Assembly (NCBI GenBank): GCA_012729535.1
Contig: JAAYCY010000061.1
Span: 1 to 64,000 of the forward strand
Length of the DNA: 64,000 nt
Source: Methanomicrobiales archaeon
GTDB lineage: Archaea > Halobacteriota > Methanomicrobia > Methanomicrobiales > Methanospirillaceae
Direction of reading: 5' to 3'
Position 1 is the first letter of the stretch. The number at the start of each line of letters is the position of its first letter. The notes under the pieces are model-generated. The model searched no databases, was not told where the DNA came from, and worked only from the letters and a program-made list of their open reading frames with translations. A program made the position numbers and the translations under genes. Below, piece by piece: positions 1 to 64,000 of the stretch.

Positions 1-44
1 AAATGAGCTATGGTCACATTTGAATCATCAACGATGGACATTAT

Positions 45-472
45 TCAAAAGGAGTATACAACGTACTCAGATTTAAATGTTTGTACAAAAAATTGGTTTC
101 GTAACACTCGTTGCTGCCGAGTGTCGGATTTAATCTGGAAAAGTACCATTGAAGCGATAATTGTAGCATCTCTCCCTCCGATTCCAAATGATGAATATTG
201 GTGTAATAATTGAATAGCATGATGAACAGTTTTTATGTCTAATTCAAAAAAGTGGAATGGATATGATAAAAATGCATCAAGAAGAACCTCAGCTTGTGAA
301 GGTATTTGTCTGAATAGATAATGAGCAACTTCCATTACAATAACCGAGTTGACAGCGATTTCACTCTCTGATAAACCCGATCAACCGCATAACATACTTC
401 TTTATGTTCCTTTGATGCTTTATTGATATAATAGCACCAAATATTGCTATCAATAAAAATTACATCTTCCAT
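45..472 (-). pseudogene. PIN-domain toxin (VapC-like), frameshifted
   Basis: The start at 472 reads MEDVIFIDSNIWCYYI, a typical PIN N-terminus with the first catalytic Asp (residue 8) in the DSN motif. This frame stops after about 45 codons, while the rest of the domain (residues IAVNSVIVMEVAHYL onward, including GGRDATIIAS, which carries the C-terminal acidic residue) continues in another frame to the stop at 45. Adding one base in the TTT run near 375-385 would restore one frame of about 142 codons. The PIN family are Mg-dependent RNases that cleave tRNA or rRNA. The gene start overlaps the end of the AbrB-type antitoxin upstream, as in a toxin-antitoxin operon. It is either an inactivated toxin or a sequencing error in a short T run. 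Confidence 0.75.
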
Positions 473-747
473 ATTGATTTGAGGGCAAGAGGGTCTGTAT
501 TATCATCCTGAACACACCCTTTTAATGAATAGATTGAACTACGAGGATTTTTCTTTAATCGGATCAATAATGAGCTTCCAATAATCTCAATGTCCGCTTC
601 ATCACCTTTCACAACTCCTAATTTTTCTATGATATTTGGAGGGATTTGGATTTTCCCATCCTGTTCAATCACCGTTGATGACATATAAATATTATTTGAA
701 TCCGGTGTATAATGAGTTATCTGTAATTTTGCTTCCACTGTTTGCAA
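460..747 (-). CDS. AbrB/SpoVT-type antitoxin
   Basis: This 95-residue protein has a swapped-hairpin AbrB DNA-binding domain: residues about 23-65 read STVIEQDGKIQIPPNIIEKL followed by GVVKGDEADIEI, the usual strand-turn-helix pattern. The C-terminal tail of about 25 residues would bind the toxin. Its last codons overlap the first codons of the PIN gene at 472, so the pair forms a toxin-antitoxin operon that the antitoxin would normally autoregulate. The listed start is TTG at 747; a GTG at 738 or an ATG at about 684 (just before the domain) are possible, and I see no clear ribosome site to decide. Confidence 0.75.
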   Translation of the reverse strand: MQTVEAKLQITHYTPDSNNIYMSSTVIEQDGKIQIPPNIIEKLGVVKGDEADIEIIGSSLLIRLKKNPRSSIYSLKGCVQDDNTDPLALKSIWKM

Positions 748-805
748 GAGGGCTTTTTATGTTTAATGGTGATGGAAAGAATCGTAAAACTGATGGAGAA
801 AAGAA

Positions 806-1855
806 TTAATCTCTGGACCACCAGCGGTCCGGGAATTTCGTATCAAGAATTTTATATCCCTCACCAATGGGCTTTAATCCGGATGCACTCATGTCGGCAT
901 CAACCATGATCTTCACAAGTTCTGGGAATTTTATTTTTGCTTTCCATCCAAGTCTTTTTTCAGCCCGTGAGGGATCTGCGAGGAGTTCTTCGACTTCAGT
1001 AGGTCTGAAATATCTCTGATCAATTTTCACGTGTTTTTCCGGATCAAGACCTGCATATGAAAAGGATGCCTCCACGAAGTCCTGCACAGTATGGGTTTCT
1101 CCGGTTCCAATGACATAATCATCCGGTTTGTCCTGCTGGAGGATCTGCCACATGCATTCAACATATTCCGGTGAATATCCCCAGTCACGTTTTGCTTCAA
1201 GGTTCCCAAGATAGAGGTATTTTTCTTTTCCGGCAAGTATTGCTGCAATCCCCCGGGTAATCTTCCGGGTGACAAATGTTTCTCCTCTCCGGGGTGATTC
1301 ATGGTTGAAGAGAATACCGTTGCAAGTATACATGTTGTACCCGTCACGGTAGTTCCGGGTCATCCAGTATGCGTAGACTTTTGCACAGGCATAGGGACTT
1401 CTTGGCCAGAAGCAGGATTCTTCATTTTGTGGGGGCCGTGTATGACCAAACATCTCACTTGAGGATGCCTGGTAAAACCTGATATTCTGGTTGCATCTCC
1501 GGATGGCTTCAAGAATCCGGGTAGTTCCGATGGCGGTTACATTTCCGGTGTATTCCGGTGTATCAAAACTCACTCTGACATGGCTTTGTGCCCCAAGATG
1601 ATAGATTTCGTCTGGCTTGATGTTATAGAGAATATGTGAGATCATCTCGGAGTCAGCGAGATCACCGTAATGCAAAAAGAACCGTGCATCCGGTTCGTGG
1701 GCATCTACATAGATATGGTCTATCCGGTGGGTGTTGAAGGTGGAGGCACGACGGACCAGGCCATGGACCTCATACCCTTTTGAAAGGAGTAATTCAGCAA
1801 GATAGGACCCGTCCTGTCCGGTGATTCCGGTGATGAATGCGGTCTTATGAGGCAT
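806..1855 (-). CDS. gmd: GDP-mannose 4,6-dehydratase
   Basis: This cytosolic short-chain dehydrogenase converts GDP-D-mannose to GDP-4-keto-6-deoxy-D-mannose using bound NADP. The Rossmann motif [12 protein letters not shown] is at residues 10-21, the catalytic Ser-Ser-Ser-Glu at 131-134 (most homologues have Ser-Thr-Ser-Glu) and the Tyr-x-x-x-Lys pair at 155/159. The block [20 protein letters not shown] follows, which is diagnostic for this enzyme. Length 349 is normal. It lies 47 bp downstream of the GDP-fucose synthase-like gene on the same strand, so the two probably form an operon making GDP-6-deoxyhexose donors for the surface glycan. Confidence 0.95.
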
Positions 1856-1902
1856 AATTTTTTATTTATTTGACGTGGGGTGAGAAAAAGTATTGTGAAT
1901 TG

Positions 1903-2850
1903 TTAGGATATTTTATTGGTCATATACCACTTAACGGTCTCTCTTAATCCCTCTTCAAAAGGAGTAACAGCTTCAAATCCGAATTCCGTTTTTGCTTTTA
2001 AAGTATTGAGACATCTGCGTGGCTGACCATCTGGTTTTTCAGCATCCCAGATTATTTCACCATCATATTTTGTAATATTCTGAATAATTTCAACAAGACA
2101 CTTTATGGATATTTCTTTCCCTGCACCAATGTTAATTGGTTCATGGCCATTATATTTTTCAGTAGCAAGAACTATGGCCCTGCTTGCATCTTTCACATAA
2201 ATGAATTCACGGGAAGCGGAACCAGTCCCCCAGATTATGACTTCTTTATCTCCATTTTCTTTAGCATCAACGAATTTTTTTATAAGTGCAGGAATTACAT
2301 GTGAACTGTCCGGATTAAAATTATCTCCGGGACCATAGAGATTAACCGGAATGAGAAAAATTGCATTATAACCGTACTGCGCCCGATATGCCTGGGCCTG
2401 CACCAGCATCATCTTCTTGGCAAGTCCATATGGTGCATTTGTCTCTTCCGGATATCCATTCCATAATTCTTCTTCCTGGAATGGAACCGGGGTATATTTT
2501 GGATATGCACAGACAGTACCCACTGCCACAAATTTTTGAACTCCGGATATGCGGGCTGCCTCCATGAGCTGAATGCCCATTATAGCATTGTCATAGAAGA
2601 GTTCAGCGGGATGTTCCCGGTTATATCCGATTCCACCAACTTTTGCGGCCAGGTGGATGACAATATCAATCCCTTGAACAGATTTAAGACAGTTCTCCCA
2701 TACTCTCAAATCACATTCACGGCTCCGGGGAATTGAGATGCTTTTTCTGTCAACACCGTTTTCAATGAGGTGGTTTATTACCTGACTACCTAGAAACCCT
2801 GCTCCTCCGGTAACGAGGATTCTTTTATTTGTAAAATAACTCGTCATCAT
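1903..2850 (-). CDS. fcl: GDP-L-fucose synthase-like epimerase/reductase
   Basis: This NAD(P)-dependent extended SDR enzyme is expected to epimerise and reduce GDP-4-keto-6-deoxymannose to GDP-L-fucose or a related 6-deoxyhexose. The Rossmann motif GGAGFLGS lies at residues 15-22, and HLAAKVGGIGYNREHPAEL is the characteristic fucose-synthase block. The catalytic region is VGTVCAYP (Ser of the usual GSSCIYP replaced by Thr-Val), then APYGLAKK with the Tyr and Lys. Length 315 is typical. It is first of a two-gene minus-strand unit with gmd. The Ser-to-Thr/Val variation means a related product such as GDP-colitose cannot be excluded. Confidence 0.85.
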   Translation of the reverse strand: MMTSYFTNKRILVTGGAGFLGSQVINHLIENGVDRKSISIPRSRECDLRVWENCLKSVQGIDIVIHLAAKVGGIGYNREHPAELFYDNAIMGIQLMEAARISGVQKFVAVGTVCAYPKYTPVPFQEEELWNGYPEETNAPYGLAKKMMLVQAQAYRAQYGYNAIFLIPVNLYGPGDNFNPDSSHVIPALIKKFVDAKENGDKEVIIWGTGSASREFIYVKDASRAIVLATEKYNGHEPINIGAGKEISIKCLVEIIQNITKYDGEIIWDAEKPDGQPRRCLNTLKAKTEFGFEAVTPFEEGLRETVKWYMTNKIS

Positions 2851-3016
2851 TAATTATCGTAAAAAAACTCGATCAATAAGCGTTTCATTTTAATTCTTGT
2901 GATGTTAATTATTTATATTGGCTTGCGAAGTAAAAATATTCTCGATGTATATATTTTTATGCAAACTTCTGGACTTTAATAAATGACGGTTTTTTGAAAT
3001 TATTTTTCAGGATTAT
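2851..3016. promoter_or_regulatory. Divergent promoter region
   Basis: This AT-rich spacer separates the minus-strand fcl-gmd unit from the plus-strand glycan run. An archaeal TATA-like stretch, TGTATATATTTTTATG, is near 2945-2960 and is well placed for the plus-strand glycosyltransferase. AATATAAATAATT on the minus strand near 2905-2920 could serve fcl. No other structure is visible. Promoter positions are inferred from consensus only. Confidence 0.4.
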
Positions 3017-3985
3017 ATGAAAGAAGATAAAATTAGTGTAATTATCCCTTCTTACAACAATGCCCGGTTTTTAGGTGAAGCAATCAAAAGTATCATAAAC
3101 CAAACCTATCCGAATTTAGAAATAATTATTGTTGAAGGGAATTCCTCCGATTCATCCTTGGAAATAGTAAACGGCTATGCAAAAAAGGATTCAAGAATAG
3201 TAGTAATAGTTCAGGATAGAAATTATGGTGTCTCTAAAGCCAGAAATGATGGCATTTTAGCATCTACTGGAAAATATGTCGCGATTCTCGATTCTGATGA
3301 TGTTATGCTCCCTGGGAGAATTGATGAACTCTATCAGGAAATTATAAAAAACGATAATTATGGGCTTGTTCATTCAGATGTTTTTGTTATTAATGAAACT
3401 GGTCGGATAATCGGTAAAATAATTGGAAAAGAGCAATATTCTAAGGGTTACATTCGGGGGGAGGTCTTAAGGCGCAGGGGATGTCATATTGGATATCCAA
3501 TGTTCCGGAAGAAATTTCTAGACAAGGTCGGATATTATGATGAGTCTTTAAGGGGTGGAGAAGATTACGATCTGTACTCGAGGATCACTTATGAATATCC
3601 TGTAGCATATGTAAGAAAACCCCTCATTCTTTACCGGAGACATTGTTCAAATGCTTCAAGTAAATTGAATCTCATGGTTAGTCATTACAAAAAATATCTT
3701 GATAAAACCTTTGAAAATGACGCCAAATTGGCATATTCTTCAATCAAAAATGAAGCGTATGCTCATTATTATATTGATAAAATAAACCTGGAATTTCAGG
3801 ATGACAAGAGATCATTCCTAATTAATGTTATTCCCGGTCTGCTTCATTCTCTTCAGAAAGATCGCATTACTGTATTTAATATGATATTCCCTGTCTTAAG
3901 AATTCTCATCTATAGAATCAACACAATTATCAGAAAAAAAATTGCTGTATATACCAACACAATTTATACTCAAGTTGGTTGGTAA
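3017..3985 (+). CDS. Family 2 glycosyltransferase
   Basis: The N-terminal GT-A domain begins ISVIIPSYNNARFLGEAIKS (residues about 6-25). The nucleotide-sugar/metal site AILDSDDVML has its DxD-like aspartates near residues 93-96, followed by the GGEDYDLYSRI block that supplies the catalytic base. The C-terminal about 120 residues are basic and end with a hydrophobic stretch near residues 270-300 that may contact the membrane. It is inverting by family. It opens the plus-strand glycan run and probably adds a sugar to a lipid-linked surface oligosaccharide; donor and acceptor cannot be read from sequence. Confidence 0.85.
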   Translation: MKEDKISVIIPSYNNARFLGEAIKSIINQTYPNLEIIIVEGNSSDSSLEIVNGYAKKDSRIVVIVQDRNYGVSKARNDGILASTGKYVAILDSDDVMLPGRIDELYQEIIKNDNYGLVHSDVFVINETGRIIGKIIGKEQYSKGYIRGEVLRRRGCHIGYPMFRKKFLDKVGYYDESLRGGEDYDLYSRITYEYPVAYVRKPLILYRRHCSNASSKLNLMVSHYKKYLDKTFENDAKLAYSSIKNEAYAHYYIDKINLEFQDDKRSFLINVIPGLLHSLQKDRITVFNMIFPVLRILIYRINTIIRKKIAVYTNTIYTQVGW

Positions 3986-4053
3986 AAATTTTACAATAAA
4001 TTTATTTCTATATGTTAAACTCATTAATATTAGCAATCAGATGCTGGGTATCT

Positions 4054-4061
4054 GGAGATGA
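4054..4061 (+). promoter_or_regulatory. Ribosome binding site for the AUU-start gene
   Basis: GGAGATGA differs at one base from the GGAGGTGA expected from the archaeal 16S 3' end. It stands 6 nt before the ATT codon at 4068, and no standard start follows in that frame for 160 bases. The ATG embedded in this site (4058) opens only a two-codon frame. Confidence 0.6.
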
Positions 4062-4067
4062 AATAAT

Positions 4068-4664
4068 ATTACTCAATTTGGAATTAATACAATCGGCAAT
4101 AATGTAAAAATATTTGATCCGGTTTATCTGGGGTTTCCTCCTCGTTATTATCTGGACCAGATTGATTTTCCCGGATGCATTGTTGGAGATAATGCTGTAA
4201 TTCGTCCAGGGACAACCATCTATGCTGATGTGAAGATTGGTGACTCTTTTTCATCAGGACATAATGTTATGATTCGGGAAAAAACACTAATCGGCAAACA
4301 GGTTTCAATTGGCACGGGAACAATCATTGAAGGGTATTCAGTAATAGGGAATTTTTGTAATCTTCAAAGCCTGGTATACATCCCAACTAATACGTACCTC
4401 GGTTCTCATGTTTTTATTGGTCCGAATTCTGTACTAACAAATGATAAATATCCCCCAAATGGGGGATCAGAACTCAAAGGTCCGATACTCGAAGATTATG
4501 TTTCAATAGGTGCAAATACCACAATTCTTCCTGGAGTAACAATTGGAAATGGTTCACTTGTAGCTGCAGGTTCGGTTGTCACGAAAGATGTTCCCCCCGA
4601 TACCCTTGCAATTGGTTCTCCTGCCCGGTTTAAACCCCTTCCTTCAGGAGCGAAAAGAAAATGA
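4068..4664 (+). CDS. Left-handed beta-helix N-acetyltransferase (WbpD-like), AUU start
   Basis: Hexapeptide-repeat acyltransferase that probably N-acetylates the 3-amino group of UDP-GlcNAc(3NH2)A. Repeats such as VIGNFC, YLGSHVFIG and VSIGANTTILPGVTIGNGSL run along the chain, ending with the family signature VAAGSVVTKDVPPDTLAIGSP. No ATG, GTG or TTG exists before an internal GTG at 4230, yet the reading frame upstream of it is clearly coding (GNNVKIFDPVYLGFPPR, GDNAVIRPGTTIYADV) and matches the N-terminus of homologues. GGAGATGA at 4054-4061 lies 6 nt before ATT at 4068, giving a 198-residue protein starting (M)TQFGINTIG. The gene overlaps the aminotransferase by 4 nt. Confidence 0.8.
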   Translation: MTQFGINTIGNNVKIFDPVYLGFPPRYYLDQIDFPGCIVGDNAVIRPGTTIYADVKIGDSFSSGHNVMIREKTLIGKQVSIGTGTIIEGYSVIGNFCNLQSLVYIPTNTYLGSHVFIGPNSVLTNDKYPPNGGSELKGPILEDYVSIGANTTILPGVTIGNGSLVAAGSVVTKDVPPDTLAIGSPARFKPLPSGAKRK

Positions 4665-5740
4665 TTCCCGTAGCACATCCTGTTTTTGGAGATCAGGAGG
4701 TAGATGCTGTATCAGCAGTTATTCGTTCCGGGATGATTGCCAGCGGTGAAGAGGTAGTATCTTTTGAAAAAGAGTTTGCTGATTATTGCGGTACTTCTGA
4801 AGCAATTGCCACTAGCAATGGTACAACGGCCCTCCATGCCGGACTTCTTGCATGTGGAATAAAGCCTGGCGATGAAGTAATAGTCCCTTCTTTTACGTTT
4901 ATTGCTACTGCTACTTCGGTTAGTATGTGTGGGGCAAGACCGGTAATGGTCGATGTGTGTGAAGATTCATTTGGAATATCTCCGGATGCCATCCTTGAAT
5001 CTATAACTCCCCGAACGAAAGCAATAATCGGTGTTCATCTCTTTGGTCAACCATGTAATATCTCTGCAATTCAGGACATCTGTGCTGAGAAAAACCTACA
5101 ATTTATTGAAGATTGCGCCCAGGCCCATGGTGCTCTTTATAAAGGGAAAAAGGTAGGTTCATTTGGTTCTGTCGGTTGTTTTTCCTTTTACCCGACAAAA
5201 AACATGACTACAGGAGAAGGTGGAATGATAACGACTAGTGATAGTGCGCTTGCAGATCACATCCGAAGACTCATTAATCATGGCCAGTCAAAGAAATATC
5301 TCCATACCGAAATAGGATATAATTACCGGCTTACCAATATCGGAGCAGCTATCGGGAGAGTACAACTCAAAAAAATTGATGCAATGAATGAAGCCCGTAA
5401 AAAAAATGCTGTTTATATCTCCAAAAATATCAATCATCCGAAAATATCTTTGCCGCAAATACTGAACGACTGCAGCCATGTATTTCATCAATATGTTATT
5501 CGGGTTGGTAGTGGAAAACGCGACGAATTGGCATCCTGGCTTTCAAACGAGGGTGTAGGTACGGCGATTCATTATCCTATTCCGGTAAACGAGCAGCCGG
5601 TTTATGCAAACATTTCAAATCCTGCCAGTCCGATTTCTTCAAAACTGGCAAAAGAAGTTTTAAGTCTTCCTGTATATCCCGGATTATCTGTTGAAGAATT
5701 ATCACATATTTGTAATTCACTGAACAGGTGGTCCTGCTGA
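4661..5740 (+). CDS. DegT/DnrJ/EryC1 sugar aminotransferase (WbpE-like)
   Basis: This PLP-dependent aminotransferase is expected to aminate the 3-keto group of the oxidised UDP-GlcNAcA intermediate with glutamate. It has the N-terminal TSNGTTALHAGLLACGIKPG block (residues 52-70), the IPSFTF-type segment near 76-80 and the Schiff-base lysine K180 in FYPTKNMTTGEGGM. HVFHQYVIR lies near the C-terminus. The 359 residues are typical. It overlaps the acetyltransferase stop by ATGA and the next gene by TGATG, so the genes are translationally coupled. Its place between acetyltransferase and Gfo/Idh oxidoreductase matches the wbp order. Confidence 0.9.
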   Translation: MIPVAHPVFGDQEVDAVSAVIRSGMIASGEEVVSFEKEFADYCGTSEAIATSNGTTALHAGLLACGIKPGDEVIVPSFTFIATATSVSMCGARPVMVDVCEDSFGISPDAILESITPRTKAIIGVHLFGQPCNISAIQDICAEKNLQFIEDCAQAHGALYKGKKVGSFGSVGCFSFYPTKNMTTGEGGMITTSDSALADHIRRLINHGQSKKYLHTEIGYNYRLTNIGAAIGRVQLKKIDAMNEARKKNAVYISKNINHPKISLPQILNDCSHVFHQYVIRVGSGKRDELASWLSNEGVGTAIHYPIPVNEQPVYANISNPASPISSKLAKEVLSLPVYPGLSVEELSHICNSLNRWSC

Positions 5741-6645
5741 TGGATGTCGGCGTTATTGGTACCGGAATGATGGGACAGAATCATGTCCGGGTTTATTCTG
5801 AACTGAAAGAAGTTGGTTCTGTTGTGATTTATGATGTGAACCAGAGTCAGGCCGAAAAAATTGCTACCCAGAATAATGCAGAGGTTGCAGACTCTTATGA
5901 GGATCTCTTTCATCGGGTTGAAGCGGTCAGTCTCTGTGTTCCCACACCGTTTCATTATAATGTTGCCCTGCAGGTTATCAATGCGGGAATGAATGTTCTT
6001 ATCGAAAAACCAATTTGTTTGTCCTCTTCAGAGAGTAAAGAGCTTGAAAAACAAATTCCTGATGATATCGTTGTTGGTGTCGGGCATATCGAAAGGTTTA
6101 ATCCGATAGTCTCTGAAATCAGTCAGATAATTTCTGATCCTCTCTATATTGAGTTTAAAAGACACAATCCTACATCTTCACGGATTACCGGCAGTTCAGT
6201 GGTTGAAGATCTTATGATTCACGATATTGACATCATGCTTCATGCTCTTGGTTGCTCTGATCTCTCAGTTCAGGCGAAGGGTAATGATGATGTTGCTGCG
6301 GCGCTCTGTACTTCAGGTAATTCTGTAGTCTATCTTTCAGCCAGCAGAAAATCTTCTAAGAAGATTCGTATGGTTCATATTGAGCAGGAAGACATGACTA
6401 TCCAGGGGGATTTCATGGCCCAGGAGATATATGTTCACCGTAAACCAGGTCAATACAAGGTTGAACGTGATCGGTATGTACAGGAAAATATTGTAGAAAA
6501 GGTTCAGGTTGCTAAACTTGAACCACTTCGGGCTGAATTATCTACTTTCTTAATGTCGGTTAAAACAAGTACTCCATTTCCTATAACTTCGCGACAGGCA
6601 ATAGAAAATCTGGAATTTTGTGAAATGATTAAAGAGATGTTTTAA
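5740..6645 (+). CDS. Gfo/Idh/MocA oxidoreductase (WbpB-like)
   Basis: This NAD-dependent dehydrogenase probably oxidises C3 of UDP-GlcNAcA before transamination. The N-terminal Rossmann motif VIGTGMMGQNHVRVY starts at residue 5, and the EKPICLS motif (catalytic Lys of the family) follows near residue 90. VGVGHIERFNP and DLMIHDIDIM are the family's C-terminal domain blocks. I chose ATG 5740 over GTG 5728: it forms a TGATG overlap with the preceding stop, lies about 7 nt after AGGTGG, and gives the normal N-terminus MDVGVIGTG. Length is 301 residues. Confidence 0.88.
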   Translation: MDVGVIGTGMMGQNHVRVYSELKEVGSVVIYDVNQSQAEKIATQNNAEVADSYEDLFHRVEAVSLCVPTPFHYNVALQVINAGMNVLIEKPICLSSSESKELEKQIPDDIVVGVGHIERFNPIVSEISQIISDPLYIEFKRHNPTSSRITGSSVVEDLMIHDIDIMLHALGCSDLSVQAKGNDDVAAALCTSGNSVVYLSASRKSSKKIRMVHIEQEDMTIQGDFMAQEIYVHRKPGQYKVERDRYVQENIVEKVQVAKLEPLRAELSTFLMSVKTSTPFPITSRQAIENLEFCEMIKEMF

Positions 6646-6647
6646 AA

Positions 6648-8072
6648 ATGGACTGTTCATTATCTGAATACTTCAAAAAAAGAGGATCAATTAAAACAAT
6701 AGGTGTTATTGGGATGGGATATGTCGGTATTCCGGCAGCTGCATTATTTGCCCGTTCATTTGATAAGGTATATGGTTTTCAACGTGATTCGTCCAGTTCC
6801 GGATATAAAATTGATCTTCTGAATTCAGGGAAGAATCCTTTGAAAGGAGAAGAACCAGGTCTTGATGATCTAATCAGGGAGACAACCGATAAAAGTAAAT
6901 TTGAATGTACTGCTGATTTTTCAAAAATTTCTTTATGTGATGCAGTTACGATAGCTATTCAGACCCCTTTTTTAAATCCAGGCGATTTAATTCCTGATTT
7001 CTCTGCCTTAGAAGAAGGAATCAGGCAGGCAGGCAGGTACCTGACTAAGGGTTCATTAATAGTCCTTGAATCAACGATTACTCCGGGTACTACTGCGATA
7101 TGGGCGAAAAAGATACTGGAAGAAGAATCCGGATTTATCGCAGGTGAGGATTTTGGCCTTGCTCATGCTCCTGAGAGAGTGATGGTAGGCAGGCTGCTTC
7201 GGAATATTCAGGAACATGATCGGATTGTCGGGGGAATAGATGATGCCAGCACAAAACGGGCTATGGAACTGTATGGGCCGGTTCTCACTTCCGGAAATCT
7301 CATTCCGATGACTGCAACAGCTGCTGAAGTTACAAAAACTGCTGAGAATACTTTCCGGGATTTACAAATAGCAGCAGCGAACCAGTTAGCCCTCTATTGT
7401 GAGGCAATGGGTATCAATTTTTATGATGTCCGGAGAGGTATTGACTCGCTTAAAGGAGATGGAATCACCCGTGCTATTCTTCTCCCCGGAGCAGGGGTTG
7501 GTGGCCATTGTCTGACCAAGGATACATATCACTTGGAACGGGGAGTAAAGATTGCTGATGAGCAGTCGGTAGATTTTCCCGAAGGGGTTGAATCCCTGTA
7601 TGTTACGGCCCGGCACATTAATGATTTCATGCCAAGACACATGTTTCATCTCCTGAAGAAGGGGTTGAATCGTTCTGTTAAGGATATGAAAGGGGCAAAG
7701 GTTGCCCTTCTAGGATGGTCATTTCTTGCGAACACCGATGATGCCAGGAATACACCTGCTGAACCATTTTATCAGTTATGCAAGGACGCCGGAGCAGAAA
7801 TCCGGGTGCATGACCCCTGGGTTACAGGGTGGCCCGGGATTGACATCCGTCAGGATTTGGAATCAGTGTTATCCGGTGTTGATGCGGTGGTAGTTTTTAC
7901 TGCACATCGTATGTATTATCAGCTGGATTCAGAAAAAATCCGAAAGTTATCTGGTTCTAACTCCTGTGTTATTGTTGATGGAAGAAATGTTATTGATCCT
8001 GATATTTATATCCGGAATGGATTTGTTTATCTGGGCATAGGAAGAGGAGATAAGAATTCCCATCCCCTTTAA
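6648..8072 (+). CDS. UDP-N-acetylhexosamine 6-dehydrogenase (WbpA/WecC-like)
   Basis: This NAD-dependent enzyme oxidises C6 of UDP-GlcNAc (or UDP-ManNAc) to the uronic acid in two steps. The Rossmann motif VIGMGYVGIPAAALFA is at residues 20-35, the LESTITPGTT loop near 140, and KTAENTFRDLQIA is the central-helix signature with its Lys. The catalytic Cys288 sits in GVGGHCLTKD. The 474 residues are slightly long, with an N-terminal extension of about 16. Within this cluster the UDP-GlcNAc (WbpA) role fits best: its product would be the substrate of the Gfo/Idh enzyme encoded 2 nt upstream. WecC activity cannot be excluded. Confidence 0.85.
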   Translation: MDCSLSEYFKKRGSIKTIGVIGMGYVGIPAAALFARSFDKVYGFQRDSSSSGYKIDLLNSGKNPLKGEEPGLDDLIRETTDKSKFECTADFSKISLCDAVTIAIQTPFLNPGDLIPDFSALEEGIRQAGRYLTKGSLIVLESTITPGTTAIWAKKILEEESGFIAGEDFGLAHAPERVMVGRLLRNIQEHDRIVGGIDDASTKRAMELYGPVLTSGNLIPMTATAAEVTKTAENTFRDLQIAAANQLALYCEAMGINFYDVRRGIDSLKGDGITRAILLPGAGVGGHCLTKDTYHLERGVKIADEQSVDFPEGVESLYVTARHINDFMPRHMFHLLKKGLNRSVKDMKGAKVALLGWSFLANTDDARNTPAEPFYQLCKDAGAEIRVHDPWVTGWPGIDIRQDLESVLSGVDAVVVFTAHRMYYQLDSEKIRKLSGSNSCVIVDGRNVIDPDIYIRNGFVYLGIGRGDKNSHPL

Positions 8073-8084
8073 CCGGTGTAAATA

Positions 8085-9161
8085 ATGATCACTATTTTGT
8101 CAATTGTTGGTGCAAGGCCTCAGTTTATAAAATGTGCTCCGTTGTCAAAAAAAATCCGGGAATGGTGCACAGAAATCCTTGTCCATACTGGTCAGCACTA
8201 TGATGAAAATATGTCTGACGTCTTTTTCTCCGAACTAGGTATTCCCAATCCGGATTATAATCTGCATATAGGTTCTGGTAACCATGGAGAGCAGACAGGG
8301 AAAATGCTGGAAGCAATTGAGCAGATACTTCTTGATAAAAAACCTAATCTGGTGTTGGTATATGGGGATACAAACTCCACGATTGCCGGTTCCCTGGCTG
8401 CCTCAAAACTCCACATTCCGGTGGCACATGTAGAAGCTGGTTTACGAAGTTATGATAGAAGAATGCCGGAAGAAATAAACAGGGTTTTAACAGACCATGT
8501 ATCTGATCTATTATTCTGTCCTACCCAGACTGCAGTCAGGAACCTTGAGAAGGAAGGGATAACAAGAAGTGTGTACATTACCGGCGATGTGATGGTTGAT
8601 GCAATCTTTAAAGCTCTTCCTGTTGCCAGAAAAATGAGTAATGTCCTTGCTGATATCCAGGTATTCGCCAATGAATATTATCTTGCAACTATTCACCGGC
8701 CGTCAAACACGGATGATAAAAAAAATCTAGTTTCTATTTTGCAGGCATTTTCTGAGTTATCATATCCGGTAGTGTTTCCTATACATCCCCGGACTAGAAA
8801 ATTCCTGGAAAGTTATGGGATTAGTATATCTGAATATCCGAATATCATCTTTGTTGCACCTCTGCCATATGTGGATATGGTCCGGTTGCTGTTTGATTCC
8901 CGGTTAGTACTCACTGATTCTGGGGGTCTTCAAAAAGAAGCATATATCCTGAAAAAACCGTGTATCACACTCCGGGATACAACTGAGTGGGTTGAAACGG
9001 TAGAAGATGATTGGAATATTCTTGTAGGGGCAGATAAGGCAAAGATAATGAATGGGGTATCAATTCTTGATGGATACATGGGTGTTCATCGTCAGTGTTA
9101 TGGTGATGGGAATGCTTCAGAGAGAATAGTTGGAATTATCAAGGATCATTTATCAGCATGA
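8085..9161 (+). CDS. UDP-N-acetylglucosamine 2-epimerase family (WbpI/WecB-like)
   Basis: Non-hydrolysing epimerase of the GT-B fold. Visible signatures are SIVGARPQFIKCAPL at the N-terminus, HTGQHYDENMS, VYGDTNSTIAGSLAASKL, HVEAGLRSYDRRMPEEINR (including the catalytic acidic residues) and LTDSGGLQKEAY near residue 280. In this position, directly after the dehydrogenase, it probably inverts C2 of UDP-GlcNAc3NAcA to the manno form (WbpI role). A plain UDP-GlcNAc to UDP-ManNAc role is the alternative. A second, divergent copy lies at 14073. The downstream glycosyltransferase start overlaps by 4 nt. Confidence 0.85.
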   Translation: MITILSIVGARPQFIKCAPLSKKIREWCTEILVHTGQHYDENMSDVFFSELGIPNPDYNLHIGSGNHGEQTGKMLEAIEQILLDKKPNLVLVYGDTNSTIAGSLAASKLHIPVAHVEAGLRSYDRRMPEEINRVLTDHVSDLLFCPTQTAVRNLEKEGITRSVYITGDVMVDAIFKALPVARKMSNVLADIQVFANEYYLATIHRPSNTDDKKNLVSILQAFSELSYPVVFPIHPRTRKFLESYGISISEYPNIIFVAPLPYVDMVRLLFDSRLVLTDSGGLQKEAYILKKPCITLRDTTEWVETVEDDWNILVGADKAKIMNGVSILDGYMGVHRQCYGDGNASERIVGIIKDHLSA

Positions 9162-10369
9162 GTTGTTCCAAAAAAATTAATGTAATAGTTTTAGATGTTC
9201 ATCATCCTGAAGATGGAAGAATTAACAGACATATCAAGTATATAACAAATCTTGGTTATATTGTTTTTCACATCAATATAAACCGATACTTTTCGTTCCT
9301 GGAATCCGGGAATTTTTCTAGATATGGTGAAAATGGATATCGTATTACTATTGGTAATACTTCTGAAACGAGTAAAAATCGGATTTTTCTTCAATTTCTT
9401 TTTGTAAGTCCTTTATTGTCACTAAAGATTATTACTATTCTAAAAAAAATTCACTATAATCCTTCAATTCCAACTATTATTCATATTCATGATTATGAAT
9501 TACTAATAACGGCTCAATATCTTCGTTTTTTTCTTCATGGTTTCATAAAAATTGTCTATGACCGTCATGAATATCTTGAGATTTTAAAAGGAAAAAATAT
9601 TTTATTTGATTATATACCTCTTTTTTACGAAAAATTCTCTAAAAAGAGAATTGATGGCCTGGTTGATATTTCAGAATCTCACCTTGAGAAGATCAAGTCA
9701 CAATTCACTTTTTCAAAGAAAATAGTTATTCCAAATTATCCAGATCCGTCATTCATAAAATTTATTGGAATGAATAATAAAATAAAAAAAATTGATGAAA
9801 ATAAAATTTCGATTGTGTATTTTGGTTCATTGGACATTTCATTGGATCGGGATATTTATCTCACACTAGAGGTAATGGAGTCTGTCATTCAAAAAAATTG
9901 TGATGGTAAAGCATATGTTGGAGGACTTACAAGCGACTATTTAATACTTGCAAGATTAAATCAATTAATGCTTAAATATCCAAATCAATTTTTTTATTTA
10001 GGATATGTTTTGAATCAGGATGTGTTAAGTTATACATCAAATGCAACTCTTGGCTTGTTTTTATTAAAATCTAGTAATTCTGTAAGTGGTTCTTCTAATA
10101 AAATATATGAGTATTTAATGTATGGAGTTATTCCGATCATTAAAGGAAATATAGAAAATTTGGATCAAATTAGAGATTGCTCACTCATTTTTTCTGGAAA
10201 TGAAAAAAATGATATGATAATCTCAAAAGTAGATGATTTAGTTGCTGATAAACATATGATGAAATTAATGAGTTATAAATCGTGGGAAAATGGAAAAATT
10301 TTTTCTTTTGATCATGTAAAAGAAAGATATTCGAATTTATACAACGATATTTTAAACATTAAAATTTGA
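9158..10369 (+). CDS. Glycosyltransferase, GT-B fold (family 4-like)
   Basis: This 403-residue protein has the layout of a GT-B glycosyltransferase: an N-terminal Rossmann half (INVIVLDVHHPEDGRINRHI, then IHIHDYELL near residue 113) and a C-terminal half with FGSLDISLDRDIY and a donor-binding region at SSNKIYEYLMYGVIPI. The usual E-x7-E motif is only weakly present (KIYEYLMYG). Overlap by ATGA with the epimerase indicates co-translation. Base composition turns sharply AT-rich here compared with the preceding genes. Sugar specificity is unknown. Confidence 0.75.
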   Translation: MSCSKKINVIVLDVHHPEDGRINRHIKYITNLGYIVFHININRYFSFLESGNFSRYGENGYRITIGNTSETSKNRIFLQFLFVSPLLSLKIITILKKIHYNPSIPTIIHIHDYELLITAQYLRFFLHGFIKIVYDRHEYLEILKGKNILFDYIPLFYEKFSKKRIDGLVDISESHLEKIKSQFTFSKKIVIPNYPDPSFIKFIGMNNKIKKIDENKISIVYFGSLDISLDRDIYLTLEVMESVIQKNCDGKAYVGGLTSDYLILARLNQLMLKYPNQFFYLGYVLNQDVLSYTSNATLGLFLLKSSNSVSGSSNKIYEYLMYGVIPIIKGNIENLDQIRDCSLIFSGNEKNDMIISKVDDLVADKHMMKLMSYKSWENGKIFSFDHVKERYSNLYNDILNIKI

Positions 10370-10435
10370 TTTTTTTAGGTTTTGTAGATATTTGATTATT
10401 TAATTTTTATTTAAATATAATGATAGAAATGAGAA

Positions 10436-11605
10436 ATGTCTAGAAAAAAAATATTGATTATTCCCTCTTGGTATCCCACTGAAGATGAACCTACTTTTGG
10501 GATTTTTTTTAGGGAACAGGCTTTTGAACTAAATAAAAAGTTTGATATTGCTGTTCTATACATTGAAGAGCCAATAAAATTCAATGAATTATCTAAAATA
10601 TTCAAAAAGAAAATTCATATTTTGAATGACAATACAATTTTAACTGTTAATTATAAATATGTGAATTGGTTTCCTCATTGTGAGTGTCTAAAAATATTTT
10701 TGTATCGATTAGCAGCAATCCGGGGATATTTAATTATAAAAAAAGAGTTTGGTAAACCTGATATTTTACACGCTCACTCTACTCTAATGGGAGGATATGG
10801 TGCAATAATTCTGAAAAAATGCTACAATATTCCAGTAATTGTTTCAGAACATGCTAGTTTTTTCGATACTTTTTTTTCTGGCTCTAGAAAAATAATTGCA
10901 TGTGAAGTTTTCAATAATGCGGATAAATACACTGCAGTTAGTAAATATTTATGTGAATTAGTTAAAAAGAAAGGGAGGAGTCAATGTGATGTAATTCCTA
11001 ATTTTATTAATAAGATGAAATTTTATTCTTTAACAAATTCTCAAATGGGTACTAATCAATTCAAACTTTTAAATGTATCTAGTTTAATTGACCTTAAAGG
11101 AATAGATATCTTAATTAAGGCATTAGATATTGTAATCAATAAAAATAAAATAAAAAATGTCAATTTGGATATTGTCGGAAAAGGGCCGGGAGAAAAAAAA
11201 TATCAGGATCTAGTCAAAGAATTCTCATTAGAAAATTACTGTACATTTCATGGTGAAAAATCACCCGAAGAACTGTCTCATTTTTATCATCAAACAAATG
11301 TTGTCGTTATCTCAAGTAGATCTGAAACCTTTGCTATTATAGGTATTGAAGCGATGTCAGTAGGAAAACCAATAATATCAACCTGCTGTGGAGGACCTGA
11401 AGATTATGTTACTCCTGATGTAGGATACTTGGTTGAAAATGAAAATCCAGAAAAACTCGCAATGGGAATCATTTACGTCATGAATAATTATGAAAAGTAC
11501 TCTCCACAAAAAATCAGAGAAATTTTCCTAAATAATTATTCTTCAGATGTTGTTACAGAAAAATGGATGGAGGTTTATTCTAAAATATGTGATGATAGAC
11601 GATAG
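10436..11605 (+). CDS. Family 4 glycosyltransferase
   Basis: GT-B retaining glycosyltransferase of 389 residues. It begins KILIIPSWYPTEDEPTFG, a common opening of the family, with DILHAHSTLMGGYGA near residue 105. The donor site contains LKGIDILIKAL, VGKGPGE and the EAMSVGKPII block preceded by SSRSETFAIIGIE, which supplies the conserved Glu pair. It is the last plus-strand gene before a converging minus-strand block and is very AT-rich. It probably extends a lipid-linked oligosaccharide on the cytoplasmic face. Confidence 0.85.
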   Translation: MSRKKILIIPSWYPTEDEPTFGIFFREQAFELNKKFDIAVLYIEEPIKFNELSKIFKKKIHILNDNTILTVNYKYVNWFPHCECLKIFLYRLAAIRGYLIIKKEFGKPDILHAHSTLMGGYGAIILKKCYNIPVIVSEHASFFDTFFSGSRKIIACEVFNNADKYTAVSKYLCELVKKKGRSQCDVIPNFINKMKFYSLTNSQMGTNQFKLLNVSSLIDLKGIDILIKALDIVINKNKIKNVNLDIVGKGPGEKKYQDLVKEFSLENYCTFHGEKSPEELSHFYHQTNVVVISSRSETFAIIGIEAMSVGKPIISTCCGGPEDYVTPDVGYLVENENPEKLAMGIIYVMNNYEKYSPQKIREIFLNNYSSDVVTEKWMEVYSKICDDRR

Positions 11606-11622
11606 GTTATTATTAATAAACC
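11605..11622. terminator. Palindrome at a convergent gene junction
   Basis: GGTTATTATTAATAAACC is an 18-nt palindrome with one mismatched pair, overlapping the stop of the plus-strand glycosyltransferase and lying 33 nt from the stop of the converging gene at 11655. Its position suggests transcription termination in both directions, but it is too AT-rich for a stable hairpin. Confidence 0.3.
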
Positions 11623-11654
11623 ATATCTAAAAATCTCCAATTTTATCTGATTGC

Positions 11655-12824
11655 TCATCGGATTACTACTTCAGCATTAATATTTAAAAACTTCAGACTA
11701 TTTTTTACAATATCTAATGCATCCCTTGATTTTACTTCAACCTTTGAAAAACCTGAAGCACATTCTTCAAAAATTTTTAGATAAAAATGATCCATTTTTC
11801 CAGTCATTAGATCCTTATAGAACTTTTTTGCATCGCTTCCAAAATACCAATTTTTACATTCGTTAATTAGTTCATCAGTTATTAATATATCTCTATTAGA
11901 AGGTTTATGCTGGTAAAATTGGAGTAGAGAAGAAGTATACAAATTTATAGAAATATTTCCGTTATAATAGTTATTGTAGATTTCTTCTATCATAGGAAAT
12001 ATATTACCTGAATATGGTTGTATGGATGAAAAGAATATTGGAATATTTAAATACCTATTGATTGTCCATGAAATTTTATCATTAATAAATTTTGGAGCGG
12101 GATCAAAATATTTACTTAGCAAAAGAATAGATCTCACACATCCGTTTGTTACTTCAAATTTACCCGATTCAGAAAAGATATAATTTTCATCATATTTTCT
12201 ATATGAGTACCAAGGATTCACTTTTTTTAGTTTTAATATATTTAAATTCTTATTTTCAACAATCCAATAGGGAATATTCCAGGTTAAGTAATTTTTAAAG
12301 ACATTTTGAAAAAAAACATTTTTTTTAACAAAAAAAATGTCTGGAATTGGATTTGATCCTAATGACAAAAAAAGCATTATTAAAGCAGATTTATTAAAAA
12401 AATTTAGGGAAGATAAAATCCCCTTATCAAATCCATCTTTGTCAATAATACGGAAATCAGAATATAATCCATCGTAATTATTCTGGTAAAAGCAATCAAC
12501 AAGGTATTGTAATGATGTTTTATCTGCAAAAAGATCATCTGAATGCAGAATAGTAACATAGTCTCCTGTGATGAATTGAGAACCAGTTTTTATTGCATTT
12601 AATTGACCCTCATTTTCCCGTTTTTCGATATAAATTATTCTTTTATCAGAAATATATTTATTAATAGTTTCTGTAGAATTGTCTGTTGACCCATCATTAA
12701 TGATAATTAATTGCCAATGCCTGTATAATTGTGATAAAACTGACTCAATAGCATGGGATATATAATTATTATCATTATATGTTGGCATTAAAATTGAAAT
12801 GGATGGATTAGTCATCATTTTCAA
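11655..12824 (-). CDS. Family 2 glycosyltransferase
   Basis: The GT-A domain starts ISILMPTYNDNNYISHAIES at about residue 9, with the IINDGSTDNSTETI motif near 40-53 and the DxD equivalent HSDDLFA near 95. The C-terminal half (residues 220-389) has no recognised domain and may define the acceptor. It overlaps the stop of the upstream GT4 gene by ATGA at 12821-12824, so the two minus-strand transferases are coupled. It is strongly AT-rich like its neighbours. Substrate not predictable. Confidence 0.82.
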   Translation of the reverse strand: MKMMTNPSISILMPTYNDNNYISHAIESVLSQLYRHWQLIIINDGSTDNSTETINKYISDKRIIYIEKRENEGQLNAIKTGSQFITGDYVTILHSDDLFADKTSLQYLVDCFYQNNYDGLYSDFRIIDKDGFDKGILSSLNFFNKSALIMLFLSLGSNPIPDIFFVKKNVFFQNVFKNYLTWNIPYWIVENKNLNILKLKKVNPWYSYRKYDENYIFSESGKFEVTNGCVRSILLLSKYFDPAPKFINDKISWTINRYLNIPIFFSSIQPYSGNIFPMIEEIYNNYYNGNISINLYTSSLLQFYQHKPSNRDILITDELINECKNWYFGSDAKKFYKDLMTGKMDHFYLKIFEECASGFSKVEVKSRDALDIVKNSLKFLNINAEVVIR

Positions 12825-14017
12825 ATAAATTTAGAATATATTTCACAAATTTTCTTTGTGTGAGCCAGATATGAATGATTTTCTTCGACAAATTTCCTTG
12901 CGTTTTTACCAACGATTTCTCTTTTATCTTGATTATCCATTAATTCATAAATAACAAGTGCAATATTGTCTGGATCTTTTTCATTAACAAAAAAACCATT
13001 GTTATTGTTAATAATTACTTCTTTCATACCCCCAATTTTTGAGCATATAACTACTTTTCCTGAAGACATTCCCTCCAGCATGGATAACGAGGTTGCTTCC
13101 TGAATATCATTTGAAGTAATTGAAGGTATTAAGACAATATCAGACATTTGAAAATATTGAATTATTTCATTATGTTTAATAGGACCCGTAAAAGTGATTC
13201 TTGGATCAGTGGCGGATATTTTCACAAGATTCTCTTTTAAAATGCCATCTCCTATAATTACTAATTTAATAAAAGGATGGTCGATCTTTTTAATTGCATT
13301 AATTGCATATTCGACTCCATTTTTTGGTACTAATCGTCTTGGAACAATGATTATCAAATCGTTATTATCATAACCTAAAATAGAACGTAGTCTATTTCTC
13401 TCTATATTGGAAACAGGATGAAATTTGTCAGTATCTGTTGCATTTGGAAGAACACTAATGCAATCAGGATTAATTTTAAATTCATCAATAATATATGATT
13501 TTATCCTGTGATCAACAGTTATTACATGATTTGCAGAAATAGTGTTTTTCTTCTCTAATTTATAACAATAATTAAAAAATATATTCTTTTCAATTATATT
13601 GGTAATTTTCGCATAGTCAATAAATTCCCTCGCGAAATATCCATGTAATGTTAAAATTTTAGGAGTATTTCCATTTTTTATGATAGAGTTAAATGCTTCC
13701 AATGCTCCAACATCATGAAAGTGAGCAATTGAATACTCATTTATTGTTATTTTTGAGAGATTTTCCTTTAAAGATTTAATTACTGCACTGAAATGGCGCA
13801 TTTCTGGTGAAATAATCGGCAGAATCTCCCCCTGAATTATACCATTTATTAATAGACTTTTCCGGGATTGAACATTTTTTGTTACATCAACAGGATATAT
13901 ACAGGTATGTTCACAATTTTCAGTTGTTAATCCTCTGTCAAGAAGATCCAAATGAACATGTTTTCCTCCCATATTAGTTAAATTTGGATTATCTGAGGAT
14001 ATTATTAATGCCTTCAT
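12821..14017 (-). CDS. Family 4 glycosyltransferase
   Basis: This 398-residue GT-B transferase has a glycine-poor N-terminus (ALIISSDNPNLTNMGGKHVH), a middle HFHDVGALEAFN segment and SVLPNATDTDKFHP before the donor domain. The donor domain shows IIVPRRLVPKNGVEYAINAI, VIIGDGILKENL, and the EATSLSMLEGMSSGKVVI block with the two conserved Glu residues. It lies downstream of the second UDP-GlcNAc 2-epimerase (55-bp gap) and overlaps the following GT2 gene. A role in assembling a ManNAc-type sugar is plausible from the neighbour only. Confidence 0.83.
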   Translation of the reverse strand: MKALIISSDNPNLTNMGGKHVHLDLLDRGLTTENCEHTCIYPVDVTKNVQSRKSLLINGIIQGEILPIISPEMRHFSAVIKSLKENLSKITINEYSIAHFHDVGALEAFNSIIKNGNTPKILTLHGYFAREFIDYAKITNIIEKNIFFNYCYKLEKKNTISANHVITVDHRIKSYIIDEFKINPDCISVLPNATDTDKFHPVSNIERNRLRSILGYDNNDLIIIVPRRLVPKNGVEYAINAIKKIDHPFIKLVIIGDGILKENLVKISATDPRITFTGPIKHNEIIQYFQMSDIVLIPSITSNDIQEATSLSMLEGMSSGKVVICSKIGGMKEVIINNNNGFFVNEKDPDNIALVIYELMDNQDKREIVGKNARKFVEENHSYLAHTKKICEIYSKFI

Positions 14018-14072
14018 TGTTCTTTGCTCACATTTCTAAAATTAATAAAGATTATTGGTTATTTTGATTTGA

Positions 14073-15146
14073 TTAATTATCTAGGAGAATTTGTACTATC
14101 TGATGAGATGTACAACCATCGCCAAATGGATGGCTCCAATTTATATTTTTCTCCAGCATACTTCGTATAGCTTTTGATATTTCGCTCTTTTCAGTACCTG
14201 ACAATATATTTGATCCAATATCAATTGTTTCAGGTCTTTCTGTATTGTCACGGATAGTCACACAGGGTGTTCCAAGTATACATGTCTCTTCCTGTACTCC
14301 TCCTGAATCAGTAATTACTAATCGGGCATTATCTTCTAGTGTAATGAAATCAAAATAACCTATTGGTTTCGTAAATGAAATATTATCATATTTCAATCCC
14401 ATTGTTTGTAACATATTGCTTGTCCGTGGATGAATTGGAAAAAGAATAGTAAGATTATATTCTTTTTGAATATTACTTATGCACTTTACGATCCTTTTCA
14501 AACGAATATTATCATCTACGTTTTCTGCTCTATGTATTGTTACGAGAATATAATCATTTTTTTCCACATTGAATTTGTCTAAACAGGATTCTCTGTTACT
14601 TGAACTTGTTTTAATATAGTTTATTGAATCAACAATTGTATTACCTGTGATGAAAATCTTATCTTGAGATATTCCTTCTTTAAGTAAATTATGCATTGAA
14701 GTTACTGTTGGGGCAAAAAGAAAAGTTGAAATATGGTCCGTAAGAACTCGGTTAATTTCTTCAGCCATTGTTCTGTCATAACTTCTCAATCCTGCTTCAA
14801 CATGACCAATATTTATTCCAATCTTAGATGCCGCTAATGCTCCTGCTAATACTGTGTTTGTGTCTCCTTGAACCAAAATGATATCCGGGTTTTCACTCAT
14901 TAGAATTTTTTCAATTCCAGTTAGTATAAGTGCTGTTTGTTGGGCATGTGTTCCGGATCCTACTTCTAAATTATATTTTGGTTTTTTTAAAAAGAGATCT
15001 TGAAAAAAAACTTCATCCATTTCATAACTATAATGTTGACCTGAATGTATGACAAAGTAATTAATTTGCCTTTTTTCTAGTTCTCTAATTATTGGAGCCA
15101 TTTTAATGATTTCAGGTCTAGTACCAAGCAATACACAAATTTTCAT
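14073..15146 (-). CDS. wecB: UDP-N-acetylglucosamine 2-epimerase (second copy)
   Basis: Non-hydrolysing UDP-GlcNAc 2-epimerase, 357 residues, with all family blocks: LLGTRPEIIKMAPIIRELE, IHSGQHYSYEMDEVFF, VQGDTNTVLAGALAASKIG, HVEAGLRSYDRTMAEEINR, HRAENVDD and ITDSGGVQEETCILGTPCV. It is clearly divergent from the copy at 8085 and matches classical WecB more closely. It probably makes UDP-ManNAc for the AT-rich glycosyltransferase block. It starts the minus-strand unit 14073-11655. Confidence 0.9.
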   Translation of the reverse strand: MKICVLLGTRPEIIKMAPIIRELEKRQINYFVIHSGQHYSYEMDEVFFQDLFLKKPKYNLEVGSGTHAQQTALILTGIEKILMSENPDIILVQGDTNTVLAGALAASKIGINIGHVEAGLRSYDRTMAEEINRVLTDHISTFLFAPTVTSMHNLLKEGISQDKIFITGNTIVDSINYIKTSSSNRESCLDKFNVEKNDYILVTIHRAENVDDNIRLKRIVKCISNIQKEYNLTILFPIHPRTSNMLQTMGLKYDNISFTKPIGYFDFITLEDNARLVITDSGGVQEETCILGTPCVTIRDNTERPETIDIGSNILSGTEKSEISKAIRSMLEKNINWSHPFGDGCTSHQIVQILLDN

Positions 15147-15275
15147 AATAAAATCTCTAATTATATATAAAGTTTCGAGTATCCGTAATTTTTGTCATAA
15201 TAATTCAAAAGATATAAGTAATTTAATATTAAATGATTAAATGTTTTTATTTTCCTGAATGATCAAATAATCACT

Positions 15276-15992
15276 TCATTTTAAAAATTTTTTTAGGACC
15301 ATTCTAAAAATATAGATGTCTTTATCCTTTAAATATAATGCATCATTTGGAATATCTGGATTATAATCTCCTACAAATTTCAGCCCTATTTTTGATATTA
15401 AGTATTGTAGATAATTTAAATTAATATCTGGATAATCGAAAGTTAAAATTATCTGACCGTCATCTTTTAATGTTCTTTTAAACTCAAGAAGAGTATTTTT
15501 GATAATTGATGGTAAAATATAACGAATCCCGGGAATTGATGATAGTTTAGGTTTTTTGTTATAAAAATCTTGAAGGTGCTCTAGCACAGAGATACAAAAT
15601 ATCTTATCAAATGTTTTATCACTAAATGGAAGTTCATCGATATCCCCCGAATAATACTTTATCAATTCATAATCACTTATTTTTAAAATCTCTATCGCTT
15701 CATCTCCAAAATCTTCAATTATTGCATTATACAACCGTTCTCGATTAAGAATTGAGATATCATGATCAATTGCATATACTTCTCTACATTTCTCCGCCAT
15801 ATAAAATTTAAAAGGGTGACTTACTCCACATGCTGCATCTAATATGGTATCATCCTGCTTCCCAAATTGCGAAGCCCAAAAATATTCATATGGTCTTGAT
15901 GGCCAGCAATCAGGAAGAGAAAAGAAAAAATCTGATGTATAATTATCTGTTTTTACAAAAAATCTTGAGGTATTTTCTTCTGAATTGATCAT
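15276..15992 (-). CDS. Class I SAM-dependent methyltransferase
   Basis: This 238-residue protein has the SAM-binding motif I as ILDAACGVSHPFKFY (residues about 54-68), an acidic motif II at VYAIDHDIS that would bind the ribose, and DELPFSDKTFDKIFCISVLE as motif IV/post-motif. No membrane segment is seen. In this context O-methylation of a surface sugar is likely but not shown. The gene is AT-rich and separated by about 130 bp from the upstream end of the epimerase gene. Confidence 0.8.
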   Translation of the reverse strand: MINSEENTSRFFVKTDNYTSDFFFSLPDCWPSRPYEYFWASQFGKQDDTILDAACGVSHPFKFYMAEKCREVYAIDHDISILNRERLYNAIIEDFGDEAIEILKISDYELIKYYSGDIDELPFSDKTFDKIFCISVLEHLQDFYNKKPKLSSIPGIRYILPSIIKNTLLEFKRTLKDDGQIILTFDYPDINLNYLQYLISKIGLKFVGDYNPDIPNDALYLKDKDIYIFRMVLKKFLK

Positions 15993-16368
15993 TTTTTAAT
16001 TCTCTTTACTTTTATTACCGATATTTAATGAATATATATTCTCCGAAAATAATAAGAACCGTTTAAAAACCACTCTACTTTATTGCTTTCGGTGCAAAAT
16101 TTTTGATTTGAGTTGTTCATATTAATTCAACTTTTTTTACCTATGGAAATATTTGGTCGTGATCTAACATTGAACACTCGTTACCGTCGAGGGTTCGTTT
16201 CCACATTGTCATTTGGGCTTCGCACGAAGTTGTTACCAACAACACACGCCGGATTAGGTACATCTTGGTTGGAAGGGGTGGCTTATTAGGAAATCCAGAA
16301 TATTACTTCATGTCGTACTCATGCAAAAGTCTCATAAGAAATTATATTTAAGTAAATTCTGATCTTTT
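15993..16368. other. Intergenic stretch with a GC-richer block and a hairpin
   Basis: This 376-bp gap between the methyltransferase and the ABC transporter gene is AT-rich at both ends. A block at about 16143-16290 is noticeably richer in GC. GAACACTCG (16172-16180), a 7-nt loop and CGAGGGTTC (16188-16196) form a hairpin with one mismatch. A 48-codon plus-strand frame (16143 to the TAG near 16287) covers the block but resembles nothing I know. It may be a remnant of a lost gene or mobile element. Confidence 0.4.
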
Positions 16369-18165
16369 TTAGTTATTGCTCCCTGATAGTTGAATATTTC
16401 TATACATATGTTTATATTTCCCCTCCATTTTCAACAATTCAAAATGACTCCCCTCTTCTATGACTCTGCCCTTTTCTATTACAATTATTTTATCAGCATC
16501 TTGTATAGTTGTAAGCCGGTGTGCTATGACTAAAGTCGTACATTCTTTTGCAACCCGGTCAATTGCCTCCTGTACAGCAGCTTCTGAAATATTATCCAAT
16601 GCACTGGTGGCTTCGTCCAGAATTAGAAGTTCTGGTCTCCGTATCATTGCCCGAGCAATTACAATCCGTTGTTTTTCTCCACCGGAAAGAGTAATACCTT
16701 GGTCTCCCACAATTGTATCATATCCATGAGGAAATTCCATGATGAATTCATGTGCATGAGCAAGTTTTGCCGCTTCTATCATTTCGGTATCTGAATAGTC
16801 TTTTCCAAAAATAATATTGTCCCTGATACTTGCATTAAAAATGAATGGATCCTGACTGACATACCCGATGATATCACGATAGGAATTCACATCGTATTCT
16901 TTTAAATCTCTCTCGTTCACAATGATCTTCCCCCCGGTTGGATCATAGAGCCGAAGAACAAGATTTACAATAGTTGATTTTCCGGATCCTGATGGACCCA
17001 CCAGGGCTGTCATAGTTCCTTTTTGGATACATATTGATACATCATTAAGAATTTTTACATGCCCATATGAAAAACTAATATTCTCTAATAAAATGTCAGA
17101 TAGAATTTCATTGCATTTGATCTTACCATTTTTAACATTTTGGTAATTTTTATTCTGAAGAGCAGAGTAAACTGCTTGTATATGAGGGTAATAATTTTTC
17201 AATTGTAATTGATATGTACCCATATTGGTGAATTTAGGTAGTATTTTCATCATTCCTGCAGCAAATGTTCCAAGAACTGGAATAACTCCAATAAAATTGT
17301 CTGCATAATAAATATACAGAAGTAATACGATCACTCCTATTGCGATATAAAATAAGGAATTTATCGCAATAATCGGTATTCGCTGTATGAACATAAATTC
17401 AGCAAATTTATCCCAATAAATTTTTAGAGCAAATACATATTGAGTGTTCCAGTGGTCTGATGCATGTAATGCTTTTATCGGTTTTATTCCTGAAATATAT
17501 TCATTAATTACTTTATTTTCTGATTGTCCTGATGCAATCTGAAGATGACCCAGTCTTTCAGAAATATTTTTGCCAATGGTGTTGAGTATCAGGTAAAAAA
17601 CTCCCCCTCCAATAATTACCAGGATTAACCCACTGGGAGAGATGATGAAGAGCATTACAATGATACAAATAGAAGTTGCTAACTCAGTACACAACGAAAG
17701 AAGCCGGTCATATGATTGTTGAATATTATTTGGGCTCTGATTGAAAAGATTTATTAAATCTCCTTGTTTTGTATCCACAAAATACTTAAAATCATTTGAG
17801 TTGATCCTTGAAAAAATTGCTATTTTTGTACTGATAACAATATCACGTTGGAATGCAAAGGCAATCTTCCAGTAAATGAGTTGGAGGCATAGGGATGCTC
17901 CCGTTAGTATTATAAATAATAAACCAAGGTGAACAAAAGTCGAACCTATGGGAATCAGGGAACTTATATACTCAATAACCCCGTAAAGGGGAATTGAATC
18001 GGCTGTTATCTGAAATCCTACAGAAAGCATCGGATATAATAATGCGATACTTCCTGCATCTATCAGTCCGATAATTAACGCAACAAAAAAGAGGATGATG
18101 AGATAATGTTCATGACCTCTCACAAAAAACCGGAGTTGATGGAGATATTCTTTGAATGTAACCAT
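16369..18165 (-). CDS. ABC transporter, fused membrane and ATPase domains (flippase-like)
   Basis: This half-transporter of 598 residues has about six membrane segments in residues 20-320 (for example HYLIILFFVALIIGLIDAG and a cluster at 160-195). The ATPase domain has Walker A GPSGSGKST near 390, signature LSGGEKQRI, Walker B LLILDEATSALD and the H-loop IAHRLTT. It acts as a homodimer in the membrane. The family includes MsbA and the lipid-linked oligosaccharide flippase PglK; next to so many glycosyltransferases, flipping a polyprenyl-linked glycan is the best guess. Separate transcription is likely because gaps lie on both sides. Confidence 0.88.
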   Translation of the reverse strand: MVTFKEYLHQLRFFVRGHEHYLIILFFVALIIGLIDAGSIALLYPMLSVGFQITADSIPLYGVIEYISSLIPIGSTFVHLGLLFIILTGASLCLQLIYWKIAFAFQRDIVISTKIAIFSRINSNDFKYFVDTKQGDLINLFNQSPNNIQQSYDRLLSLCTELATSICIIVMLFIISPSGLILVIIGGGVFYLILNTIGKNISERLGHLQIASGQSENKVINEYISGIKPIKALHASDHWNTQYVFALKIYWDKFAEFMFIQRIPIIAINSLFYIAIGVIVLLLYIYYADNFIGVIPVLGTFAAGMMKILPKFTNMGTYQLQLKNYYPHIQAVYSALQNKNYQNVKNGKIKCNEILSDILLENISFSYGHVKILNDVSICIQKGTMTALVGPSGSGKSTIVNLVLRLYDPTGGKIIVNERDLKEYDVNSYRDIIGYVSQDPFIFNASIRDNIIFGKDYSDTEMIEAAKLAHAHEFIMEFPHGYDTIVGDQGITLSGGEKQRIVIARAMIRRPELLILDEATSALDNISEAAVQEAIDRVAKECTTLVIAHRLTTIQDADKIIVIEKGRVIEEGSHFELLKMEGKYKHMYRNIQLSGSNN

Positions 18166-18762
18166 TGCTTAGACTAAATAATCATTCTAAAGCAAAGTAA
18201 GTTGTGGATAGGAAATTTCCCGGAGTATTTTATGGTAATTATTTCCCTTCATAATACGCAAATTAATTAATATAAATTAACTTTAGGTTTCTATGATTTC
18301 CAGGTACCCCTTGGATAGAGAAATACTCCCAAATATTAAGTATTTCCAATATCCTGGCTGATTTGCGTTATGTCAATCATATCAGATCCTCCTCTTAAAA
18401 AATTCGCTCATATCTCTAATATTTCTGCTTAAATCTCTCGATAACCTTACTTCTCAAAGCACGCTATTGTCGGGATCATAGTTCCATACAATATCATAGC
18501 TGGATAAAGATAGGGGTATAGAACCCCCATAGGAAAATGAGCATTGACCTTTATTTTTAATCACAAATTCCCCTTTATATTAGGAATACTCTCTGTATTT
18601 CTTTTTATTCTGCAAATATCTTGAAATGACCTCTATTTTCAGGATCCGGAGAGGTTTTCATAACACTTCAGATCCTTTTTCTCATAATTTCCGGTAGAAA
18701 CTCACTCCGAAATGCAAGTGCCCATTTAACCGGAATATCCCTCCCATTTGCTTATGTTACGC
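18166..18762. other. Large intergenic stretch without a recognisable gene
   Basis: No ORF of convincing length or RNA gene is visible in these 597 bp. A small hairpin GGGGT-ATAGA-ACCCC lies near 18515-18530. A minus-strand open stretch of about 27 codons ending at 18668 has protein-like composition, rich in Arg, Glu, Phe and Leu, but has no start or recognisable domain. The gap separates the AT-rich glycan block from the ATPase genes, and decayed coding sequence is possible. Confidence 0.35.
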
Positions 18763-20097
18763 CTACATGCGTGAATCCTGACAGGTTATCTCTTCTTTGA
18801 GAAGCCAGAACCAGAGCGGCACGAATGTTATCTTTTTACCTGATATCGTCTCCTCATCAAATCTATCTTCGGTTACAATTGTGCCCTCTCCGACTCTAAA
18901 ATGTTCCATCGCAGAAATAAGTCCATTCCTCTCTCTTTGTAGCGTTTCCGGATCAGAGACATCTGTTGAGACCTGAATGAGTCTTATGGGGATTTTCCAG
19001 CCCTTCACTACGAAATCAATTTCCCTCCCTGTTTCATCCTGCCAGTAATATATCTCCAAACCCTGCCGGAGAAGTTCTATAAAAACAATATTTTCATAAA
19101 TTCTCCCTAAATCCCGGGTGAACCTGAAAGACACTGCCTGCATCATCCCATGGTCCACACAGTAGATTTTTTTGGGTTTATACATCTGTTTTTTCAGAGA
19201 CACATCGTAATGATGTATTGAAAAAAGCAGAAAAGCATCTTCCAAAAATGAGAGATATCGAATTACTGCATCAGTACTAATATTCTGGTAACCGGAGAAG
19301 AGTTTCCTGAGTGAATTATAAGTATGAGGTTTGGCAATATTGGATACACAAAAAAGGGCAAGGTCTTTTAATATGCCTGGATTTCGTACTTCATGTCTTG
19401 TTACAATATCACGGTAAATAATATCGTCAAAATATGATTGAAGAATGACAATTGGATCCACAGGAGAGTATAAACTGATTTCTGGAAACCCTCCTCGATT
19501 CATGTATTCGTTAAATAACTTTTTTGCGTCTGTTTTTTTATCCGAAAATAAAATTGTGTCAATATTCAGTTCAAACTTTTTAAAATTCAGGAATTCATAA
19601 AAACTGAATGGAAAAAGCCTCGTGGTAAGATGTCTTCCGGTCAGACGTGTTGATATCTCCTCAGAAAGGAGGGATGCATTCGAACCACTGATGACGAATT
19701 TTATATTTTTTCTTTTATCATATACCCCTTTAATCCATTTTTCCCACATTGGAAAATTCTGGATTTCGTCTAGAAAAAAAAAGAGTTTACTCTCATTGTC
19801 TGATACAAACAATTCCCTGAATATATCTGTTAAGAGAGCAAGTTCATCTCCCACAATTGGCTGGAGTCGGTCATCATCAAGGTTAAGGTATAAGATACAT
19901 GGTTTTGGTACCCCCTGATTGATTAATCCAGCAATCATCTGATACATCAGATATGTTTTTCCGCATCTCCGAACCCCGATAATGTCATTGATATGAGGAA
20001 GATCTACCTGTACCTGGTATTGTCTGTGATGTATTAACGGCAAAGAACTCTCCTGCCACTCAATGATAGCAGTTTTTAATTTTACCCGGGTATCCAT
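18763..20097 (-). CDS. AAA-type ATPase with DUF4143-like C-terminus
   Basis: This 444-residue protein belongs to the large archaeal/bacterial ATPase family with an AAA_14 N-terminal domain. The P-loop is degenerate: IIGVRRCGKTYLMYQMI (residues about 38-54) is a GxRRxGKT-type Walker A typical of this family. Walker B is LFFFLDEIQNFPMWEKWI near 105-122, with the sensor FVISGSNASLLSEEISTRLTG following. The C-terminal half has FVIELLRQG-like and YYWQDETGREIDFVV blocks, a PD-(D/E)XK-like arrangement seen in DUF4143. Function in the cell is unknown. It is transcribed away from the next ATPase gene across a repeat-rich spacer. Confidence 0.85.
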   Translation of the reverse strand: MDTRVKLKTAIIEWQESSLPLIHHRQYQVQVDLPHINDIIGVRRCGKTYLMYQMIAGLINQGVPKPCILYLNLDDDRLQPIVGDELALLTDIFRELFVSDNESKLFFFLDEIQNFPMWEKWIKGVYDKRKNIKFVISGSNASLLSEEISTRLTGRHLTTRLFPFSFYEFLNFKKFELNIDTILFSDKKTDAKKLFNEYMNRGGFPEISLYSPVDPIVILQSYFDDIIYRDIVTRHEVRNPGILKDLALFCVSNIAKPHTYNSLRKLFSGYQNISTDAVIRYLSFLEDAFLLFSIHHYDVSLKKQMYKPKKIYCVDHGMMQAVSFRFTRDLGRIYENIVFIELLRQGLEIYYWQDETGREIDFVVKGWKIPIRLIQVSTDVSDPETLQRERNGLISAMEHFRVGEGTIVTEDRFDEETISGKKITFVPLWFWLLKEEITCQDSRM

Positions 20098-20396
20098 AGA
20101 AAGAAATAAGGGTTTTTACTATGATTAAGTTATCGTATATGAACGATAAATATTCATATAATCATCGTTTATGTGCGATAATATGTCTCTATATAAATAC
20201 TTTAAACCAATCAGACCGGATTTTCCTGGCAGACAGTAAATATGGTATATCTGCGATAATTTGTGATGTGCTTATCACATATATGCGATTTCTATCTTTT
20301 AAAATCATTATCGCAAAATTCCGCTATCCATTAAACAATAATCCGGAAAAAGGGATACTCATAAGAATAACCGGAAACAATGATTAGTATATCGCA
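20098..20396. promoter_or_regulatory. Divergent spacer with operator-like inverted repeats
   Basis: This 299-bp AT-rich spacer lies between divergent ATPase genes. It holds copies of TTATCG-N8-CGATAA: a perfect one at 20130-20149, one with a single change at 20162-20181, and weaker ones at 20240-20259, 20272-20291 and 20308-20327. A half site, ATATCG, at 20389-20394 lies just before the start of the downstream gene. Copies 1-2 and 3-4 are each 32 bp apart start to start, about three helical turns, which suits cooperative protein binding. I infer regulation of one or both flanking genes. Confidence 0.6.
20130..20149. repeat. Best copy of TTATCG-N8-CGATAA inverted repeat
   Basis: TTATCG and CGATAA form perfect inverted arms around eight bases (TATATGAA). 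The arms extend by one more pair inward (T at 20136 with A at 20143). It is the least degenerate of five similar sites in this spacer. Confidence 0.7.
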
Positions 20397-22088
20397 ATGA
20401 CTCTCCTGAAAATTCCGTATGGTATCAGTAATTACCGGACGATAGCCCTTGAAGGATATGCATATGTCGATAAAACCCGGTACATCCGGATCCTTGAAGA
20501 CTATCCCAGCCCTTATCTTTTCTTTCTACGTCCCAGGAGGTTTGGAAAAACCCTTTTCATATCGATGATCAGTTCCTATTATGACATCGCAGAGAAAGAA
20601 AATTTTCATAAGTTTTTTTCAGACACTGAAATCGGGATGGAACCAACTAAAAAAAGGAACAGTTACTATATTATCAGTTTTAATTTTTCAGGAATTTCAT
20701 CCGAATCTGTATCCCAATTAGAATCAAGTTTTATTCGTAAAACAAGAAATTCTTTGATCTCATTTATCGATCGGTATCATCTGGAAATTACATTGAGTGA
20801 TAATGGTTCAGCCGCAGACCAGTTATCTGAATTTTTTACTATGCTCGGAGCAAAAATACATGAACCGGTTTATGTTACCATTGATGAATATGACCACTTT
20901 GCTAATGAATTATTAAGTTTCAATATCTCTGTTTTTCAAAGTACCATCTGCAGAAATGGGTTTATTCGAAAATGGTATGAAATCTTAAAGGAAGCAACAC
21001 AAACGTTGGTACATCGCATCTTTGCAACCGGAGTATCTCCAGTAACTCTTGATAGTCTCACCTCAGGCTTTAATATCGGGAGAAATATTACCCGTTTTCA
21101 TCAGTTCCATGAAATGATGGGTTTTACAAGAGAGGAAGTATCAATTCTCATTTCAAGAACTCTTCCCAAAGGTACTATAAATCCTGAAATATCAAAAAGC
21201 CTTCAGGAATTTTATAATGGGTATCTTTTCAGTGAACAAGCTGAAAATCGTCTTTTTAACAGTGATATGATACTCTATTATCTGCATTCATATCTTGACA
21301 TTGGGAAACCTCCTGATAATTTAATGGATGTTAATATTGCAAGCGATTACAGCAAAATTGGAAATCTTCTCCAATTGAAAACTCCTGATAAGAATATTGA
21401 AGCAATAAAGGAAATCGTCAATACTGGTGTGACATCTGTTCAAATGACTGAGCAGTTTTCGATGGAAAAGTCCTTTTCATCAGACGATTTTAAATCCCTT
21501 CTCTTTTATCTGGGCCTGCTTTCCATTCGTGAGAGCCTTCCCGGAGCAGTCTCCCTGCAGATCCCAAATTATGTCATTCGTGGGTTATACTATGACTTCT
21601 TCCTAGATCTTATCGCAAAAGAGGCACCGTTTCAGGTAGAACCGGACAGGATCCGGGATGCGATATACCAGATTGCATATGCAGGGTCATGTGACAAATT
21701 GGTCTCTCTCATCGAAGAACTTCTCCATGCTTTTTCAAACCGTGACTTTATCGGATTTGATGAAAAGTACATCAAGATTGCAATCTTTGCTTATGCAAAC
21801 ATGAGCGGTCTGTACCTGGTAAAAACAGAATATGAAGTTCCGGATGGTTATATTGATTTTGCCCTCCTGAAAAGAGACCCCTGGCACCCGGATTATTACG
21901 CTCTCTTCGAACTAAAGTACCTGAAAAAGAGCATAAGTTCCGATAAGGAGATAGAACAGGCAGCCAGTCAGGGAATCGAACAACTAAAACGGTATACATC
22001 ATCTCCGGAATTATCCTCAATCCCAAATCTGAAGAAATGGGTTTTGGTTTTTTCCGGTGACCGGTGTGTGAGAAAAGAAGAGATTTAA
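20397..22088 (+). CDS. AAA-ATPase-like protein with PD-(D/E)XK domain
   Basis: This 563-residue protein starts IPYGISNYRTIALEGYAYVD and has the degenerate Walker A PRRFGKTLFISMI (residues about 46-58), both hallmarks of the AAA-ATPase-like (PF09820) family. Walker B-like VYVTIDEYDHFANELL is near 160 and ATGVSPVTLDSLTSGFNIG near 220. The C-terminal PDDEXK_9-type domain has DGYIDFALLKRDPWHPDYYALFELKYLKK-like spacing (D near 485, ExK near 505). The role is unknown; the family is abundant in host-associated and anaerobic microbes and often looks mobile. ATG 20397 lies in the half-repeat ATATCGCA, and no clear ribosome site precedes it. Confidence 0.85.
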   Translation: MTLLKIPYGISNYRTIALEGYAYVDKTRYIRILEDYPSPYLFFLRPRRFGKTLFISMISSYYDIAEKENFHKFFSDTEIGMEPTKKRNSYYIISFNFSGISSESVSQLESSFIRKTRNSLISFIDRYHLEITLSDNGSAADQLSEFFTMLGAKIHEPVYVTIDEYDHFANELLSFNISVFQSTICRNGFIRKWYEILKEATQTLVHRIFATGVSPVTLDSLTSGFNIGRNITRFHQFHEMMGFTREEVSILISRTLPKGTINPEISKSLQEFYNGYLFSEQAENRLFNSDMILYYLHSYLDIGKPPDNLMDVNIASDYSKIGNLLQLKTPDKNIEAIKEIVNTGVTSVQMTEQFSMEKSFSSDDFKSLLFYLGLLSIRESLPGAVSLQIPNYVIRGLYYDFFLDLIAKEAPFQVEPDRIRDAIYQIAYAGSCDKLVSLIEELLHAFSNRDFIGFDEKYIKIAIFAYANMSGLYLVKTEYEVPDGYIDFALLKRDPWHPDYYALFELKYLKKSISSDKEIEQAASQGIEQLKRYTSSPELSSIPNLKKWVLVFSGDRCVRKEEI

Positions 22089-22124
22089 ATTTTCCAGTTT
22101 GTGAAAAATACCTACAGGATGGAA

Positions 22125-23144
22125 TTACCTTTGTTCTTCCTCCAACATCTTCAAAAGTCCATCTCTTAACTCCACCTTCGGTTCCCATCCAAGTTTTTCT
22201 TTAGCCCTGGTAATATCCGGAACCCTCCGTGTCGGATCATCTGGCGGCATCGGTTGATAGGTTAATTCAGAAGAAGATCCGGTGAGATCAATAATCATCC
22301 GGGCAAGTTCGAGAATCGTCCACTCCACCGGATTACCAATATTTATGACTTCTCCTGAAATCCCCGGAAGAGCTGCCAACTGGAGAAGGCCGGTTATCTG
22401 GTCAGTCACATAGCAGAATGACCTGGTCTGCTTACCATCCCCAAAAATTGTTATCGGTTTATTATTTGCAGCCTGATCCATGAACCTGGGGATGACTCTT
22501 CCATAATGACCGTCTGATCTCATCCCCGGCCCGTAGGTATTAAAGATCCTGGCAATTCTGACATCAAGCCCATGCTGCCGGAAATAAGCCATACAAAATG
22601 CCTCCCCTGCCCGCTTTGCTTCATCATAACATCCCCGGATGCCAAGGGTATTCACATTCCCCCGGTAGGTTTCCGGAGTAGGGAATACCGCTGCTTCTCC
22701 ATAGGTCTCACTGGTTGACGTGAATAAGAATGCGGATTCGTATTTTTTTGCAATTCCAAGGGCATTCATCGTTCCAAGAGTATTGGATTTTAATATCTGG
22801 ATTGGGTAATGCTCAAATTCAAGTGGGCTTGCCCGTGATGCAAGATGACAGATGAGGTCTACTTTTCTCCCCGGATCATAGGATTTCGAGATATCATGGA
22901 CAATCCTGGTAAACTTCGGATGAGTTTTCAGATGATCAGTATTTTCTGCTTTTCCTGATGCATAATTATCCAGGCAGATTACTTCAGCCCCTTTATGGAG
23001 AAGCGTCTCGCACATCCACGAGCCCAGGAATCCGGACCCACCGGTAACCAATACCGTCTTACTTTCAAAAGAGATATCTGATATCCCATCTAAAATTTGT
23101 TTTATATCTGATTGTGAAGAATGGAACATATTTTTCTTCTTCAT
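22125..23144 (-). CDS. NAD-dependent sugar-nucleotide epimerase/decarboxylase (UDP-glucuronate decarboxylase-like)
   Basis: This extended SDR enzyme of 339 residues has VLVTGGSGFLGSWMCETLL (residues about 31-49) as the NAD site, HLASRASPLEFEHYPIQILK (typical of UDP-xylose synthases), the TSTSETYGEA catalytic block and YDEAKRAGEAFC with the Tyr and Lys. ARIFNTYGPGMRSDGHYGRV and TRSFCYVTD are further UXS signatures. It would convert UDP-glucuronate, made by the UDP-glucose dehydrogenase encoded at 27709, to UDP-xylose. Substrate assignment is by family resemblance. Confidence 0.82.
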   Translation of the reverse strand: MKKKNMFHSSQSDIKQILDGISDISFESKTVLVTGGSGFLGSWMCETLLHKGAEVICLDNYASGKAENTDHLKTHPKFTRIVHDISKSYDPGRKVDLICHLASRASPLEFEHYPIQILKSNTLGTMNALGIAKKYESAFLFTSTSETYGEAAVFPTPETYRGNVNTLGIRGCYDEAKRAGEAFCMAYFRQHGLDVRIARIFNTYGPGMRSDGHYGRVIPRFMDQAANNKPITIFGDGKQTRSFCYVTDQITGLLQLAALPGISGEVINIGNPVEWTILELARMIIDLTGSSSELTYQPMPPDDPTRRVPDITRAKEKLGWEPKVELRDGLLKMLEEEQR

Positions 23145-23312
23145 TATTGTCTTCCATGTATGAAAAAACTCATCCGGATGGTAATATACAAAAATAAACT
23201 GTCAAGAATTATCTTCCTTCATAGTGATACCTTCAGAGTAGTTCGTTTGTGGAGGTTGCAATGATTAATAACATTAGCCCGTTCGCCTATACATTTTAAA
23301 AAGGATTGTTAC

Positions 23313-24227
23313 ATGACAATTTCACTCATTGTGCCGGCATATAATGAAGAAGAGGCTATTGGTCCGGTCATCAAAGAATATTCTCCCTATGTGGATGAAA
23401 TAATTGTTGTTGACGATGGTTCAAATGACTCAACGTATAACATTGCATGTTCATATGCAAGCGAAAAAATCCATGTGTTTCAGCATAAAGCAAACCAGGG
23501 AAAAGTTGGTGCATTACTGACTGGAGTGAATCAGTCAACCGGAGATATCATCGTCTTTACTGATGCTGATTGTACCTATCCGGCAAGGTATATCCCGGAA
23601 TTTCTCAAAGAACTTGAGCGAGGTTCTGATCTTGTGCTTGGTGTGAGAAATATCGAAGCACATAATATTCCGTTTTTTAACCGTATTGGCAATGCAATCT
23701 TCTCAACGATGGCAACGTATATTAGTGGTAAATATATTTCAGATGCCCAGACCGGGTACCGGGCATTTAAAAGAGATATGTTTAAAGAACTTCATGTTCA
23801 TGCAAAAAGTCTTGAGTTTGAGACTAAAATGACGGTCAGAGCTGCAAAACTTGGATACCTCATTGCAGAAGTCCCTATTGAATACCGGGAACGTGTCGGA
23901 ACATCAAAACTTCATCCTCTCCGTGATGGATATCGTATGTTTCGTGCTCTTATTTCAATAGCATGGCATGAAACTTCACCACTTGCAAAAATGATTTCTG
24001 TTCCGGGAGTAATCCTTCTATTTGCTGGTCTTGTTTTCGGGCTCTTTAGTCTTCAGGAACGAATATTTCATTACCATCTTGTCCACGAATATTATCCACT
24101 GATTTCAGTATTTCTTATGCTTTTTGGTATCCAACTTACATCAATTGGTCTTATTATTGATTACCTGTCGAAAAAAATGGACCGTCTGGAAGAACGAATT
24201 CGTCAGTTGTCTTTTAAAAAGGATTAA
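23313..24227 (+). CDS. Family 2 polyprenyl-phosphate glycosyltransferase (DPM/GtrB-like)
   Basis: The GT-A domain (residues 1-220) has SLIVPAYNEEEAIGPVIKEY, VVDDGSNDSTY, the DxD motif TDADCTYPARYI and QTGYRAFKRDMF. Two hydrophobic segments at about 230-255 and 262-290 anchor it in the membrane, followed by a short basic coil. The family transfers glucose, mannose or similar from a nucleotide to dolichyl/undecaprenyl phosphate. The SMR-like gene starts 8 nt downstream and may encode the flippase partner for the lipid-linked sugar. Confidence 0.87.
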   Translation: MTISLIVPAYNEEEAIGPVIKEYSPYVDEIIVVDDGSNDSTYNIACSYASEKIHVFQHKANQGKVGALLTGVNQSTGDIIVFTDADCTYPARYIPEFLKELERGSDLVLGVRNIEAHNIPFFNRIGNAIFSTMATYISGKYISDAQTGYRAFKRDMFKELHVHAKSLEFETKMTVRAAKLGYLIAEVPIEYRERVGTSKLHPLRDGYRMFRALISIAWHETSPLAKMISVPGVILLFAGLVFGLFSLQERIFHYHLVHEYYPLISVFLMLFGIQLTSIGLIIDYLSKKMDRLEERIRQLSFKKD

Positions 24228-24235
24228 TCGAAAGA

Positions 24236-24592
24236 ATGAACACGATAATTATTATCCTCATAGGTATTTTATTTGCCTCATCCGGGCAGATCCTCTGGAA
24301 AATCGGGATGACAGACATCGGTCCGGTAACATCTTTTTCTGTTGGGACTTTCATTCCTATGGTGCTCAGTCCCTGGGTAATTGGAGGGACACTGTGTTAT
24401 GGATTATCTACTATATTTTGGTTAATAGCCTTGTCACGTGCAGATCTTTCATATGTTTATCCATTTATCGCCCTTACTTTTGTTATTATTTTCATCGCAT
24501 CCTTCATTCTTTTCCATGAGAATATCAGTTTTCTCAGGCTTTCAGGAGCCATCATTATTGTTTGTGGTATTATTGTTTTGGTAAAAGGATGA
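24236..24592 (+). CDS. SMR/EamA-type small membrane protein
   Basis: This 118-residue protein has four predicted membrane helices (approximately residues 3-20, 35-58, 66-88, 97-117). The sequence SSGQILWKIGM at 15-25 resembles the ArnE/SMR family start, and ALSRADLSYVYPF carries the family's conserved SxAxPxxP-like loop. It shares an operon with the polyprenyl-phosphate glycosyltransferase. As with ArnE/F, it may flip the lipid-linked monosaccharide; drug export is the alternative. Confidence 0.75.
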   Translation: MNTIIIILIGILFASSGQILWKIGMTDIGPVTSFSVGTFIPMVLSPWVIGGTLCYGLSTIFWLIALSRADLSYVYPFIALTFVIIFIASFILFHENISFLRLSGAIIIVCGIIVLVKG

Positions 24593-24616
24593 AAAAAAGG
24601 GAAAACCTTTTTTTTT
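24592..24616. terminator. Bidirectional terminator hairpin
   Basis: AAAAAAAGG, loop GAAAA, then CCTTTTTTTTT forms a 9-bp stem ending in a T run on both strands. It lies exactly between the converging stops of the SMR-like gene (24592) and the membrane protein gene (24615), which fits oligo-T termination in archaea. Confidence 0.6.
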
Positions 24617-26702
24617 ATACAACAGATAAATTGGTAAATTTAAAACTCATACATTTATCTGAAATGTTCTCCATATCAGGGATATCGCATAATTTTGTAC
24701 AGGTGCTGGAGAATATTATTTCATTAAATCCTTCATTCAGGTGGATTTGTCCCCCACCTTCAGTAAACCCACCTGAAGGTGCAGTTATTGTTCCAATTTC
24801 CACAGCATTCACAGATATTGTAAGATTTTTCTCTCCATAGAATGGTTCTGCCTGGAAATTTATCCGATAATCCCCCTCTGATTTCGCATACGCTTTTATT
24901 TTACCCGAATTTTTCAGGAAAAATTCAGGAAGAATATTTGATCCATACCAGCCACTTTGAAAGAGTAATATTACCTCGTCAGGTAAAATTTCAGGTTCTG
25001 GCAGGATTTCATATATGTATGTATCAGCAAATGAATGGGTAAAACGCACTGCCTGGTAATTTGTTTCTATTTCATGATTAATTGATGAAATTAAAAAGGT
25101 GGTAAATTCATCAGACTTGTCCAGGGGTACATTTTGTAACTCTCCCATCCTGTCGGCATGAATCAACACATACCTAACACCAATTTTTTGTAGCAGGGAA
25201 ATAGTATTGTTAGATGGGAAGAAAGCTCCTGTATCACGCATTATTTTTGATGCTTCCTCAACATCACGCCCACTGTATCCATTAACCATGTCTTTCCAAT
25301 GGTACACGGAATAATACGTATATTCGGAGTTATCTTCAACCCAGCGTGTAGGAAGTTCAATTATGGCAAAATCACTGGTCTGATTGGCAAGCCAACGGTA
25401 TTCCTGTGGTACCTGGTCACCTGTGGCAAGTGATGCCGGCATATGAACTGGTCCATGCCATGAGACAAAAATTGCGAGGATAATGAGAACAATTGCAACC
25501 GGAGTTTTATATGATACACTTTTTACCCGGTTGATGATTACCGCAGCTCCAAAACCCGTCAACACAGATCCGGCAAAACTTATTATAAAACTGAACCTGG
25601 AGAGATCACGAATTATGGCGATAAAGGGCACAACGGAATAGACATAATAATATGGCAAAAAAATACCTGTTGGAGTCCCTGAAATCTTAAGTATTGGACC
25701 CAACGTGAGTATATAACTGATGATTCCAATTATAAAAAAAATAATTGGGATTTTTTGTTGCCTGATTCTATCGAAAATGGTAACCCTGTTTTGATTTTTT
25801 GATTTTTCACTGGATATTGGAAGAATTATGCCAATAATTGCTAATATAAGGAAAAAAATGCCGAATTTATCGATGACTGTTTGAATATCAAAAGACCATG
25901 ATGAATCAAATGGAGTGTCTATGTCTCTTTCTGCATCATAGTGCTTACTGGCCTCAAAATATGGAATAGCAAAGGGCAATAGAATGAAACTAATCAGAGC
26001 TAATGAAATTAATATCCTGCATAGTGCCTTTTGTGTGACCAGTCTTTTCCGAACATCTGTATCGAAGATTATGTACCCAGCTATGAAAATGCCCCCAATT
26101 ATTACGGAGAATATCCCGACATACCACCCGGATAATGCCTCCATGATAAAAAACAGGGATGATGCCAGTATGTCACGAAGGGATAGGGAATAAAAAAACC
26201 GGTCGAGAAAAAGGAGCATAAAAGGAACCCATTGCATCGCAAGAAGATGCAGTTGTATTCCTGTTCGGTATTCAAAAAAAGCGAAAAAGATTCCTGCAAT
26301 AAATGCTGCATAACGATTTTTAGTATACCTATATGAAAGCAGGTACATACCAAATCCACAGAGGACAAATGTCAGGAGTCTTAAAAAATTATGAGTAAAT
26401 ACCGGATCATGGGTGAGAGCATACACTGGTATTGAAAATAGGGTCCATCCTGCCAGATGTTCCGATAAGGCGAGTGAATATTCATTTGCTGGATAGAAAA
26501 TATTTGCATTGAACAGGTTTGCCGGATCTTCGATAATATATTTTGTAGTCCAAATCAAAGACCAACAGGTAAATGCCTCATCTCCATCCCCAATTGTATC
26601 ACTCACATGGAAGGCCATCGGGTACGTCAGAATAACCGTGAGAATGGAAAAGAGAGCAATTACTATAGCATATTCCCGTAATATTGAAACCCGATCCTCC
26701 AA
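24615..26702 (-). CDS. Large polytopic membrane protein, GT-C glycosyltransferase-like
   Basis: This 695-residue protein has about twelve membrane segments between residues 14 and 440 and a C-terminal extracellular part (about 450-695) predicted to be mostly beta. An acidic pair in the first loop (DTIGDGDEAFTCW, residues about 35-47) is where GT-C enzymes carry their catalytic acidic motif. The C-terminal domain contains GYSGRDVEEAS and a terminal beta-sandwich-like stretch. I infer a polyprenyl-phosphate-sugar-dependent glycosyltransferase that would use the product of the 23313 gene. The exact family is not recognised. Confidence 0.6.
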   Translation of the reverse strand: MEDRVSILREYAIVIALFSILTVILTYPMAFHVSDTIGDGDEAFTCWSLIWTTKYIIEDPANLFNANIFYPANEYSLALSEHLAGWTLFSIPVYALTHDPVFTHNFLRLLTFVLCGFGMYLLSYRYTKNRYAAFIAGIFFAFFEYRTGIQLHLLAMQWVPFMLLFLDRFFYSLSLRDILASSLFFIMEALSGWYVGIFSVIIGGIFIAGYIIFDTDVRKRLVTQKALCRILISLALISFILLPFAIPYFEASKHYDAERDIDTPFDSSWSFDIQTVIDKFGIFFLILAIIGIILPISSEKSKNQNRVTIFDRIRQQKIPIIFFIIGIISYILTLGPILKISGTPTGIFLPYYYVYSVVPFIAIIRDLSRFSFIISFAGSVLTGFGAAVIINRVKSVSYKTPVAIVLIILAIFVSWHGPVHMPASLATGDQVPQEYRWLANQTSDFAIIELPTRWVEDNSEYTYYSVYHWKDMVNGYSGRDVEEASKIMRDTGAFFPSNNTISLLQKIGVRYVLIHADRMGELQNVPLDKSDEFTTFLISSINHEIETNYQAVRFTHSFADTYIYEILPEPEILPDEVILLFQSGWYGSNILPEFFLKNSGKIKAYAKSEGDYRINFQAEPFYGEKNLTISVNAVEIGTITAPSGGFTEGGGQIHLNEGFNEIIFSSTCTKLCDIPDMENISDKCMSFKFTNLSVV

Positions 26703-26827
26703 TTATATCACATTATTTGGTGGATGCCAATCACCATTAATCATGATGATCTGATTCTCCAGATTGCGTATTTTCTCTAAAAATTAAACCTGGGTTCTAT
26801 TATCTTTGATTCTCTTGCTGCCTGGAT

Positions 26828-27706
26828 CTATGTTCCACAGACATCTTTTCTAAGAATATTCAGTAGATCCTCTCTGAATTCGTCCCGTTGCAGTGCGAGT
26901 TCAAAAAATGCTGTCATCCACCCCAGTTTATCGCCAATATCATATCTCCGGCAGTTAGTAACAAGACCCACTGAACCGGACAAATTTCTGATAGCATCGG
27001 TAAGTTGAATCTCTCCTCCTTTTCCCGGGATAGTCTCTTTTAACCTGGCAAAAATTTCCGGAGTAAAGAGATAACATCCGATTGCGCCAAGGTTTGATGG
27101 AGCTTCACTTATGGCAGGTTTTTCGATGATATCTGTTATCTCGTACAGTCCGTCATCTATTATTTTTCCGTCAATTATTCCGTAATCCGGAATTTTATAC
27201 TCCGGAACAGGCTCAACAGCAATAATTGATGTATTACATCTGTTGTATGCCCGGATCATCTGCGAGGTGCAGGTAGCTTCACCTTCCGGGGCAATGGTAA
27301 TGGTATCTCCAAGTAGGACTACAAATGGTTCATCATTACAATGTTTTTCGGTAAGGAGAATTGCATCTCCAAGACCCTTTGGTTCACGCTGCCTGATATA
27401 ATGGATATTCGGGATCTCGCTGATATCAATAAAAGAGTCCGGGTGATGAGAACCTGTTCCGTTAGAAAATTTATCCTCAAGTTCAATGGAACGGTCAAAA
27501 TGATCCTCTATTGCCCGCTTGTTTCTCCCGGTAATAATGATGATATCGTCAATTCCGGATGCCACCGCTTCTTCTACCACGTACTGGATAACCGGTTTAT
27601 CCACAACCGGAAGCATCTCTTTTGGCTGGGCTTTGGTAATAGGTAAAAACCGTGTTCCAAGTCCTGCTGCAGGAATTACTACTTTTCGCACCTTTTTTCC
27701 ACTCAT
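26828..27706 (-). CDS. galU: UTP-glucose-1-phosphate uridylyltransferase
   Basis: This nucleotidyltransferase makes UDP-glucose from UTP and glucose-1-phosphate. The signature VVIPAAGLGTRFLPITKAQPKEMLPVVDKP-type N-terminus lies at residues 9-38, with the nucleotide-binding GxGTR and the catalytic Lys in PKEML. VLLGDTI is the metal-binding Asp segment, EKP (near 185) the sugar-binding motif and GAIGCYLFTPEIF follows. 292 residues is normal. It lies 2 nt after the UDP-glucose dehydrogenase gene on the same strand, so the pair forms a UDP-glucuronate supply operon. Confidence 0.93.
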   Translation of the reverse strand: MSGKKVRKVVIPAAGLGTRFLPITKAQPKEMLPVVDKPVIQYVVEEAVASGIDDIIIITGRNKRAIEDHFDRSIELEDKFSNGTGSHHPDSFIDISEIPNIHYIRQREPKGLGDAILLTEKHCNDEPFVVLLGDTITIAPEGEATCTSQMIRAYNRCNTSIIAVEPVPEYKIPDYGIIDGKIIDDGLYEITDIIEKPAISEAPSNLGAIGCYLFTPEIFARLKETIPGKGGEIQLTDAIRNLSGSVGLVTNCRRYDIGDKLGWMTAFFELALQRDEFREDLLNILRKDVCGT

Positions 27707-27708
27707 AA

Positions 27709-28980
27709 TTACCAGCAGACCCCCTCTGTCCCAAAACTGGATAGGATCTTCCGTCCCTCAATAACGATCGGATTTTTCATCCGGTTGAATTCATCTTTAA
27801 GTTTAGAAAATTCAGGCCACTCAGTGAGGACCAGGCAGGCATCGGCCCCTTCGAGTGCATCACCTGCAGAGGTATGATAGGATAAATCCGGGAAGACCTT
27901 CTTCATCGTTTCGGTTGCCATTGGATCATATGCAGATATGTTCGCTCCCTTTTGTATCAACTCTTCAATTACTGGGATTGATCGTGAGTCCCTGACATCA
28001 TCTGTGTTATCCTTGAATGCCAGCCCGAGCACTGCAATTTTTTTCCCTTTTATGTCCCCGATTCGTTCATGCAGGATTTTTACAATGCGACCTGGTTGAT
28101 GCTCGTTCACTTCGATAACTGATTTGAGGAGAATGGGCTCTTCCCCATTCCTTTCAGCAAGACGAATGAGGGCCATGACATCTTTAGGAAAACAGCTTCC
28201 TCCAAAACCAAGACCGGCATTCAAAAAGTATGGGTTGATACGGTGGTCATACCCGGCCCCTTTCATAACATCATATACGTCAATCCCTATTCTCTTACAT
28301 ATATTGCCGATCTCATTGGAGAAAGAGATCTTGGTTGCCAGGAACGCATTGGAGGTATATTTAATCATCTCCGCTGCCTTCAGTGATGTGGTAATGATGG
28401 GTGCATCGAGTTTTTCATAGGCGGCTTTTACGACATCGATTGCCTTATCTGACTGACCACCTATCACGATTCGGTCCGGATGCATGAAATCATCGATTGC
28501 TTTTCCTTCCCTGAGAAACTCCGGGTTCATACAAAACCCTATGACACCTGAAGCTTTTCCTGATGTCCGGAGAACTGCCGGAACCACTACTGATTCGGTA
28601 GTGCCTGGAGGAACCGTACTCTTCACGGTTACTACATGGAATGAGTCAGATACAGAAAGTGCAGACCCGATGGACTCAGCAGCACTTAAAATATACCGTA
28701 AATCAGCTGATCCGTCATCCTGCGGTGGGGTTCCGACACAGATGAATATCAGGTCAGAATCATTTATTCCGTCATAATTACATTGTGCAAAAAGCCTTTT
28801 CCCGATTGATTGTTTCAGGATGCTTTCCAGTTTATCTTCGTATATCGGTGGTTTTCCTGCATTTATCAGATCTGCTTTTCTTTTGTCAATCTCGATAATC
28901 CTGACATCATGGCCGAGTTCTGCAAAACATGTTGCAGTCACCAGGCCCACATACCCCCCGCCAATAACAGATATTCTCAA
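27709..28980 (-). CDS. UDP-glucose 6-dehydrogenase
   Basis: This NAD-dependent enzyme oxidises UDP-glucose to UDP-glucuronate. The Rossmann motif ISVIGGGYVGLVTATCFAEL is at residues 3-22, VKSTVPPGTTE near 124, and the catalytic Cys in LGFGGSCFPKDVMAL near 258. The C-terminal NAD-like domain has VLGLAFKDNTDDVRDSRSIP. At 423 residues it has the usual length. With the GalU gene directly behind it and a UDP-glucuronate decarboxylase-like gene at 22125, it supplies uronic acid or pentose donors. It is distinct from the acetamido-sugar dehydrogenase at 6648. Confidence 0.93.
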   Translation of the reverse strand: MRISVIGGGYVGLVTATCFAELGHDVRIIEIDKRKADLINAGKPPIYEDKLESILKQSIGKRLFAQCNYDGINDSDLIFICVGTPPQDDGSADLRYILSAAESIGSALSVSDSFHVVTVKSTVPPGTTESVVVPAVLRTSGKASGVIGFCMNPEFLREGKAIDDFMHPDRIVIGGQSDKAIDVVKAAYEKLDAPIITTSLKAAEMIKYTSNAFLATKISFSNEIGNICKRIGIDVYDVMKGAGYDHRINPYFLNAGLGFGGSCFPKDVMALIRLAERNGEEPILLKSVIEVNEHQPGRIVKILHERIGDIKGKKIAVLGLAFKDNTDDVRDSRSIPVIEELIQKGANISAYDPMATETMKKVFPDLSYHTSAGDALEGADACLVLTEWPEFSKLKDEFNRMKNPIVIEGRKILSSFGTEGVCW

Positions 28981-29093
28981 AATAATTCTCCTTTTCTAAT
29001 CAGGTGCTGAAAACACGATGGTTATTTAACAATAATGCAGAATAGGAATATTTTTCTTGCTCATGCAAGATAAATACTGTGAATTGTGAATAT

Positions 29094-29846
29094 TCACGTA
29101 ATTTTCGATTTGACTATCAGTTCTCCCTTCCCCTTGTTCGCAACATCCCCATGATACACCAACATTCCGTCTTTTTCTCCAATCTTCTCAAAGGTCGGGA
29201 GCATTTCATGGATCTCACCATGGATAATACAGGTGCCTTTGGCCATATTCGCTGCCGGAATCCTGGCATCTCCATCGATTATCAGGCATCCGCCACGCAT
29301 TTCTGCTCCTGCAAACATGCCGGCATTCCCATGAACATGGATTTCGCCTCCGGTCAGGTATTCTCCCAGGTAATCCCCTGCATTTCCTGCCACTTCAATT
29401 TTTCCGCCCCTCATCCCCCGCTTCTCACCACGGTATCCGGAACCACAGTAATCCCCTGCATTTCCGTGACAAAGTATTGATCCTCCCCGCATCTCACGAC
29501 CAAGCCACCCATCTGCATTCCCCTGAATCTCAATAAATCCTCCCCGCATGAAATTCCCGCAATGCATCCCGATATCTCCTTCGACAATAATCGTCCCGGA
29601 TGACATATACTCGCCGACCCGTTTTACCCTGCTGGTATCGCCCCGGAGTACGACAACAATATTTTCCGGAGAATTAACATTCCCCTCTTTCCGGACGGTG
29701 AAAATATCCTCAAGTCTTCGTTTTTTATTTCCTTCCCAGACGAACAGGTTTTGACTTCCGATAAAATTCATGGGGTTTATCATTTCCGCTTCAATTGGCA
29801 GAAATGGTTTAGCCCGGGGTTTCATGGTAAGGGTTACTTGCATCAC
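29094..29846 (-). CDS. fwdC: Formylmethanofuran dehydrogenase subunit C
   Basis: This subunit of 250 residues is a right-handed beta-helix scaffold related to the glutamate synthase alpha-domain. Repeats of the form GxxMRGGxIxxxGNAGDYxG are visible through residues 75-215 (EMRGGSILCHGNAGDYCG, GMRGGKIEVAGNAGDYLG, EMRGGCLIIDGDA). It helps hold FwdA against the FwdBD core. It is the last gene of the Eha-Fwd string. Start choice is uncertain: GTG at 29846 overlaps the fwdA stop as GTGA with AGGTG 7 nt upstream, and ATG at 29843 is also possible. Confidence 0.95.
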   Translation of the reverse strand: MMQVTLTMKPRAKPFLPIEAEMINPMNFIGSQNLFVWEGNKKRRLEDIFTVRKEGNVNSPENIVVVLRGDTSRVKRVGEYMSSGTIIVEGDIGMHCGNFMRGGFIEIQGNADGWLGREMRGGSILCHGNAGDYCGSGYRGEKRGMRGGKIEVAGNAGDYLGEYLTGGEIHVHGNAGMFAGAEMRGGCLIIDGDARIPAANMAKGTCIIHGEIHEMLPTFEKIGEKDGMLVYHGDVANKGKGELIVKSKIT

Positions 29847-31543
29847 GAATTTACACCTGTGTTCATAGCAACACCCCGTTGAACATACTCGTCCTGAACA
29901 AGATAATTCTCAAGATCAACCGAGTAGAACCGTGAAAACTTCTCAACAAACCGTGGACTTTTAAGAACGTCCATATCTTCAGGCAGGTTCGCTTTCGACC
30001 AGAAGGTGCGGTTGGCAACGCCGGTTATTACTTCTCCATCCCTGCTCACGACAACTCCGTCTTTCAGGGTGTATAGTGTCTGTTGAAATGCTCCGATTAC
30101 TTCTTCATATTGGAGAGATGGATCGGTTTGGTCCGGTTTTACCGGATAGATGGCGATATCTGCAAGTGCATCTTCCCTGAAATGACCTTTTCCCTGGTTT
30201 ATTATTCCGAGTGCCTTTGCCTGGCCTGCCCGTGTCATTACTGCAATTTCTTCAAAGGAGAGTTCCCTGTCGATGGAACCAAGTGATGTCCGGTCGGTGG
30301 TGAGTTTATGCACCTGGCTTAATTCCTTACTCCGGTACTTATTGGACATGAGAAGTCCGATGATCTCAGGATACTTGACAAATGGTGCTCCGTTCGGATT
30401 GTCGGTTGTCAGCATACACTGCCAGGGATTTTTCACGAGTAATGCAAGTTCAAGACCGATCGCCCACATGATACTATTAACGGAGCTTTTCCTGCTATAA
30501 TAGACCGGAATAATTCCGGAACCCGTTTCAAGTTCTACGTCGTGGTTGCTCCATTTATTATGGTGCAGGGTATAGAGCCGGAATTCCATCGGACCATCAG
30601 CGGTCATCGTCATTGTCCGGCCAAACATGACCTGGCCCATATCGATAACAACCTGTGGTTTGTTATTTATCGAGTCTGAAATTTTTTCCGCTTCTGATTT
30701 GATATCGCCCCAGGTATTTCCACCATACGAGTGGAACTGGACATGAGTGAGATACAGGGTTTGCCTGTCCGGGTTCATATCACCCGGAATATCAAGTGTT
30801 TCCAGGGTTGTCCGGTAATTTCCCGGCATTCCAAGGTTATTACAATGAAGATGGACTGAATGAGGAAGGTGAAGAAGTTCACAAGCCCTGATGGTGGTGT
30901 CAATAATTTCCCGGGGGGTAATGTCCCAGTTTGGCACTTCTTCATCGATACTTGCAAGATCTTCACCAAATCCCCATGCTTCAGTGCCGCCGGGATTTGT
31001 CAGTTTTATTCCAAATCCCTTTACTGCAGCAAGCGTCCATCCGATGACTGCTGCGGCCTGCCTGATATCTTTATCTCCCACCGCTTCAAAAAGACTCCAG
31101 TTACCGTCAAAAAGAGTATTTGCAAGCATATCCTGCATGGGAGTTGCAGCAAATTCCTCATGGGTATGCCGTGCTTCCATGGGGGCCATTGCTCCCTCAA
31201 GAAGGGTGGTATACCCCATTTTGCTGTACCGGTAACTGTTACCGTATGTTGTCGGAACGGTATACCCGGACGTCGGATACATGGCTCCCCTACGGGGAGT
31301 CCTTCCTGCCCGCATATCCTCCGGGCTCATATACCTGCCGAAATTGACTTTTGTCCCGCATACATGGGTATGAGAATCAATACCCCCGGGCAATGTCAGA
31401 TTGCCTGCTGCATCAATAACTTCACAGGAGCCGGAGACTTTATCAACAATTCTTCCGTCACGGATTGAAATGTCCATGATGTCTCCATGAATGCCCTGCA
31501 GAGGATCGATAACATATGCATTCTTAATAAGAAGTTCAGACAT
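29843..31543 (-). CDS. fwdA: Formylmethanofuran dehydrogenase subunit A
   Basis: Amidohydrolase-fold subunit (566 residues) that joins formate, delivered through an internal tunnel, to methanofuran at a binuclear zinc site. The metal motif HTH lies in GGIDSHTHVCGT (H58, H60), further metal ligands are in the VHLHCNNLG segment, and TTDNPNGAPF near residue 385 holds the catalytic Asp. The start is ATG 31543, overlapping the fwdB stop by 8 nt and giving MSELLIKNAYVIDP, normal for the family; a 46-codon upstream extension in frame runs antiparallel through fwdB and is not coding. fwdC follows with overlap. Confidence 0.96.
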   Translation of the reverse strand: MSELLIKNAYVIDPLQGIHGDIMDISIRDGRIVDKVSGSCEVIDAAGNLTLPGGIDSHTHVCGTKVNFGRYMSPEDMRAGRTPRRGAMYPTSGYTVPTTYGNSYRYSKMGYTTLLEGAMAPMEARHTHEEFAATPMQDMLANTLFDGNWSLFEAVGDKDIRQAAAVIGWTLAAVKGFGIKLTNPGGTEAWGFGEDLASIDEEVPNWDITPREIIDTTIRACELLHLPHSVHLHCNNLGMPGNYRTTLETLDIPGDMNPDRQTLYLTHVQFHSYGGNTWGDIKSEAEKISDSINNKPQVVIDMGQVMFGRTMTMTADGPMEFRLYTLHHNKWSNHDVELETGSGIIPVYYSRKSSVNSIMWAIGLELALLVKNPWQCMLTTDNPNGAPFVKYPEIIGLLMSNKYRSKELSQVHKLTTDRTSLGSIDRELSFEEIAVMTRAGQAKALGIINQGKGHFREDALADIAIYPVKPDQTDPSLQYEEVIGAFQQTLYTLKDGVVVSRDGEVITGVANRTFWSKANLPEDMDVLKSPRFVEKFSRFYSVDLENYLVQDEYVQRGVAMNTGVNS

Positions 31544-32849
31544 GTTCTTTCCTCTCCCTGATCTGCTCATAAATTTCATGCATAAGAGATGTGTCAGTTG
31601 GGTATCCGGTTTCCAAAAATTTTCTGGTCCGGATTGGAATCCCGTCCATCCGATAGGCAGTTCCTGCTGCATCGATACCATTTACTGCACAGGGTATCTG
31701 GACTGTACACAGGTGAGTGGTTGCACTCGGGTACGGGTCAAAGAGTATGGTTGGGATTTTTGCAAGGTGTTCACAGCATGTCCGAGGGAAGTGAGCACCC
31801 GGATCACTTGCCATAATGAGAGCAGCATCTGCTTCTTTTCTTGCGAGGATATCAACCGCAGTGGTCTCACCAGGATTATAAAAGGCAATGCCCCGTGCAT
31901 AGTCAACAGCATACGGATAGCCGGTGATCCATGTGAACACTTCATTTGATCCGTATACATTAGAGTGTCCCCTCATAGGTGAGATGGTCCATTTTGTATG
32001 GCGGTTTAATTCATCGACAAATTCAATGGCATTGCGGATATTCTTATATTTTCCCCCGGTCATCGTGACGCCGACACCAAAGAACAAAGCCCCGAACTTA
32101 GCTTTTTTGCACATTTCTGCAACCCTGATTAGTTGGGATTTTGGAACACCTGCAACCATGTCAGGAACGACATCTTCTCTCCCCCTGACTATTGCCCGGA
32201 GAGCAGAGAGTACATGATAATCTCCTCCCTGCTCCAATTGTACGAATTCTGATGCAATTTCTGAGGTTGCAGTTTTTCTCACATCAAAAACGATTACTTT
32301 CCTTTCACGAAAGGCGTTATGGAGGAAGTATGCATCGGCATAGTTTGTATACCTGCTGAGATGGCGGGGATGTGCCTCAATCGGGTTGGATCCCCAGTAT
32401 ATGATGGTATCGGCCCGGTTTTTTACCTGTCCAAGAGTACAGCCAGGGTGTCCTACTTCCTGTATGGCAAGAATGGAAGGGCCATGACAGACCGATGTTG
32501 TACTGTCAACGACACCCCCGATAAGTTCAGCAAGGTGAGCTCCGATAGCCTGCGTTTCAGTTACACATCCGGACCACCCATAGAGAAGCGGACGGTCCGC
32601 TTCTGATAGTGTCTGCACAGCATATGCGATGGCCTCTTCATAAGAGATATCAACCCATTGATCCCCTTTTCTCATGATTGGGCCTTTCAGACGGTTATCA
32701 GCATCATCCAGAAACTTGTGGGCACCAAGTGTGCAGGCATTTTCAACTCCGGATATCCTGCCATCGGTCAGTTCAACCAGAATATCGTCGCAGAGACACC
32801 CGCAATAAGGGCAAACTATGTGACGGACCTTATCTTCTATATGGAACAC
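31536..32849 (-). CDS. fwdB: Formylmethanofuran dehydrogenase subunit B (catalytic, W/Mo)
   Basis: Molybdopterin-dependent subunit that reduces CO2 to formate. An N-terminal [4Fe-4S] motif CPYCGCLCDD has Cys at 13, 16 and 20, with a fourth at 39. Cys121 in SVCHGPS is the likely tungsten or molybdenum ligand (Cys rather than selenocysteine). PMRGHSNVYG and SDPGAHFPRT are pterin contacts. The listed start is GTG 32849, but GGGAGG (32849-32854) overlaps it. The ATA codon at 32840, 8 nt after that site, would give (M)EDKVRHIVCPYC, closely matching the N-terminus of known FwdB. The gene overlaps fwdD. Confidence 0.95.
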   Translation of the reverse strand: MFHIEDKVRHIVCPYCGCLCDDILVELTDGRISGVENACTLGAHKFLDDADNRLKGPIMRKGDQWVDISYEEAIAYAVQTLSEADRPLLYGWSGCVTETQAIGAHLAELIGGVVDSTTSVCHGPSILAIQEVGHPGCTLGQVKNRADTIIYWGSNPIEAHPRHLSRYTNYADAYFLHNAFRERKVIVFDVRKTATSEIASEFVQLEQGGDYHVLSALRAIVRGREDVVPDMVAGVPKSQLIRVAEMCKKAKFGALFFGVGVTMTGGKYKNIRNAIEFVDELNRHTKWTISPMRGHSNVYGSNEVFTWITGYPYAVDYARGIAFYNPGETTAVDILARKEADAALIMASDPGAHFPRTCCEHLAKIPTILFDPYPSATTHLCTVQIPCAVNGIDAAGTAYRMDGIPIRTRKFLETGYPTDTSLMHEIYEQIRERKEHV

Positions 32850-33219
32850 CTCCCAGTTGTTGCATCAGTTCTCCCACCGTCGTAATCGTATCTACCGTAG
32901 CTTCAATATCTGCATCGGCCTCCTTAAAATCAGGCATGCCGGTGCTGTGGGTGTTTCCGCCAACGAGGAAATTTGCATAGGGACCAAGTGGGAGAAACCC
33001 GGTTCCTCTCTTTATTGAATCGTCGGACAGTGCCCGGAGCACTATGGACAAATTATCAGTTCTCGCTTTGATTCGTTCCCCGTCATCAATACCGATCTCC
33101 ATCATATCTACCGGATTAAGCCGGATGGTCGAGGTCTCTCTGAAATATTCTGGTGAATTTTTCTGGTCCACGTGTGACCCCTGGATGACTGTCCTGCCGG
33201 AGTTAATCCGAATTTTCAT
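32830..33219 (-). CDS. fwdD: Formylmethanofuran dehydrogenase subunit D
   Basis: This 129-residue subunit supplies the molybdopterin-dinucleotide-binding beta-barrel that completes the FwdB active-site domain. Typical features are the N-terminal INSGRTVIQGSHVDQ, INPVDM-type LNPVDMMEIGIDDGERIKAR (residues about 35-54) and FLPLGPYANFLVGGNTHSTG (77-96). The start is ATG 33219, overlapping the ehaP-like stop as ATGA; an in-frame extension upstream is a shadow of that gene. It opens the fwdDBAC part of the string. Confidence 0.93.
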   Translation of the reverse strand: MKIRINSGRTVIQGSHVDQKNSPEYFRETSTIRLNPVDMMEIGIDDGERIKARTDNLSIVLRALSDDSIKRGTGFLPLGPYANFLVGGNTHSTGMPDFKEADADIEATVDTITTVGELMQQLGGVPYRR

Positions 33220-33827
33220 GGTTCCTCCGTGATTTGCAGGGGCTCTAGGACCCTGGCAACCATCACTGATCGGTTTGGGCACTGTTCCTCACAGGTTTTG
33301 CACCCGGTGCATTTCTCTTCGTGAAAAACGGTGTTAATACCTTTATAAACCCGCATGATGACTTCATCAGATGTACTGGTTCCCTTTGCCGCAAGCTGAG
33401 GGTCTATCTCTTTATTAACCGGGCAGGCGACAGAGCAGATTCCACATCCCATGCAGATGACCGGATTTACCGTAATATGGAACTGAAATTGCATATAGGT
33501 TCCATCCTGGGCATTTTTTGTATGTACTCGTCCGGAATCCAGGACAAGTTCCGGGCATATCTCCACACACAGTCCACATCTGATGCAATGGCCAAGGTGA
33601 ATAACCGGTTTCCATTCTCCCGGTTTTTCTGTCCTGATTACTTCAATTGCCCCGGGAGCAGGACAAATCATCATACACTGAAAACAATGGGTGCATTCCT
33701 TGTCGGTAACATGGGGAAATTCCCTGAAATGAGAAGGGGTTATGAGAGGAGCTGTTTTGGCAAAGAAAAATGTTTTTATCCATTCTACACTTGCCATGTG
33801 CTTCACATACGACAGTATCGATCTCAT
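33216..33827 (-). CDS. ehaP: Polyferredoxin subunit of energy-converting hydrogenase (EhaP-like)
   Basis: The protein has four C-x2-C-x2-C-x3-C-P motifs, each binding a [4Fe-4S] cluster: from C45, C81, C125 and C173 in the numbering from ATG 33827. The first half resembles NuoI (SVEWIKTFFFAKTAP near residues 13-27). It should carry electrons from the hydrogenase small subunit to ferredoxin or directly to Fwd. ATG 33827 has AGAGGA close upstream; an in-frame TTG at 33890 would add 21 unconserved residues and lacks a ribosome site. It is the junction between eha and fwd genes, and the fwdD start overlaps its stop. Confidence 0.85.
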   Translation of the reverse strand: MRSILSYVKHMASVEWIKTFFFAKTAPLITPSHFREFPHVTDKECTHCFQCMMICPAPGAIEVIRTEKPGEWKPVIHLGHCIRCGLCVEICPELVLDSGRVHTKNAQDGTYMQFQFHITVNPVICMGCGICSVACPVNKEIDPQLAAKGTSTSDEVIMRVYKGINTVFHEEKCTGCKTCEEQCPNRSVMVARVLEPLQITEEP

Positions 33828-33915
33828 AAATCCTCTGGTTTTGGGTTTTTCTGCATGGGTCTTTTTATCATATGTTCTTACCGGGATCAACCATTAAACA
33901 TGTGACAATTTGCCA

Positions 33916-35001
33916 TTATCTTTCAGTGCACGCAATACAGGGATCTGAACTGATATATGCAGAAGTTACATCAGCAACAGATGTCCCTCCAGGGATCATG
34001 TACCTGGCACATGCTTCGATGTTCATAATTGATGGTGTCTGAATTGCTATCTCCTGGATCCTTCCATGGGTGTCTGACTTTATCCGGTAGGTCAATTCTC
34101 CCCTTGGTGCTTCCCCCCGGTGTGTTGTCTGTCCCCTTCCAATGGTCCCCCCACCACGGATTTTTCCTTCAGGCAGGGTTTTAATTATTGTCCTGATAAT
34201 GTCGATACTCTGAAGGATCTCATCGAACCTGATCATAATCCGTGCGAAATTGTCACATTCGGTTCTCACAATGGGAGTAAATCCAAGCATCTGGTATGTA
34301 GGATGTTCAGATCTACAGTCTGATGGAATGCCACTTGCCCGTAAAGTGGGACCGACGGCGTGAACAAGCTCAGCCTGCTCGGCAGTCATGATACCGATTC
34401 CTTTACTTCGAAGTCCTATAAGCGGTCCATGTTCAAACATTCGAATATATCTGAGCATTTCCTCTTCGACCTTATCCATGGCTTTCATGATCCGAGAGAG
34501 ATCTTCTTCATCAGGATCAAACCTGACTCCGCCTGGAACAATATATGCACAGGTTACCCGGGCACCGGTCAGATATTCCAGCATATCCATTACTGTCTCA
34601 CGGATGTTCAGGAGATACATGCCAAGTGTCTCATGTTCAATGGTATAACAGTATGAAAAGTTAGCAATCAGGTGACTCTGCATCCGGTCAAGTTCATTGG
34701 CTAAAACTCTTAGATACGCTGCCCTGTCCGGAACACTGACTCCGGATATCTTTTCCATGGTTTCAATGAACACAAAATTATGGATGACAGAACAGATACC
34801 ACAGATCCGTTCGGCAAGGAACATCACTTCCTGCCAGGGTCTGCCTACCATTATTCGTTCTATTCCCTTTTTCATATACCCGAGTTCTACCTCGGCAGCA
34901 AGGATCTGTTCTCCAAAGGTTTCACACTTAATCCGGCATGGCTCTTTGAATATCGGGTGGACAGGACCGAGAGGTATTGCAACATCTACTGTTTTTTTCA
35001 T
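33916..35001 (-). CDS. ehaO: Energy-converting [NiFe] hydrogenase large subunit (EhaO)
   Basis: This 361-residue catalytic subunit is related to NuoD. All four nickel-ligand cysteines are present: C67/C70 in [13 protein letters not shown] and C355/C358 in DPCIACTER. The protein ends three residues after the last Cys, so there is little or no C-terminal peptide for a maturation protease to remove. [14 protein letters not shown] is the conserved region before the C-terminal motif. ATG 35001 overlaps the small-subunit stop as ATGA. It splits H2 in the membrane-bound complex, driven by ion flow, to yield low-potential electrons. Confidence 0.92.
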
Positions 35002-35450
35002 CTTCGAATCTCCCAGTCTTTGAATATCAGGGGGGCTACAGAGAGGATGGCCTGGATAATTTCTGTTGGCCTTGGAGGGCATCCCGGAACTTCTGCAGCA
35101 ATCGGAATGTAACTTTTAGCCGGTGGTCTTGTCAGTGAATCCGGTCTGTTATATACACAACCGGAGATCGGACAGTTTCCTATGGCAACTGCAACTTTTG
35201 GTTCAGGCATTTTATCCCAAACCATTTTGAGTTTATCTTCCCACTGGGGTGTGACACCACCGATGACTAACAGTACATCTGCTTCGCGGGGATTGTTATG
35301 GACATAGATCCCATACTGTTCGAGATCGTACCTGGGTGACAGGCAGGCAAGGACTTCAATGTCACACCCGTTACACGAACCGGTGTCAACATAACAGACA
35401 TGAATAGAACGTTGCCGGACTGCATTCTTGAAAGATTGAAGCAGTGTCAT
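34998..35450 (-). CDS. ehaN: Energy-converting hydrogenase small subunit (EhaN)
   Basis: NuoB-like subunit of 150 residues carrying the proximal [4Fe-4S] cluster. Ligands are C26 and C29 in [12 protein letters not shown]93 in AIGNCPISG and C124 in VPGCPPRP, the standard pattern. It receives electrons from the nickel site of EhaO and passes them to the polyferredoxin. It overlaps both neighbours by 4 nt, in keeping with stoichiometric assembly. Confidence 0.93.
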
Positions 35451-35824
35451 TCTTCATCCTCTGGAAAAACCCGGTTCCGGAGATATTCGCGTGCTGTTTC
35501 AGCGGTTTCTCCGTTTTTATCAATCTTTTCGAGGGCTTTGTTCATGATATCCTGGGAAATGATAGGAATATACCGGGTAAAGAGATCATACCCGATTTCA
35601 CGTCTGATCCCCCCATCAGGGTCTCCATGTTCCATCCAACTGTCATACCTTGCTCCCAGCGACTCAAGCATCAGCATGTCCAGGTTCTCTATAAAAATTT
35701 TTCGAACTCTCATTGGAGCAATGCCGAGTATTTCAGCACAGGTTTTTACCACTTTTTTATGATACGGGCTTTTTAATATGGCAAATTTCATACCATAGAG
35801 ATCACGCTCATATACCTCTGTCAT
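35447..35824 (-). CDS. ehaM: EhaM-like hydrogenase subunit (DUF1959)
   Basis: This 125-residue soluble, mostly helical protein ([22 protein letters not shown], residues about 18-39) matches the DUF1959/EhaM family and its fixed position before the small subunit gene. Its function in the complex is not known. ATG 35824 overlaps the preceding stop as ATGA. An upstream in-frame extension to 35881 is discarded because it reads through the upstream membrane subunit gene. Confidence 0.82.
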
Positions 35825-36066
35825 ACCAGTCCCCCACTTTTCAGAATGGCATACAGCCCGAAGAGGAGGATACATGTCCATACTGCTACCATTTCTCCTT
35901 CGTGGAGAAGGTGTTCATCCCTGGTAAAGGGGAGAGCAGCCAGAACAAGAACCATGATTACTCCAAGAATTGCCTGGCAGAGTATATGCCCCCTGATAAG
36001 TTCAACAATGAAAATCAGTCCATAAACCAGGGCACCTGCAAGGAGAGTGGTTCGAATAAGAATCAT
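35821..36066 (-). CDS. Small membrane subunit of Eha hydrogenase (EhaK/EhaL position)
   Basis: This protein of 81 residues has three hydrophobic helices (about 5-24, 31-46, 59-75) and TRDEHLLHEGEMVAVW between the last two. Methanothermobacter has two small membrane genes, ehaK and ehaL, between ehaJ and ehaM; here only this one is present. The position and size suit EhaL. It overlaps both neighbours by ATGA. Confidence 0.75.
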   Translation of the reverse strand: MILIRTTLLAGALVYGLIFIVELIRGHILCQAILGVIMVLVLAALPFTRDEHLLHEGEMVAVWTCILLFGLYAILKSGGLV

Positions 36067-36905
36067 CCCATCACCCCGAGGATAATAATATAAACGGCCA
36101 GGATTCCTGTTATCACGGTCTGCATTGCCACTGCATCAAATGGGGAAAGCATCGGAGTAAAGGCACATACAAATGAGAGTGATACAAGCAGGATAAGCAT
36201 TGCCAGCAGCATCAGGTACCAGGGAAGTGCTCCGATAAAGAGCAGGACAAATGCTGCAAGAAGAACAAAGGTCTTTAGGGCATATGCAACCTCAAGTCCT
36301 GCCCTCCAGACTCCAAAATGTTCGGTCCGGTTTCCGGAAACGATCTCTTTTGCTTCGATGATGGAGAAAGGGCCGTAATGCATTTTTGAGAGGATTACAA
36401 TATAGAGAGCAATTGCAATGGGGAATGCATGAATCAGAAGGGGGCCGTGTATCTCCTGGTATTTCGTAATGTCACTTATCATCAGTGATCCGGTGACAAC
36501 ATAAATTCCTGCAATGGTTGCAAATAAAGGAATTTCTGAAGCAGCCGACATAACTGATCGGATGGCTCCGAATTTCCCATAGGGAGAACCTGATGAGAGT
36601 CCAAGACCATGTTCGGTTATTTTGTGAAGCATGAAGACCGCAAAGAGGAGCAACAGGCTCCCGCCGCTAAAGACAATGTAAAATGCCCCGGTCCAGATAG
36701 CGATGGAAACCGCAACGATAAAGACATACATCGGCATGCTTGCCGTTTTTGGTATCCACGTCTGTTTGAATGAGAATTTCAGAGTATGGAGAATCTCCTG
36801 CCAGATTGGCGGTCCGGGCCGTCCCTGTATCCGGGCAATGACCTTGCGGTGTATGCCATGAAAGAGCAGGCCGATAAAGACAGCAGGTAATATCAGTGTT
36901 ATCAT
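36063..36905 (-). CDS. ehaJ: EhaJ, NuoH-like membrane subunit
   Basis: A polytopic subunit with about eight helices that connects the hydrogenase module to the ion channel. The NuoH signature is visible as KVIARIQGRPGPPIWQEILH (residues about 21-40) and FSIIEAKEIVSGNRTEHFGV near 200, with the conserved acidic cluster. I chose ATG 36905, 1 nt after the ehaI stop; the 24-residue extension to 36977 overlaps that gene and is not hydrophobic. Length is 280 residues. Confidence 0.9.
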   Translation of the reverse strand: MITLILPAVFIGLLFHGIHRKVIARIQGRPGPPIWQEILHTLKFSFKQTWIPKTASMPMYVFIVAVSIAIWTGAFYIVFSGGSLLLLFAVFMLHKITEHGLGLSSGSPYGKFGAIRSVMSAASEIPLFATIAGIYVVTGSLMISDITKYQEIHGPLLIHAFPIAIALYIVILSKMHYGPFSIIEAKEIVSGNRTEHFGVWRAGLEVAYALKTFVLLAAFVLLFIGALPWYLMLLAMLILLVSLSFVCAFTPMLSPFDAVAMQTVITGILAVYIIILGVMG

Positions 36906-36906
36906 A

Positions 36907-37110
36907 TTAATACCCGGTAAAAGGGAAATCTCCTTCAATATTTGATGCATTCCACCAGAGAAAGAGTGCCAGGACAAACACCGGAAACGTAAGTACTACT
37001 GCGATCACCGGCAGCCATCCTGGCTTTATTCCGATAGGTACGGCAAATGCGGCAACTCCGAGAATGATGGCCGTGATGATTGTTACTATCAGATATGACT
37101 CTTTTTTCAT
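36907..37110 (-). CDS. ehaI: EhaI small membrane subunit
   Basis: This 67-residue protein consists of two hydrophobic helices (residues about 6-27 and 33-53) with a short polar tail ending DFPFTGY. No domain beyond that is recognised; identity rests on its location between the EhaH and EhaJ genes. It is spaced 2 nt and 1 nt from its neighbours, so it belongs to the same transcript. Confidence 0.75.
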   Translation of the reverse strand: MKKESYLIVTIITAIILGVAAFAVPIGIKPGWLPVIAVVLTFPVFVLALFLWWNASNIEGDFPFTGY

Positions 37111-37112
37111 TG

Positions 37113-37769
37113 TTACACCGTCAGGATGATCTCAATAACCCGCAGGAAGATAAGCAGGGAACTGACATGAATCATTAATACATAGGGTGCCCCCGGTGCC
37201 CGGGTGATCTCCGCTTTTGCTATGTAAAAGGGGGCCATTCCTTCTCCCATCACCCCAAGAACCAGAAACATCTTTGCCGCAAGGGGAACCATCCCGAGTC
37301 CGGCCAGTTCCCAGATTGACAGGGTTCCGCAGGATCCAAGGGCAGTTGCTGCTCCTCCAAAGAGGAACGTGGTTGCAACCATTGCAACGATTCCGTAATT
37401 GTATGCAGCATTCAGAACATACCGGTTATTCACTCCGGCAACAATGCCAATGTTGGTAATTCCGATGAGTGCCGTAAAAAGACAGAAATTAAACAGGTCT
37501 CCGGAACATACTGCACCAAGGGTTGCAAGTCCGCAGGCAATTGCCATGAACCGCTGGAACCGGAGATTATCTGGGCTGACCTCCTTGGTATATACCGCAT
37601 CAGTCCCGAATATAATGTCTGTCTGTCGTTCCGGCCTTGCAATTATGGCGATGATGATAAAGGCTGTAGCAAAGAGGAAGAGAGTTGTCGTGTACAAACT
37701 GAAATAGTTTACAATATCCCCGAATTCAAGGACAAATAATTCCTCTCCTTCTATTGGAAGATTAAACAT
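37113..37769 (-). CDS. ehaH: EhaH, antiporter-like membrane subunit
   Basis: This 218-residue subunit has about six helices and resembles a part of the NuoL/M/N or Mrp antiporter fold: NFCLFTALIGITNIGIVAGV in the middle and AAKMFLVLGVMGEGMAPFYI, which places a Lys-bearing broken helix near residues 165-185. It probably forms part of the Na+ or H+ channel. ATG 37769 overlaps the ehaG stop by 8 nt; the longer frame to 37793 is antiparallel overlap with ehaG and rejected. Confidence 0.85.
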   Translation of the reverse strand: MFNLPIEGEELFVLEFGDIVNYFSLYTTTLFLFATAFIIIAIIARPERQTDIIFGTDAVYTKEVSPDNLRFQRFMAIACGLATLGAVCSGDLFNFCLFTALIGITNIGIVAGVNNRYVLNAAYNYGIVAMVATTFLFGGAATALGSCGTLSIWELAGLGMVPLAAKMFLVLGVMGEGMAPFYIAKAEITRAPGAPYVLMIHVSSLLIFLRVIEIILTV

Positions 37770-38358
37770 TTCTTCCCTCCCGCATCGTGCCAATGAGTGC
37801 CATCTTGGTGGATACTTTCAGCAGGATTGCACTACCGGAAAGCATGACTGCAATAAGCCAGGCTTCGGGGATAATCATGAAGATGAAAAATGCTACTATC
37901 CAAAGTGCCCATGCATATCCGGATACTGTCTCGAGAAGGGCAAACCGCTCTTCATATCCCTTGCACAGGAAATAAAATACGAGCCCTATTCCGGCAACTG
38001 CTCCGCCTGAAAATCCTGAAAGGATTATGCCATACACAATAAGGACAAAGGTGATAATGGGTGGTGCTGTCCTCATGACTTCAATCCGGATTGGTTTGTA
38101 GGTCGGAAGGGGAAGTTTTTCTTTTCTGATATAGAGTTCGGTGAGCATCAGGAGTTCTGAAATCCCTACAACAAGGCCGGGGAGGATGAGAGCTTCTGCA
38201 AGATCTGTTGCCACCAGGCAGATTAATACCAGTCCCACAGTCTCTATTAAGTCAACGACCAGGATTTTATGAATGTCATCTCGTTCACGGAGAAGTGCAA
38301 CAAAGGATATGGCAACACATATGAGAGTAAAGAACAGGCCTACCTGGTAAAAATCCAT
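37762..38358 (-). CDS. ehaG: EhaG membrane subunit
   Basis: This 198-residue protein has about six helices. The first half, with VDLIETVGLVLICLVATDLAEALILPGLVVG, looks like the NuoK/MnhC type of small antiporter subunit; the second half carries GGAVAGIGLVFYFL. It is part of the ion-translocating arm. Its ATG overlaps the ehaF stop as TAATG. Confidence 0.82.
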   Translation of the reverse strand: MDFYQVGLFFTLICVAISFVALLRERDDIHKILVVDLIETVGLVLICLVATDLAEALILPGLVVGISELLMLTELYIRKEKLPLPTYKPIRIEVMRTAPPIITFVLIVYGIILSGFSGGAVAGIGLVFYFLCKGYEERFALLETVSGYAWALWIVAFFIFMIIPEAWLIAVMLSGSAILLKVSTKMALIGTMREGRNV

Positions 38359-38825
38359 TATTCTTTCCTCCTGAATAAAAACGATGCAATCGCAAATGCT
38401 GCAAAAAGAATGCTTGTCTCTACGATGGTATCAAGGCCACGGGTATTATAAAGGATTTCATCAAGAATTCCGCCCGGGTGAGCAACAATGGTGGTTCCTA
38501 GAAAGGGTGTATTGTTTGCAATGAACCATGAGAAGGGAGTCAGATAGGTGGTCACATATCCGGCTGCGGGTGAATTTTCCGGATATTGTGCCTCAATATC
38601 CACTTTTGTGAAAGGTACTCCTCCCCGATCATACGGGTCAAGGGGAGAATCACGGTTTATGGATTTTGAATAAATCTGATCCTCATGATAGGTTATCAGG
38701 GGAACCATGATGATTCCACAAATAGCAACGATAATTCCTAATACTGCATATACTGCCACCAGGTTTTCATATGTGGACATCCAGTTTGAAAAAGTCCGAA
38801 ATCCCTTTCCAATCAGGCGGATCAA
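38358..38825 (-). CDS. ehaF: EhaF membrane subunit
   Basis: This 155-residue protein has helices at about 20-45 and 135-150 and a long extra-membrane loop rich in Pro, Asp and Tyr (RDSPLDPYDRGGVPFTKVD). The final segment NTRGLDTIVETSILFAAFAI matches the MnhB/MbhE-type region of Mrp antiporter-like complexes. It overlaps the preceding gene by ATGA. Confidence 0.82.
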   Translation of the reverse strand: MIRLIGKGFRTFSNWMSTYENLVAVYAVLGIIVAICGIIMVPLITYHEDQIYSKSINRDSPLDPYDRGGVPFTKVDIEAQYPENSPAAGYVTTYLTPFSWFIANNTPFLGTTIVAHPGGILDEILYNTRGLDTIVETSILFAAFAIASFLFRRKE

Positions 38826-39058
38826 GGTGTCACCTTCCGTTCGACAAGCATGACCAGGACAAAAGTTGTCAGGGTTGAAACGGCAATAAAAGTGAGCAGG
38901 GCCAGCGTCTCATCAAATGATAAAGCAACCAGAAGGAGGCCGAATGCAGGTATTTCCAGGTTGATTATCCGTGTCAGGTATTCACGGTCACGTGGAAATG
39001 CACAGGCTCCGGTTCCAATTATTAGAATAATCAGCCCTATTATGAACTCAAGGCTCAT
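38822..39058 (-). CDS. ehaE: EhaE membrane subunit
   Basis: A 78-residue protein with three helices (about 4-20, 33-50, 52-71), ending in VERKVTP. It resembles small MnhC/NuoK-like subunits (LEIPAFGLLLVALSF). Assignment to EhaE depends on order within the operon. Four-nucleotide overlaps occur on both sides. Confidence 0.78.
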   Translation of the reverse strand: MSLEFIIGLIILIIGTGACAFPRDREYLTRIINLEIPAFGLLLVALSFDETLALLTFIAVSTLTTFVLVMLVERKVTP

Positions 39059-39282
39059 GTTGCCCCCTTTCTGCAGAGTTGGAGCACAAATATTGTTGAA
39101 AGAGGAATGATAACCGCAAGAGCGGCTGCCACATCGACATATCCTCTCATAATGATAAGTGGCATTATGCCCCCTCCGATAATCCCGATTCCAATCAGTT
39201 TTGCATATGGATTACGGGCTAATCCGGCATATATGCTCCCTGTAAGAATTATTATGCCAAATACCAACGGAAGGGCATTCAT
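39055..39282 (-). CDS. ehaD: EhaD membrane subunit
   Basis: This 75-residue protein has three helices and resembles MnhC/NuoK (ARNPYAKLIGIGIIGGGIMPLI, then DVAAALAVIIPLSTIFVLQL). It should sit in the membrane arm that couples ion movement to ferredoxin reduction. Position-based name; overlaps both neighbours as ATGA. Confidence 0.78.
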   Translation of the reverse strand: MNALPLVFGIIILTGSIYAGLARNPYAKLIGIGIIGGGIMPLIIMRGYVDVAAALAVIIPLSTIFVLQLCRKGAT

Positions 39283-39602
39283 TCCTCAATTCCTCCTGCA
39301 AAGGTGCTGGCGATTGCGTTGGATTCAAAGGTTGAACCGATAAAGTACGCTGCGGCTGCGATAATTCCGAGAGGATGAGGGATGAGAAGAGCCATGATCC
39401 CTGCAATTGCAAAACTGAAGACATTCAGAAATGGGAGCTTTCGCATGACATCCGGCTCAAGAATTATTCTGAAAACGGCATAGAGTGCGATAAAACTGCA
39501 TAACAATGCAGCAAGTTCTGCACTCTCTGCCTGAGGGGATATGAAAGATGATGTAAAAGGGGAAGAGATGAAATCGAGGTTTTCTCCGATGATGGAACTC
39601 AT
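39279..39602 (-). CDS. ehaC: EhaC membrane subunit
   Basis: This 107-residue protein has a polar N-terminus of about 28 residues and three helices (about 30-48, 62-80, 80-95). The name follows operon order. ATG 39602 overlaps the ehaB stop as ATGA, so the five extra residues to the start at 39617 are left out. No motif reveals a specific role. Confidence 0.75.
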   Translation of the reverse strand: MSSIIGENLDFISSPFTSSFISPQAESAELAALLCSFIALYAVFRIILEPDVMRKLPFLNVFSFAIAGIMALLIPHPLGIIAAAAYFIGSTFESNAIASTFAGGIEE

Positions 39603-40084
39603 TTCCGTATCTCCCATATTGCCCCGAGTAATCTGCTCGAATGACGGTGTGAAATACCCTGTATTGTTAATATGGCAATAACCATTCCGGTGATGAAATA
39701 TTCAGCGGGGATACCTACCATTGTTCCCCCGTAAACCATGAATGTGGCGAGAAAACATCCACTTGTCCCTGCATAGCCTTTGTCATAACAGATCCGGTTC
39801 CCGATAAATACCAGAACTGTTGCCAGAAGACCGCCCGGAATACCAAAACAATACACGCCACAGGCAGCAAGAAGAGTGCCGGCTGAAGCATCCGGGGAAG
39901 AAACGATATTTCCCATCATCGTCCCTCCCCTGATATTTCCTCCTGCTTTCTCTACTGCTAATGCAATTGCTTTTGCTCCGACAACGCCCCCTTCACGAGG
40001 CAATGCCCAAATCATATCTATAGTTATAAACAGAACCCAGCAGCAGAGGGCCGCAAAGGCTATCTGAAGGAACGAGGTAATCAT
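39599..40084 (-). CDS. ehaB: EhaB membrane subunit, first gene of the Eha-Fwd string
   Basis: This 161-residue protein has about four helices; GGVVGAKAIALAVEKAGGNIRGGTMMG and PAEYFITGMVIAILTIQG-type segments are the most conserved-looking parts. Size and position match EhaB of Methanothermobacter. No EhaA-like frame precedes it. The start ATG 40084 has no strong ribosome site, and the 248-bp gap to the divergent mobB-like gene must hold the operon promoter. Confidence 0.8.
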   Translation of the reverse strand: MITSFLQIAFAALCCWVLFITIDMIWALPREGGVVGAKAIALAVEKAGGNIRGGTMMGNIVSSPDASAGTLLAACGVYCFGIPGGLLATVLVFIGNRICYDKGYAGTSGCFLATFMVYGGTMVGIPAEYFITGMVIAILTIQGISHRHSSRLLGAIWEIRK

Positions 40085-40332
40085 GCCGGTTGTATATCGT
40101 ATGCTTCGTTTGTGGAAAGGTTAAATGTTGTGATCCGTAATGAAATGCGTGCGAAGTTTGAAAATATGCTCATTTTACCTTTTTGTTTTGTAAAGGAATG
40201 ATACATTTGCCTCATATGAGTAAAAATTATTCTCCTTAGATATTATTACTTCTTGTGACGTGTGACATTCGCATTCATTATTATCTTTCCTTGCCAGATC
40301 TGAAGGGTTACTATGATCCCTGGTGTTGCTAC
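40085..40332. promoter_or_regulatory. Divergent promoter region of the Eha-Fwd and mobB-like units
   Basis: The spacer is AT-rich between 40150 and 40250 and contains no credible ORF for EhaA or anything else. A-rich minus-strand stretches (CAAAACAAAAAGG near 40180-40195) could lie upstream of an eha promoter, but I cannot fix a TATA box. The assignment rests on gene orientation. Confidence 0.35.
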
Positions 40333-41031
40333 ATGAAAATTCTCCATATTGCCGGATGGTCTGGCTCTGGTAAAACTACCTTTATACGGAAATTGTTACC
40401 ATTCCTCTCAGTTCATGGAAAAACCGGGACTATTAAACATATTTGCAGTCATTATAGTGTACTTCCCCCGGGAAAAGATACGAGTATTCATTTTGAGGCT
40501 GGATCAAATCCGTCAGTCGGGATAGATAATGAAAAAACAATCGCATATTTCCACTGTACAGACCTGGAGACTACCATGGACATGCTGTCAGATAGTGGTG
40601 TCAGGTATGCAGTTATCGAAGGTTATAAAAATTACCCATTTCAGAAGATTCTGATTGGTGACCTGGAGGTTGATTACCTTTTAAAAAATCCCGCTGTCGA
40701 TGAAGTAATTCCTGTGCTGGACCAGTTTGATGACTGGTATACGCTTTCAGGACTTTCCCGGGAACTTATTACACAATATCCTGGTTCATTCCTCCTTACA
40801 TGGACCGGATATACTGATAATTACCTGTCCGCTTTCCGTCTGTGTTCTGACATTGAACAGGAATTTTCGAGGCATCGGGATGTCTGCGGAATACGTATTC
40901 GCGTTCACCGGTGGGTCAAAAACAATCTGTTCCCGGTCTATATGGTTATGGCGTATACAAATACTGGTGGCTCTCTTCTCCCTGATATCTTAAACCAGCT
41001 ATACCCCTGTATCAGTGATCGGGTCTCTTAA
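40333..41031 (+). CDS. mobB: MobB-like molybdopterin-guanine dinucleotide protein, probable MoaE-like C-terminus
   Basis: The N-terminal P-loop GTPase domain starts MKILHIAGWSGSGKTTFIRKLL with Walker A at residues 8-16, continuing with GKTGTIKHICSHYS and VIEGYKNYPFQKI as in MobB. The C-terminal about 85 residues (NYLSAFRLCSDIEQEFSRHR onward, with RIRVHRWV) faintly resemble MoaE, a fusion known in archaea. ATG 40333 is chosen over the earlier frame start at 40255 since the family begins at this Met. The protein helps make the guanylated pterin cofactor needed by FwdB, encoded divergently. Confidence 0.82.
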   Translation: MKILHIAGWSGSGKTTFIRKLLPFLSVHGKTGTIKHICSHYSVLPPGKDTSIHFEAGSNPSVGIDNEKTIAYFHCTDLETTMDMLSDSGVRYAVIEGYKNYPFQKILIGDLEVDYLLKNPAVDEVIPVLDQFDDWYTLSGLSRELITQYPGSFLLTWTGYTDNYLSAFRLCSDIEQEFSRHRDVCGIRIRVHRWVKNNLFPVYMVMAYTNTGGSLLPDILNQLYPCISDRVS

Positions 41032-41060
41032 ATCTCTTATTTATTCTCTCTCTTCAAATC

Positions 41061-41999
41061 ATGAAAACCGGAACTGATTCACATAAGCCTGATTCGATGA
41101 CTATGCTTGTTACCCGGATGGCCAGAATCTCAAAGGAAAAACCGAATTCTGTATGCGAGATAACCGGGGATATTATTCACCTTGTCGGTGAACAACTGGT
41201 ATCACTCAGGTATAATAATCCCCGGTTTCGGGAGTCTGATTACCCCCTCTATGCAGGAGTAGGGGAAATTAACACGAGAAAAGTTGCAAATATTTTTTTA
41301 TGTGCATGTTTTTTGGAATACCGGTCCGGAAAAACTGATGTCTGGGATAACACAGTTTTCTTTTCTGAAGAAATCCTGCAGGATCCTGAAAACCTGTGGC
41401 AGGTCATCCTTGATCATACATTTGAAGACTGGAAAGAGAGATTTTTTGATTATAATCTGCATCCCATGCCTGAAATTCACAATCGCCTGTATTTAATAGC
41501 CAGTCGGATGGTCCGGTTTTATTCAGGTGATGGGAGAGAGATATGGGCGGATTATCTACAGGACCCGGAGTCTGTTTATAAAAGACTTCTGTTGCTGAGA
41601 ATCCCAAAATCAATTGCCTGCCTGGTTGTGGGTATATTAAAGGATCTCGGGCATATCCGCGGCCCGTTTGATATTGTAGGAGATATCGTGGATTCACGTG
41701 TTCTGGGTCGGATGATTTGCGGGGATGGAGATGAAGTTACCTTTACCAGGGCACGCCGCCTTGCCCGCAGGTTAGCACCGGATGATCCCTGGATTCTTGA
41801 CCTCCCCCTCTATCTTATCGGGACTACCTGGTGTGGTCCTGGACCCAAGTGTCGCGCTTGTCCGGTACGAAATGCCTGTGTGTATGCCATTTCAGATGTT
41901 TTGGGGATCAGGCCGGATCCGGTTTTCCGATCTATCCTGTTTGGTAAAAAAACTGTGCAGAAGACTCTCCGCCAATGGCAACAGACAGTTATTGATTGA
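41061..41999 (+). CDS. Endonuclease III-like [4Fe-4S] protein
   Basis: This 312-residue helical protein ends with a C-x5-C-x2-C-x5-C loop (CGPGPKCRACPVRNAC, residues about 274-289), resembling the iron-sulfur cluster loop of HhH-GPD DNA glycosylases (usual first spacing x6). Before it lies a helical domain with RIPKSIACLVVGILKDLGHI, but a clear helix-hairpin-helix with catalytic Lys/Asp is not evident. The Fe-S loop fits a DNA-repair relative; the activity is uncertain. It follows mobB by 30 nt. Confidence 0.6.
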   Translation: MKTGTDSHKPDSMTMLVTRMARISKEKPNSVCEITGDIIHLVGEQLVSLRYNNPRFRESDYPLYAGVGEINTRKVANIFLCACFLEYRSGKTDVWDNTVFFSEEILQDPENLWQVILDHTFEDWKERFFDYNLHPMPEIHNRLYLIASRMVRFYSGDGREIWADYLQDPESVYKRLLLLRIPKSIACLVVGILKDLGHIRGPFDIVGDIVDSRVLGRMICGDGDEVTFTRARRLARRLAPDDPWILDLPLYLIGTTWCGPGPKCRACPVRNACVYAISDVLGIRPDPVFRSILFGKKTVQKTLRQWQQTVID

Positions 42000-42041
42000 T
42001 AAGTAACAATCCGGGGATAGTGTCCTCCATATTTTTGGTTA

Positions 42042-42056
42042 TTTAGCTATAAGCTT
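42042..42056. promoter_or_regulatory. Candidate DtxR-type operator 1
   Basis: TTTAGCTATAAGCTT has AGCT-N3-AGCT palindromic halves and lies 28 nt before the regulator gene. An almost identical element is at 42512-42526. Their association with a metal regulator and transporter suggests an operator. No experimental pattern is known to me. Confidence 0.45.
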
Positions 42057-42083
42057 TATTGAAAATTACAACCATGATCTTCT

Positions 42084-42506
42084 ATGGCTGGTTGTATAGA
42101 TACTCCTCAAAAAAACCGGTTTTTAAAATTCATTCACTCTCATAGCGGTGGTGTCAAATCCGGTGAAATTGCATCTAATTTTGGTATCCGGACTTCTACC
42201 GTTACACGTACTCTTCATGAACTAAGTGATGCCGGGTACGTTGTACATGATTCATACCGGAAAGTCTCTCTTACTGATGACGGTGAACATATGGCATGTT
42301 TTTTGATTAGAAGGCATCGTATTCTCTCTCTTATGTTTACCCGTATGGGCCTTACCGAAGCTGAAGCATGTGCCCAGGCTGAGATGATTGAACACCTGGT
42401 GCCAAAAAACCATGTAAACCGGATTTGCAGTTCTCTTGGTCATCCTCGCCGGTCCGCATGTGGAGTAATAGAACACGATCCCTCTTGTTGTGGTGTTTAT
42501 GTATGA
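42084..42506 (+). CDS. DtxR/MntR-family metal-dependent regulator
   Basis: This 140-residue protein has a winged helix at the N-terminus (KSGEIASNFGIRTSTVTRTLHELSDAGYVVH, residues about 25-55) and the DtxR dimerisation helices (RRHRILSLMFTRMGLTEAEA, EMIEHLVPKNHVNRI) with the His/Glu metal-site pattern HRI...E..EH. A Cys-rich tail (SACGVIEHDPSCCGVYV) is an extra feature that may bind metal. It is translationally coupled (ATGA) to the metal-binding lipoprotein gene and presumably represses that importer when metal is plentiful. Confidence 0.85.
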   Translation: MAGCIDTPQKNRFLKFIHSHSGGVKSGEIASNFGIRTSTVTRTLHELSDAGYVVHDSYRKVSLTDDGEHMACFLIRRHRILSLMFTRMGLTEAEACAQAEMIEHLVPKNHVNRICSSLGHPRRSACGVIEHDPSCCGVYV

Positions 42507-43444
42507 AAAATTTTAGCTTAAAGCTTAAAGACCTAAAAATTAGTTTAAAAAAGATTTTCACCGGAAATTTTTTTTCACAAGGGTTCTTTATTTTCCTTGT
42601 TTCTTTTCTCTTACTAACAAGTGGGTGCATCAATTCAACTCTGGATACACATGGTTCAGATGATTTAACTGTTGCCTGTACTATTCCCCCCCAGGAAGAG
42701 TTCATCCGGGCAATAGCAGGGGAATCCAATATATCTGTGCTGGTTATGGTCCCTCCTGGTGCAAGCCCTCATACTTTTGAACCTACTCCTTCTCAGATAG
42801 CCGAGCTCGAACAAGCAGATCTGTATGTTGCCCTTGGATCCGGTGTTGAATTTGAAAACCGGTGGATAGAAAGAATACGAGAGTTATATCCTGAACTAAC
42901 GATTGTGAACAGTTCCAGGACCATACCCCTCCTGTCAGGGAGCGGACATGGCGATGAAGAAAAAGGAACAGATCCCCATGTATGGATGTCCCTAACCAAT
43001 GCAGCAACCATAGTCCGGGAAACCTGCGAAGGAATAGTTGAGATTGAGCCCGGGAGAAAAGATTTGTATGAACAAAACCGGGATACTTACCTTGAACAGC
43101 TAAACCAGGTTGATGGTTTGATTCACAATTCCCTTCAGGATCTTTCATCCCGGACTATCCTGGTGTATCATCCGTCCTTGGGATATTTCTGCCGGGATTA
43201 TGATCTTACCCAGATGGCTGCAGAGGAAGCAGGTCATGAACCATCAGCACAGGGATTAGCTGATGTCATCACGAGGGCAAAAACACTCGGCATCACGTTC
43301 ATCTTTGCAGAACCGGAAACATCTACCCGGCAGGCAGAGACTCTGGCAAAAGAACTGAACGGAACTGTTATCCTCATCAGTCCCCTTGCTGGTAATTATC
43401 TTGAGAACATGCAGGAAATTGCACAAAAAATTGCAGGTCATTAA
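42503..43444 (+). CDS. znuA: Metal ABC transporter substrate-binding lipoprotein (ZnuA-like)
   Basis: Cluster A-I binding protein of 313 residues, held outside the membrane by a lipid on the Cys of LLLTSGC (near residue 39) after a long positively charged N-terminal region. The metal ligands look complete: PHTFEP, DPHVW, YHPSLGYF and the acidic AEPETS segment, with a short HGDEE loop before the second. Zn2+ or Mn2+ is the likely substrate. ATG 42503 overlaps the regulator stop (ATGA). The candidate operator 2 lies inside its first codons. Confidence 0.87.
   Translation: MKNFSLKLKDLKISLKKIFTGNFFSQGFFIFLVSFLLLTSGCINSTLDTHGSDDLTVACTIPPQEEFIRAIAGESNISVLVMVPPGASPHTFEPTPSQIAELEQADLYVALGSGVEFENRWIERIRELYPELTIVNSSRTIPLLSGSGHGDEEKGTDPHVWMSLTNAATIVRETCEGIVEIEPGRKDLYEQNRDTYLEQLNQVDGLIHNSLQDLSSRTILVYHPSLGYFCRDYDLTQMAAEEAGHEPSAQGLADVITRAKTLGITFIFAEPETSTRQAETLAKELNGTVILISPLAGNYLENMQEIAQKIAGH
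42512..42526. promoter_or_regulatory. Candidate DtxR-type operator 2
   Basis: TTTAGCTTAAAGCTT repeats the AGCT-N3-AGCT arrangement of the site at 42042-42056. It lies within the first codons of the binding-protein gene (Ser-Leu-Lys-Leu), where a bound regulator could block elongation or an internal promoter. Confidence 0.35.
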
Positions 43445-44220
43445 TGGAAAACAGCCCGGTTATTGAAGTCAGGAATGTGAACGTAAACTTTCAGAACCAG
43501 CTGATACTGGATAATGTCAACCTGGTTGTAAGAAAGGGAGATTTCTATGCGATTATAGGGCCAAACGGGGCCGGGAAAACTACTCTTATCCGTGTAATCC
43601 TGGGACTTACACCTGCTAATTCCGGTGAGATATTCCTTTTTGGAAAACCCGCTTCACTTGAAGGTCGAATCCGTATTGGGTATGTTCCTCAGCATCAGAT
43701 GTTTGATTTCACGTTTCCCATAACTATCAGGGAGATGGTTCTTACTGGAAGAATCGGGAAAAAACCCGGTTTAATAAGAAGATACAAGGATGAGGATTAT
43801 CATGCCGTAGATACGGCATTATCAAGACTCTCTATAAAATTCCTTGAGAATCGTCCGATATCTGATCTTTCCGGTGGAGAACGACAGCGGGTGCTCATTG
43901 CAAGAGCGCTTGCTGGAGATCCGGATATTCTTATTCTTGATGAACCTACGGTGTATGTTGATACTCCTACCGAGGAGCACTTCTATGAACTTCTTTCAAT
44001 TTTGTCAAAAAGCATAACAATCCTGATGATTACCCATGATATTGGTGTAGTATCACGACATGTAACTCATGTGGCATGCCTGAACAGGCGGCTCTATCAG
44101 CATGATACGAATCATCTTACTGCAGATATGCTGGCAAAGACCTATGGGTGTCCTGTTGATCTTATCACTCACGGTGATGTTCCACACAGGGTTTTGGCAT
44201 ACCATGGAGATAAGCCATGA
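43444..44220 (+). CDS. znuC: Metal ABC transporter ATP-binding protein (ZnuC-like)
   Basis: This 258-residue ATPase has Walker A GPNGAGKTTL (residues about 39-48), Q-loop VPQHQMFDF, signature LSGGERQRVLIARALAGDP, Walker B ILILDEPTVYVD and H-loop MITHDIG. It powers the importer formed with the permease encoded next, overlapping it by 4 nt. Its start overlaps the binding-protein stop as TAATG. Confidence 0.92.
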   Translation: MENSPVIEVRNVNVNFQNQLILDNVNLVVRKGDFYAIIGPNGAGKTTLIRVILGLTPANSGEIFLFGKPASLEGRIRIGYVPQHQMFDFTFPITIREMVLTGRIGKKPGLIRRYKDEDYHAVDTALSRLSIKFLENRPISDLSGGERQRVLIARALAGDPDILILDEPTVYVDTPTEEHFYELLSILSKSITILMITHDIGVVSRHVTHVACLNRRLYQHDTNHLTADMLAKTYGCPVDLITHGDVPHRVLAYHGDKP

Positions 44221-45050
44221 TTGAAGCATTGGGATATGAATTCTTCCGTTCGGCACTCGCAGCAGGAATTTTGTCTTCAATTGTGTGTGGTATAATCGGA
44301 AGTTATGTGGTAGTCAAACACATGATATCTGTAGCCGGAGGAATTTCTCATGCAGCATTCGGTGGGATAGGTCTTGGATATTTTCTGGGGGTCGATCCAA
44401 TTGCCGGAGCATTCTGGTTCACACTCGGAGTCGCTACGCTTATATGGGGATTGATAGATCGGGCCAGACAGCACATTGACACCCTTATCGGAGCATTCTG
44501 GGCCGGGGGGATGGCATTTGGGATTTTATGTCTATCACTCACCCCGGGTTATACTCCTGACCTTTTTAGTTATTTATTCGGGAATATTCTACTTGTTCCA
44601 TCCGGTCATCTCACGTTGATTGCATTTTTGTGTGCTGTTGTTGTTGGTCTGGTAGCTTTACTCTATCCTGCTTTACAGGCAATTGCTTTTGATCAGGAGT
44701 ATGCTTCTATTTCCGGCCTTCCTACCCGGATCTTCAACCTTTTGGTTCTTTTGCTTATTGCCGTATCGGTGGTTGTCCTTATCCAGATAGTTGGTATTAT
44801 TCTTGTTATTGCTTTACTCACTCTTCCGGCAGCAATTATTCGCCCATTTTCCAATACACTAAAAGGGATGATGATTGGAGCCACCCTAACCGGAATGTTC
44901 ATCACAACAACGGGTATTTACCTGTCCTGGATTTTTGATGTGCCATCAGGCTCTACGATTATCCTTCTTGGAGTTACTCTCTATTTCCTGGTTCTTTGTT
45001 ACAAAGAGGTCATTTTCCGGGTAAAAACCCCTAAGGTGCACTCTGAATAA
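44217..45050 (+). CDS. znuB: Metal ABC transporter permease (ZnuB-like)
   Basis: This ABC-3 family permease of 277 residues has about eight membrane helices. Typical segments are GGISHAAFGGIGLGYFLGVD (residues about 40-59), DTLIGAFWAGGMAFGIL and IVGIILVIALLTLPAAI near 190-206. It ends the regulator-importer operon and is followed by a 247-bp convergent gap. Confidence 0.92.
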   Translation: MIEALGYEFFRSALAAGILSSIVCGIIGSYVVVKHMISVAGGISHAAFGGIGLGYFLGVDPIAGAFWFTLGVATLIWGLIDRARQHIDTLIGAFWAGGMAFGILCLSLTPGYTPDLFSYLFGNILLVPSGHLTLIAFLCAVVVGLVALLYPALQAIAFDQEYASISGLPTRIFNLLVLLLIAVSVVVLIQIVGIILVIALLTLPAAIIRPFSNTLKGMMIGATLTGMFITTTGIYLSWIFDVPSGSTIILLGVTLYFLVLCYKEVIFRVKTPKVHSE

Positions 45051-45268
45051 ATAAAATAAGGACCTTTTTTAAGATTTTCCCGGAGGAGAGGTGGATAAAC
45101 GGTGACTTCTCATGGCAAAAACCTTTCCGAGTTATTTATGGTGCTGTGTTGATGGAACAGTTAATGAATCGGTAGTTTTCCATGGGTTTATTGTGTACTG
45201 CCACCTGGTAATTTAAAAATCACCGTAGTAGTACGAATATTATTCTGGTAAGAACATATATGAAATTA

Positions 45269-45292
45269 CTCTATATTCTATAGAGAAAAAAA
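45269..45292 (-). terminator. Inverted repeat with T run at convergent junction
   Basis: On the plus strand CTCTATA-TTC-TATAGAG is a perfect 7-bp inverted repeat followed by seven A. On the minus strand this reads as a T7 run entering the repeat just after the stop at 45298, a suitable oligo-T termination site for the FmdE-importer operon. Confidence 0.45.
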
Positions 45293-45297
45293 GGGTA

Positions 45298-46179
45298 TTA
45301 CTGAAGGATCAATTCTTTATTGTGTTTTAAGACATCCGGAATTGAATTCACACCTTCAATTGATTTGGGGAAGTTAGTAAAGATGACCCGGTCAGCATAA
45401 ATTGCCATATCAACAAGAGCTTCTTCAATGCCTTTGGCAAGTTCTCCGGATTGCATATTCTCAACAACGTAAATCTTTCCTCCTCCCGAAAGAATGTCAA
45501 GTGCATAGAGTTTTTGTGGATCAGCCTTCAAAATGTCCACAACTTTAGCCGGAGTCTTATTCCCTCCATATGCAAATTCAGGTGCAAAAATGTCAACGAC
45601 ATTAACACCAAGCCAGTCTTCAACCGGTTCCTTCTGCCATGCCATTACAATTGCATACTTCTTAGAAAGAAGACTCTTTTCTTCTTCAGTGAGATTTCCT
45701 GCGGCAGTGATCTTACTTTTATATACATCTGCACGTTCCTCGAAAGCCTTTGCATTTTGTGAATCGGCTGCTTTGAGCCATCCAAGGACGGTGTCTGCCA
45801 GTTCCAGTGCAGTCTCCGGTGTGTTCCAGGATGCATCCGGGTTTAAAATCTTCCAGTTTGTCTTTCCATAGCCATTTGAATCACGGAATTTTTCAATTGC
45901 CTGCATGGCAGCAACGTCCATGCTTGAGTTATGAGCAAGGAACAGATCTGCACTTTCAAGGGCTCCTGCATTTTTCTGGATAAGTCCGGGAAGTATGTCT
46001 CCTTGTAGGTGTGGACATACGGATGGATCTGCAATATATATGACATCAACCGCATCTCCTCCAATTGCCTGAACCGGGTCCCAGAGGACACTCGTCGTGG
46101 TTACTACATCAAGAGCCCCGGCTGCCGGCATTAGAAAGAGGATGAAGCCGAGGATAAGAAACAGTGCTGCACGTTTCAT
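45298..46179 (-). CDS. Divergent cluster A-I type substrate-binding protein
   Basis: This 293-residue protein has a Sec signal peptide (hydrophobic residues 5-22, likely cut after AAGA) with no lipobox. It belongs to the TroA/ZnuA fold: VVTTTSVLWDPVQAIGG and ADPSVCPHLQGDILPGL match, but beyond PH only replacements are seen. AHNSSMDV stands where a second His motif is usual, VMAWQKEPVEDW replaces HPAF-Y, and VVENMQSGELAKG lies at the fourth site. Its cargo may be a different metal or ion. It is last in the FmdE-ATPase-permease operon. Confidence 0.78.
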   Translation of the reverse strand: MKRAALFLILGFILFLMPAAGALDVVTTTSVLWDPVQAIGGDAVDVIYIADPSVCPHLQGDILPGLIQKNAGALESADLFLAHNSSMDVAAMQAIEKFRDSNGYGKTNWKILNPDASWNTPETALELADTVLGWLKAADSQNAKAFEERADVYKSKITAAGNLTEEEKSLLSKKYAIVMAWQKEPVEDWLGVNVVDIFAPEFAYGGNKTPAKVVDILKADPQKLYALDILSGGGKIYVVENMQSGELAKGIEEALVDMAIYADRVIFTNFPKSIEGVNSIPDVLKHNKELILQ

Positions 46180-46204
46180 AATTATTACTTATCCATTTTT
46201 TGTA

Positions 46205-47035
46205 TTAATGCTTGTGAAAAACAACTTTACGTTTCGGAGAAATGGCAACTGATCCTACAAAAACAGCACTGAAAACCACTGCTGTCAGAGGGCCTACCGG
46301 AAGAGAATACATAATGCCGCATACTGCTCCGGTCACGCTTATAATAATCGCAATGAGAGGAGCCATGATAAACATCCTTTTTATAGTATTGCAAAACTGG
46401 TACGCAATTGCTGCCGGAGTTACCAACCAGATATAAAGGAGTAATCCACCAACGATTGGGATGCTTATGGCAACCATCAATGAAATGAGGAATAATATTC
46501 CGTAATAAATGGGTCTGACTTTAATTCCGGTGATTTCCGCAATACGTTTGTGAAATACAATCGCTGTTATCTCTTTATAAAAGGCGATAAGAAATACGAT
46601 GATAAGTATCGTAATGAGTGCCAGAGCATAGATCTCTTCCCGGTACAAGGATATGACATTTCCATATAACAATGAACTGGCCTCAAAACCTTTTCCTGTT
46701 CCCTGCATGAGGGCAATAAAGAAAATGGCAACGGCCATCATGGTCCCAAAGAGCACTCCGAGGGTGGTATCGGTATGCATCCTGGTCCGGTCACTTAAGG
46801 GACCCATAAGAAAAGCGGTCAGAATACTGATAACAATTGCAGAAGGAATGATTGCAAAACCCAAAAATGCTCCAACTGCACCACCGGCAAAAGCAGCATG
46901 AGACATTGTAAACCCTATGGAAGAGATGTTCATCTGGGTAATCAGAACGCTGAGAAGGGCGCAACCAAGGGAAGCAAAAAGCATGGCCTCCACCGCATGG
47001 CAGAGGACATTATTCGGGATAAGAAATTCGAGCAT
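46205..47035 (-). CDS. Metal ABC transporter permease (second system)
   Basis: A 276-residue ABC-3 family permease with about eight helices: SIGFTMSHAAFAGGAVGAFLG (residues about 36-56), HTDTTLGVLFGTMMAVAIFF and IPIVGGLLLYIWLVTPAAIA near 195-214. It forms the channel for the second importer. Its ATG overlaps the ATPase stop as TGATG. The 25-nt gap to the binding-protein gene is the widest within this operon. Confidence 0.9.
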   Translation of the reverse strand: MLEFLIPNNVLCHAVEAMLFASLGCALLSVLITQMNISSIGFTMSHAAFAGGAVGAFLGFAIIPSAIVISILTAFLMGPLSDRTRMHTDTTLGVLFGTMMAVAIFFIALMQGTGKGFEASSLLYGNVISLYREEIYALALITILIIVFLIAFYKEITAIVFHKRIAEITGIKVRPIYYGILFLISLMVAISIPIVGGLLLYIWLVTPAAIAYQFCNTIKRMFIMAPLIAIIISVTGAVCGIMYSLPVGPLTAVVFSAVFVGSVAISPKRKVVFHKH

Positions 47036-47778
47036 CAGGCTGCCACCGAGGCAGTCCGCACTAGGCTTTCGACATCTGAAGGATCAGATTGCTGGTTCAG
47101 AATTATTTTCCCGTTCTGCATAACAAGAACCCTGATTGTTCTATTCGGGAGTGCATCAAAAGCATGTGAAACAATGAGGACCGCGATTCCTGCATCTGCA
47201 ATTTCACACAAAAGATTACTCACTTCTTCTCTGGTTATCATGTCAAGATTGCTGAAAGGTTCATCAAGAAGCAGGACTTCTGGTTCCTTGGCAAGGTTTT
47301 GCGCGATGAGAACCTTTTGTTGTTGTCCTCCTGATAGTTTTCCTATCTGGTTGTGTCTCATAAGGGTAAGACCAAGATTATCAATGGCAGTAGTGACCTT
47401 ATCTAAATCATACTCTGAATGTCTCTTCAGCCATCCTATCTTTCCATATCTGCCCATCAGGACAATTTCTTCAACGGTAAACGGAGTGAACGGATGAAAA
47501 TCATAATTTTGAATGACATATCCAATCTTTTTTCTTGCGGCACATCCGTCCCTGACCACATCATGACCACACACCTGTACACTTCCATTCACAACCGGAA
47601 GCAGTCCGACAATTGTCTCAAGAAGTGTCGTTTTTCCGGCACCATTCGGACCTCCGATAACGACAAATTCACCCGGTTTTATTTGCAGACTAACATCCTG
47701 AATTACCGGGAGGTCAGCACCTTCATAGGTGGTATAGACCTGGTTAAGCAAAATGACATTTTTGGTTTCCCCTGTCAT
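47035..47778 (-). CDS. Metal ABC transporter ATP-binding protein (second system)
   Basis: This 247-residue ATPase has Walker A GGPNGAGKTTLLE (residues about 38-50), Q-loop VIQNYDFHPF, signature KLSGGQQQKVLIAQNLA, Walker B VLLLDEPFSNLD and H-loop IVSHAFD. It overlaps the FmdE-like stop by ATGA and the permease start by TGATG, so all three are made together. Confidence 0.9.
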   Translation of the reverse strand: MTGETKNVILLNQVYTTYEGADLPVIQDVSLQIKPGEFVVIGGPNGAGKTTLLETIVGLLPVVNGSVQVCGHDVVRDGCAARKKIGYVIQNYDFHPFTPFTVEEIVLMGRYGKIGWLKRHSEYDLDKVTTAIDNLGLTLMRHNQIGKLSGGQQQKVLIAQNLAKEPEVLLLDEPFSNLDMITREEVSNLLCEIADAGIAVLIVSHAFDALPNRTIRVLVMQNGKIILNQQSDPSDVESLVRTASVAA

Positions 47779-48218
47779 GCAAGAGCCTCAATAGAAAAGA
47801 GATGTTCATCCGGGAGATTATACAGGTCTGCAGCATACCGCTCGATTTCAAGTTCGTAATCCGGATTGTCATCAGGAAATGTTGTGAGTGGAAGTGGTGT
47901 CAATCTGAATCCAACTCCGTCTGAAGAGAATTCGCTGTAAATGAGATCTGATTTAACGATTTCAATATTCCCTTTTCCTAAGGTACATCCACTTCCAAGC
48001 TGAATGCCATCAGCCAGACAGGACTCCGGGGTCACACCAGAGCAGTAAACCCATGCTTTGATTGCGAAGGGATTTTCTCCCAGATTTTTCAGGGCATATC
48101 TTCCCATCCTGTATCCGAGCACGATAAAGGGGCCCAGGTGTCCATGGAACCGGGCAAGTTCCAGAACTGGATAATCACGAGGGAGTTCCATATACTGGCA
48201 GTGTTCATGCCATTTCAT
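47775..48218 (-). CDS. FmdE-domain protein
   Basis: This 147-residue protein is made of a single FmdE-like domain: RFHGHLGPFIVLGYRMGRYA (residues about 23-42; many relatives have His-x-Cys-Pro here), WVYCSGVTPESCLADGIQLGSGCTLGKGN-type region at about 56-85, and a C-terminal helical tail. FmdE proteins occur in operons of molybdenum formylmethanofuran dehydrogenase and elsewhere; their biochemical role is poorly known, probably metal binding. As first gene of a metal-importer operon it may be a metallochaperone or sensor for the imported ion. Confidence 0.78.
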   Translation of the reverse strand: MKWHEHCQYMELPRDYPVLELARFHGHLGPFIVLGYRMGRYALKNLGENPFAIKAWVYCSGVTPESCLADGIQLGSGCTLGKGNIEIVKSDLIYSEFSSDGVGFRLTPLPLTTFPDDNPDYELEIERYAADLYNLPDEHLFSIEALA

Positions 48219-48238
48219 GATAGAGTATCTTTATTTGT

Positions 48239-48255
48239 AATACAAAAAAAGTATT
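48239..48255. promoter_or_regulatory. Inverted repeat upstream of the FmdE-importer operon
   Basis: AATAC, seven A, then GTATT is a perfect inverted repeat 20 nt upstream of the FmdE-like start. A homopolymer spacer between short arms could be an operator or part of the promoter. Nothing similar precedes the other importer. Confidence 0.3.
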
Positions 48256-48323
48256 CATGTGAACAATTGGGACTCTGGTAATAATGGTATTAAAAGAGAT
48301 TAAAAAATTCAGAACTTTAGAAT

Positions 48324-51300
48324 TTATTCCGGAATTATTATCCGGCTGTGACCATTATTTCCCTTTTCAATTATTATTCTCGTAGGGATGCGTTCTTTCA
48401 AAGCGTTAACGTGAGAAATCACTCCAATAAGTTTCCCCTCGTGTTTAAGTCCGGCCAAAGTGGTAAGGGCTGTTTCAAGGGCCTCATCATCCAGGGTACC
48501 AAATCCCTCATCAAGAAATAGGGAATCTACCCGGACATTTTTGCTGGCCATTCCGGAAAGACCAAGTGCAAGTGCAAGACTGACTATGAATACCTCTCCT
48601 CCGGACAGGTTTTTTACTGATCTGGTTACACCTCCCTGCCAGTTATCAATGACCTGCATATCAAGAGGAATGCTTTTGTCCTGAATGAGGATATACCGAT
48701 CAGTCATCTGTTGTAAGTGCTGGTTCGCATGAGCGAGGAGGATAGAGAAGGTAAGTCCCTGGGCAAACACTCTGAACTTTTTCCCATCTGCAGATCCGAT
48801 GAGTTCATGGAGCCGTGACCATTTATCTACTTCATGCTGCTGTTTATCGCGTCCGGCAATCTTTTCACCAAGTTGTCTAATCATCTCTTCATGCTGGGAG
48901 AGTTTTTCCTGGTTTTTGCCAATGTCAGTAATATACTGGGTTTTTTGTTCCTGGAATGAAATTAGTTCTGCCTGTAATTCCGAAATTGGTTTCGACGTAA
49001 GGTTTTTCTTTTTCTCATCTTCATACCTGGTTATGGCCAAACTTTGTCGTTCATGTATTCTGGTCTGTTCGGTTCTGATATCTTCCCATGCCTTTTCAAG
49101 TCGTGAAATCTCTTCTGGTTTCATAAAGGAGGCTTTATACTCCTCTTCGTCTGCAAACCCTGCCGAATGGATTTGGGAGAGAAATATCTCAAGAGATTTA
49201 TGAATATCGTTATTTGTTGTGTTAATTCGTTTTTCAAGATCTGATATAAGATCCTTTGATGACTGTAACCGGTTTGAGAGATCAGTTTTTTCTTTCTGTC
49301 TGGCCTCGAGGATCTCCCTGGCTTTTGACACTGCTTCTGTCAGCCTTTTTTCTTCGGAATCTGTATCTTTTTCTCCAAACTTATGTTTTCTTTCATCTTT
49401 AAGGGTCAGAAATTTCTCCTCTTCCACTCTGAGATGTCCGGTTTTTCTGGTTATTTCATCTGTCTTTTCAGATATCTTTGCTGAAAGGCCACTTATCTCT
49501 GCCTCTATCTTCCGGAGTTGCTCTTCACAGGTCCGGATCTTATCCTCTTCTTCCTGGTATTTTTTCTGTCGGTTTCGGAGGGTAAGGAGTAATGCCGTGA
49601 TATTGGTTTCCCTACTGATTGTACAGCCAAGACCAGCCAGTATAGGTACTAATTCATCGAAATAGGTGGTGACTTTCTTCTCACCTGTTACTATTCCATT
49701 TTGATGCTGGTCAATTCTGTTTTTTCTAGATTCAATCTCAAACTCCTTCTCCCTGCATTCCTTCTCCTGGGAATTCAGTTGTTCCCGACATTTTATGAGA
49801 AGGGGTGCTGACTTCCTGATTTTTTCCTCACATTGTTCTGCATTATGGAGTGTTGTATCCAGGTTCCTGAGTTTTGATGAGGTAACTTCAATACAAGAAG
49901 TAAGTGAGGCACAATCGGTTTCACTATTCATACCGAGAGCATCTGTCCCTTCCTTCCATCTTTTGTGCTGTTCGTTACGTGTCGTTTCACATTCGATGAT
50001 GTCCTCAAGGCAACGGTTTAGTTCACCCTCTTTTTCAGCAATTTTGGTCGTGAGAGTCGTCAGTTGCCTTGAAAGATTCTTAATTCGGTTCTCTTCCTCT
50101 ATAAATTCCCTTATGACTTCCTCGGGCTCAAATTCCTGCCCGGTTACAAATGGATGGTGGAGGGAGCCACAAAGGGGACAGGGCTTCCCATCTATCAGCT
50201 GGTTTCTCTCTATTGTCAGGTCTCTTACCTTTGCAGCAAGGAATGCGGCCTTCCGTGATATTTCAAGGTGTTCTTCACAGTGGGTAAGATCTGATTCGAT
50301 GCGGTCTTTTTCATATCCTGACACCTGCAGGTAATGAATCAGATCATCCCGTTTCTTCTCAAGGGCTTCCCATCTGGATGATATCTCCTTTATCGCCACC
50401 TGAACTTCTTTCAGCCGGTTCAGTCTTTCAACCTGAATCTTTGTCTCATCATGGCTCTTTCTCAGGTCAGAAAGGGAGTATTCCAAAAGGAGTTTTTCCA
50501 GATTTTTCTCTAGGTCTTTTTGCTCTTCTTCTCGTTCTTTTAATAGCCGTTGCTGTTGTTCTTTTTTCTTTTGAAGTTCTGTTAGTTCCTTCTTTGCTTT
50601 TAGAATCTGGATTTCCTGTTCAGTACAATCGGTTTTTTCTTTTTCGATTGTGTCAAGATGTTCACGGATTTTTGACGTCTTCTCTTCAAACCCTGAATAC
50701 TGGTCTCTGATAGTTGCATCCGAAGCATGCTGATTGATATAGTGGTTTGCGGTATTTTTAATATCCAGTATCTCCTGCTTTCTTCTTTCTGCCTGCTTCA
50801 AATTGTTATTGTAATCGGTCAGGAGGTTTTGCAGTCCTTCCAGCTCTTTATTATCCCTTTTTATTCCTGCTTCCTTATCACCGATCTCCTTATCAAGGGC
50901 ACGGATTATCTGGATAAGTCTGATTCCTTCCTCTCGCTCCCGTTCTGCCTGCTTCATTCCGGTTTGAGCAGAACTGACTGCGTTCTCTAAATCAGGAAGA
51001 GATGACTGTAGAATGTCTCTTATTCGGACTGTTTCCACTTGTCTTTCTGTGTCCTTTTCCAGGGTATCCCGTTTCAGTTCCAGTGATGCATATAATCCCT
51101 GGAACAATGCAGCTTTTTTTGCTGCAAGGAGTGCTATCCGGGAGGGCTCAAACGCTCCCTGTTTCTCTACAAGGTGGGCTTTATCTGTTTCCAGATCCCT
51201 GATCTCACACCGGAGTTTTTCAACCGCTTCAATCCATCGGATTGCGTCTGTGATTTGGGTAATTTCACCGTCTGTTTCGACTGCGGTCTTTTGAAGATTT

Positions 51301-51977
51301 TCTATCTGTTGTTTTATGTTCTCTTTTTCTTCAGGGGAGAGAACAGAAATTGAATCAAGTTCCTGGTTTAACTGTTCGAGTTTTTCCCGTTCCTTTGTAT
51401 ATCGTTCATGGGTGTTTTTCGACAATTCTGAATAGATGGCTGTTCCGGTTATCTGCTCAAGAATTGGTGCCCGCTCATCAGCACCAGCCTGAAGAAATGC
51501 AGCAAATCCCCCCTGGGCAAGAAGAATGGACCGTGTAAACTGGTAATAGTCCATACCGGTTACTTCTTCAACGATCTCCTGGACCTGGTTCATTTTTGTA
51601 CCCAGGATTTCTCCGCTATCGGCCCGGGAGATCTCGTGCTGTGGTGATTGCAGTTCACCTTCCGGTTTGTTTCTTGCTCTTCGCTGGTTCCAGTTACAGA
51701 TAAATCTCCCCTTTTGCGATTCAAATACTACTTCGGCAGAGCAGTCACCGGTATGCCTGCTCATGATATGATTACTCGTCTTGGTAACTTTCCCAAGCCG
51801 GGGAGTTCTCCCGTAGAGGGCAAGACAGATGGCATCAAGGACGGTTGTTTTCCCTGACCCGGTCGGACCGGTGATCACAAAAAAGCCCGAAGAGGTAAAT
51901 ACAGGGTCGGTAAAATCAATAATCCAGGTTCCTGCCAGGGAATTCAGGTTTGAAAATTTTAGTTTCAGGATCTTCAT
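48324..51977 (-). CDS. sbcC: Exonuclease SbcC (Rad50-like ATPase)
   Basis: This 1217-residue SMC-like ATPase works with SbcD on double-strand ends and hairpins. The N-terminal Walker A GPTGSGKTTVLDAI is at residues about 37-50; long coiled coils run from about 180 to 1010. The zinc hook CPLCGSLHHPF (near 605-615, C-x2-C) joins two molecules. The C-terminal ATPase half has LSGGEVFIVSLALALGLSG and Walker B DSLFLDEGFGTLDDEAL. The 5-nt gap to sbcD shows a shared operon. This is the bacterial-type SbcC; archaea usually also have Rad50/Mre11. Confidence 0.93.
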   Translation of the reverse strand: MKILKLKFSNLNSLAGTWIIDFTDPVFTSSGFFVITGPTGSGKTTVLDAICLALYGRTPRLGKVTKTSNHIMSRHTGDCSAEVVFESQKGRFICNWNQRRARNKPEGELQSPQHEISRADSGEILGTKMNQVQEIVEEVTGMDYYQFTRSILLAQGGFAAFLQAGADERAPILEQITGTAIYSELSKNTHERYTKEREKLEQLNQELDSISVLSPEEKENIKQQIENLQKTAVETDGEITQITDAIRWIEAVEKLRCEIRDLETDKAHLVEKQGAFEPSRIALLAAKKAALFQGLYASLELKRDTLEKDTERQVETVRIRDILQSSLPDLENAVSSAQTGMKQAEREREEGIRLIQIIRALDKEIGDKEAGIKRDNKELEGLQNLLTDYNNNLKQAERRKQEILDIKNTANHYINQHASDATIRDQYSGFEEKTSKIREHLDTIEKEKTDCTEQEIQILKAKKELTELQKKKEQQQRLLKEREEEQKDLEKNLEKLLLEYSLSDLRKSHDETKIQVERLNRLKEVQVAIKEISSRWEALEKKRDDLIHYLQVSGYEKDRIESDLTHCEEHLEISRKAAFLAAKVRDLTIERNQLIDGKPCPLCGSLHHPFVTGQEFEPEEVIREFIEEENRIKNLSRQLTTLTTKIAEKEGELNRCLEDIIECETTRNEQHKRWKEGTDALGMNSETDCASLTSCIEVTSSKLRNLDTTLHNAEQCEEKIRKSAPLLIKCREQLNSQEKECREKEFEIESRKNRIDQHQNGIVTGEKKVTTYFDELVPILAGLGCTISRETNITALLLTLRNRQKKYQEEEDKIRTCEEQLRKIEAEISGLSAKISEKTDEITRKTGHLRVEEEKFLTLKDERKHKFGEKDTDSEEKRLTEAVSKAREILEARQKEKTDLSNRLQSSKDLISDLEKRINTTNNDIHKSLEIFLSQIHSAGFADEEEYKASFMKPEEISRLEKAWEDIRTEQTRIHERQSLAITRYEDEKKKNLTSKPISELQAELISFQEQKTQYITDIGKNQEKLSQHEEMIRQLGEKIAGRDKQQHEVDKWSRLHELIGSADGKKFRVFAQGLTFSILLAHANQHLQQMTDRYILIQDKSIPLDMQVIDNWQGGVTRSVKNLSGGEVFIVSLALALGLSGMASKNVRVDSLFLDEGFGTLDDEALETALTTLAGLKHEGKLIGVISHVNALKERIPTRIIIEKGNNGHSRIIIPE

Positions 51978-51982
51978 TGGAT

Positions 51983-53215
51983 CTACTCCGAATTTGTGTC
52001 CTTTTCGAGCATTTCGGCATATATTTCCCGGAATGATTCAAGGAGCTCCGGACGGTCAGCTTCAGTAATCTTTTCAGCATCCATTCGCCGGATAAACACC
52101 TCTTCCGGTGATAACTGATCCAGTGATTCACCTGCTTCTTTTTGCTGCATGACCTGGTTTAACAGACGAATATTTTTAACCCTGAATACTTCCACCGGGG
52201 ATCCGGTGATAATACTTCGTATTCTTTCCTGTGCGTCCGGAATAATTTTCGGATCATCCAAAAGAACCTCGACAAAAACCGAATCTGATTCAAATTTTAA
52301 CCTGGATAATTCAGATGCTATGAGATCAAATGGTCCTGAAATTTGCAGATAATGCTGAAAGATTGGAACCTGAACATCCTGTACTGATACAGGTCCACCT
52401 CCCCCTGTCTCTATCAAAAAAACAGATTTTGTTTTTCCTGCCTCTCCAAACCCCATAATAAGGGGGGCTCCGGAGTATCTCATGTGATTATTTCCACAGA
52501 CTTTTTGTGGGAGATGCAGATGCCCAAGAGCCAGATAATCAATACAGGGAGGAAATGCATCTGCCCCGACACACGCAAGGTTTCCAAGAAATAAATCCCG
52601 GCTCCCGTCGTCATCTCTTGTGATTCCTCCTGCTGTAAAAAGGTGACCGGTAGCAATTATCGGAATATGATGCCCGATTTCTTTTCTTTTATCTTCTGCA
52701 CATCTCCCAATTTCATGATATCGAGATTTTATTCCGGAGATCATGTTTGCTATTTTTTCCTTGCTGCTCTCACCTGCAAAAGAGGTTCTCACGTCCCGGT
52801 CGCGAAGGTAAGGAATCGGGCATATAATAACTGAAGGCCGGTTATTTTCATTTGGTATGACCAGAACCAGATCCTCCGGATTTTCTGGTACATGACCGAT
52901 AACAGTGATATTCAGGTATTTACATAAGTCCCGGGGAGCAGAGATGAGAGAAGGAGAGTCGTGATTTCCCGCGGTAATAATAATGTGTCTGCAGCAGGAT
53001 CCTGCGGCTCGTGCCAGAAAATGGTAATATTGCTCAAGTGATCGGTTCGGCGGTGTTGTTGAATCAAAAATATCTCCGGCAACAATGAGTACATCAGCAT
53101 GCTCTCTTGTTATCACCTCTAATAACCAGGTAAGGAATGCTTCATGCTCTTCATATCGCTTCCTGCCACAGATCTGGCTTCCAAGGTGCCAGTCGGAGGT
53201 ATGTAAAATTCTCAT
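51983..53215 (-). CDS. sbcD: Exonuclease SbcD (Mre11-like)
   Basis: This metallophosphoesterase of 410 residues shows all motifs: HTSDWHLGS (residues 5-13), VAGDIFDSTTPP, ITAGNHDSPSLIS, ATGHLFTAGG and YLALGHLHLPQ. It supplies the Mn-dependent nuclease of SbcCD. ATG 53215 is taken as start because homologues begin MRILHTSDWHLG; the 11-residue extension to 53248 is not conserved. It is transcribed just ahead of sbcC. Confidence 0.93.
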   Translation of the reverse strand: MRILHTSDWHLGSQICGRKRYEEHEAFLTWLLEVITREHADVLIVAGDIFDSTTPPNRSLEQYYHFLARAAGSCCRHIIITAGNHDSPSLISAPRDLCKYLNITVIGHVPENPEDLVLVIPNENNRPSVIICPIPYLRDRDVRTSFAGESSKEKIANMISGIKSRYHEIGRCAEDKRKEIGHHIPIIATGHLFTAGGITRDDDGSRDLFLGNLACVGADAFPPCIDYLALGHLHLPQKVCGNNHMRYSGAPLIMGFGEAGKTKSVFLIETGGGGPVSVQDVQVPIFQHYLQISGPFDLIASELSRLKFESDSVFVEVLLDDPKIIPDAQERIRSIITGSPVEVFRVKNIRLLNQVMQQKEAGESLDQLSPEEVFIRRMDAEKITEADRPELLESFREIYAEMLEKDTNSE

Positions 53216-53353
53216 GCCAGTCTCATCCGGAGAAAAAGCGTGTCGCAATGTTGGGAATTCATCTTTTAAAAGGTTGGAGATGGAAAAATATGAACTATTT
53301 GTTCAGTACTTATTACCGATAGAGTTTTGAGATCGCTAGCCGGTAAGGTATAT

Positions 53354-53851
53354 ATGGATAACCCGTTGATATGCCTTATCATTGCCCTGGTTGTGGCGGT
53401 ATATATGTCTGGATGTACACAGGCACCTGAAATAGCCGATGAGAATCAGTATATACCAATCCACTCCCCGGAAAATCTGGAACCTGTGGAGAGTAATGGA
53501 CCTGGTCTGCCCAATTCTTTTGGAGAGGAAATTGCAATGCATCAGAACAGAACAAACAGTAGTACTCCTGAAGATCTCATAATCGGAGAAACAACAGAAA
53601 TATCGTTAAAAGAAAATCCAACAACCGGTTATACCTGGAACGTATCAGTAACTGACGGTCTTGTTATTGTGGATGACACTTTCATCGGGCCTGATGATAA
53701 AAGGGTTGTCGGAGCGGGTGGCACACATGTCTGGAGAATAAAAGCAACCGATGTTGGAAGTCAGTTCTTTTCAGGAGTTTACCGCAGGTCATGGGAACCA
53801 CCTGGTGATGATGATACCCGATATAGTAAGGAATTTAATGTCCACCAATAA
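53354..53851 (+). CDS. Chagasin-like (inhibitor I42) lipoprotein
   Basis: This 165-residue exported lipoprotein has a hydrophobic signal (residues about 4-18) with lipobox YMSGC. After a linker rich in Pro, Glu and Asn, the chagasin fold follows: the loops NPTTGYTW, VVGAGGTHVWRI and YRRSWEP are the three cysteine-protease-binding loops of family I42. It probably protects the cell surface from, or regulates, papain-like peptidases. ATG 53354 replaces a TTG frame start at 53327 because the signal peptide begins there. Confidence 0.88.
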   Translation: MDNPLICLIIALVVAVYMSGCTQAPEIADENQYIPIHSPENLEPVESNGPGLPNSFGEEIAMHQNRTNSSTPEDLIIGETTEISLKENPTTGYTWNVSVTDGLVIVDDTFIGPDDKRVVGAGGTHVWRIKATDVGSQFFSGVYRRSWEPPGDDDTRYSKEFNVHQ

Positions 53852-53860
53852 CCGCATTTT

Positions 53861-56800
53861 TTAATCGCATTGGATAAGGTTCTCAACTGAAATTCTTCTA
53901 TTGAGTATTCCCAGGGCAACCTCCATTGCAATATGTATTCTATCAGGCCTGATAATTCTCATGTAATCAACTTTGCTGACTGCCCGTTCAAGGGTATATA
54001 TCCTGAGGAGGAGGTCAAGATCACTGGTATTGTCTGGTATGAATTCTGCCTTCCCAACGGTTACCAGGTACGCTGAAAGAAAACTCGTAACTACGCAGGA
54101 TACCCAGAAATCAACCCAGGGTTTTAGAAACGGGGTATCTTCCGGTCTTATTTGGGTGACCTGGGAAAAGATGGAATAGGCGGTATAATACATTGACCAG
54201 ATCATCCCTGATACATCCCTGAGGGGACAGTATTTTAATCTCCGTTCTGTGATGGATTTTGTGGGATCTCCCTCAAAATTCACCATGATAAGGTCTTTTC
54301 CTGAAAACAAAATGTTTCCCAGATGATAATCTCCATGAATCCGTGTTTTCAGTGTGGAAATCTTCTTTTTTATAATGGGGTGTATTTCATGAATGAAATC
54401 AGACTCGTATGCAACAAATTCTTTTACGGCACTGTGGTGCTCTTTTGGAATCTCTTCAGGAAAAGAGCTGAGGTTTCTGCAGCTCATTCGTATCTGGCTT
54501 TGAAACGCCTGATATAATGAGCGCTGATAGAGCAATGAAAATGGTTCAGGATCAAAACCCGGATTGCCATGAGAAGATGCCAGGGCAAGATGCATTTCTC
54601 CGGTTCGTCTCCCTAAGATATCCATCATGTGAAGACAAAAAGGAGTAATGATGTCTTTTGCAATCACGGGGGGGTCAGCTTTTTGCCTGAGGAGTTCTTC
54701 AGGGGTTATATTACTGATTATCATGTCATCCCGTTTTGAAAGTATGGTATTGTAGAAATTTGTTACCGCATCTTCGCTTAAATTAATTCCATTGCTAATT
54801 TTTTCCGGAATGTCCTGAATAATACCGACAATATAGGATTCTCCTGATGGCTGTTTGTACTGGATTGATCCTGCATGCACAGGACAATTCTGAAACGATG
54901 TTTCTTCATTTAAGTATCTGATGATATCAATGGCCGGATTTATTCCTTCTTCAAGAGTCCGGTATACTTTCAGTGATAGACCGTTTGTTGAAATAATAAA
55001 ATGACACAACCCTTTTCCTGAATGAAGTAATGGGGTCATTTCTGTTAGTTGTTGTTTCAAGAGGTTTCGATATTTTCTGTCAATCGTGATTCTGAAGGTT
55101 CCATTTAAACCACGAAACATTTTCCTTCTGGCAAGAATGGATAGTGCGTTCTCCCTAAATTTCCTGTCAAAGTAACTCTCACATAAAATTCCTTCTCTTT
55201 CATCAGATATAAACCGGGTAATGACATACTGCGGGATTTCCTGGATAATAGCCTGGGCTTCATCTCCCAGCACCAGAATCACCGGTAAAAAAATTATTCT
55301 TGATGTCCCATCCTGGTAGGTAATTTTCAGGAGAATGATATCTGATGGGCTTAAATATGATGTTCCAAGAGGAAAATGCTCCAGAATAGTAATACTTCCT
55401 TTTCCTCGTTTTTTTGGTGTCATATCTGTCCACCTTTCAATATATGAAAGGAAAATTTCCTCTATCTTTTTTCCCTCCTCTGAGTTTACAAAACTCTTTT
55501 TAGTGTTTTTATGTATAAATGTGGGAATAATTTTCAGGAAATCTTCACTGCTGACATTACTCTTTTCAAGAATCTGGAACCAGTAGTAATCATGTGGGCC
55601 TAATGTGAGAGTATATGGCTCTTCCCTGATTGGGGGAAATTTATTTCCGCTGAATATCTCTACTGGCGTTGTTCCTGCGTAACCAGTCAGGTCAAGCTGA
55701 ACAAACTGAGAAGATTTAGCAAGGTTAGCGATGACCAGAATCTTCTCTTCCTGGTATTCTCTAATAAATGCCAGCAATTTAGGATTTTTTGTGTTCAAAA
55801 AGATAATTGAACCCCTGCTAAAAGCAAGGTTTCGTTTCGTAATGGCAATAAGTCGTTTTATCCACCACAAAAAGGATGATGAATTCCTCTGTTGATTCTG
55901 GACATTTACTGCCAGGTAGTGATATTCAGGATCGATGATCACCGGAAGATAAAGCTGCTGCGGATTTGATCTTGAAAATCCGGCATTTATGTCCGAGTTC
56001 CACTGCATCGGAGTCCTGACACCGTTGCGGTCACCCAGGTAATAATTGTCCCCCATTCCAATCTCATCACCATAATATAAAATTGCAGTGCCAGGAAGGG
56101 ATACCAGCAGCACATTCATCAATTCCATCTCTCTCCGGTCATCCCTCATGAGAGGTGCAAGCCTTCTTCTGATCCCAAGGTTTATTCTTTGGTTGGGATC
56201 TTTCGCATACACCTGGTACATATAATCCCGTTCTTCATCAGTTACCATCTCCAGGGTGAGTTCGTCATGGTTTCTAAGAAACATCCCCCATTGACAGGAA
56301 TCCGGAATTGAAGGTGTCTGTTGTAAAATATCAATAATCGGGTAACTATCTTCCATCCGGAGGGAAAGAAACAATCTTGGCATCAGGGGGAAGTGGTATG
56401 CCATATGGGCCTCATCCCCGTCTCCGAAATATTGTGCAGCATCTTCAGGCCACTGGTTTGCCTCGGCGAGCAGCATTTTATCTGTAAAATTTTCATCGAC
56501 ATATGCCCGGAGTTTTTTCAAAAAATGGTGTGTTTCAGGAAGATTTTCACAGTTTGTTCCCTCACGCTCAAACAAATAGGGAATGGCATCAAGTCGCATC
56601 CCGTCAACACCCTGGTCAAACCAGAAATGAACGACTTTTAAAATTGCCTTCTGAACTGCTGGATTATGATAATTCAGGTCTGGCTGATGTGAATAGAACC
56701 GGTGCCAGTAATAAGCCTCAGCTACCGGGTCCCATGACCAGTTGGATGATTCAAAATCCTTGAAAATTATCCGGGCTTCCCTGTATTTTTCTACTGAATC

Positions 56801-57235
56801 ATTCCAGACATAAAAATTCCGCCATTTACTTCCCTTCTTTGAGTGTCTGGCTTTCAAAAACCAGGGGTGCTGGTCTGATGTGTGGTTCAGACACAATTCT
56901 ATGATAATCCTGATTCCTTTCTGATGTGCTTCATTCAATAAGAGTTTAAAATCCTGTAGGGTTCCATAATCTGGATGGACATTATAGTAATCGGCGATAT
57001 CATATCCATCATCCCTGAGTGGTGAGGGATAGAATGGAAGAAGCCATATTGCAGTAATTCCCAAATCTTTTAGATAATCAAGTTTTTGAGTGAGTCCGGA
57101 GAAATCACCAATACCATTCCCGTCACTGTCATAAAAAGCCCTCACGTGGACTTCATAAATTATGGCATCTTTGTACCAGTATGGGTCACTTTTTGAAGAG
57201 AATGAGTGGTCTTTGTATTTTTTTTGTTTTTTCAT
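53861..57235 (-). CDS. treS: Trehalose synthase fused to maltokinase-like domain
   Basis: N-terminal GH13 domain (residues 1-~550) isomerises maltose and trehalose: DDGYDIADYYNVHPDYG, GMRLDAIPYLF (nucleophile Asp near 207), LLAEANQWPED (acid Glu) and FLRNHDEL are intact, and GVRTPMQWN is typical of TreS. Residues about 600-1124 resemble maltokinase (Mak/Pep2), with IHGDYHLGN at 966-974. The following metal-binding motif reads VNFEGDP with Asn986 where DFE is usual, so kinase activity is doubtful. The stop-to-start junction with the upstream otsAB-like gene has no gap, suggesting one transcript. Such fusions are mainly bacterial. Confidence 0.9.
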   Translation of the reverse strand: MKKQKKYKDHSFSSKSDPYWYKDAIIYEVHVRAFYDSDGNGIGDFSGLTQKLDYLKDLGITAIWLLPFYPSPLRDDGYDIADYYNVHPDYGTLQDFKLLLNEAHQKGIRIIIELCLNHTSDQHPWFLKARHSKKGSKWRNFYVWNDSVEKYREARIIFKDFESSNWSWDPVAEAYYWHRFYSHQPDLNYHNPAVQKAILKVVHFWFDQGVDGMRLDAIPYLFEREGTNCENLPETHHFLKKLRAYVDENFTDKMLLAEANQWPEDAAQYFGDGDEAHMAYHFPLMPRLFLSLRMEDSYPIIDILQQTPSIPDSCQWGMFLRNHDELTLEMVTDEERDYMYQVYAKDPNQRINLGIRRRLAPLMRDDRREMELMNVLLVSLPGTAILYYGDEIGMGDNYYLGDRNGVRTPMQWNSDINAGFSRSNPQQLYLPVIIDPEYHYLAVNVQNQQRNSSSFLWWIKRLIAITKRNLAFSRGSIIFLNTKNPKLLAFIREYQEEKILVIANLAKSSQFVQLDLTGYAGTTPVEIFSGNKFPPIREEPYTLTLGPHDYYWFQILEKSNVSSEDFLKIIPTFIHKNTKKSFVNSEEGKKIEEIFLSYIERWTDMTPKKRGKGSITILEHFPLGTSYLSPSDIILLKITYQDGTSRIIFLPVILVLGDEAQAIIQEIPQYVITRFISDEREGILCESYFDRKFRENALSILARRKMFRGLNGTFRITIDRKYRNLLKQQLTEMTPLLHSGKGLCHFIISTNGLSLKVYRTLEEGINPAIDIIRYLNEETSFQNCPVHAGSIQYKQPSGESYIVGIIQDIPEKISNGINLSEDAVTNFYNTILSKRDDMIISNITPEELLRQKADPPVIAKDIITPFCLHMMDILGRRTGEMHLALASSHGNPGFDPEPFSLLYQRSLYQAFQSQIRMSCRNLSSFPEEIPKEHHSAVKEFVAYESDFIHEIHPIIKKKISTLKTRIHGDYHLGNILFSGKDLIMVNFEGDPTKSITERRLKYCPLRDVSGMIWSMYYTAYSIFSQVTQIRPEDTPFLKPWVDFWVSCVVTSFLSAYLVTVGKAEFIPDNTSDLDLLLRIYTLERAVSKVDYMRIIRPDRIHIAMEVALGILNRRISVENLIQCD

Positions 57236-59428
57236 CTATGCTTTCTTCTCCGTGAAACATTCCTGCAGCAGGTTTCTGACTTCCTCAACTGAACGTACAC
57301 TATATGATGCAATTGAAGGCAGAGGGCCTACTTTTATAGAATATGAACCATGAGGTAGTGTTTTAAAAATATCTTCATCCGTTCTGTCATCTCCAATTGC
57401 AAGGATAAAATCATAATAATTTTTCTTTATCCAGTGGTTCACTGCACTACCTTTATTAATCTCGATGTTTTTTATTTCGAGAACTTTATGCCCTTCCAGT
57501 AAGGTAAGGTTGAGGTTTTTGGTTCTCATGAGAAGATCTTCACGAAGATCAATAATCCTGATAGCAGCAAGGGAGGGATCTACATTGCGGTAATGCCAGG
57601 CCAGTGAATATTCTTTCTCCTCTATAAATGAACCCGGTGTTCTGTCGACATATACCTCGATAATGGATCGTATTTCATCTTTCCATTCATTGGTTGCGAC
57701 AAGATTCATTTCCCATTTCCCACCCGCTTCTCTTATCCATATTCCATGTTCGGCAACAAGCCCCAGGTTGTAGGATCCAAACCATGTAGTAAGCAAAGAT
57801 TTTTCGCGTCCACTGATTATAACCAGGTTGTTGTTTGGATCGCGGGCGAGAATCTCAAGAATGTGGAACAGATTCGGATCAGGCTTTGCTTCTATGGGTG
57901 TTTTCGCAATGGGAACAAGTGTCCCGTCATAATCAAGGAAAATTACTCTTGATTGAGCATTGAGGTATGCTGTGCAAAGATCGGATAATGCTCTGTCATC
58001 CATCCACCGTGCAGAGAGGAACGATTGATATTGTTTGGCTTTTTCAAGAATTTCAAGAAAATCAGAAGTCCAGCGGGCGAGATTATACCTGCTGAGTCGT
58101 GTCTGCATGATTTTTATCCGGTTTTTCTGTTCTTCTTCAGGTATCATGAGAGCATCATAAATTGCAGATGAAAACTCTTTGATATCATTGGGATTTACTA
58201 AAATTGCCTCTCCAAGTTCTTTGGCAGCACCAGCAAATTCACTTAAGATTAAAATACCCGGTTCATCTTTTTTCGTTGCAAGATATTCTTTTGCCATGAG
58301 ATTCATTCCGTCCCGTACTGGGGTAATCAGTGCAATGTCAGCAATTTTATATATGGCAATAAGACGGTCATATGGCAGGAAAGTATACATATAGCGAACT
58401 GGTATCCAGCTCATTGTCCCGAATAATCCATTAATATGACCGACCAGGTGATCAACTTCATGTTTGAGTTCAGCATACTGGTCAATATGTGAACGTGAAG
58501 GGACAGCAACCAGGATCATTGTCACCTTTTCTTTTAGCTCCGGATGATTTTTGAGCAGAGCTTCAAAAGCCTTTAATCGTAATGGAACTCCTTTTGTATA
58601 ATCCAGCCGGTCAATAGAGAGGATTACCTTCCGGTTTCTGACATCTTTATGGATTTTATTAATCTCTTTTTTTACCGATGGTGACTCTCCCATTTGAGAA
58701 AATCTATCAAAATCTATACCCATTGGAAAGGTATCAGCCTGGATTATTCTGCTTTTAGTCCGTATGCGCATTATTTCATGTTCATGACCGAGTATTCTCC
58801 TGATACAACTGAGAAAGTAGTTCACATATTCAATGGTATGAAATCCTACAAGGTCAGCACCCAAAAGACCTGAAAGCAGTTCCTTTCTCCAGGGAATAAG
58901 TCTGAATAGTTCAAAAGGAGGAAATGGAATATGTAAAAAAAATCCGATTGTTGCATCCGGGTTTTTTTCCCTTATCATCTGTGGAAGAAGCATCAGGTGA
59001 TAGTCATGAACCCAGATTACATCGCCTGGCCGGATAGATGCGCAGACAGTATTACAAAATTTTCTATTCACTTTGACATAAGCATTCCAAAGATCCTGGT
59101 CATATTGGGCGTAGTGGTAAAAATAATGGAATAAAGGCCAGATTGCCCTGTTGCAAAAACCGTTATAATATTGCTCGTATTCATGTTCTGACAGGTAAAC
59201 CGGTTCACAATCACGTTCTTTAAGGAGGGTATGTAAGTTTTTTCTCTCAGCACGGGTAATTTCCTTCGTTGTCAGACCTGGCCATCCTATCCATAAAGAT
59301 GGATAAGATCGATAAATTGATCCCAGTCCTGTTGCAAGACCCCCTATGCTATCCTGAACAATTAATTCGTCCCTTTTTTTATGGATGGTAATCGGGAGCC
59401 TGTTAGAGACGATCACCAACCGGTTCAT
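57236..59428 (-). CDS. Bifunctional trehalose-6-phosphate synthase/phosphatase
   Basis: This 730-residue protein has an OtsA-type GT20 domain at 1-~465: LVIVSNRLPI, GGLATGLGSIYRS, WVHDYHLMLLPQMI, SIDRLDYTKGVPLRLKAFE and RDGMNLMAKEYLA. Residues about 480-730 form an OtsB-type HAD phosphatase, with IFLDYDGTLVPIAKTP (nucleophile Asp) and AIGDDRTDEDIF. It makes trehalose from UDP-glucose and glucose-6-phosphate through trehalose-6-phosphate; trehalose is a likely compatible solute. ATG 59428 gives MNRLVIVSN, the family start; an ATG at 59437 adds three residues. The TreS fusion gene follows immediately. Confidence 0.92.
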   Translation of the reverse strand: MNRLVIVSNRLPITIHKKRDELIVQDSIGGLATGLGSIYRSYPSLWIGWPGLTTKEITRAERKNLHTLLKERDCEPVYLSEHEYEQYYNGFCNRAIWPLFHYFYHYAQYDQDLWNAYVKVNRKFCNTVCASIRPGDVIWVHDYHLMLLPQMIREKNPDATIGFFLHIPFPPFELFRLIPWRKELLSGLLGADLVGFHTIEYVNYFLSCIRRILGHEHEIMRIRTKSRIIQADTFPMGIDFDRFSQMGESPSVKKEINKIHKDVRNRKVILSIDRLDYTKGVPLRLKAFEALLKNHPELKEKVTMILVAVPSRSHIDQYAELKHEVDHLVGHINGLFGTMSWIPVRYMYTFLPYDRLIAIYKIADIALITPVRDGMNLMAKEYLATKKDEPGILILSEFAGAAKELGEAILVNPNDIKEFSSAIYDALMIPEEEQKNRIKIMQTRLSRYNLARWTSDFLEILEKAKQYQSFLSARWMDDRALSDLCTAYLNAQSRVIFLDYDGTLVPIAKTPIEAKPDPNLFHILEILARDPNNNLVIISGREKSLLTTWFGSYNLGLVAEHGIWIREAGGKWEMNLVATNEWKDEIRSIIEVYVDRTPGSFIEEKEYSLAWHYRNVDPSLAAIRIIDLREDLLMRTKNLNLTLLEGHKVLEIKNIEINKGSAVNHWIKKNYYDFILAIGDDRTDEDIFKTLPHGSYSIKVGPLPSIASYSVRSVEEVRNLLQECFTEKKA

Positions 59429-59562
59429 ACAGTTCATACATCATCACAGATGAAGAAATGATCGCATCTGGATATGAACGGATGGTTTTTTTATAATTCT
59501 TCAGGCTATATAAAATTGGAAATAATCCTGAATCATCACTTTTATGGTATTATTGGTTTTTT

Positions 59563-60090
59563 TCAGGGCTCTACATCAACCTGCAAAGTCTGTTGTCCGT
59601 ATTGATAAACACTCTTATTTTCGTTAACAAACATGGTTTTTTGTAAAAGAGTGTACCTGTTATTGGTTTTTATCCATTGCACCGGTCCGAAAAAAGGGGC
59701 TAGTGTCTTGAATACATAATTGTTTTTTACTCCAAGTAATGCAACAGCTCCCCTTTTCTTTGAATAACCTTTACAAATTGCTCCGAATTCCTGAATTCTT
59801 TCAGGTTCATCTCCGAACCATTCATCACAACATTCGATGAGAAGAAGATCTCCTTTTAGCTGAGAAATATTGGAGGTGAGTAGATCAAAATCGTCAATAC
59901 TGATGCCTTTTATATGTAATTCTGATGAATGAATGAATAATCTGCTTCCTTCACTATGGTAGAGATGGATAACTGACCTGAATGAGCTCAGCGCTTTAGG
60001 TAATGCTGAACGAATAATCTCTCTTGGGGCAATGTATGCGGAAAATTCCCAGGGAGCTATGGTTGTAAGATCTGATGGTATCACCAGCAT
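59563..60090 (-). CDS. Unrecognised 175-residue protein
   Basis: I do not recognise a family with certainty. The sequence alternates strand and helix; GDLLLIECCDEWFG (residues about 79-92) followed by ICKGYSKKRGAVALLGVKNNYVFKTL resembles the Walker B and sensor strands of RecA/KaiC-type folds, but no P-loop is present. There is no signal peptide or membrane helix. It stands alone, 135 bp upstream of the trehalose genes, on the same strand. It could be a truncated, ATP-free regulator of the RecA superfamily. Confidence 0.6.
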   Translation of the reverse strand: MLVIPSDLTTIAPWEFSAYIAPREIIRSALPKALSSFRSVIHLYHSEGSRLFIHSSELHIKGISIDDFDLLTSNISQLKGDLLLIECCDEWFGDEPERIQEFGAICKGYSKKRGAVALLGVKNNYVFKTLAPFFGPVQWIKTNNRYTLLQKTMFVNENKSVYQYGQQTLQVDVEP

Positions 60091-60194
60091 ATCCTGATGG
60101 TCGTAGTTTGGGGTATATAAAATTCAGGTAAGCAGGGTGAAAGTGAATTGGGAATTAACACGTAAAAATAAGAAATTTCCAAAAAAAATAATTA

Positions 60195-60560
60195 TCAAAG
60201 ATCACCCATGGCAAGGGAAATACCTTTCTTGATATCATCAAGACCTTCTTCATGTTTTCCTACTTTGCGCAGGGTCATCCCTTTGTTGTACCAGACTTCT
60301 GCATCGTAAGGATCACATTCAAGGGCAGAATCATAGCATTTTATCGCTTCTGAATAGTTACCCATGAGGTCTAATACATTTGCCTTGTGGTGGAGTGCAC
60401 GAGAGTTTGCAGGATCATTATTGATTATTTGATCGTACAGGTTCAGCGCAAGTTGATAATCGCCAGCCATTTTACAATTTTGTGCGTCACGAAGAGCACA
60501 TTCAACACTTGGATCAACTTTTGCTATTTTTCTATCTATGTTCAAAGATTCGGTTACCAT
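60195..60560 (-). CDS. TPR-repeat protein
   Basis: This 121-residue protein consists of about two and a half tetratricopeptide repeats: KMAGDYQLALNLYDQIINND, GNYSEAIKCYDSALECDPYD and AEVWYNKGMTLRKVGKHEEG (residues about 30-110), each with the W/L-G-Y-A-P pattern. The N-terminal 25 residues are charged. It mediates protein contacts; the partner is unknown. It is followed by the 175-residue gene on the same strand after 104 bp. Confidence 0.85.
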   Translation of the reverse strand: MVTESLNIDRKIAKVDPSVECALRDAQNCKMAGDYQLALNLYDQIINNDPANSRALHHKANVLDLMGNYSEAIKCYDSALECDPYDAEVWYNKGMTLRKVGKHEEGLDDIKKGISLAMGDL

Positions 60561-61069
60561 TTCAATTCCCTCCCTTATGATCTGGTTTTAATGCCAGTCT
60601 CCCTTGGATGAGCATTTATGCAGGCATTATGGCTTTCTGGATATTACATGAAAATCTGATCCTGAAACCAGTATATCATCATACCAGATGGCTGATCCAT
60701 GGGATAAATGGAAATTAACTGCTGAAATATTAAGAATTTGCCAACCAGTAACGCAAAACATAATTGCATTACAGGATTGCTTTTAGGTATGCCATGCAAT
60801 TATGCCATGCAATATCTGTCCAGGTGATATCAGCCAGTGAAGAATTGTGTGTATGATATTCCGGTATGTTTCACTAAAAGATATAGTAAGCTATTTAGGA
60901 TAACAGGGAGGTAGGTACTCTCTGTAAGAAATGTTCTGTCAGGTATCCTGCCCGGTATGCCGGAACTAGAACAGTGTAGATTAATAGTCTGTATACAAAT
61001 TAATGGCCAATTCAATGATATCCCACTTTCAGGGGAAGATACAACCGGGTATGAATGAGGTGGTGCACA
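60561..61069. other. 509-bp intergenic stretch with direct and inverted repeats
   Basis: No credible gene is seen between the divergent TPR and cheW genes. Near the middle, TATGCCATGCAAT occurs twice in tandem (60788-60813). ATAATTGCAT at 60760-60769 is a perfect inverted match to ATGCAATTAT at 60794-60803, with 24 nt between. A candidate cheW promoter is the AT-rich CTGTATACAAATTAATG near 60990-61006, and GAGGTGG just before 61070 is its ribosome site. Confidence 0.55.
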
Positions 61070-61594
61070 ATGGTATTAGCAGTAACACAACAGGCAGGTG
61101 TTTCAACAAATGAACACGGGAATGAAGAAATTCAGGTAGTAGAATTTATTATTGGTGATGATAAATTTGCTGTAAATCTCTTTGATGTGAAAGAAATTGT
61201 TGAAGCATCAAAAATTACTCCTCTCCCTCATGCACCTGCATATATCAGGGGGATAATTGACCTTCGTGGTGAGATTACTACGATAGTAGATCTTCGCCAG
61301 TTACTTAAAATAACAAAAAGAAATGAAGCGGATACTGAGGACCTCAGATTTATTGTTCTTGATGAGTCTGTCACTGATGGAAAAACCGGGGTTGTCGTCG
61401 ATGAAGTAACATCTGTTCTTACCGTGAATGTTGCAGATATTGACCAGCACTCGCATGGAGCCGGAGACGATTCTCATATCCTTGGTGTCATAAAAAAAGA
61501 TGTAGGGGAAAAAGGAGAAAATAAGAAAGAACTTGTCATCTGGATTGATATGAGTGGACTTATCCGGGAAGCAGGTGGAGTCTCGCAGATCTGA
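61070..61594 (+). CDS. cheW: CheW chemotaxis coupling protein
   Basis: CheW links methyl-accepting receptors to CheA. The 174-residue protein shows VVEFIIGDDKFAVNLFDVKEI (residues about 18-38), PLPHAPAYIRGIIDLRGEITTIVDLR (the conserved NLRG-like turn) and TGVVVDEVTSVLTV. No other chemotaxis genes are nearby, so it is an orphan. ATG 61070 has GAGGTGG upstream; the ATG at 61055 lies in front of that site and is rejected. Confidence 0.93.
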   Translation: MVLAVTQQAGVSTNEHGNEEIQVVEFIIGDDKFAVNLFDVKEIVEASKITPLPHAPAYIRGIIDLRGEITTIVDLRQLLKITKRNEADTEDLRFIVLDESVTDGKTGVVVDEVTSVLTVNVADIDQHSHGAGDDSHILGVIKKDVGEKGENKKELVIWIDMSGLIREAGGVSQI

Positions 61595-61609
61595 TGGTTT
61601 TAATTTTTC

Positions 61610-62842
61610 TTAATTAACGCTTATTTTATGGATACTGGCTGCTGCCAGAACACCTGTTGAAAAGGCAGCCTGGAGATTATAGCCTCCACAGTCTCCGTCT
61701 ATATCCAGAACTTCTCCGATACAGTATAGTCCGGGAATTACCTTTGACTCCATGGTATCCTGCCTGATTTCATCAATAGAAACTCCTCCCCGGGTAACCA
61801 TTGCCTCATTTTTATCTCCTAAAGAGAGATCCGGAAACGAATATTCAAGTAACAGACTTATCAACCTGTTCCTGCTTTTCTTTGGAAATTGTGCACAGGT
61901 CATTTCCGTTGGAATTTCTGCAATCTCCAAAATTTTTTTTGCAAATCTTTCCGGCACATTCAGGCTGGTAAGTAATGTCTTCACCTGCTTTATTCCTCCG
62001 GTAGAAAAGTACCTTGTTAATCCATCCCGTCCGGATGTATTGTCAAGGCTGGGTATGAATGAGATCCGTAGTTCATCTCCCTTCCTGATATACCTTGAAA
62101 AGTCTAGAATGGCCGGTCCTGAAAGCCCCTGATGAGTAATGAGTATGTCTCCTTTTGTCTCGTGAATTTTCTTATTGTCACGAAAAAGTCTTAGAACACT
62201 TGATGGAAATGACATACCTGCTAATTCACGGAAAGGAAAATTCTTTATGATCACCGGAGCGAGGGCAGGCCCTGGCTCAATAATGGTATGGCCTAATTTC
62301 TTCGCCAAAATGTACCCATCCCCCGTAGATCCGGTAGATGGGTAGGTAAACCCACCGGTTGCAAGAACCACATATGCAGAAAGGTATGCATCCTTCGTTG
62401 TTGTGACCATAAATCCTGCATCACTCTGTGCAATTGCCTGAACCGGTTCATTGGTATGGATTTTCACACCGGTGGTTTCTATATTATCAGTTAATATTGT
62501 CAGGATATCTCGTGATTTTCCAGATTCTGGAAATATTTTGCCATCTTCATGTTCAATAAAATGAATGCCATGCTCGTTAAAAAACCGGATGAGTTCATCG
62601 TTGGAAAAGTTCATCAGGGCGGATTTGATGAACCTTCCATGTTCACCATAATGAGTGAGAAAATCTGAAATGGGCCCGGTATGTGTCAGGTTGCATTGAC
62701 CTAAGCCTGATAAAAGTAATTTTCTTCCAACATTCTGCATTTTTTCCAGGATAAGTACTGAATACCCCCATTTTGCCAGATAAAGAGAACACATTAATCC
62801 TGCCGGTCCGCCTCCGATAATTGTTACATTGTAGGGCTTCAT
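61610..62842 (-). CDS. FAD-dependent oxidoreductase, YhiN/HI0933 family
   Basis: This 410-residue flavoprotein has the dinucleotide motif VTIIGGGPAGLMCSLYLAKWG (residues about 5-25) and the family signature VGRKLLLSGLGQCNLTH near 40-56, plus ATGGFTYPSTGSTGDGY. The C-terminal FAD segment is GLYCIGEVLDIDGDCGGYNL. The family's physiological reaction is unknown. It converges with cheW (15-nt gap) and looks like a single-gene unit. Confidence 0.9.
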   Translation of the reverse strand: MKPYNVTIIGGGPAGLMCSLYLAKWGYSVLILEKMQNVGRKLLLSGLGQCNLTHTGPISDFLTHYGEHGRFIKSALMNFSNDELIRFFNEHGIHFIEHEDGKIFPESGKSRDILTILTDNIETTGVKIHTNEPVQAIAQSDAGFMVTTTKDAYLSAYVVLATGGFTYPSTGSTGDGYILAKKLGHTIIEPGPALAPVIIKNFPFRELAGMSFPSSVLRLFRDNKKIHETKGDILITHQGLSGPAILDFSRYIRKGDELRISFIPSLDNTSGRDGLTRYFSTGGIKQVKTLLTSLNVPERFAKKILEIAEIPTEMTCAQFPKKSRNRLISLLLEYSFPDLSLGDKNEAMVTRGGVSIDEIRQDTMESKVIPGLYCIGEVLDIDGDCGGYNLQAAFSTGVLAAASIHKISVN

Positions 62843-62939
62843 AATTATTTATAGAATGATTAGTGTCTCAATAAAAGTATCAGGGATAATTTACTCAGGA
62901 ATTACCGGAAAAGGTTTTTTGAGGTTATCTGGTAATAAT

Positions 62940-63950
62940 TCAGGAGGTAAGCTCCTTGTAGCTGAAGTCATCAAAGGAAACCTTGACTCCCTGCTCTTTT
63001 ACATATCCCTTTTCGGAAAGCCTGGCAACGAAGAATCCCACATCGCCATGGGTTATTGAAGTGTCACTGATTGCCCTGACCATTTTTCCATTAATATAGA
63101 GGCTCATGGTGTTTCCTTCTGTTTTTACGCCAAGTTTGTTTGTAACATAGCCCTTATTCAGGATATAGGTTTCAGTTAAGGGTATCAGTTCATAGACCTT
63201 TCCATCAACATGTTTTGTGACAGTAAACCAGCCACGGCCATTGATACCAAAAAGGTAGTGGTCATCATCAGAAAAGCGGAAAATAATTCCATACTGCCCG
63301 GTCATTGGGCCAGAATCAAGTCTTGTTTTAACTTCAACCTCAAAATTTTTCGCATCTTCACCAAGGAGAACCTTGTCTAGCATGTCTTCTCCTTTCTGGA
63401 TCATGTGGTACTCCCCCTGTGAATAGTACCTCATGAAGGTATCACTGGTATATTCACCCCATCCACTCTCTTTATTTGAAAAACCATCAGAAAAAGAATA
63501 TCCTGATGAAGATTCCATGGTCGGCACAGAAGTCGTCTCTTCTGTCACTTCACTTGTATTTTCAATGACTGAAGTCTGATTAAATTCATCTCCCACGGTT
63601 AGCGAATCCGGAGGTGGTGATGGCATAAAAACCAAAAGCATGATGATAATAATTCCTGCCAGGGCGATACCACCGATGAACATGAGTTCTCTGTGTCCAG
63701 GAAATGAAAAATTTGGTTTAGACTCCGGTTCTGGTTCAAAAAATTCATCGTCAGGTGGTAATACCGGACCCTTAATTTCCGGGCGGTTAAGAGGTTTGTC
63801 AGGTATAATATCGTCTGAAAACAGGTCATCATAGGGAGATATTGGTTCAACGAGTGGATCCTGTTTGCCAACCGGTATTACTGCTCCACAATATTCACAT
63901 GTATTGGAATGTGTTTTTTGTTCTTTTCCACATGATGGACACACTTGCAT
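62940..63950 (-). CDS. Zinc-ribbon membrane protein with C-terminal lectin-like domain
   Basis: This 336-residue protein has an N-terminal zinc ribbon (C-x2-C...C-x2-C within VCPSCGKEQ and CEYCGAV), an acidic Pro-rich linker, one membrane helix (IGGIALAGIIIIMLLVF, residues about 90-107), a Ser/Thr-rich linker and an external domain (about 145-336). That domain, with YGIIFRFSDDDHYLFGINGRGWFTV and LGVKTEGNTMSLYINGKMV, resembles concanavalin-like/DUF1080 domains that bind sugars. It may sense or bind surface glycan. Start is uncertain: TTG 63959 has GGAG close upstream, but ATG 63950 gives the natural MQVCPSCG. Confidence 0.75.
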   Translation of the reverse strand: MQVCPSCGKEQKTHSNTCEYCGAVIPVGKQDPLVEPISPYDDLFSDDIIPDKPLNRPEIKGPVLPPDDEFFEPEPESKPNFSFPGHRELMFIGGIALAGIIIIMLLVFMPSPPPDSLTVGDEFNQTSVIENTSEVTEETTSVPTMESSSGYSFSDGFSNKESGWGEYTSDTFMRYYSQGEYHMIQKGEDMLDKVLLGEDAKNFEVEVKTRLDSGPMTGQYGIIFRFSDDDHYLFGINGRGWFTVTKHVDGKVYELIPLTETYILNKGYVTNKLGVKTEGNTMSLYINGKMVRAISDTSITHGDVGFFVARLSEKGYVKEQGVKVSFDDFSYKELTS

Positions 63951-64000
63951 ACGTATCAAATAACTCCTGTTCAGACCGTAGCCATGTTTTTATTGGGGTA

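Follow-up and report, generated by a model that had tools for sequence, protein, structure and literature searches.

Linkage of the eha hydrogenase genes to those of formylmethanofuran dehydrogenase (Fwd or Fmd) is known from Methanomicrobiales. According to Anderson 2009 (PMC2686161), eha adjoins formylmethanofuran dehydrogenase genes in three members of the order, and Eha is proposed to reduce the ferredoxin of that enzyme. Gilmore 2017 (PMC5563889) reports that Methanocorpusculum parvum has one Fwd cluster accompanied by Eha and another accompanied by Hdr, for which separate ferredoxins are suggested, and a 2024 study (PMC11346949) finds the eha genes of Methanospirillum flanked by fmd and assigns them an anaplerotic role. 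The linkage in the locus described here is the same, as the original prediction had suspected; these three papers, which infer a link through ferredoxin, already report it and propose that Eha supplies this Fwd. Our search of the open-access literature found no description of the ferredoxin at the eha-fwd junction (JFd) as a fusion of a hydrogenase ferredoxin with FwdG, of an order-wide survey, or of the joint absence reported below, and an earlier description may exist elsewhere.

Class I Eha (Methanothermobacter, Methanococcus) has the same core and membrane subunits as here, reported in the same order (PMC2686161). In the class I species M. maripaludis, eha and fmd are given as unlinked (PMC2686161), whereas here they are linked. 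Class I Eha has polyferredoxins of 6 and 10 clusters, EhaP and EhaQ (PMC3087415), as against a two-part JFd of four clusters here (compared by description); neither of the larger proteins is encoded in the string of genes, where the 4-cluster protein is the sole ferredoxin.

The formate hydrogenlyase (FHL) of E. coli (7z0s) resembles the arrangement proposed here: HycF links its group 4 hydrogenase to a pterin enzyme, a formate dehydrogenase to which FwdB is related (1aa6/7z0t), and among single domains HycF is what the N-terminal half of JFd matches best. It differs in that formate is oxidized, with FdhF and HycB, whereas here Fwd would make formylmethanofuran and the second adaptor would be FwdG, fused to the first. 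The Fdh-Hdr-Fmd megacomplex of M. hungatei (7bkb) has Fwd/Fmd plugged directly into its donor, as we propose for Eha, but that donor is the electron-bifurcating HdrABC, acting through FmdF/FmdG, and its FwdB is a different isoenzyme (FwdB of the locus scores 389 bits to 7bkb, against 489 to 8rja). The latter structure, the F420-coupled Fwd of Ca. Ethanoperedens (PMC11493965), contains the closest PDB relative of this FwdB; it too does without FwdF and keeps FwdG as adaptor, although its donor/acceptor module is the F420-binding FwdI where a hydrogenase stands here. Since another donor module there replaces FwdF while FwdG stays (PMC11493965), it offers a precedent for JFd as a bridge.

The window analysed, a stretch of 64,000 nucleotides, contains 18 consecutive ORFs running from 40084 down to 29094 (Table 1). 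The original prediction of 14 eha-type genes followed by fwdDBAC on one strand holds throughout, every ORF lying on the minus strand at its predicted position. The source of the window is a Methanospirillum close to M. stamsii, its FwdB and JFd each being 97% identical to their counterparts in a related genome (G208).

Table 1. Genes of the eha-fwd string, in order of transcription, and the adjoining intergenic region
Feature	Position	Strand	Basis
ehaB-like membrane protein, first gene of the string	39599..40084	-	ORF; 50-98% identical first-position counterparts in related loci
ehaC	39279..39617	-	PF09882, E 3e-30
ehaD	39055..39282	-	PF09881, E 1.7e-22; MbhD match weak
ehaE	38822..39058	-	PF09880, E 3.2e-27
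ehaF	38358..38825	-	PF09879, E 6.4e-61
ehaG	37762..38358	-	PF09878, E 3.5e-77
ehaH, NuoN-related membrane protein	37113..37793	-	PF10125, E 1.3e-101; conserved start near 37769
ehaI-like small membrane protein	36907..37110	-	Position; 27-94% identical counterparts in related loci
ehaJ, NuoH-like	36063..36977	-	PF00146, E 2.2e-31; start probably near 36905
ehaK/L-like small membrane protein	35821..36066	-	Position; counterparts in related loci
ehaM-like	35447..35881	-	Position; counterparts in related loci; start probably near 35824
ehaN, [NiFe] hydrogenase small subunit	34998..35450	-	PF01058, E 2.5e-27
ehaO, [NiFe] hydrogenase large subunit	33916..35082	-	PF00346 and PF00374; conserved start ~35001
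Junction ferredoxin JFd	33216..33827	-	NuoI/HycF/MbhN-like aa 1-110 (2 clusters), FwdG-like aa 115-193 (2 clusters)
fwdD	32830..33219	-	PF01568; NF042908 83.5 bits, under its cut-off of 175
fwdB, catalytic pterin subunit	31536..32849	-	TIGR03129, 603 bits; Eha-type clade
fwdA, amidohydrolase subunit	29843..31543	-	TIGR03121, 822 bits
fwdC	29094..29846	-	TIGR03122, 285 bits
Divergent intergenic region, 170 nt	40085..40254	.	Sequence

The Eha-specific membrane subunits (DUF2105-2109 and NADHdeh_related) are all present, with E-values from 1e-22 to 1e-101 for PF09878-PF09882 and PF10125; a Pfam search gave no match for EhaB, EhaI, EhaK or EhaM, which are named from position alone. EhaO, whose best PDB matches are MbhL and HycE, carries both Ni-binding motifs (RxCGxC and the C-terminal DPCxxCxxR), as do about 100 of 103 relatives. 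FwdA, FwdB and FwdC exceed the curated cut-offs of their models (TIGR03121, TIGR03129 and TIGR03122), FwdD being weaker but clear, and FwdB carries the cluster motif CPxCGxxCD as well as CHGP. No ORF between 29094 and 40084 has the eight cluster motifs of fwdF, and there is neither a separate fwdG nor any hdr gene among the ORFs of the string.

The FwdG electron-transfer module of Fwd is present as the C-terminal half of JFd. JFd has four CxxCxxCxxxC motifs for [4Fe-4S] clusters, although the second cysteine of the first is lost in about one third of JFds. When the C-half is searched alone, its best full-length PDB matches are FwdG proteins (9sfi_U, 52 bits; 5t5i_G, 47 bits), aligned colinearly through the inter-cluster stretch CPVN....KG....IM.V..G, and the best match outside Fwd reaches 29 bits with partial coverage. 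The N-half serves as an internal control: the proteins it matches are HycF, with a single-domain score of 40 bits, MbhN and NuoI, FwdG being marginal. A profile of 22 homologues agrees with this split. An AlphaFold2 model built from 31 sequences (pLDDT 77.6, pTM 0.52, a value at which the mutual orientation of the halves is unreliable) places the C-half on FwdG with a TM-score of 0.86 of target at 1.6 angstrom in Foldseek, and with Z 12.3 at 1.9 angstrom over 79 of 80 residues in VIA-align, where the next rows, FmdG of M. hungatei among them, have Z 9.5; methanogen 2[4Fe-4S] modules resemble each other, a point against the preferred account given below. Nearly all VIA-align rows fall on the C-half and none places NuoI, HycF or MbhN over the N-half, so the assignment of the latter draws on sequence together with a few complex I rows from Foldseek. 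It is well supported that JFd is a hydrogenase-type ferredoxin of the NuoI/HycF/MbhN kind fused to a FwdG module. An identification as FwdF was rejected, the FwdF scores stemming from several short repeat matches.

Start sites conserved among relatives (EhaO ~35001, JFd 33827, FwdD 33219, FwdA ~31543) define how closely the genes are joined; that of JFd was chosen from conservation and has AGAGG upstream. The near-gapless spacing originally predicted is borne out at most joints, which are overlaps or a few nucleotides; the one exception is EhaO to JFd, with a gap of 88 nt from the conserved ATG or 25 nt from an upstream TTG. In related loci this joint has a median of 4 nt, with 118 of 125 at 30 nt or less. 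JFd and fwdD overlap in the window by ATGA (33219-33216), with GGAGG directly upstream; their joint has a median of -4 nt and is no longer than 30 nt in 108 of 110 loci. The 4-nt overlap leaves no space for a terminator between the two genes. A promoter and terminator scan, made with bacterial consensus sequences, gave matches little above those in shuffled sequence and is given no weight here.

A survey of eha-fwd adjacency, suggested along with the original prediction and run here within Methanomicrobiales, finds EhaG in 165 of 232 genomes. Among the 103 that have EhaG and their best match to the window's FwdB on one contig, the gene for this FwdB shares the strand of EhaG in 98 and lies 5.4-8.1 kb downstream of it. 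The order EhaB...O-JFd-FwdD-B-A-C recurs in loci of most genera examined, including named contigs of Methanospirillum, Methanoculleus, Methanocalculus, Methanofollis, Methanogenium, Methanoregula and Methanolinea. The five exceptions come from four genera of one family (f6); in these fwdDBAC adjoins the Hdr-type fwd cluster, with JFd still behind EhaO. In Methanocorpusculum-like genomes fwdA and fwdC are the only fwd genes that follow JFd. These departures count against obligatory assembly from one operon, and the persistence of the fused JFd where fwdDBAC has moved away implies that Eha and Fwd need not share one mRNA.

The linked FwdB is a separate isoenzyme. In a FastTree phylogeny 91 FwdB sequences from Eha-linked and relocated loci form a clade (support 0.86), whose sister, represented by a single sequence, is a form with FwdD fused to FwdB, and 14 Hdr-type FwdB sequences form another group (support 1.0), outside which the window's FwdB falls. 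Mean identity is 71% within the Eha-linked set and 47% between it and the Hdr-type. All 27 EhaG-less genomes of at least 90% completeness also lack a close match to the window's FwdB: the best FwdB in these 27 has an E-value of about 1e-138, whereas nearly all Eha-linked ones reach about 1e-155 or better (cut-offs were set by eye at this gap and the genomes are not independent, so that this is a pattern to which no P-value is attached). The five EhaG-less genomes that do have this FwdB are 64-86% complete. Four of four EhaG-less Methanospirillum genomes, two of them 99% complete, lack JFd as well. That Eha serves this Fwd, as had been predicted, is well supported by the conserved linkage, the separate FwdB clade and the joint absence.

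The account towards which we lean, with reservations, is that the string encodes a unit dedicated to formylmethanofuran formation, dependent on H2 and driven by the ion gradient, whose layout resembles that of formate hydrogenlyase and in which the fused JFd is the bridge. Eha, a membrane-bound group 4 [NiFe] hydrogenase, would oxidize H2, and the ion gradient, through ion flow across Eha, would lower the potential of the electrons. These would exit by way of EhaN to the NuoI/HycF-like half of JFd, pass to its FwdG-like half and from there to FwdB of the dedicated FwdDBAC isoenzyme, which would reduce CO2 to formylmethanofuran. As an electron bridge, JFd may substitute for separate FwdG and FwdF proteins. 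The path would run parallel to the electron-bifurcating Hdr-Fmd path with its own isoenzyme, and its role is probably anaplerotic or priming. The original prediction had electrons channelled through an EhaP-like polyferredoxin. The channelling part gains support from a JFd with one hydrogenase-type and one FwdG half, the same make-up that leads us to reject a plain EhaP polyferredoxin. Direct channelling from Eha through JFd to Fwd may involve physical contact between the two enzymes, perhaps in a membrane-bound supercomplex. Whether Methanomicrobiales possess a hard-wired, membrane-bound H2:CO2 formylmethanofuran synthase of this kind, in which JFd bypasses soluble ferredoxin and a formate-hydrogenlyase-like layout is turned towards CO2 fixation, seems to us evenly poised. 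The electron path to CO2 in methanogens, and the priming of methanogenesis by Eha, are usually framed as a matter of the ferredoxin pool; a bridge protein that combines a hydrogenase part with a FwdG part makes this a specific, testable wiring hypothesis and, if true, would give Fwd a third donor after Hdr and the F420 module.

The main rival, possible but less probable, is co-regulation: Eha and Fwd would be co-expressed for one step and exchange electrons through a diffusible ferredoxin pool, JFd being the exit ferredoxin of Eha and its likeness to FwdG a sign of common origin, not of docking. This stays close to the published proposals in which Fmd draws on ferredoxin reduced by Eha. In its favour, the genes are separated in some lineages, fwdDBAC having been relocated in some genera, and Methanospirillum has a second JFd gene outside both operons, away from eha and fwdDBAC and some 11-13 kb from the fwd cluster of Hdr type; such a free-standing paralogue suggests that JFd-type proteins may also act alone. 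Common origin, however, fits poorly with the confinement of the FwdG-specific length, inter-cluster stretch and fold to the C-half of JFd, to the exclusion of the N-half, and co-regulation by itself accounts neither for a string that lacks fwdG and fwdF nor for the conserved overlap of JFd with fwdD.

It is improbable that JFd connects Eha to any available Fwd, the Hdr-linked isoenzyme included, or that Fwd runs in reverse under some conditions, oxidizing formylmethanofuran with production of H2 and pumping of ions. Group 4 hydrogenases are able to run in both directions, JFd is kept where fwdDBAC has moved beside the Hdr-type cluster, and the second Methanospirillum JFd gene lies near such a cluster; yet EhaG and this FwdB are absent together from genomes in which the Hdr-type FwdB is still present. 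Chance or hitch-hiking, by which two operons would merely be neighbours in this lineage, is effectively refuted by the order-wide survey, the linkage being kept across most genera at moderate protein identity and with a conserved overlap, even if it can go while the genes stay.

Two outgroup genomes fit the preferred reading of JFd as a modular bridge, few as two cases are. In one (G303) the ferredoxin adjacent to EhaO has 103 aa and no C-half, and Fwd lies beside Hdr-like and F420-module-like genes. The other (G356) has a ferredoxin with both halves, and no fwdG adjoins its fwdDBAC, which lies at a distance of about 24 kb. In the window itself, a MobB gene begins at 40255 on the strand opposite to the string, and the promoter of the string would be expected in the divergent region between them (40085..40254).

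The ferredoxin encoded at the junction between ehaO and fwdD (JFd) varies among related loci in the CTHC of its first [4Fe-4S] motif, where a motif check found the second cysteine substituted in 38 of 107 JFds. Methanoregula/Methanolinea-type genomes carry Ala, His, Ser or Gln at this position, and Methanomicrobium-type genomes carry Glu; the Glu-bearing proteins belong to genomes in which fwd has been relocated away. A second JFd paralogue, 56-59% identical to JFd, occurs in the better-assembled eha-bearing Methanospirillum genomes, and Methanospirillum genomes that do not encode EhaG are without it. This lone gene is flanked by a small sulfite-reductase-like gene on one side and a beta-propeller gene on the other, with an Hdr-type fwd cluster approximately 11-13 kb away.

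A fused FwdD-FwdB form, whose gene is usually adjoined by fwdA, is placed by the tree as the sister of Eha-type FwdB. In some Methanomicrobium-type genomes (e.g. G115 and G119 of the survey), no closer FwdB than this fused form was found. Some genomes, including M. stamsii, have additional sequence between fwdA and fwdC, which overlap in other relatives.

The MobB-like gene and ehaB are divergent, on opposite strands, with starts just 170 nt apart; therefore, cofactor supply for FwdB may share an intergenic region with the eha-fwd string.

On the other side of the string, surface-sugar genes, with UDP-glucose pyrophosphorylase and UDP-glucose dehydrogenase (assigned by sequence) among them, together with a GC content that falls to 27-29% at 10-16 kb, suggest a putative acquired cell-surface island. 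A group II intron match in a low-GC stretch scores barely above the Rfam cut-off (37.5 vs. 34 bits), and is a remnant or a chance match, since the adjoining ORF encodes an ABC transporter rather than a reverse transcriptase.

Features of the window, and variants among related loci (L numbers) and in the window's own genome (G000, contig C38)
Feature	Location	Strand	Details
MobB-like gene	40255-41031	+	PF03205; molybdopterin guanine dinucleotide synthesis
Group II intron D1-D4-7 match	16149-16276	-	Rfam
Surface-sugar genes	8085-28980		epimerase, glycosyltransferase
JFd second-Cys substitution, first motif	L040-L056, L075-L078, L100, L135, L137, L147, L149, L175 and others		
Second JFd paralogue	G000:C38:17643-18221 (= L185:5596-6225); also L127, L148		
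Fused FwdD-FwdB protein	L091, L183, L184, L189		573-591 aa
Additional fwdA-fwdC sequence	L094, L097, L146, L159, L039		0.77-1.3 kb
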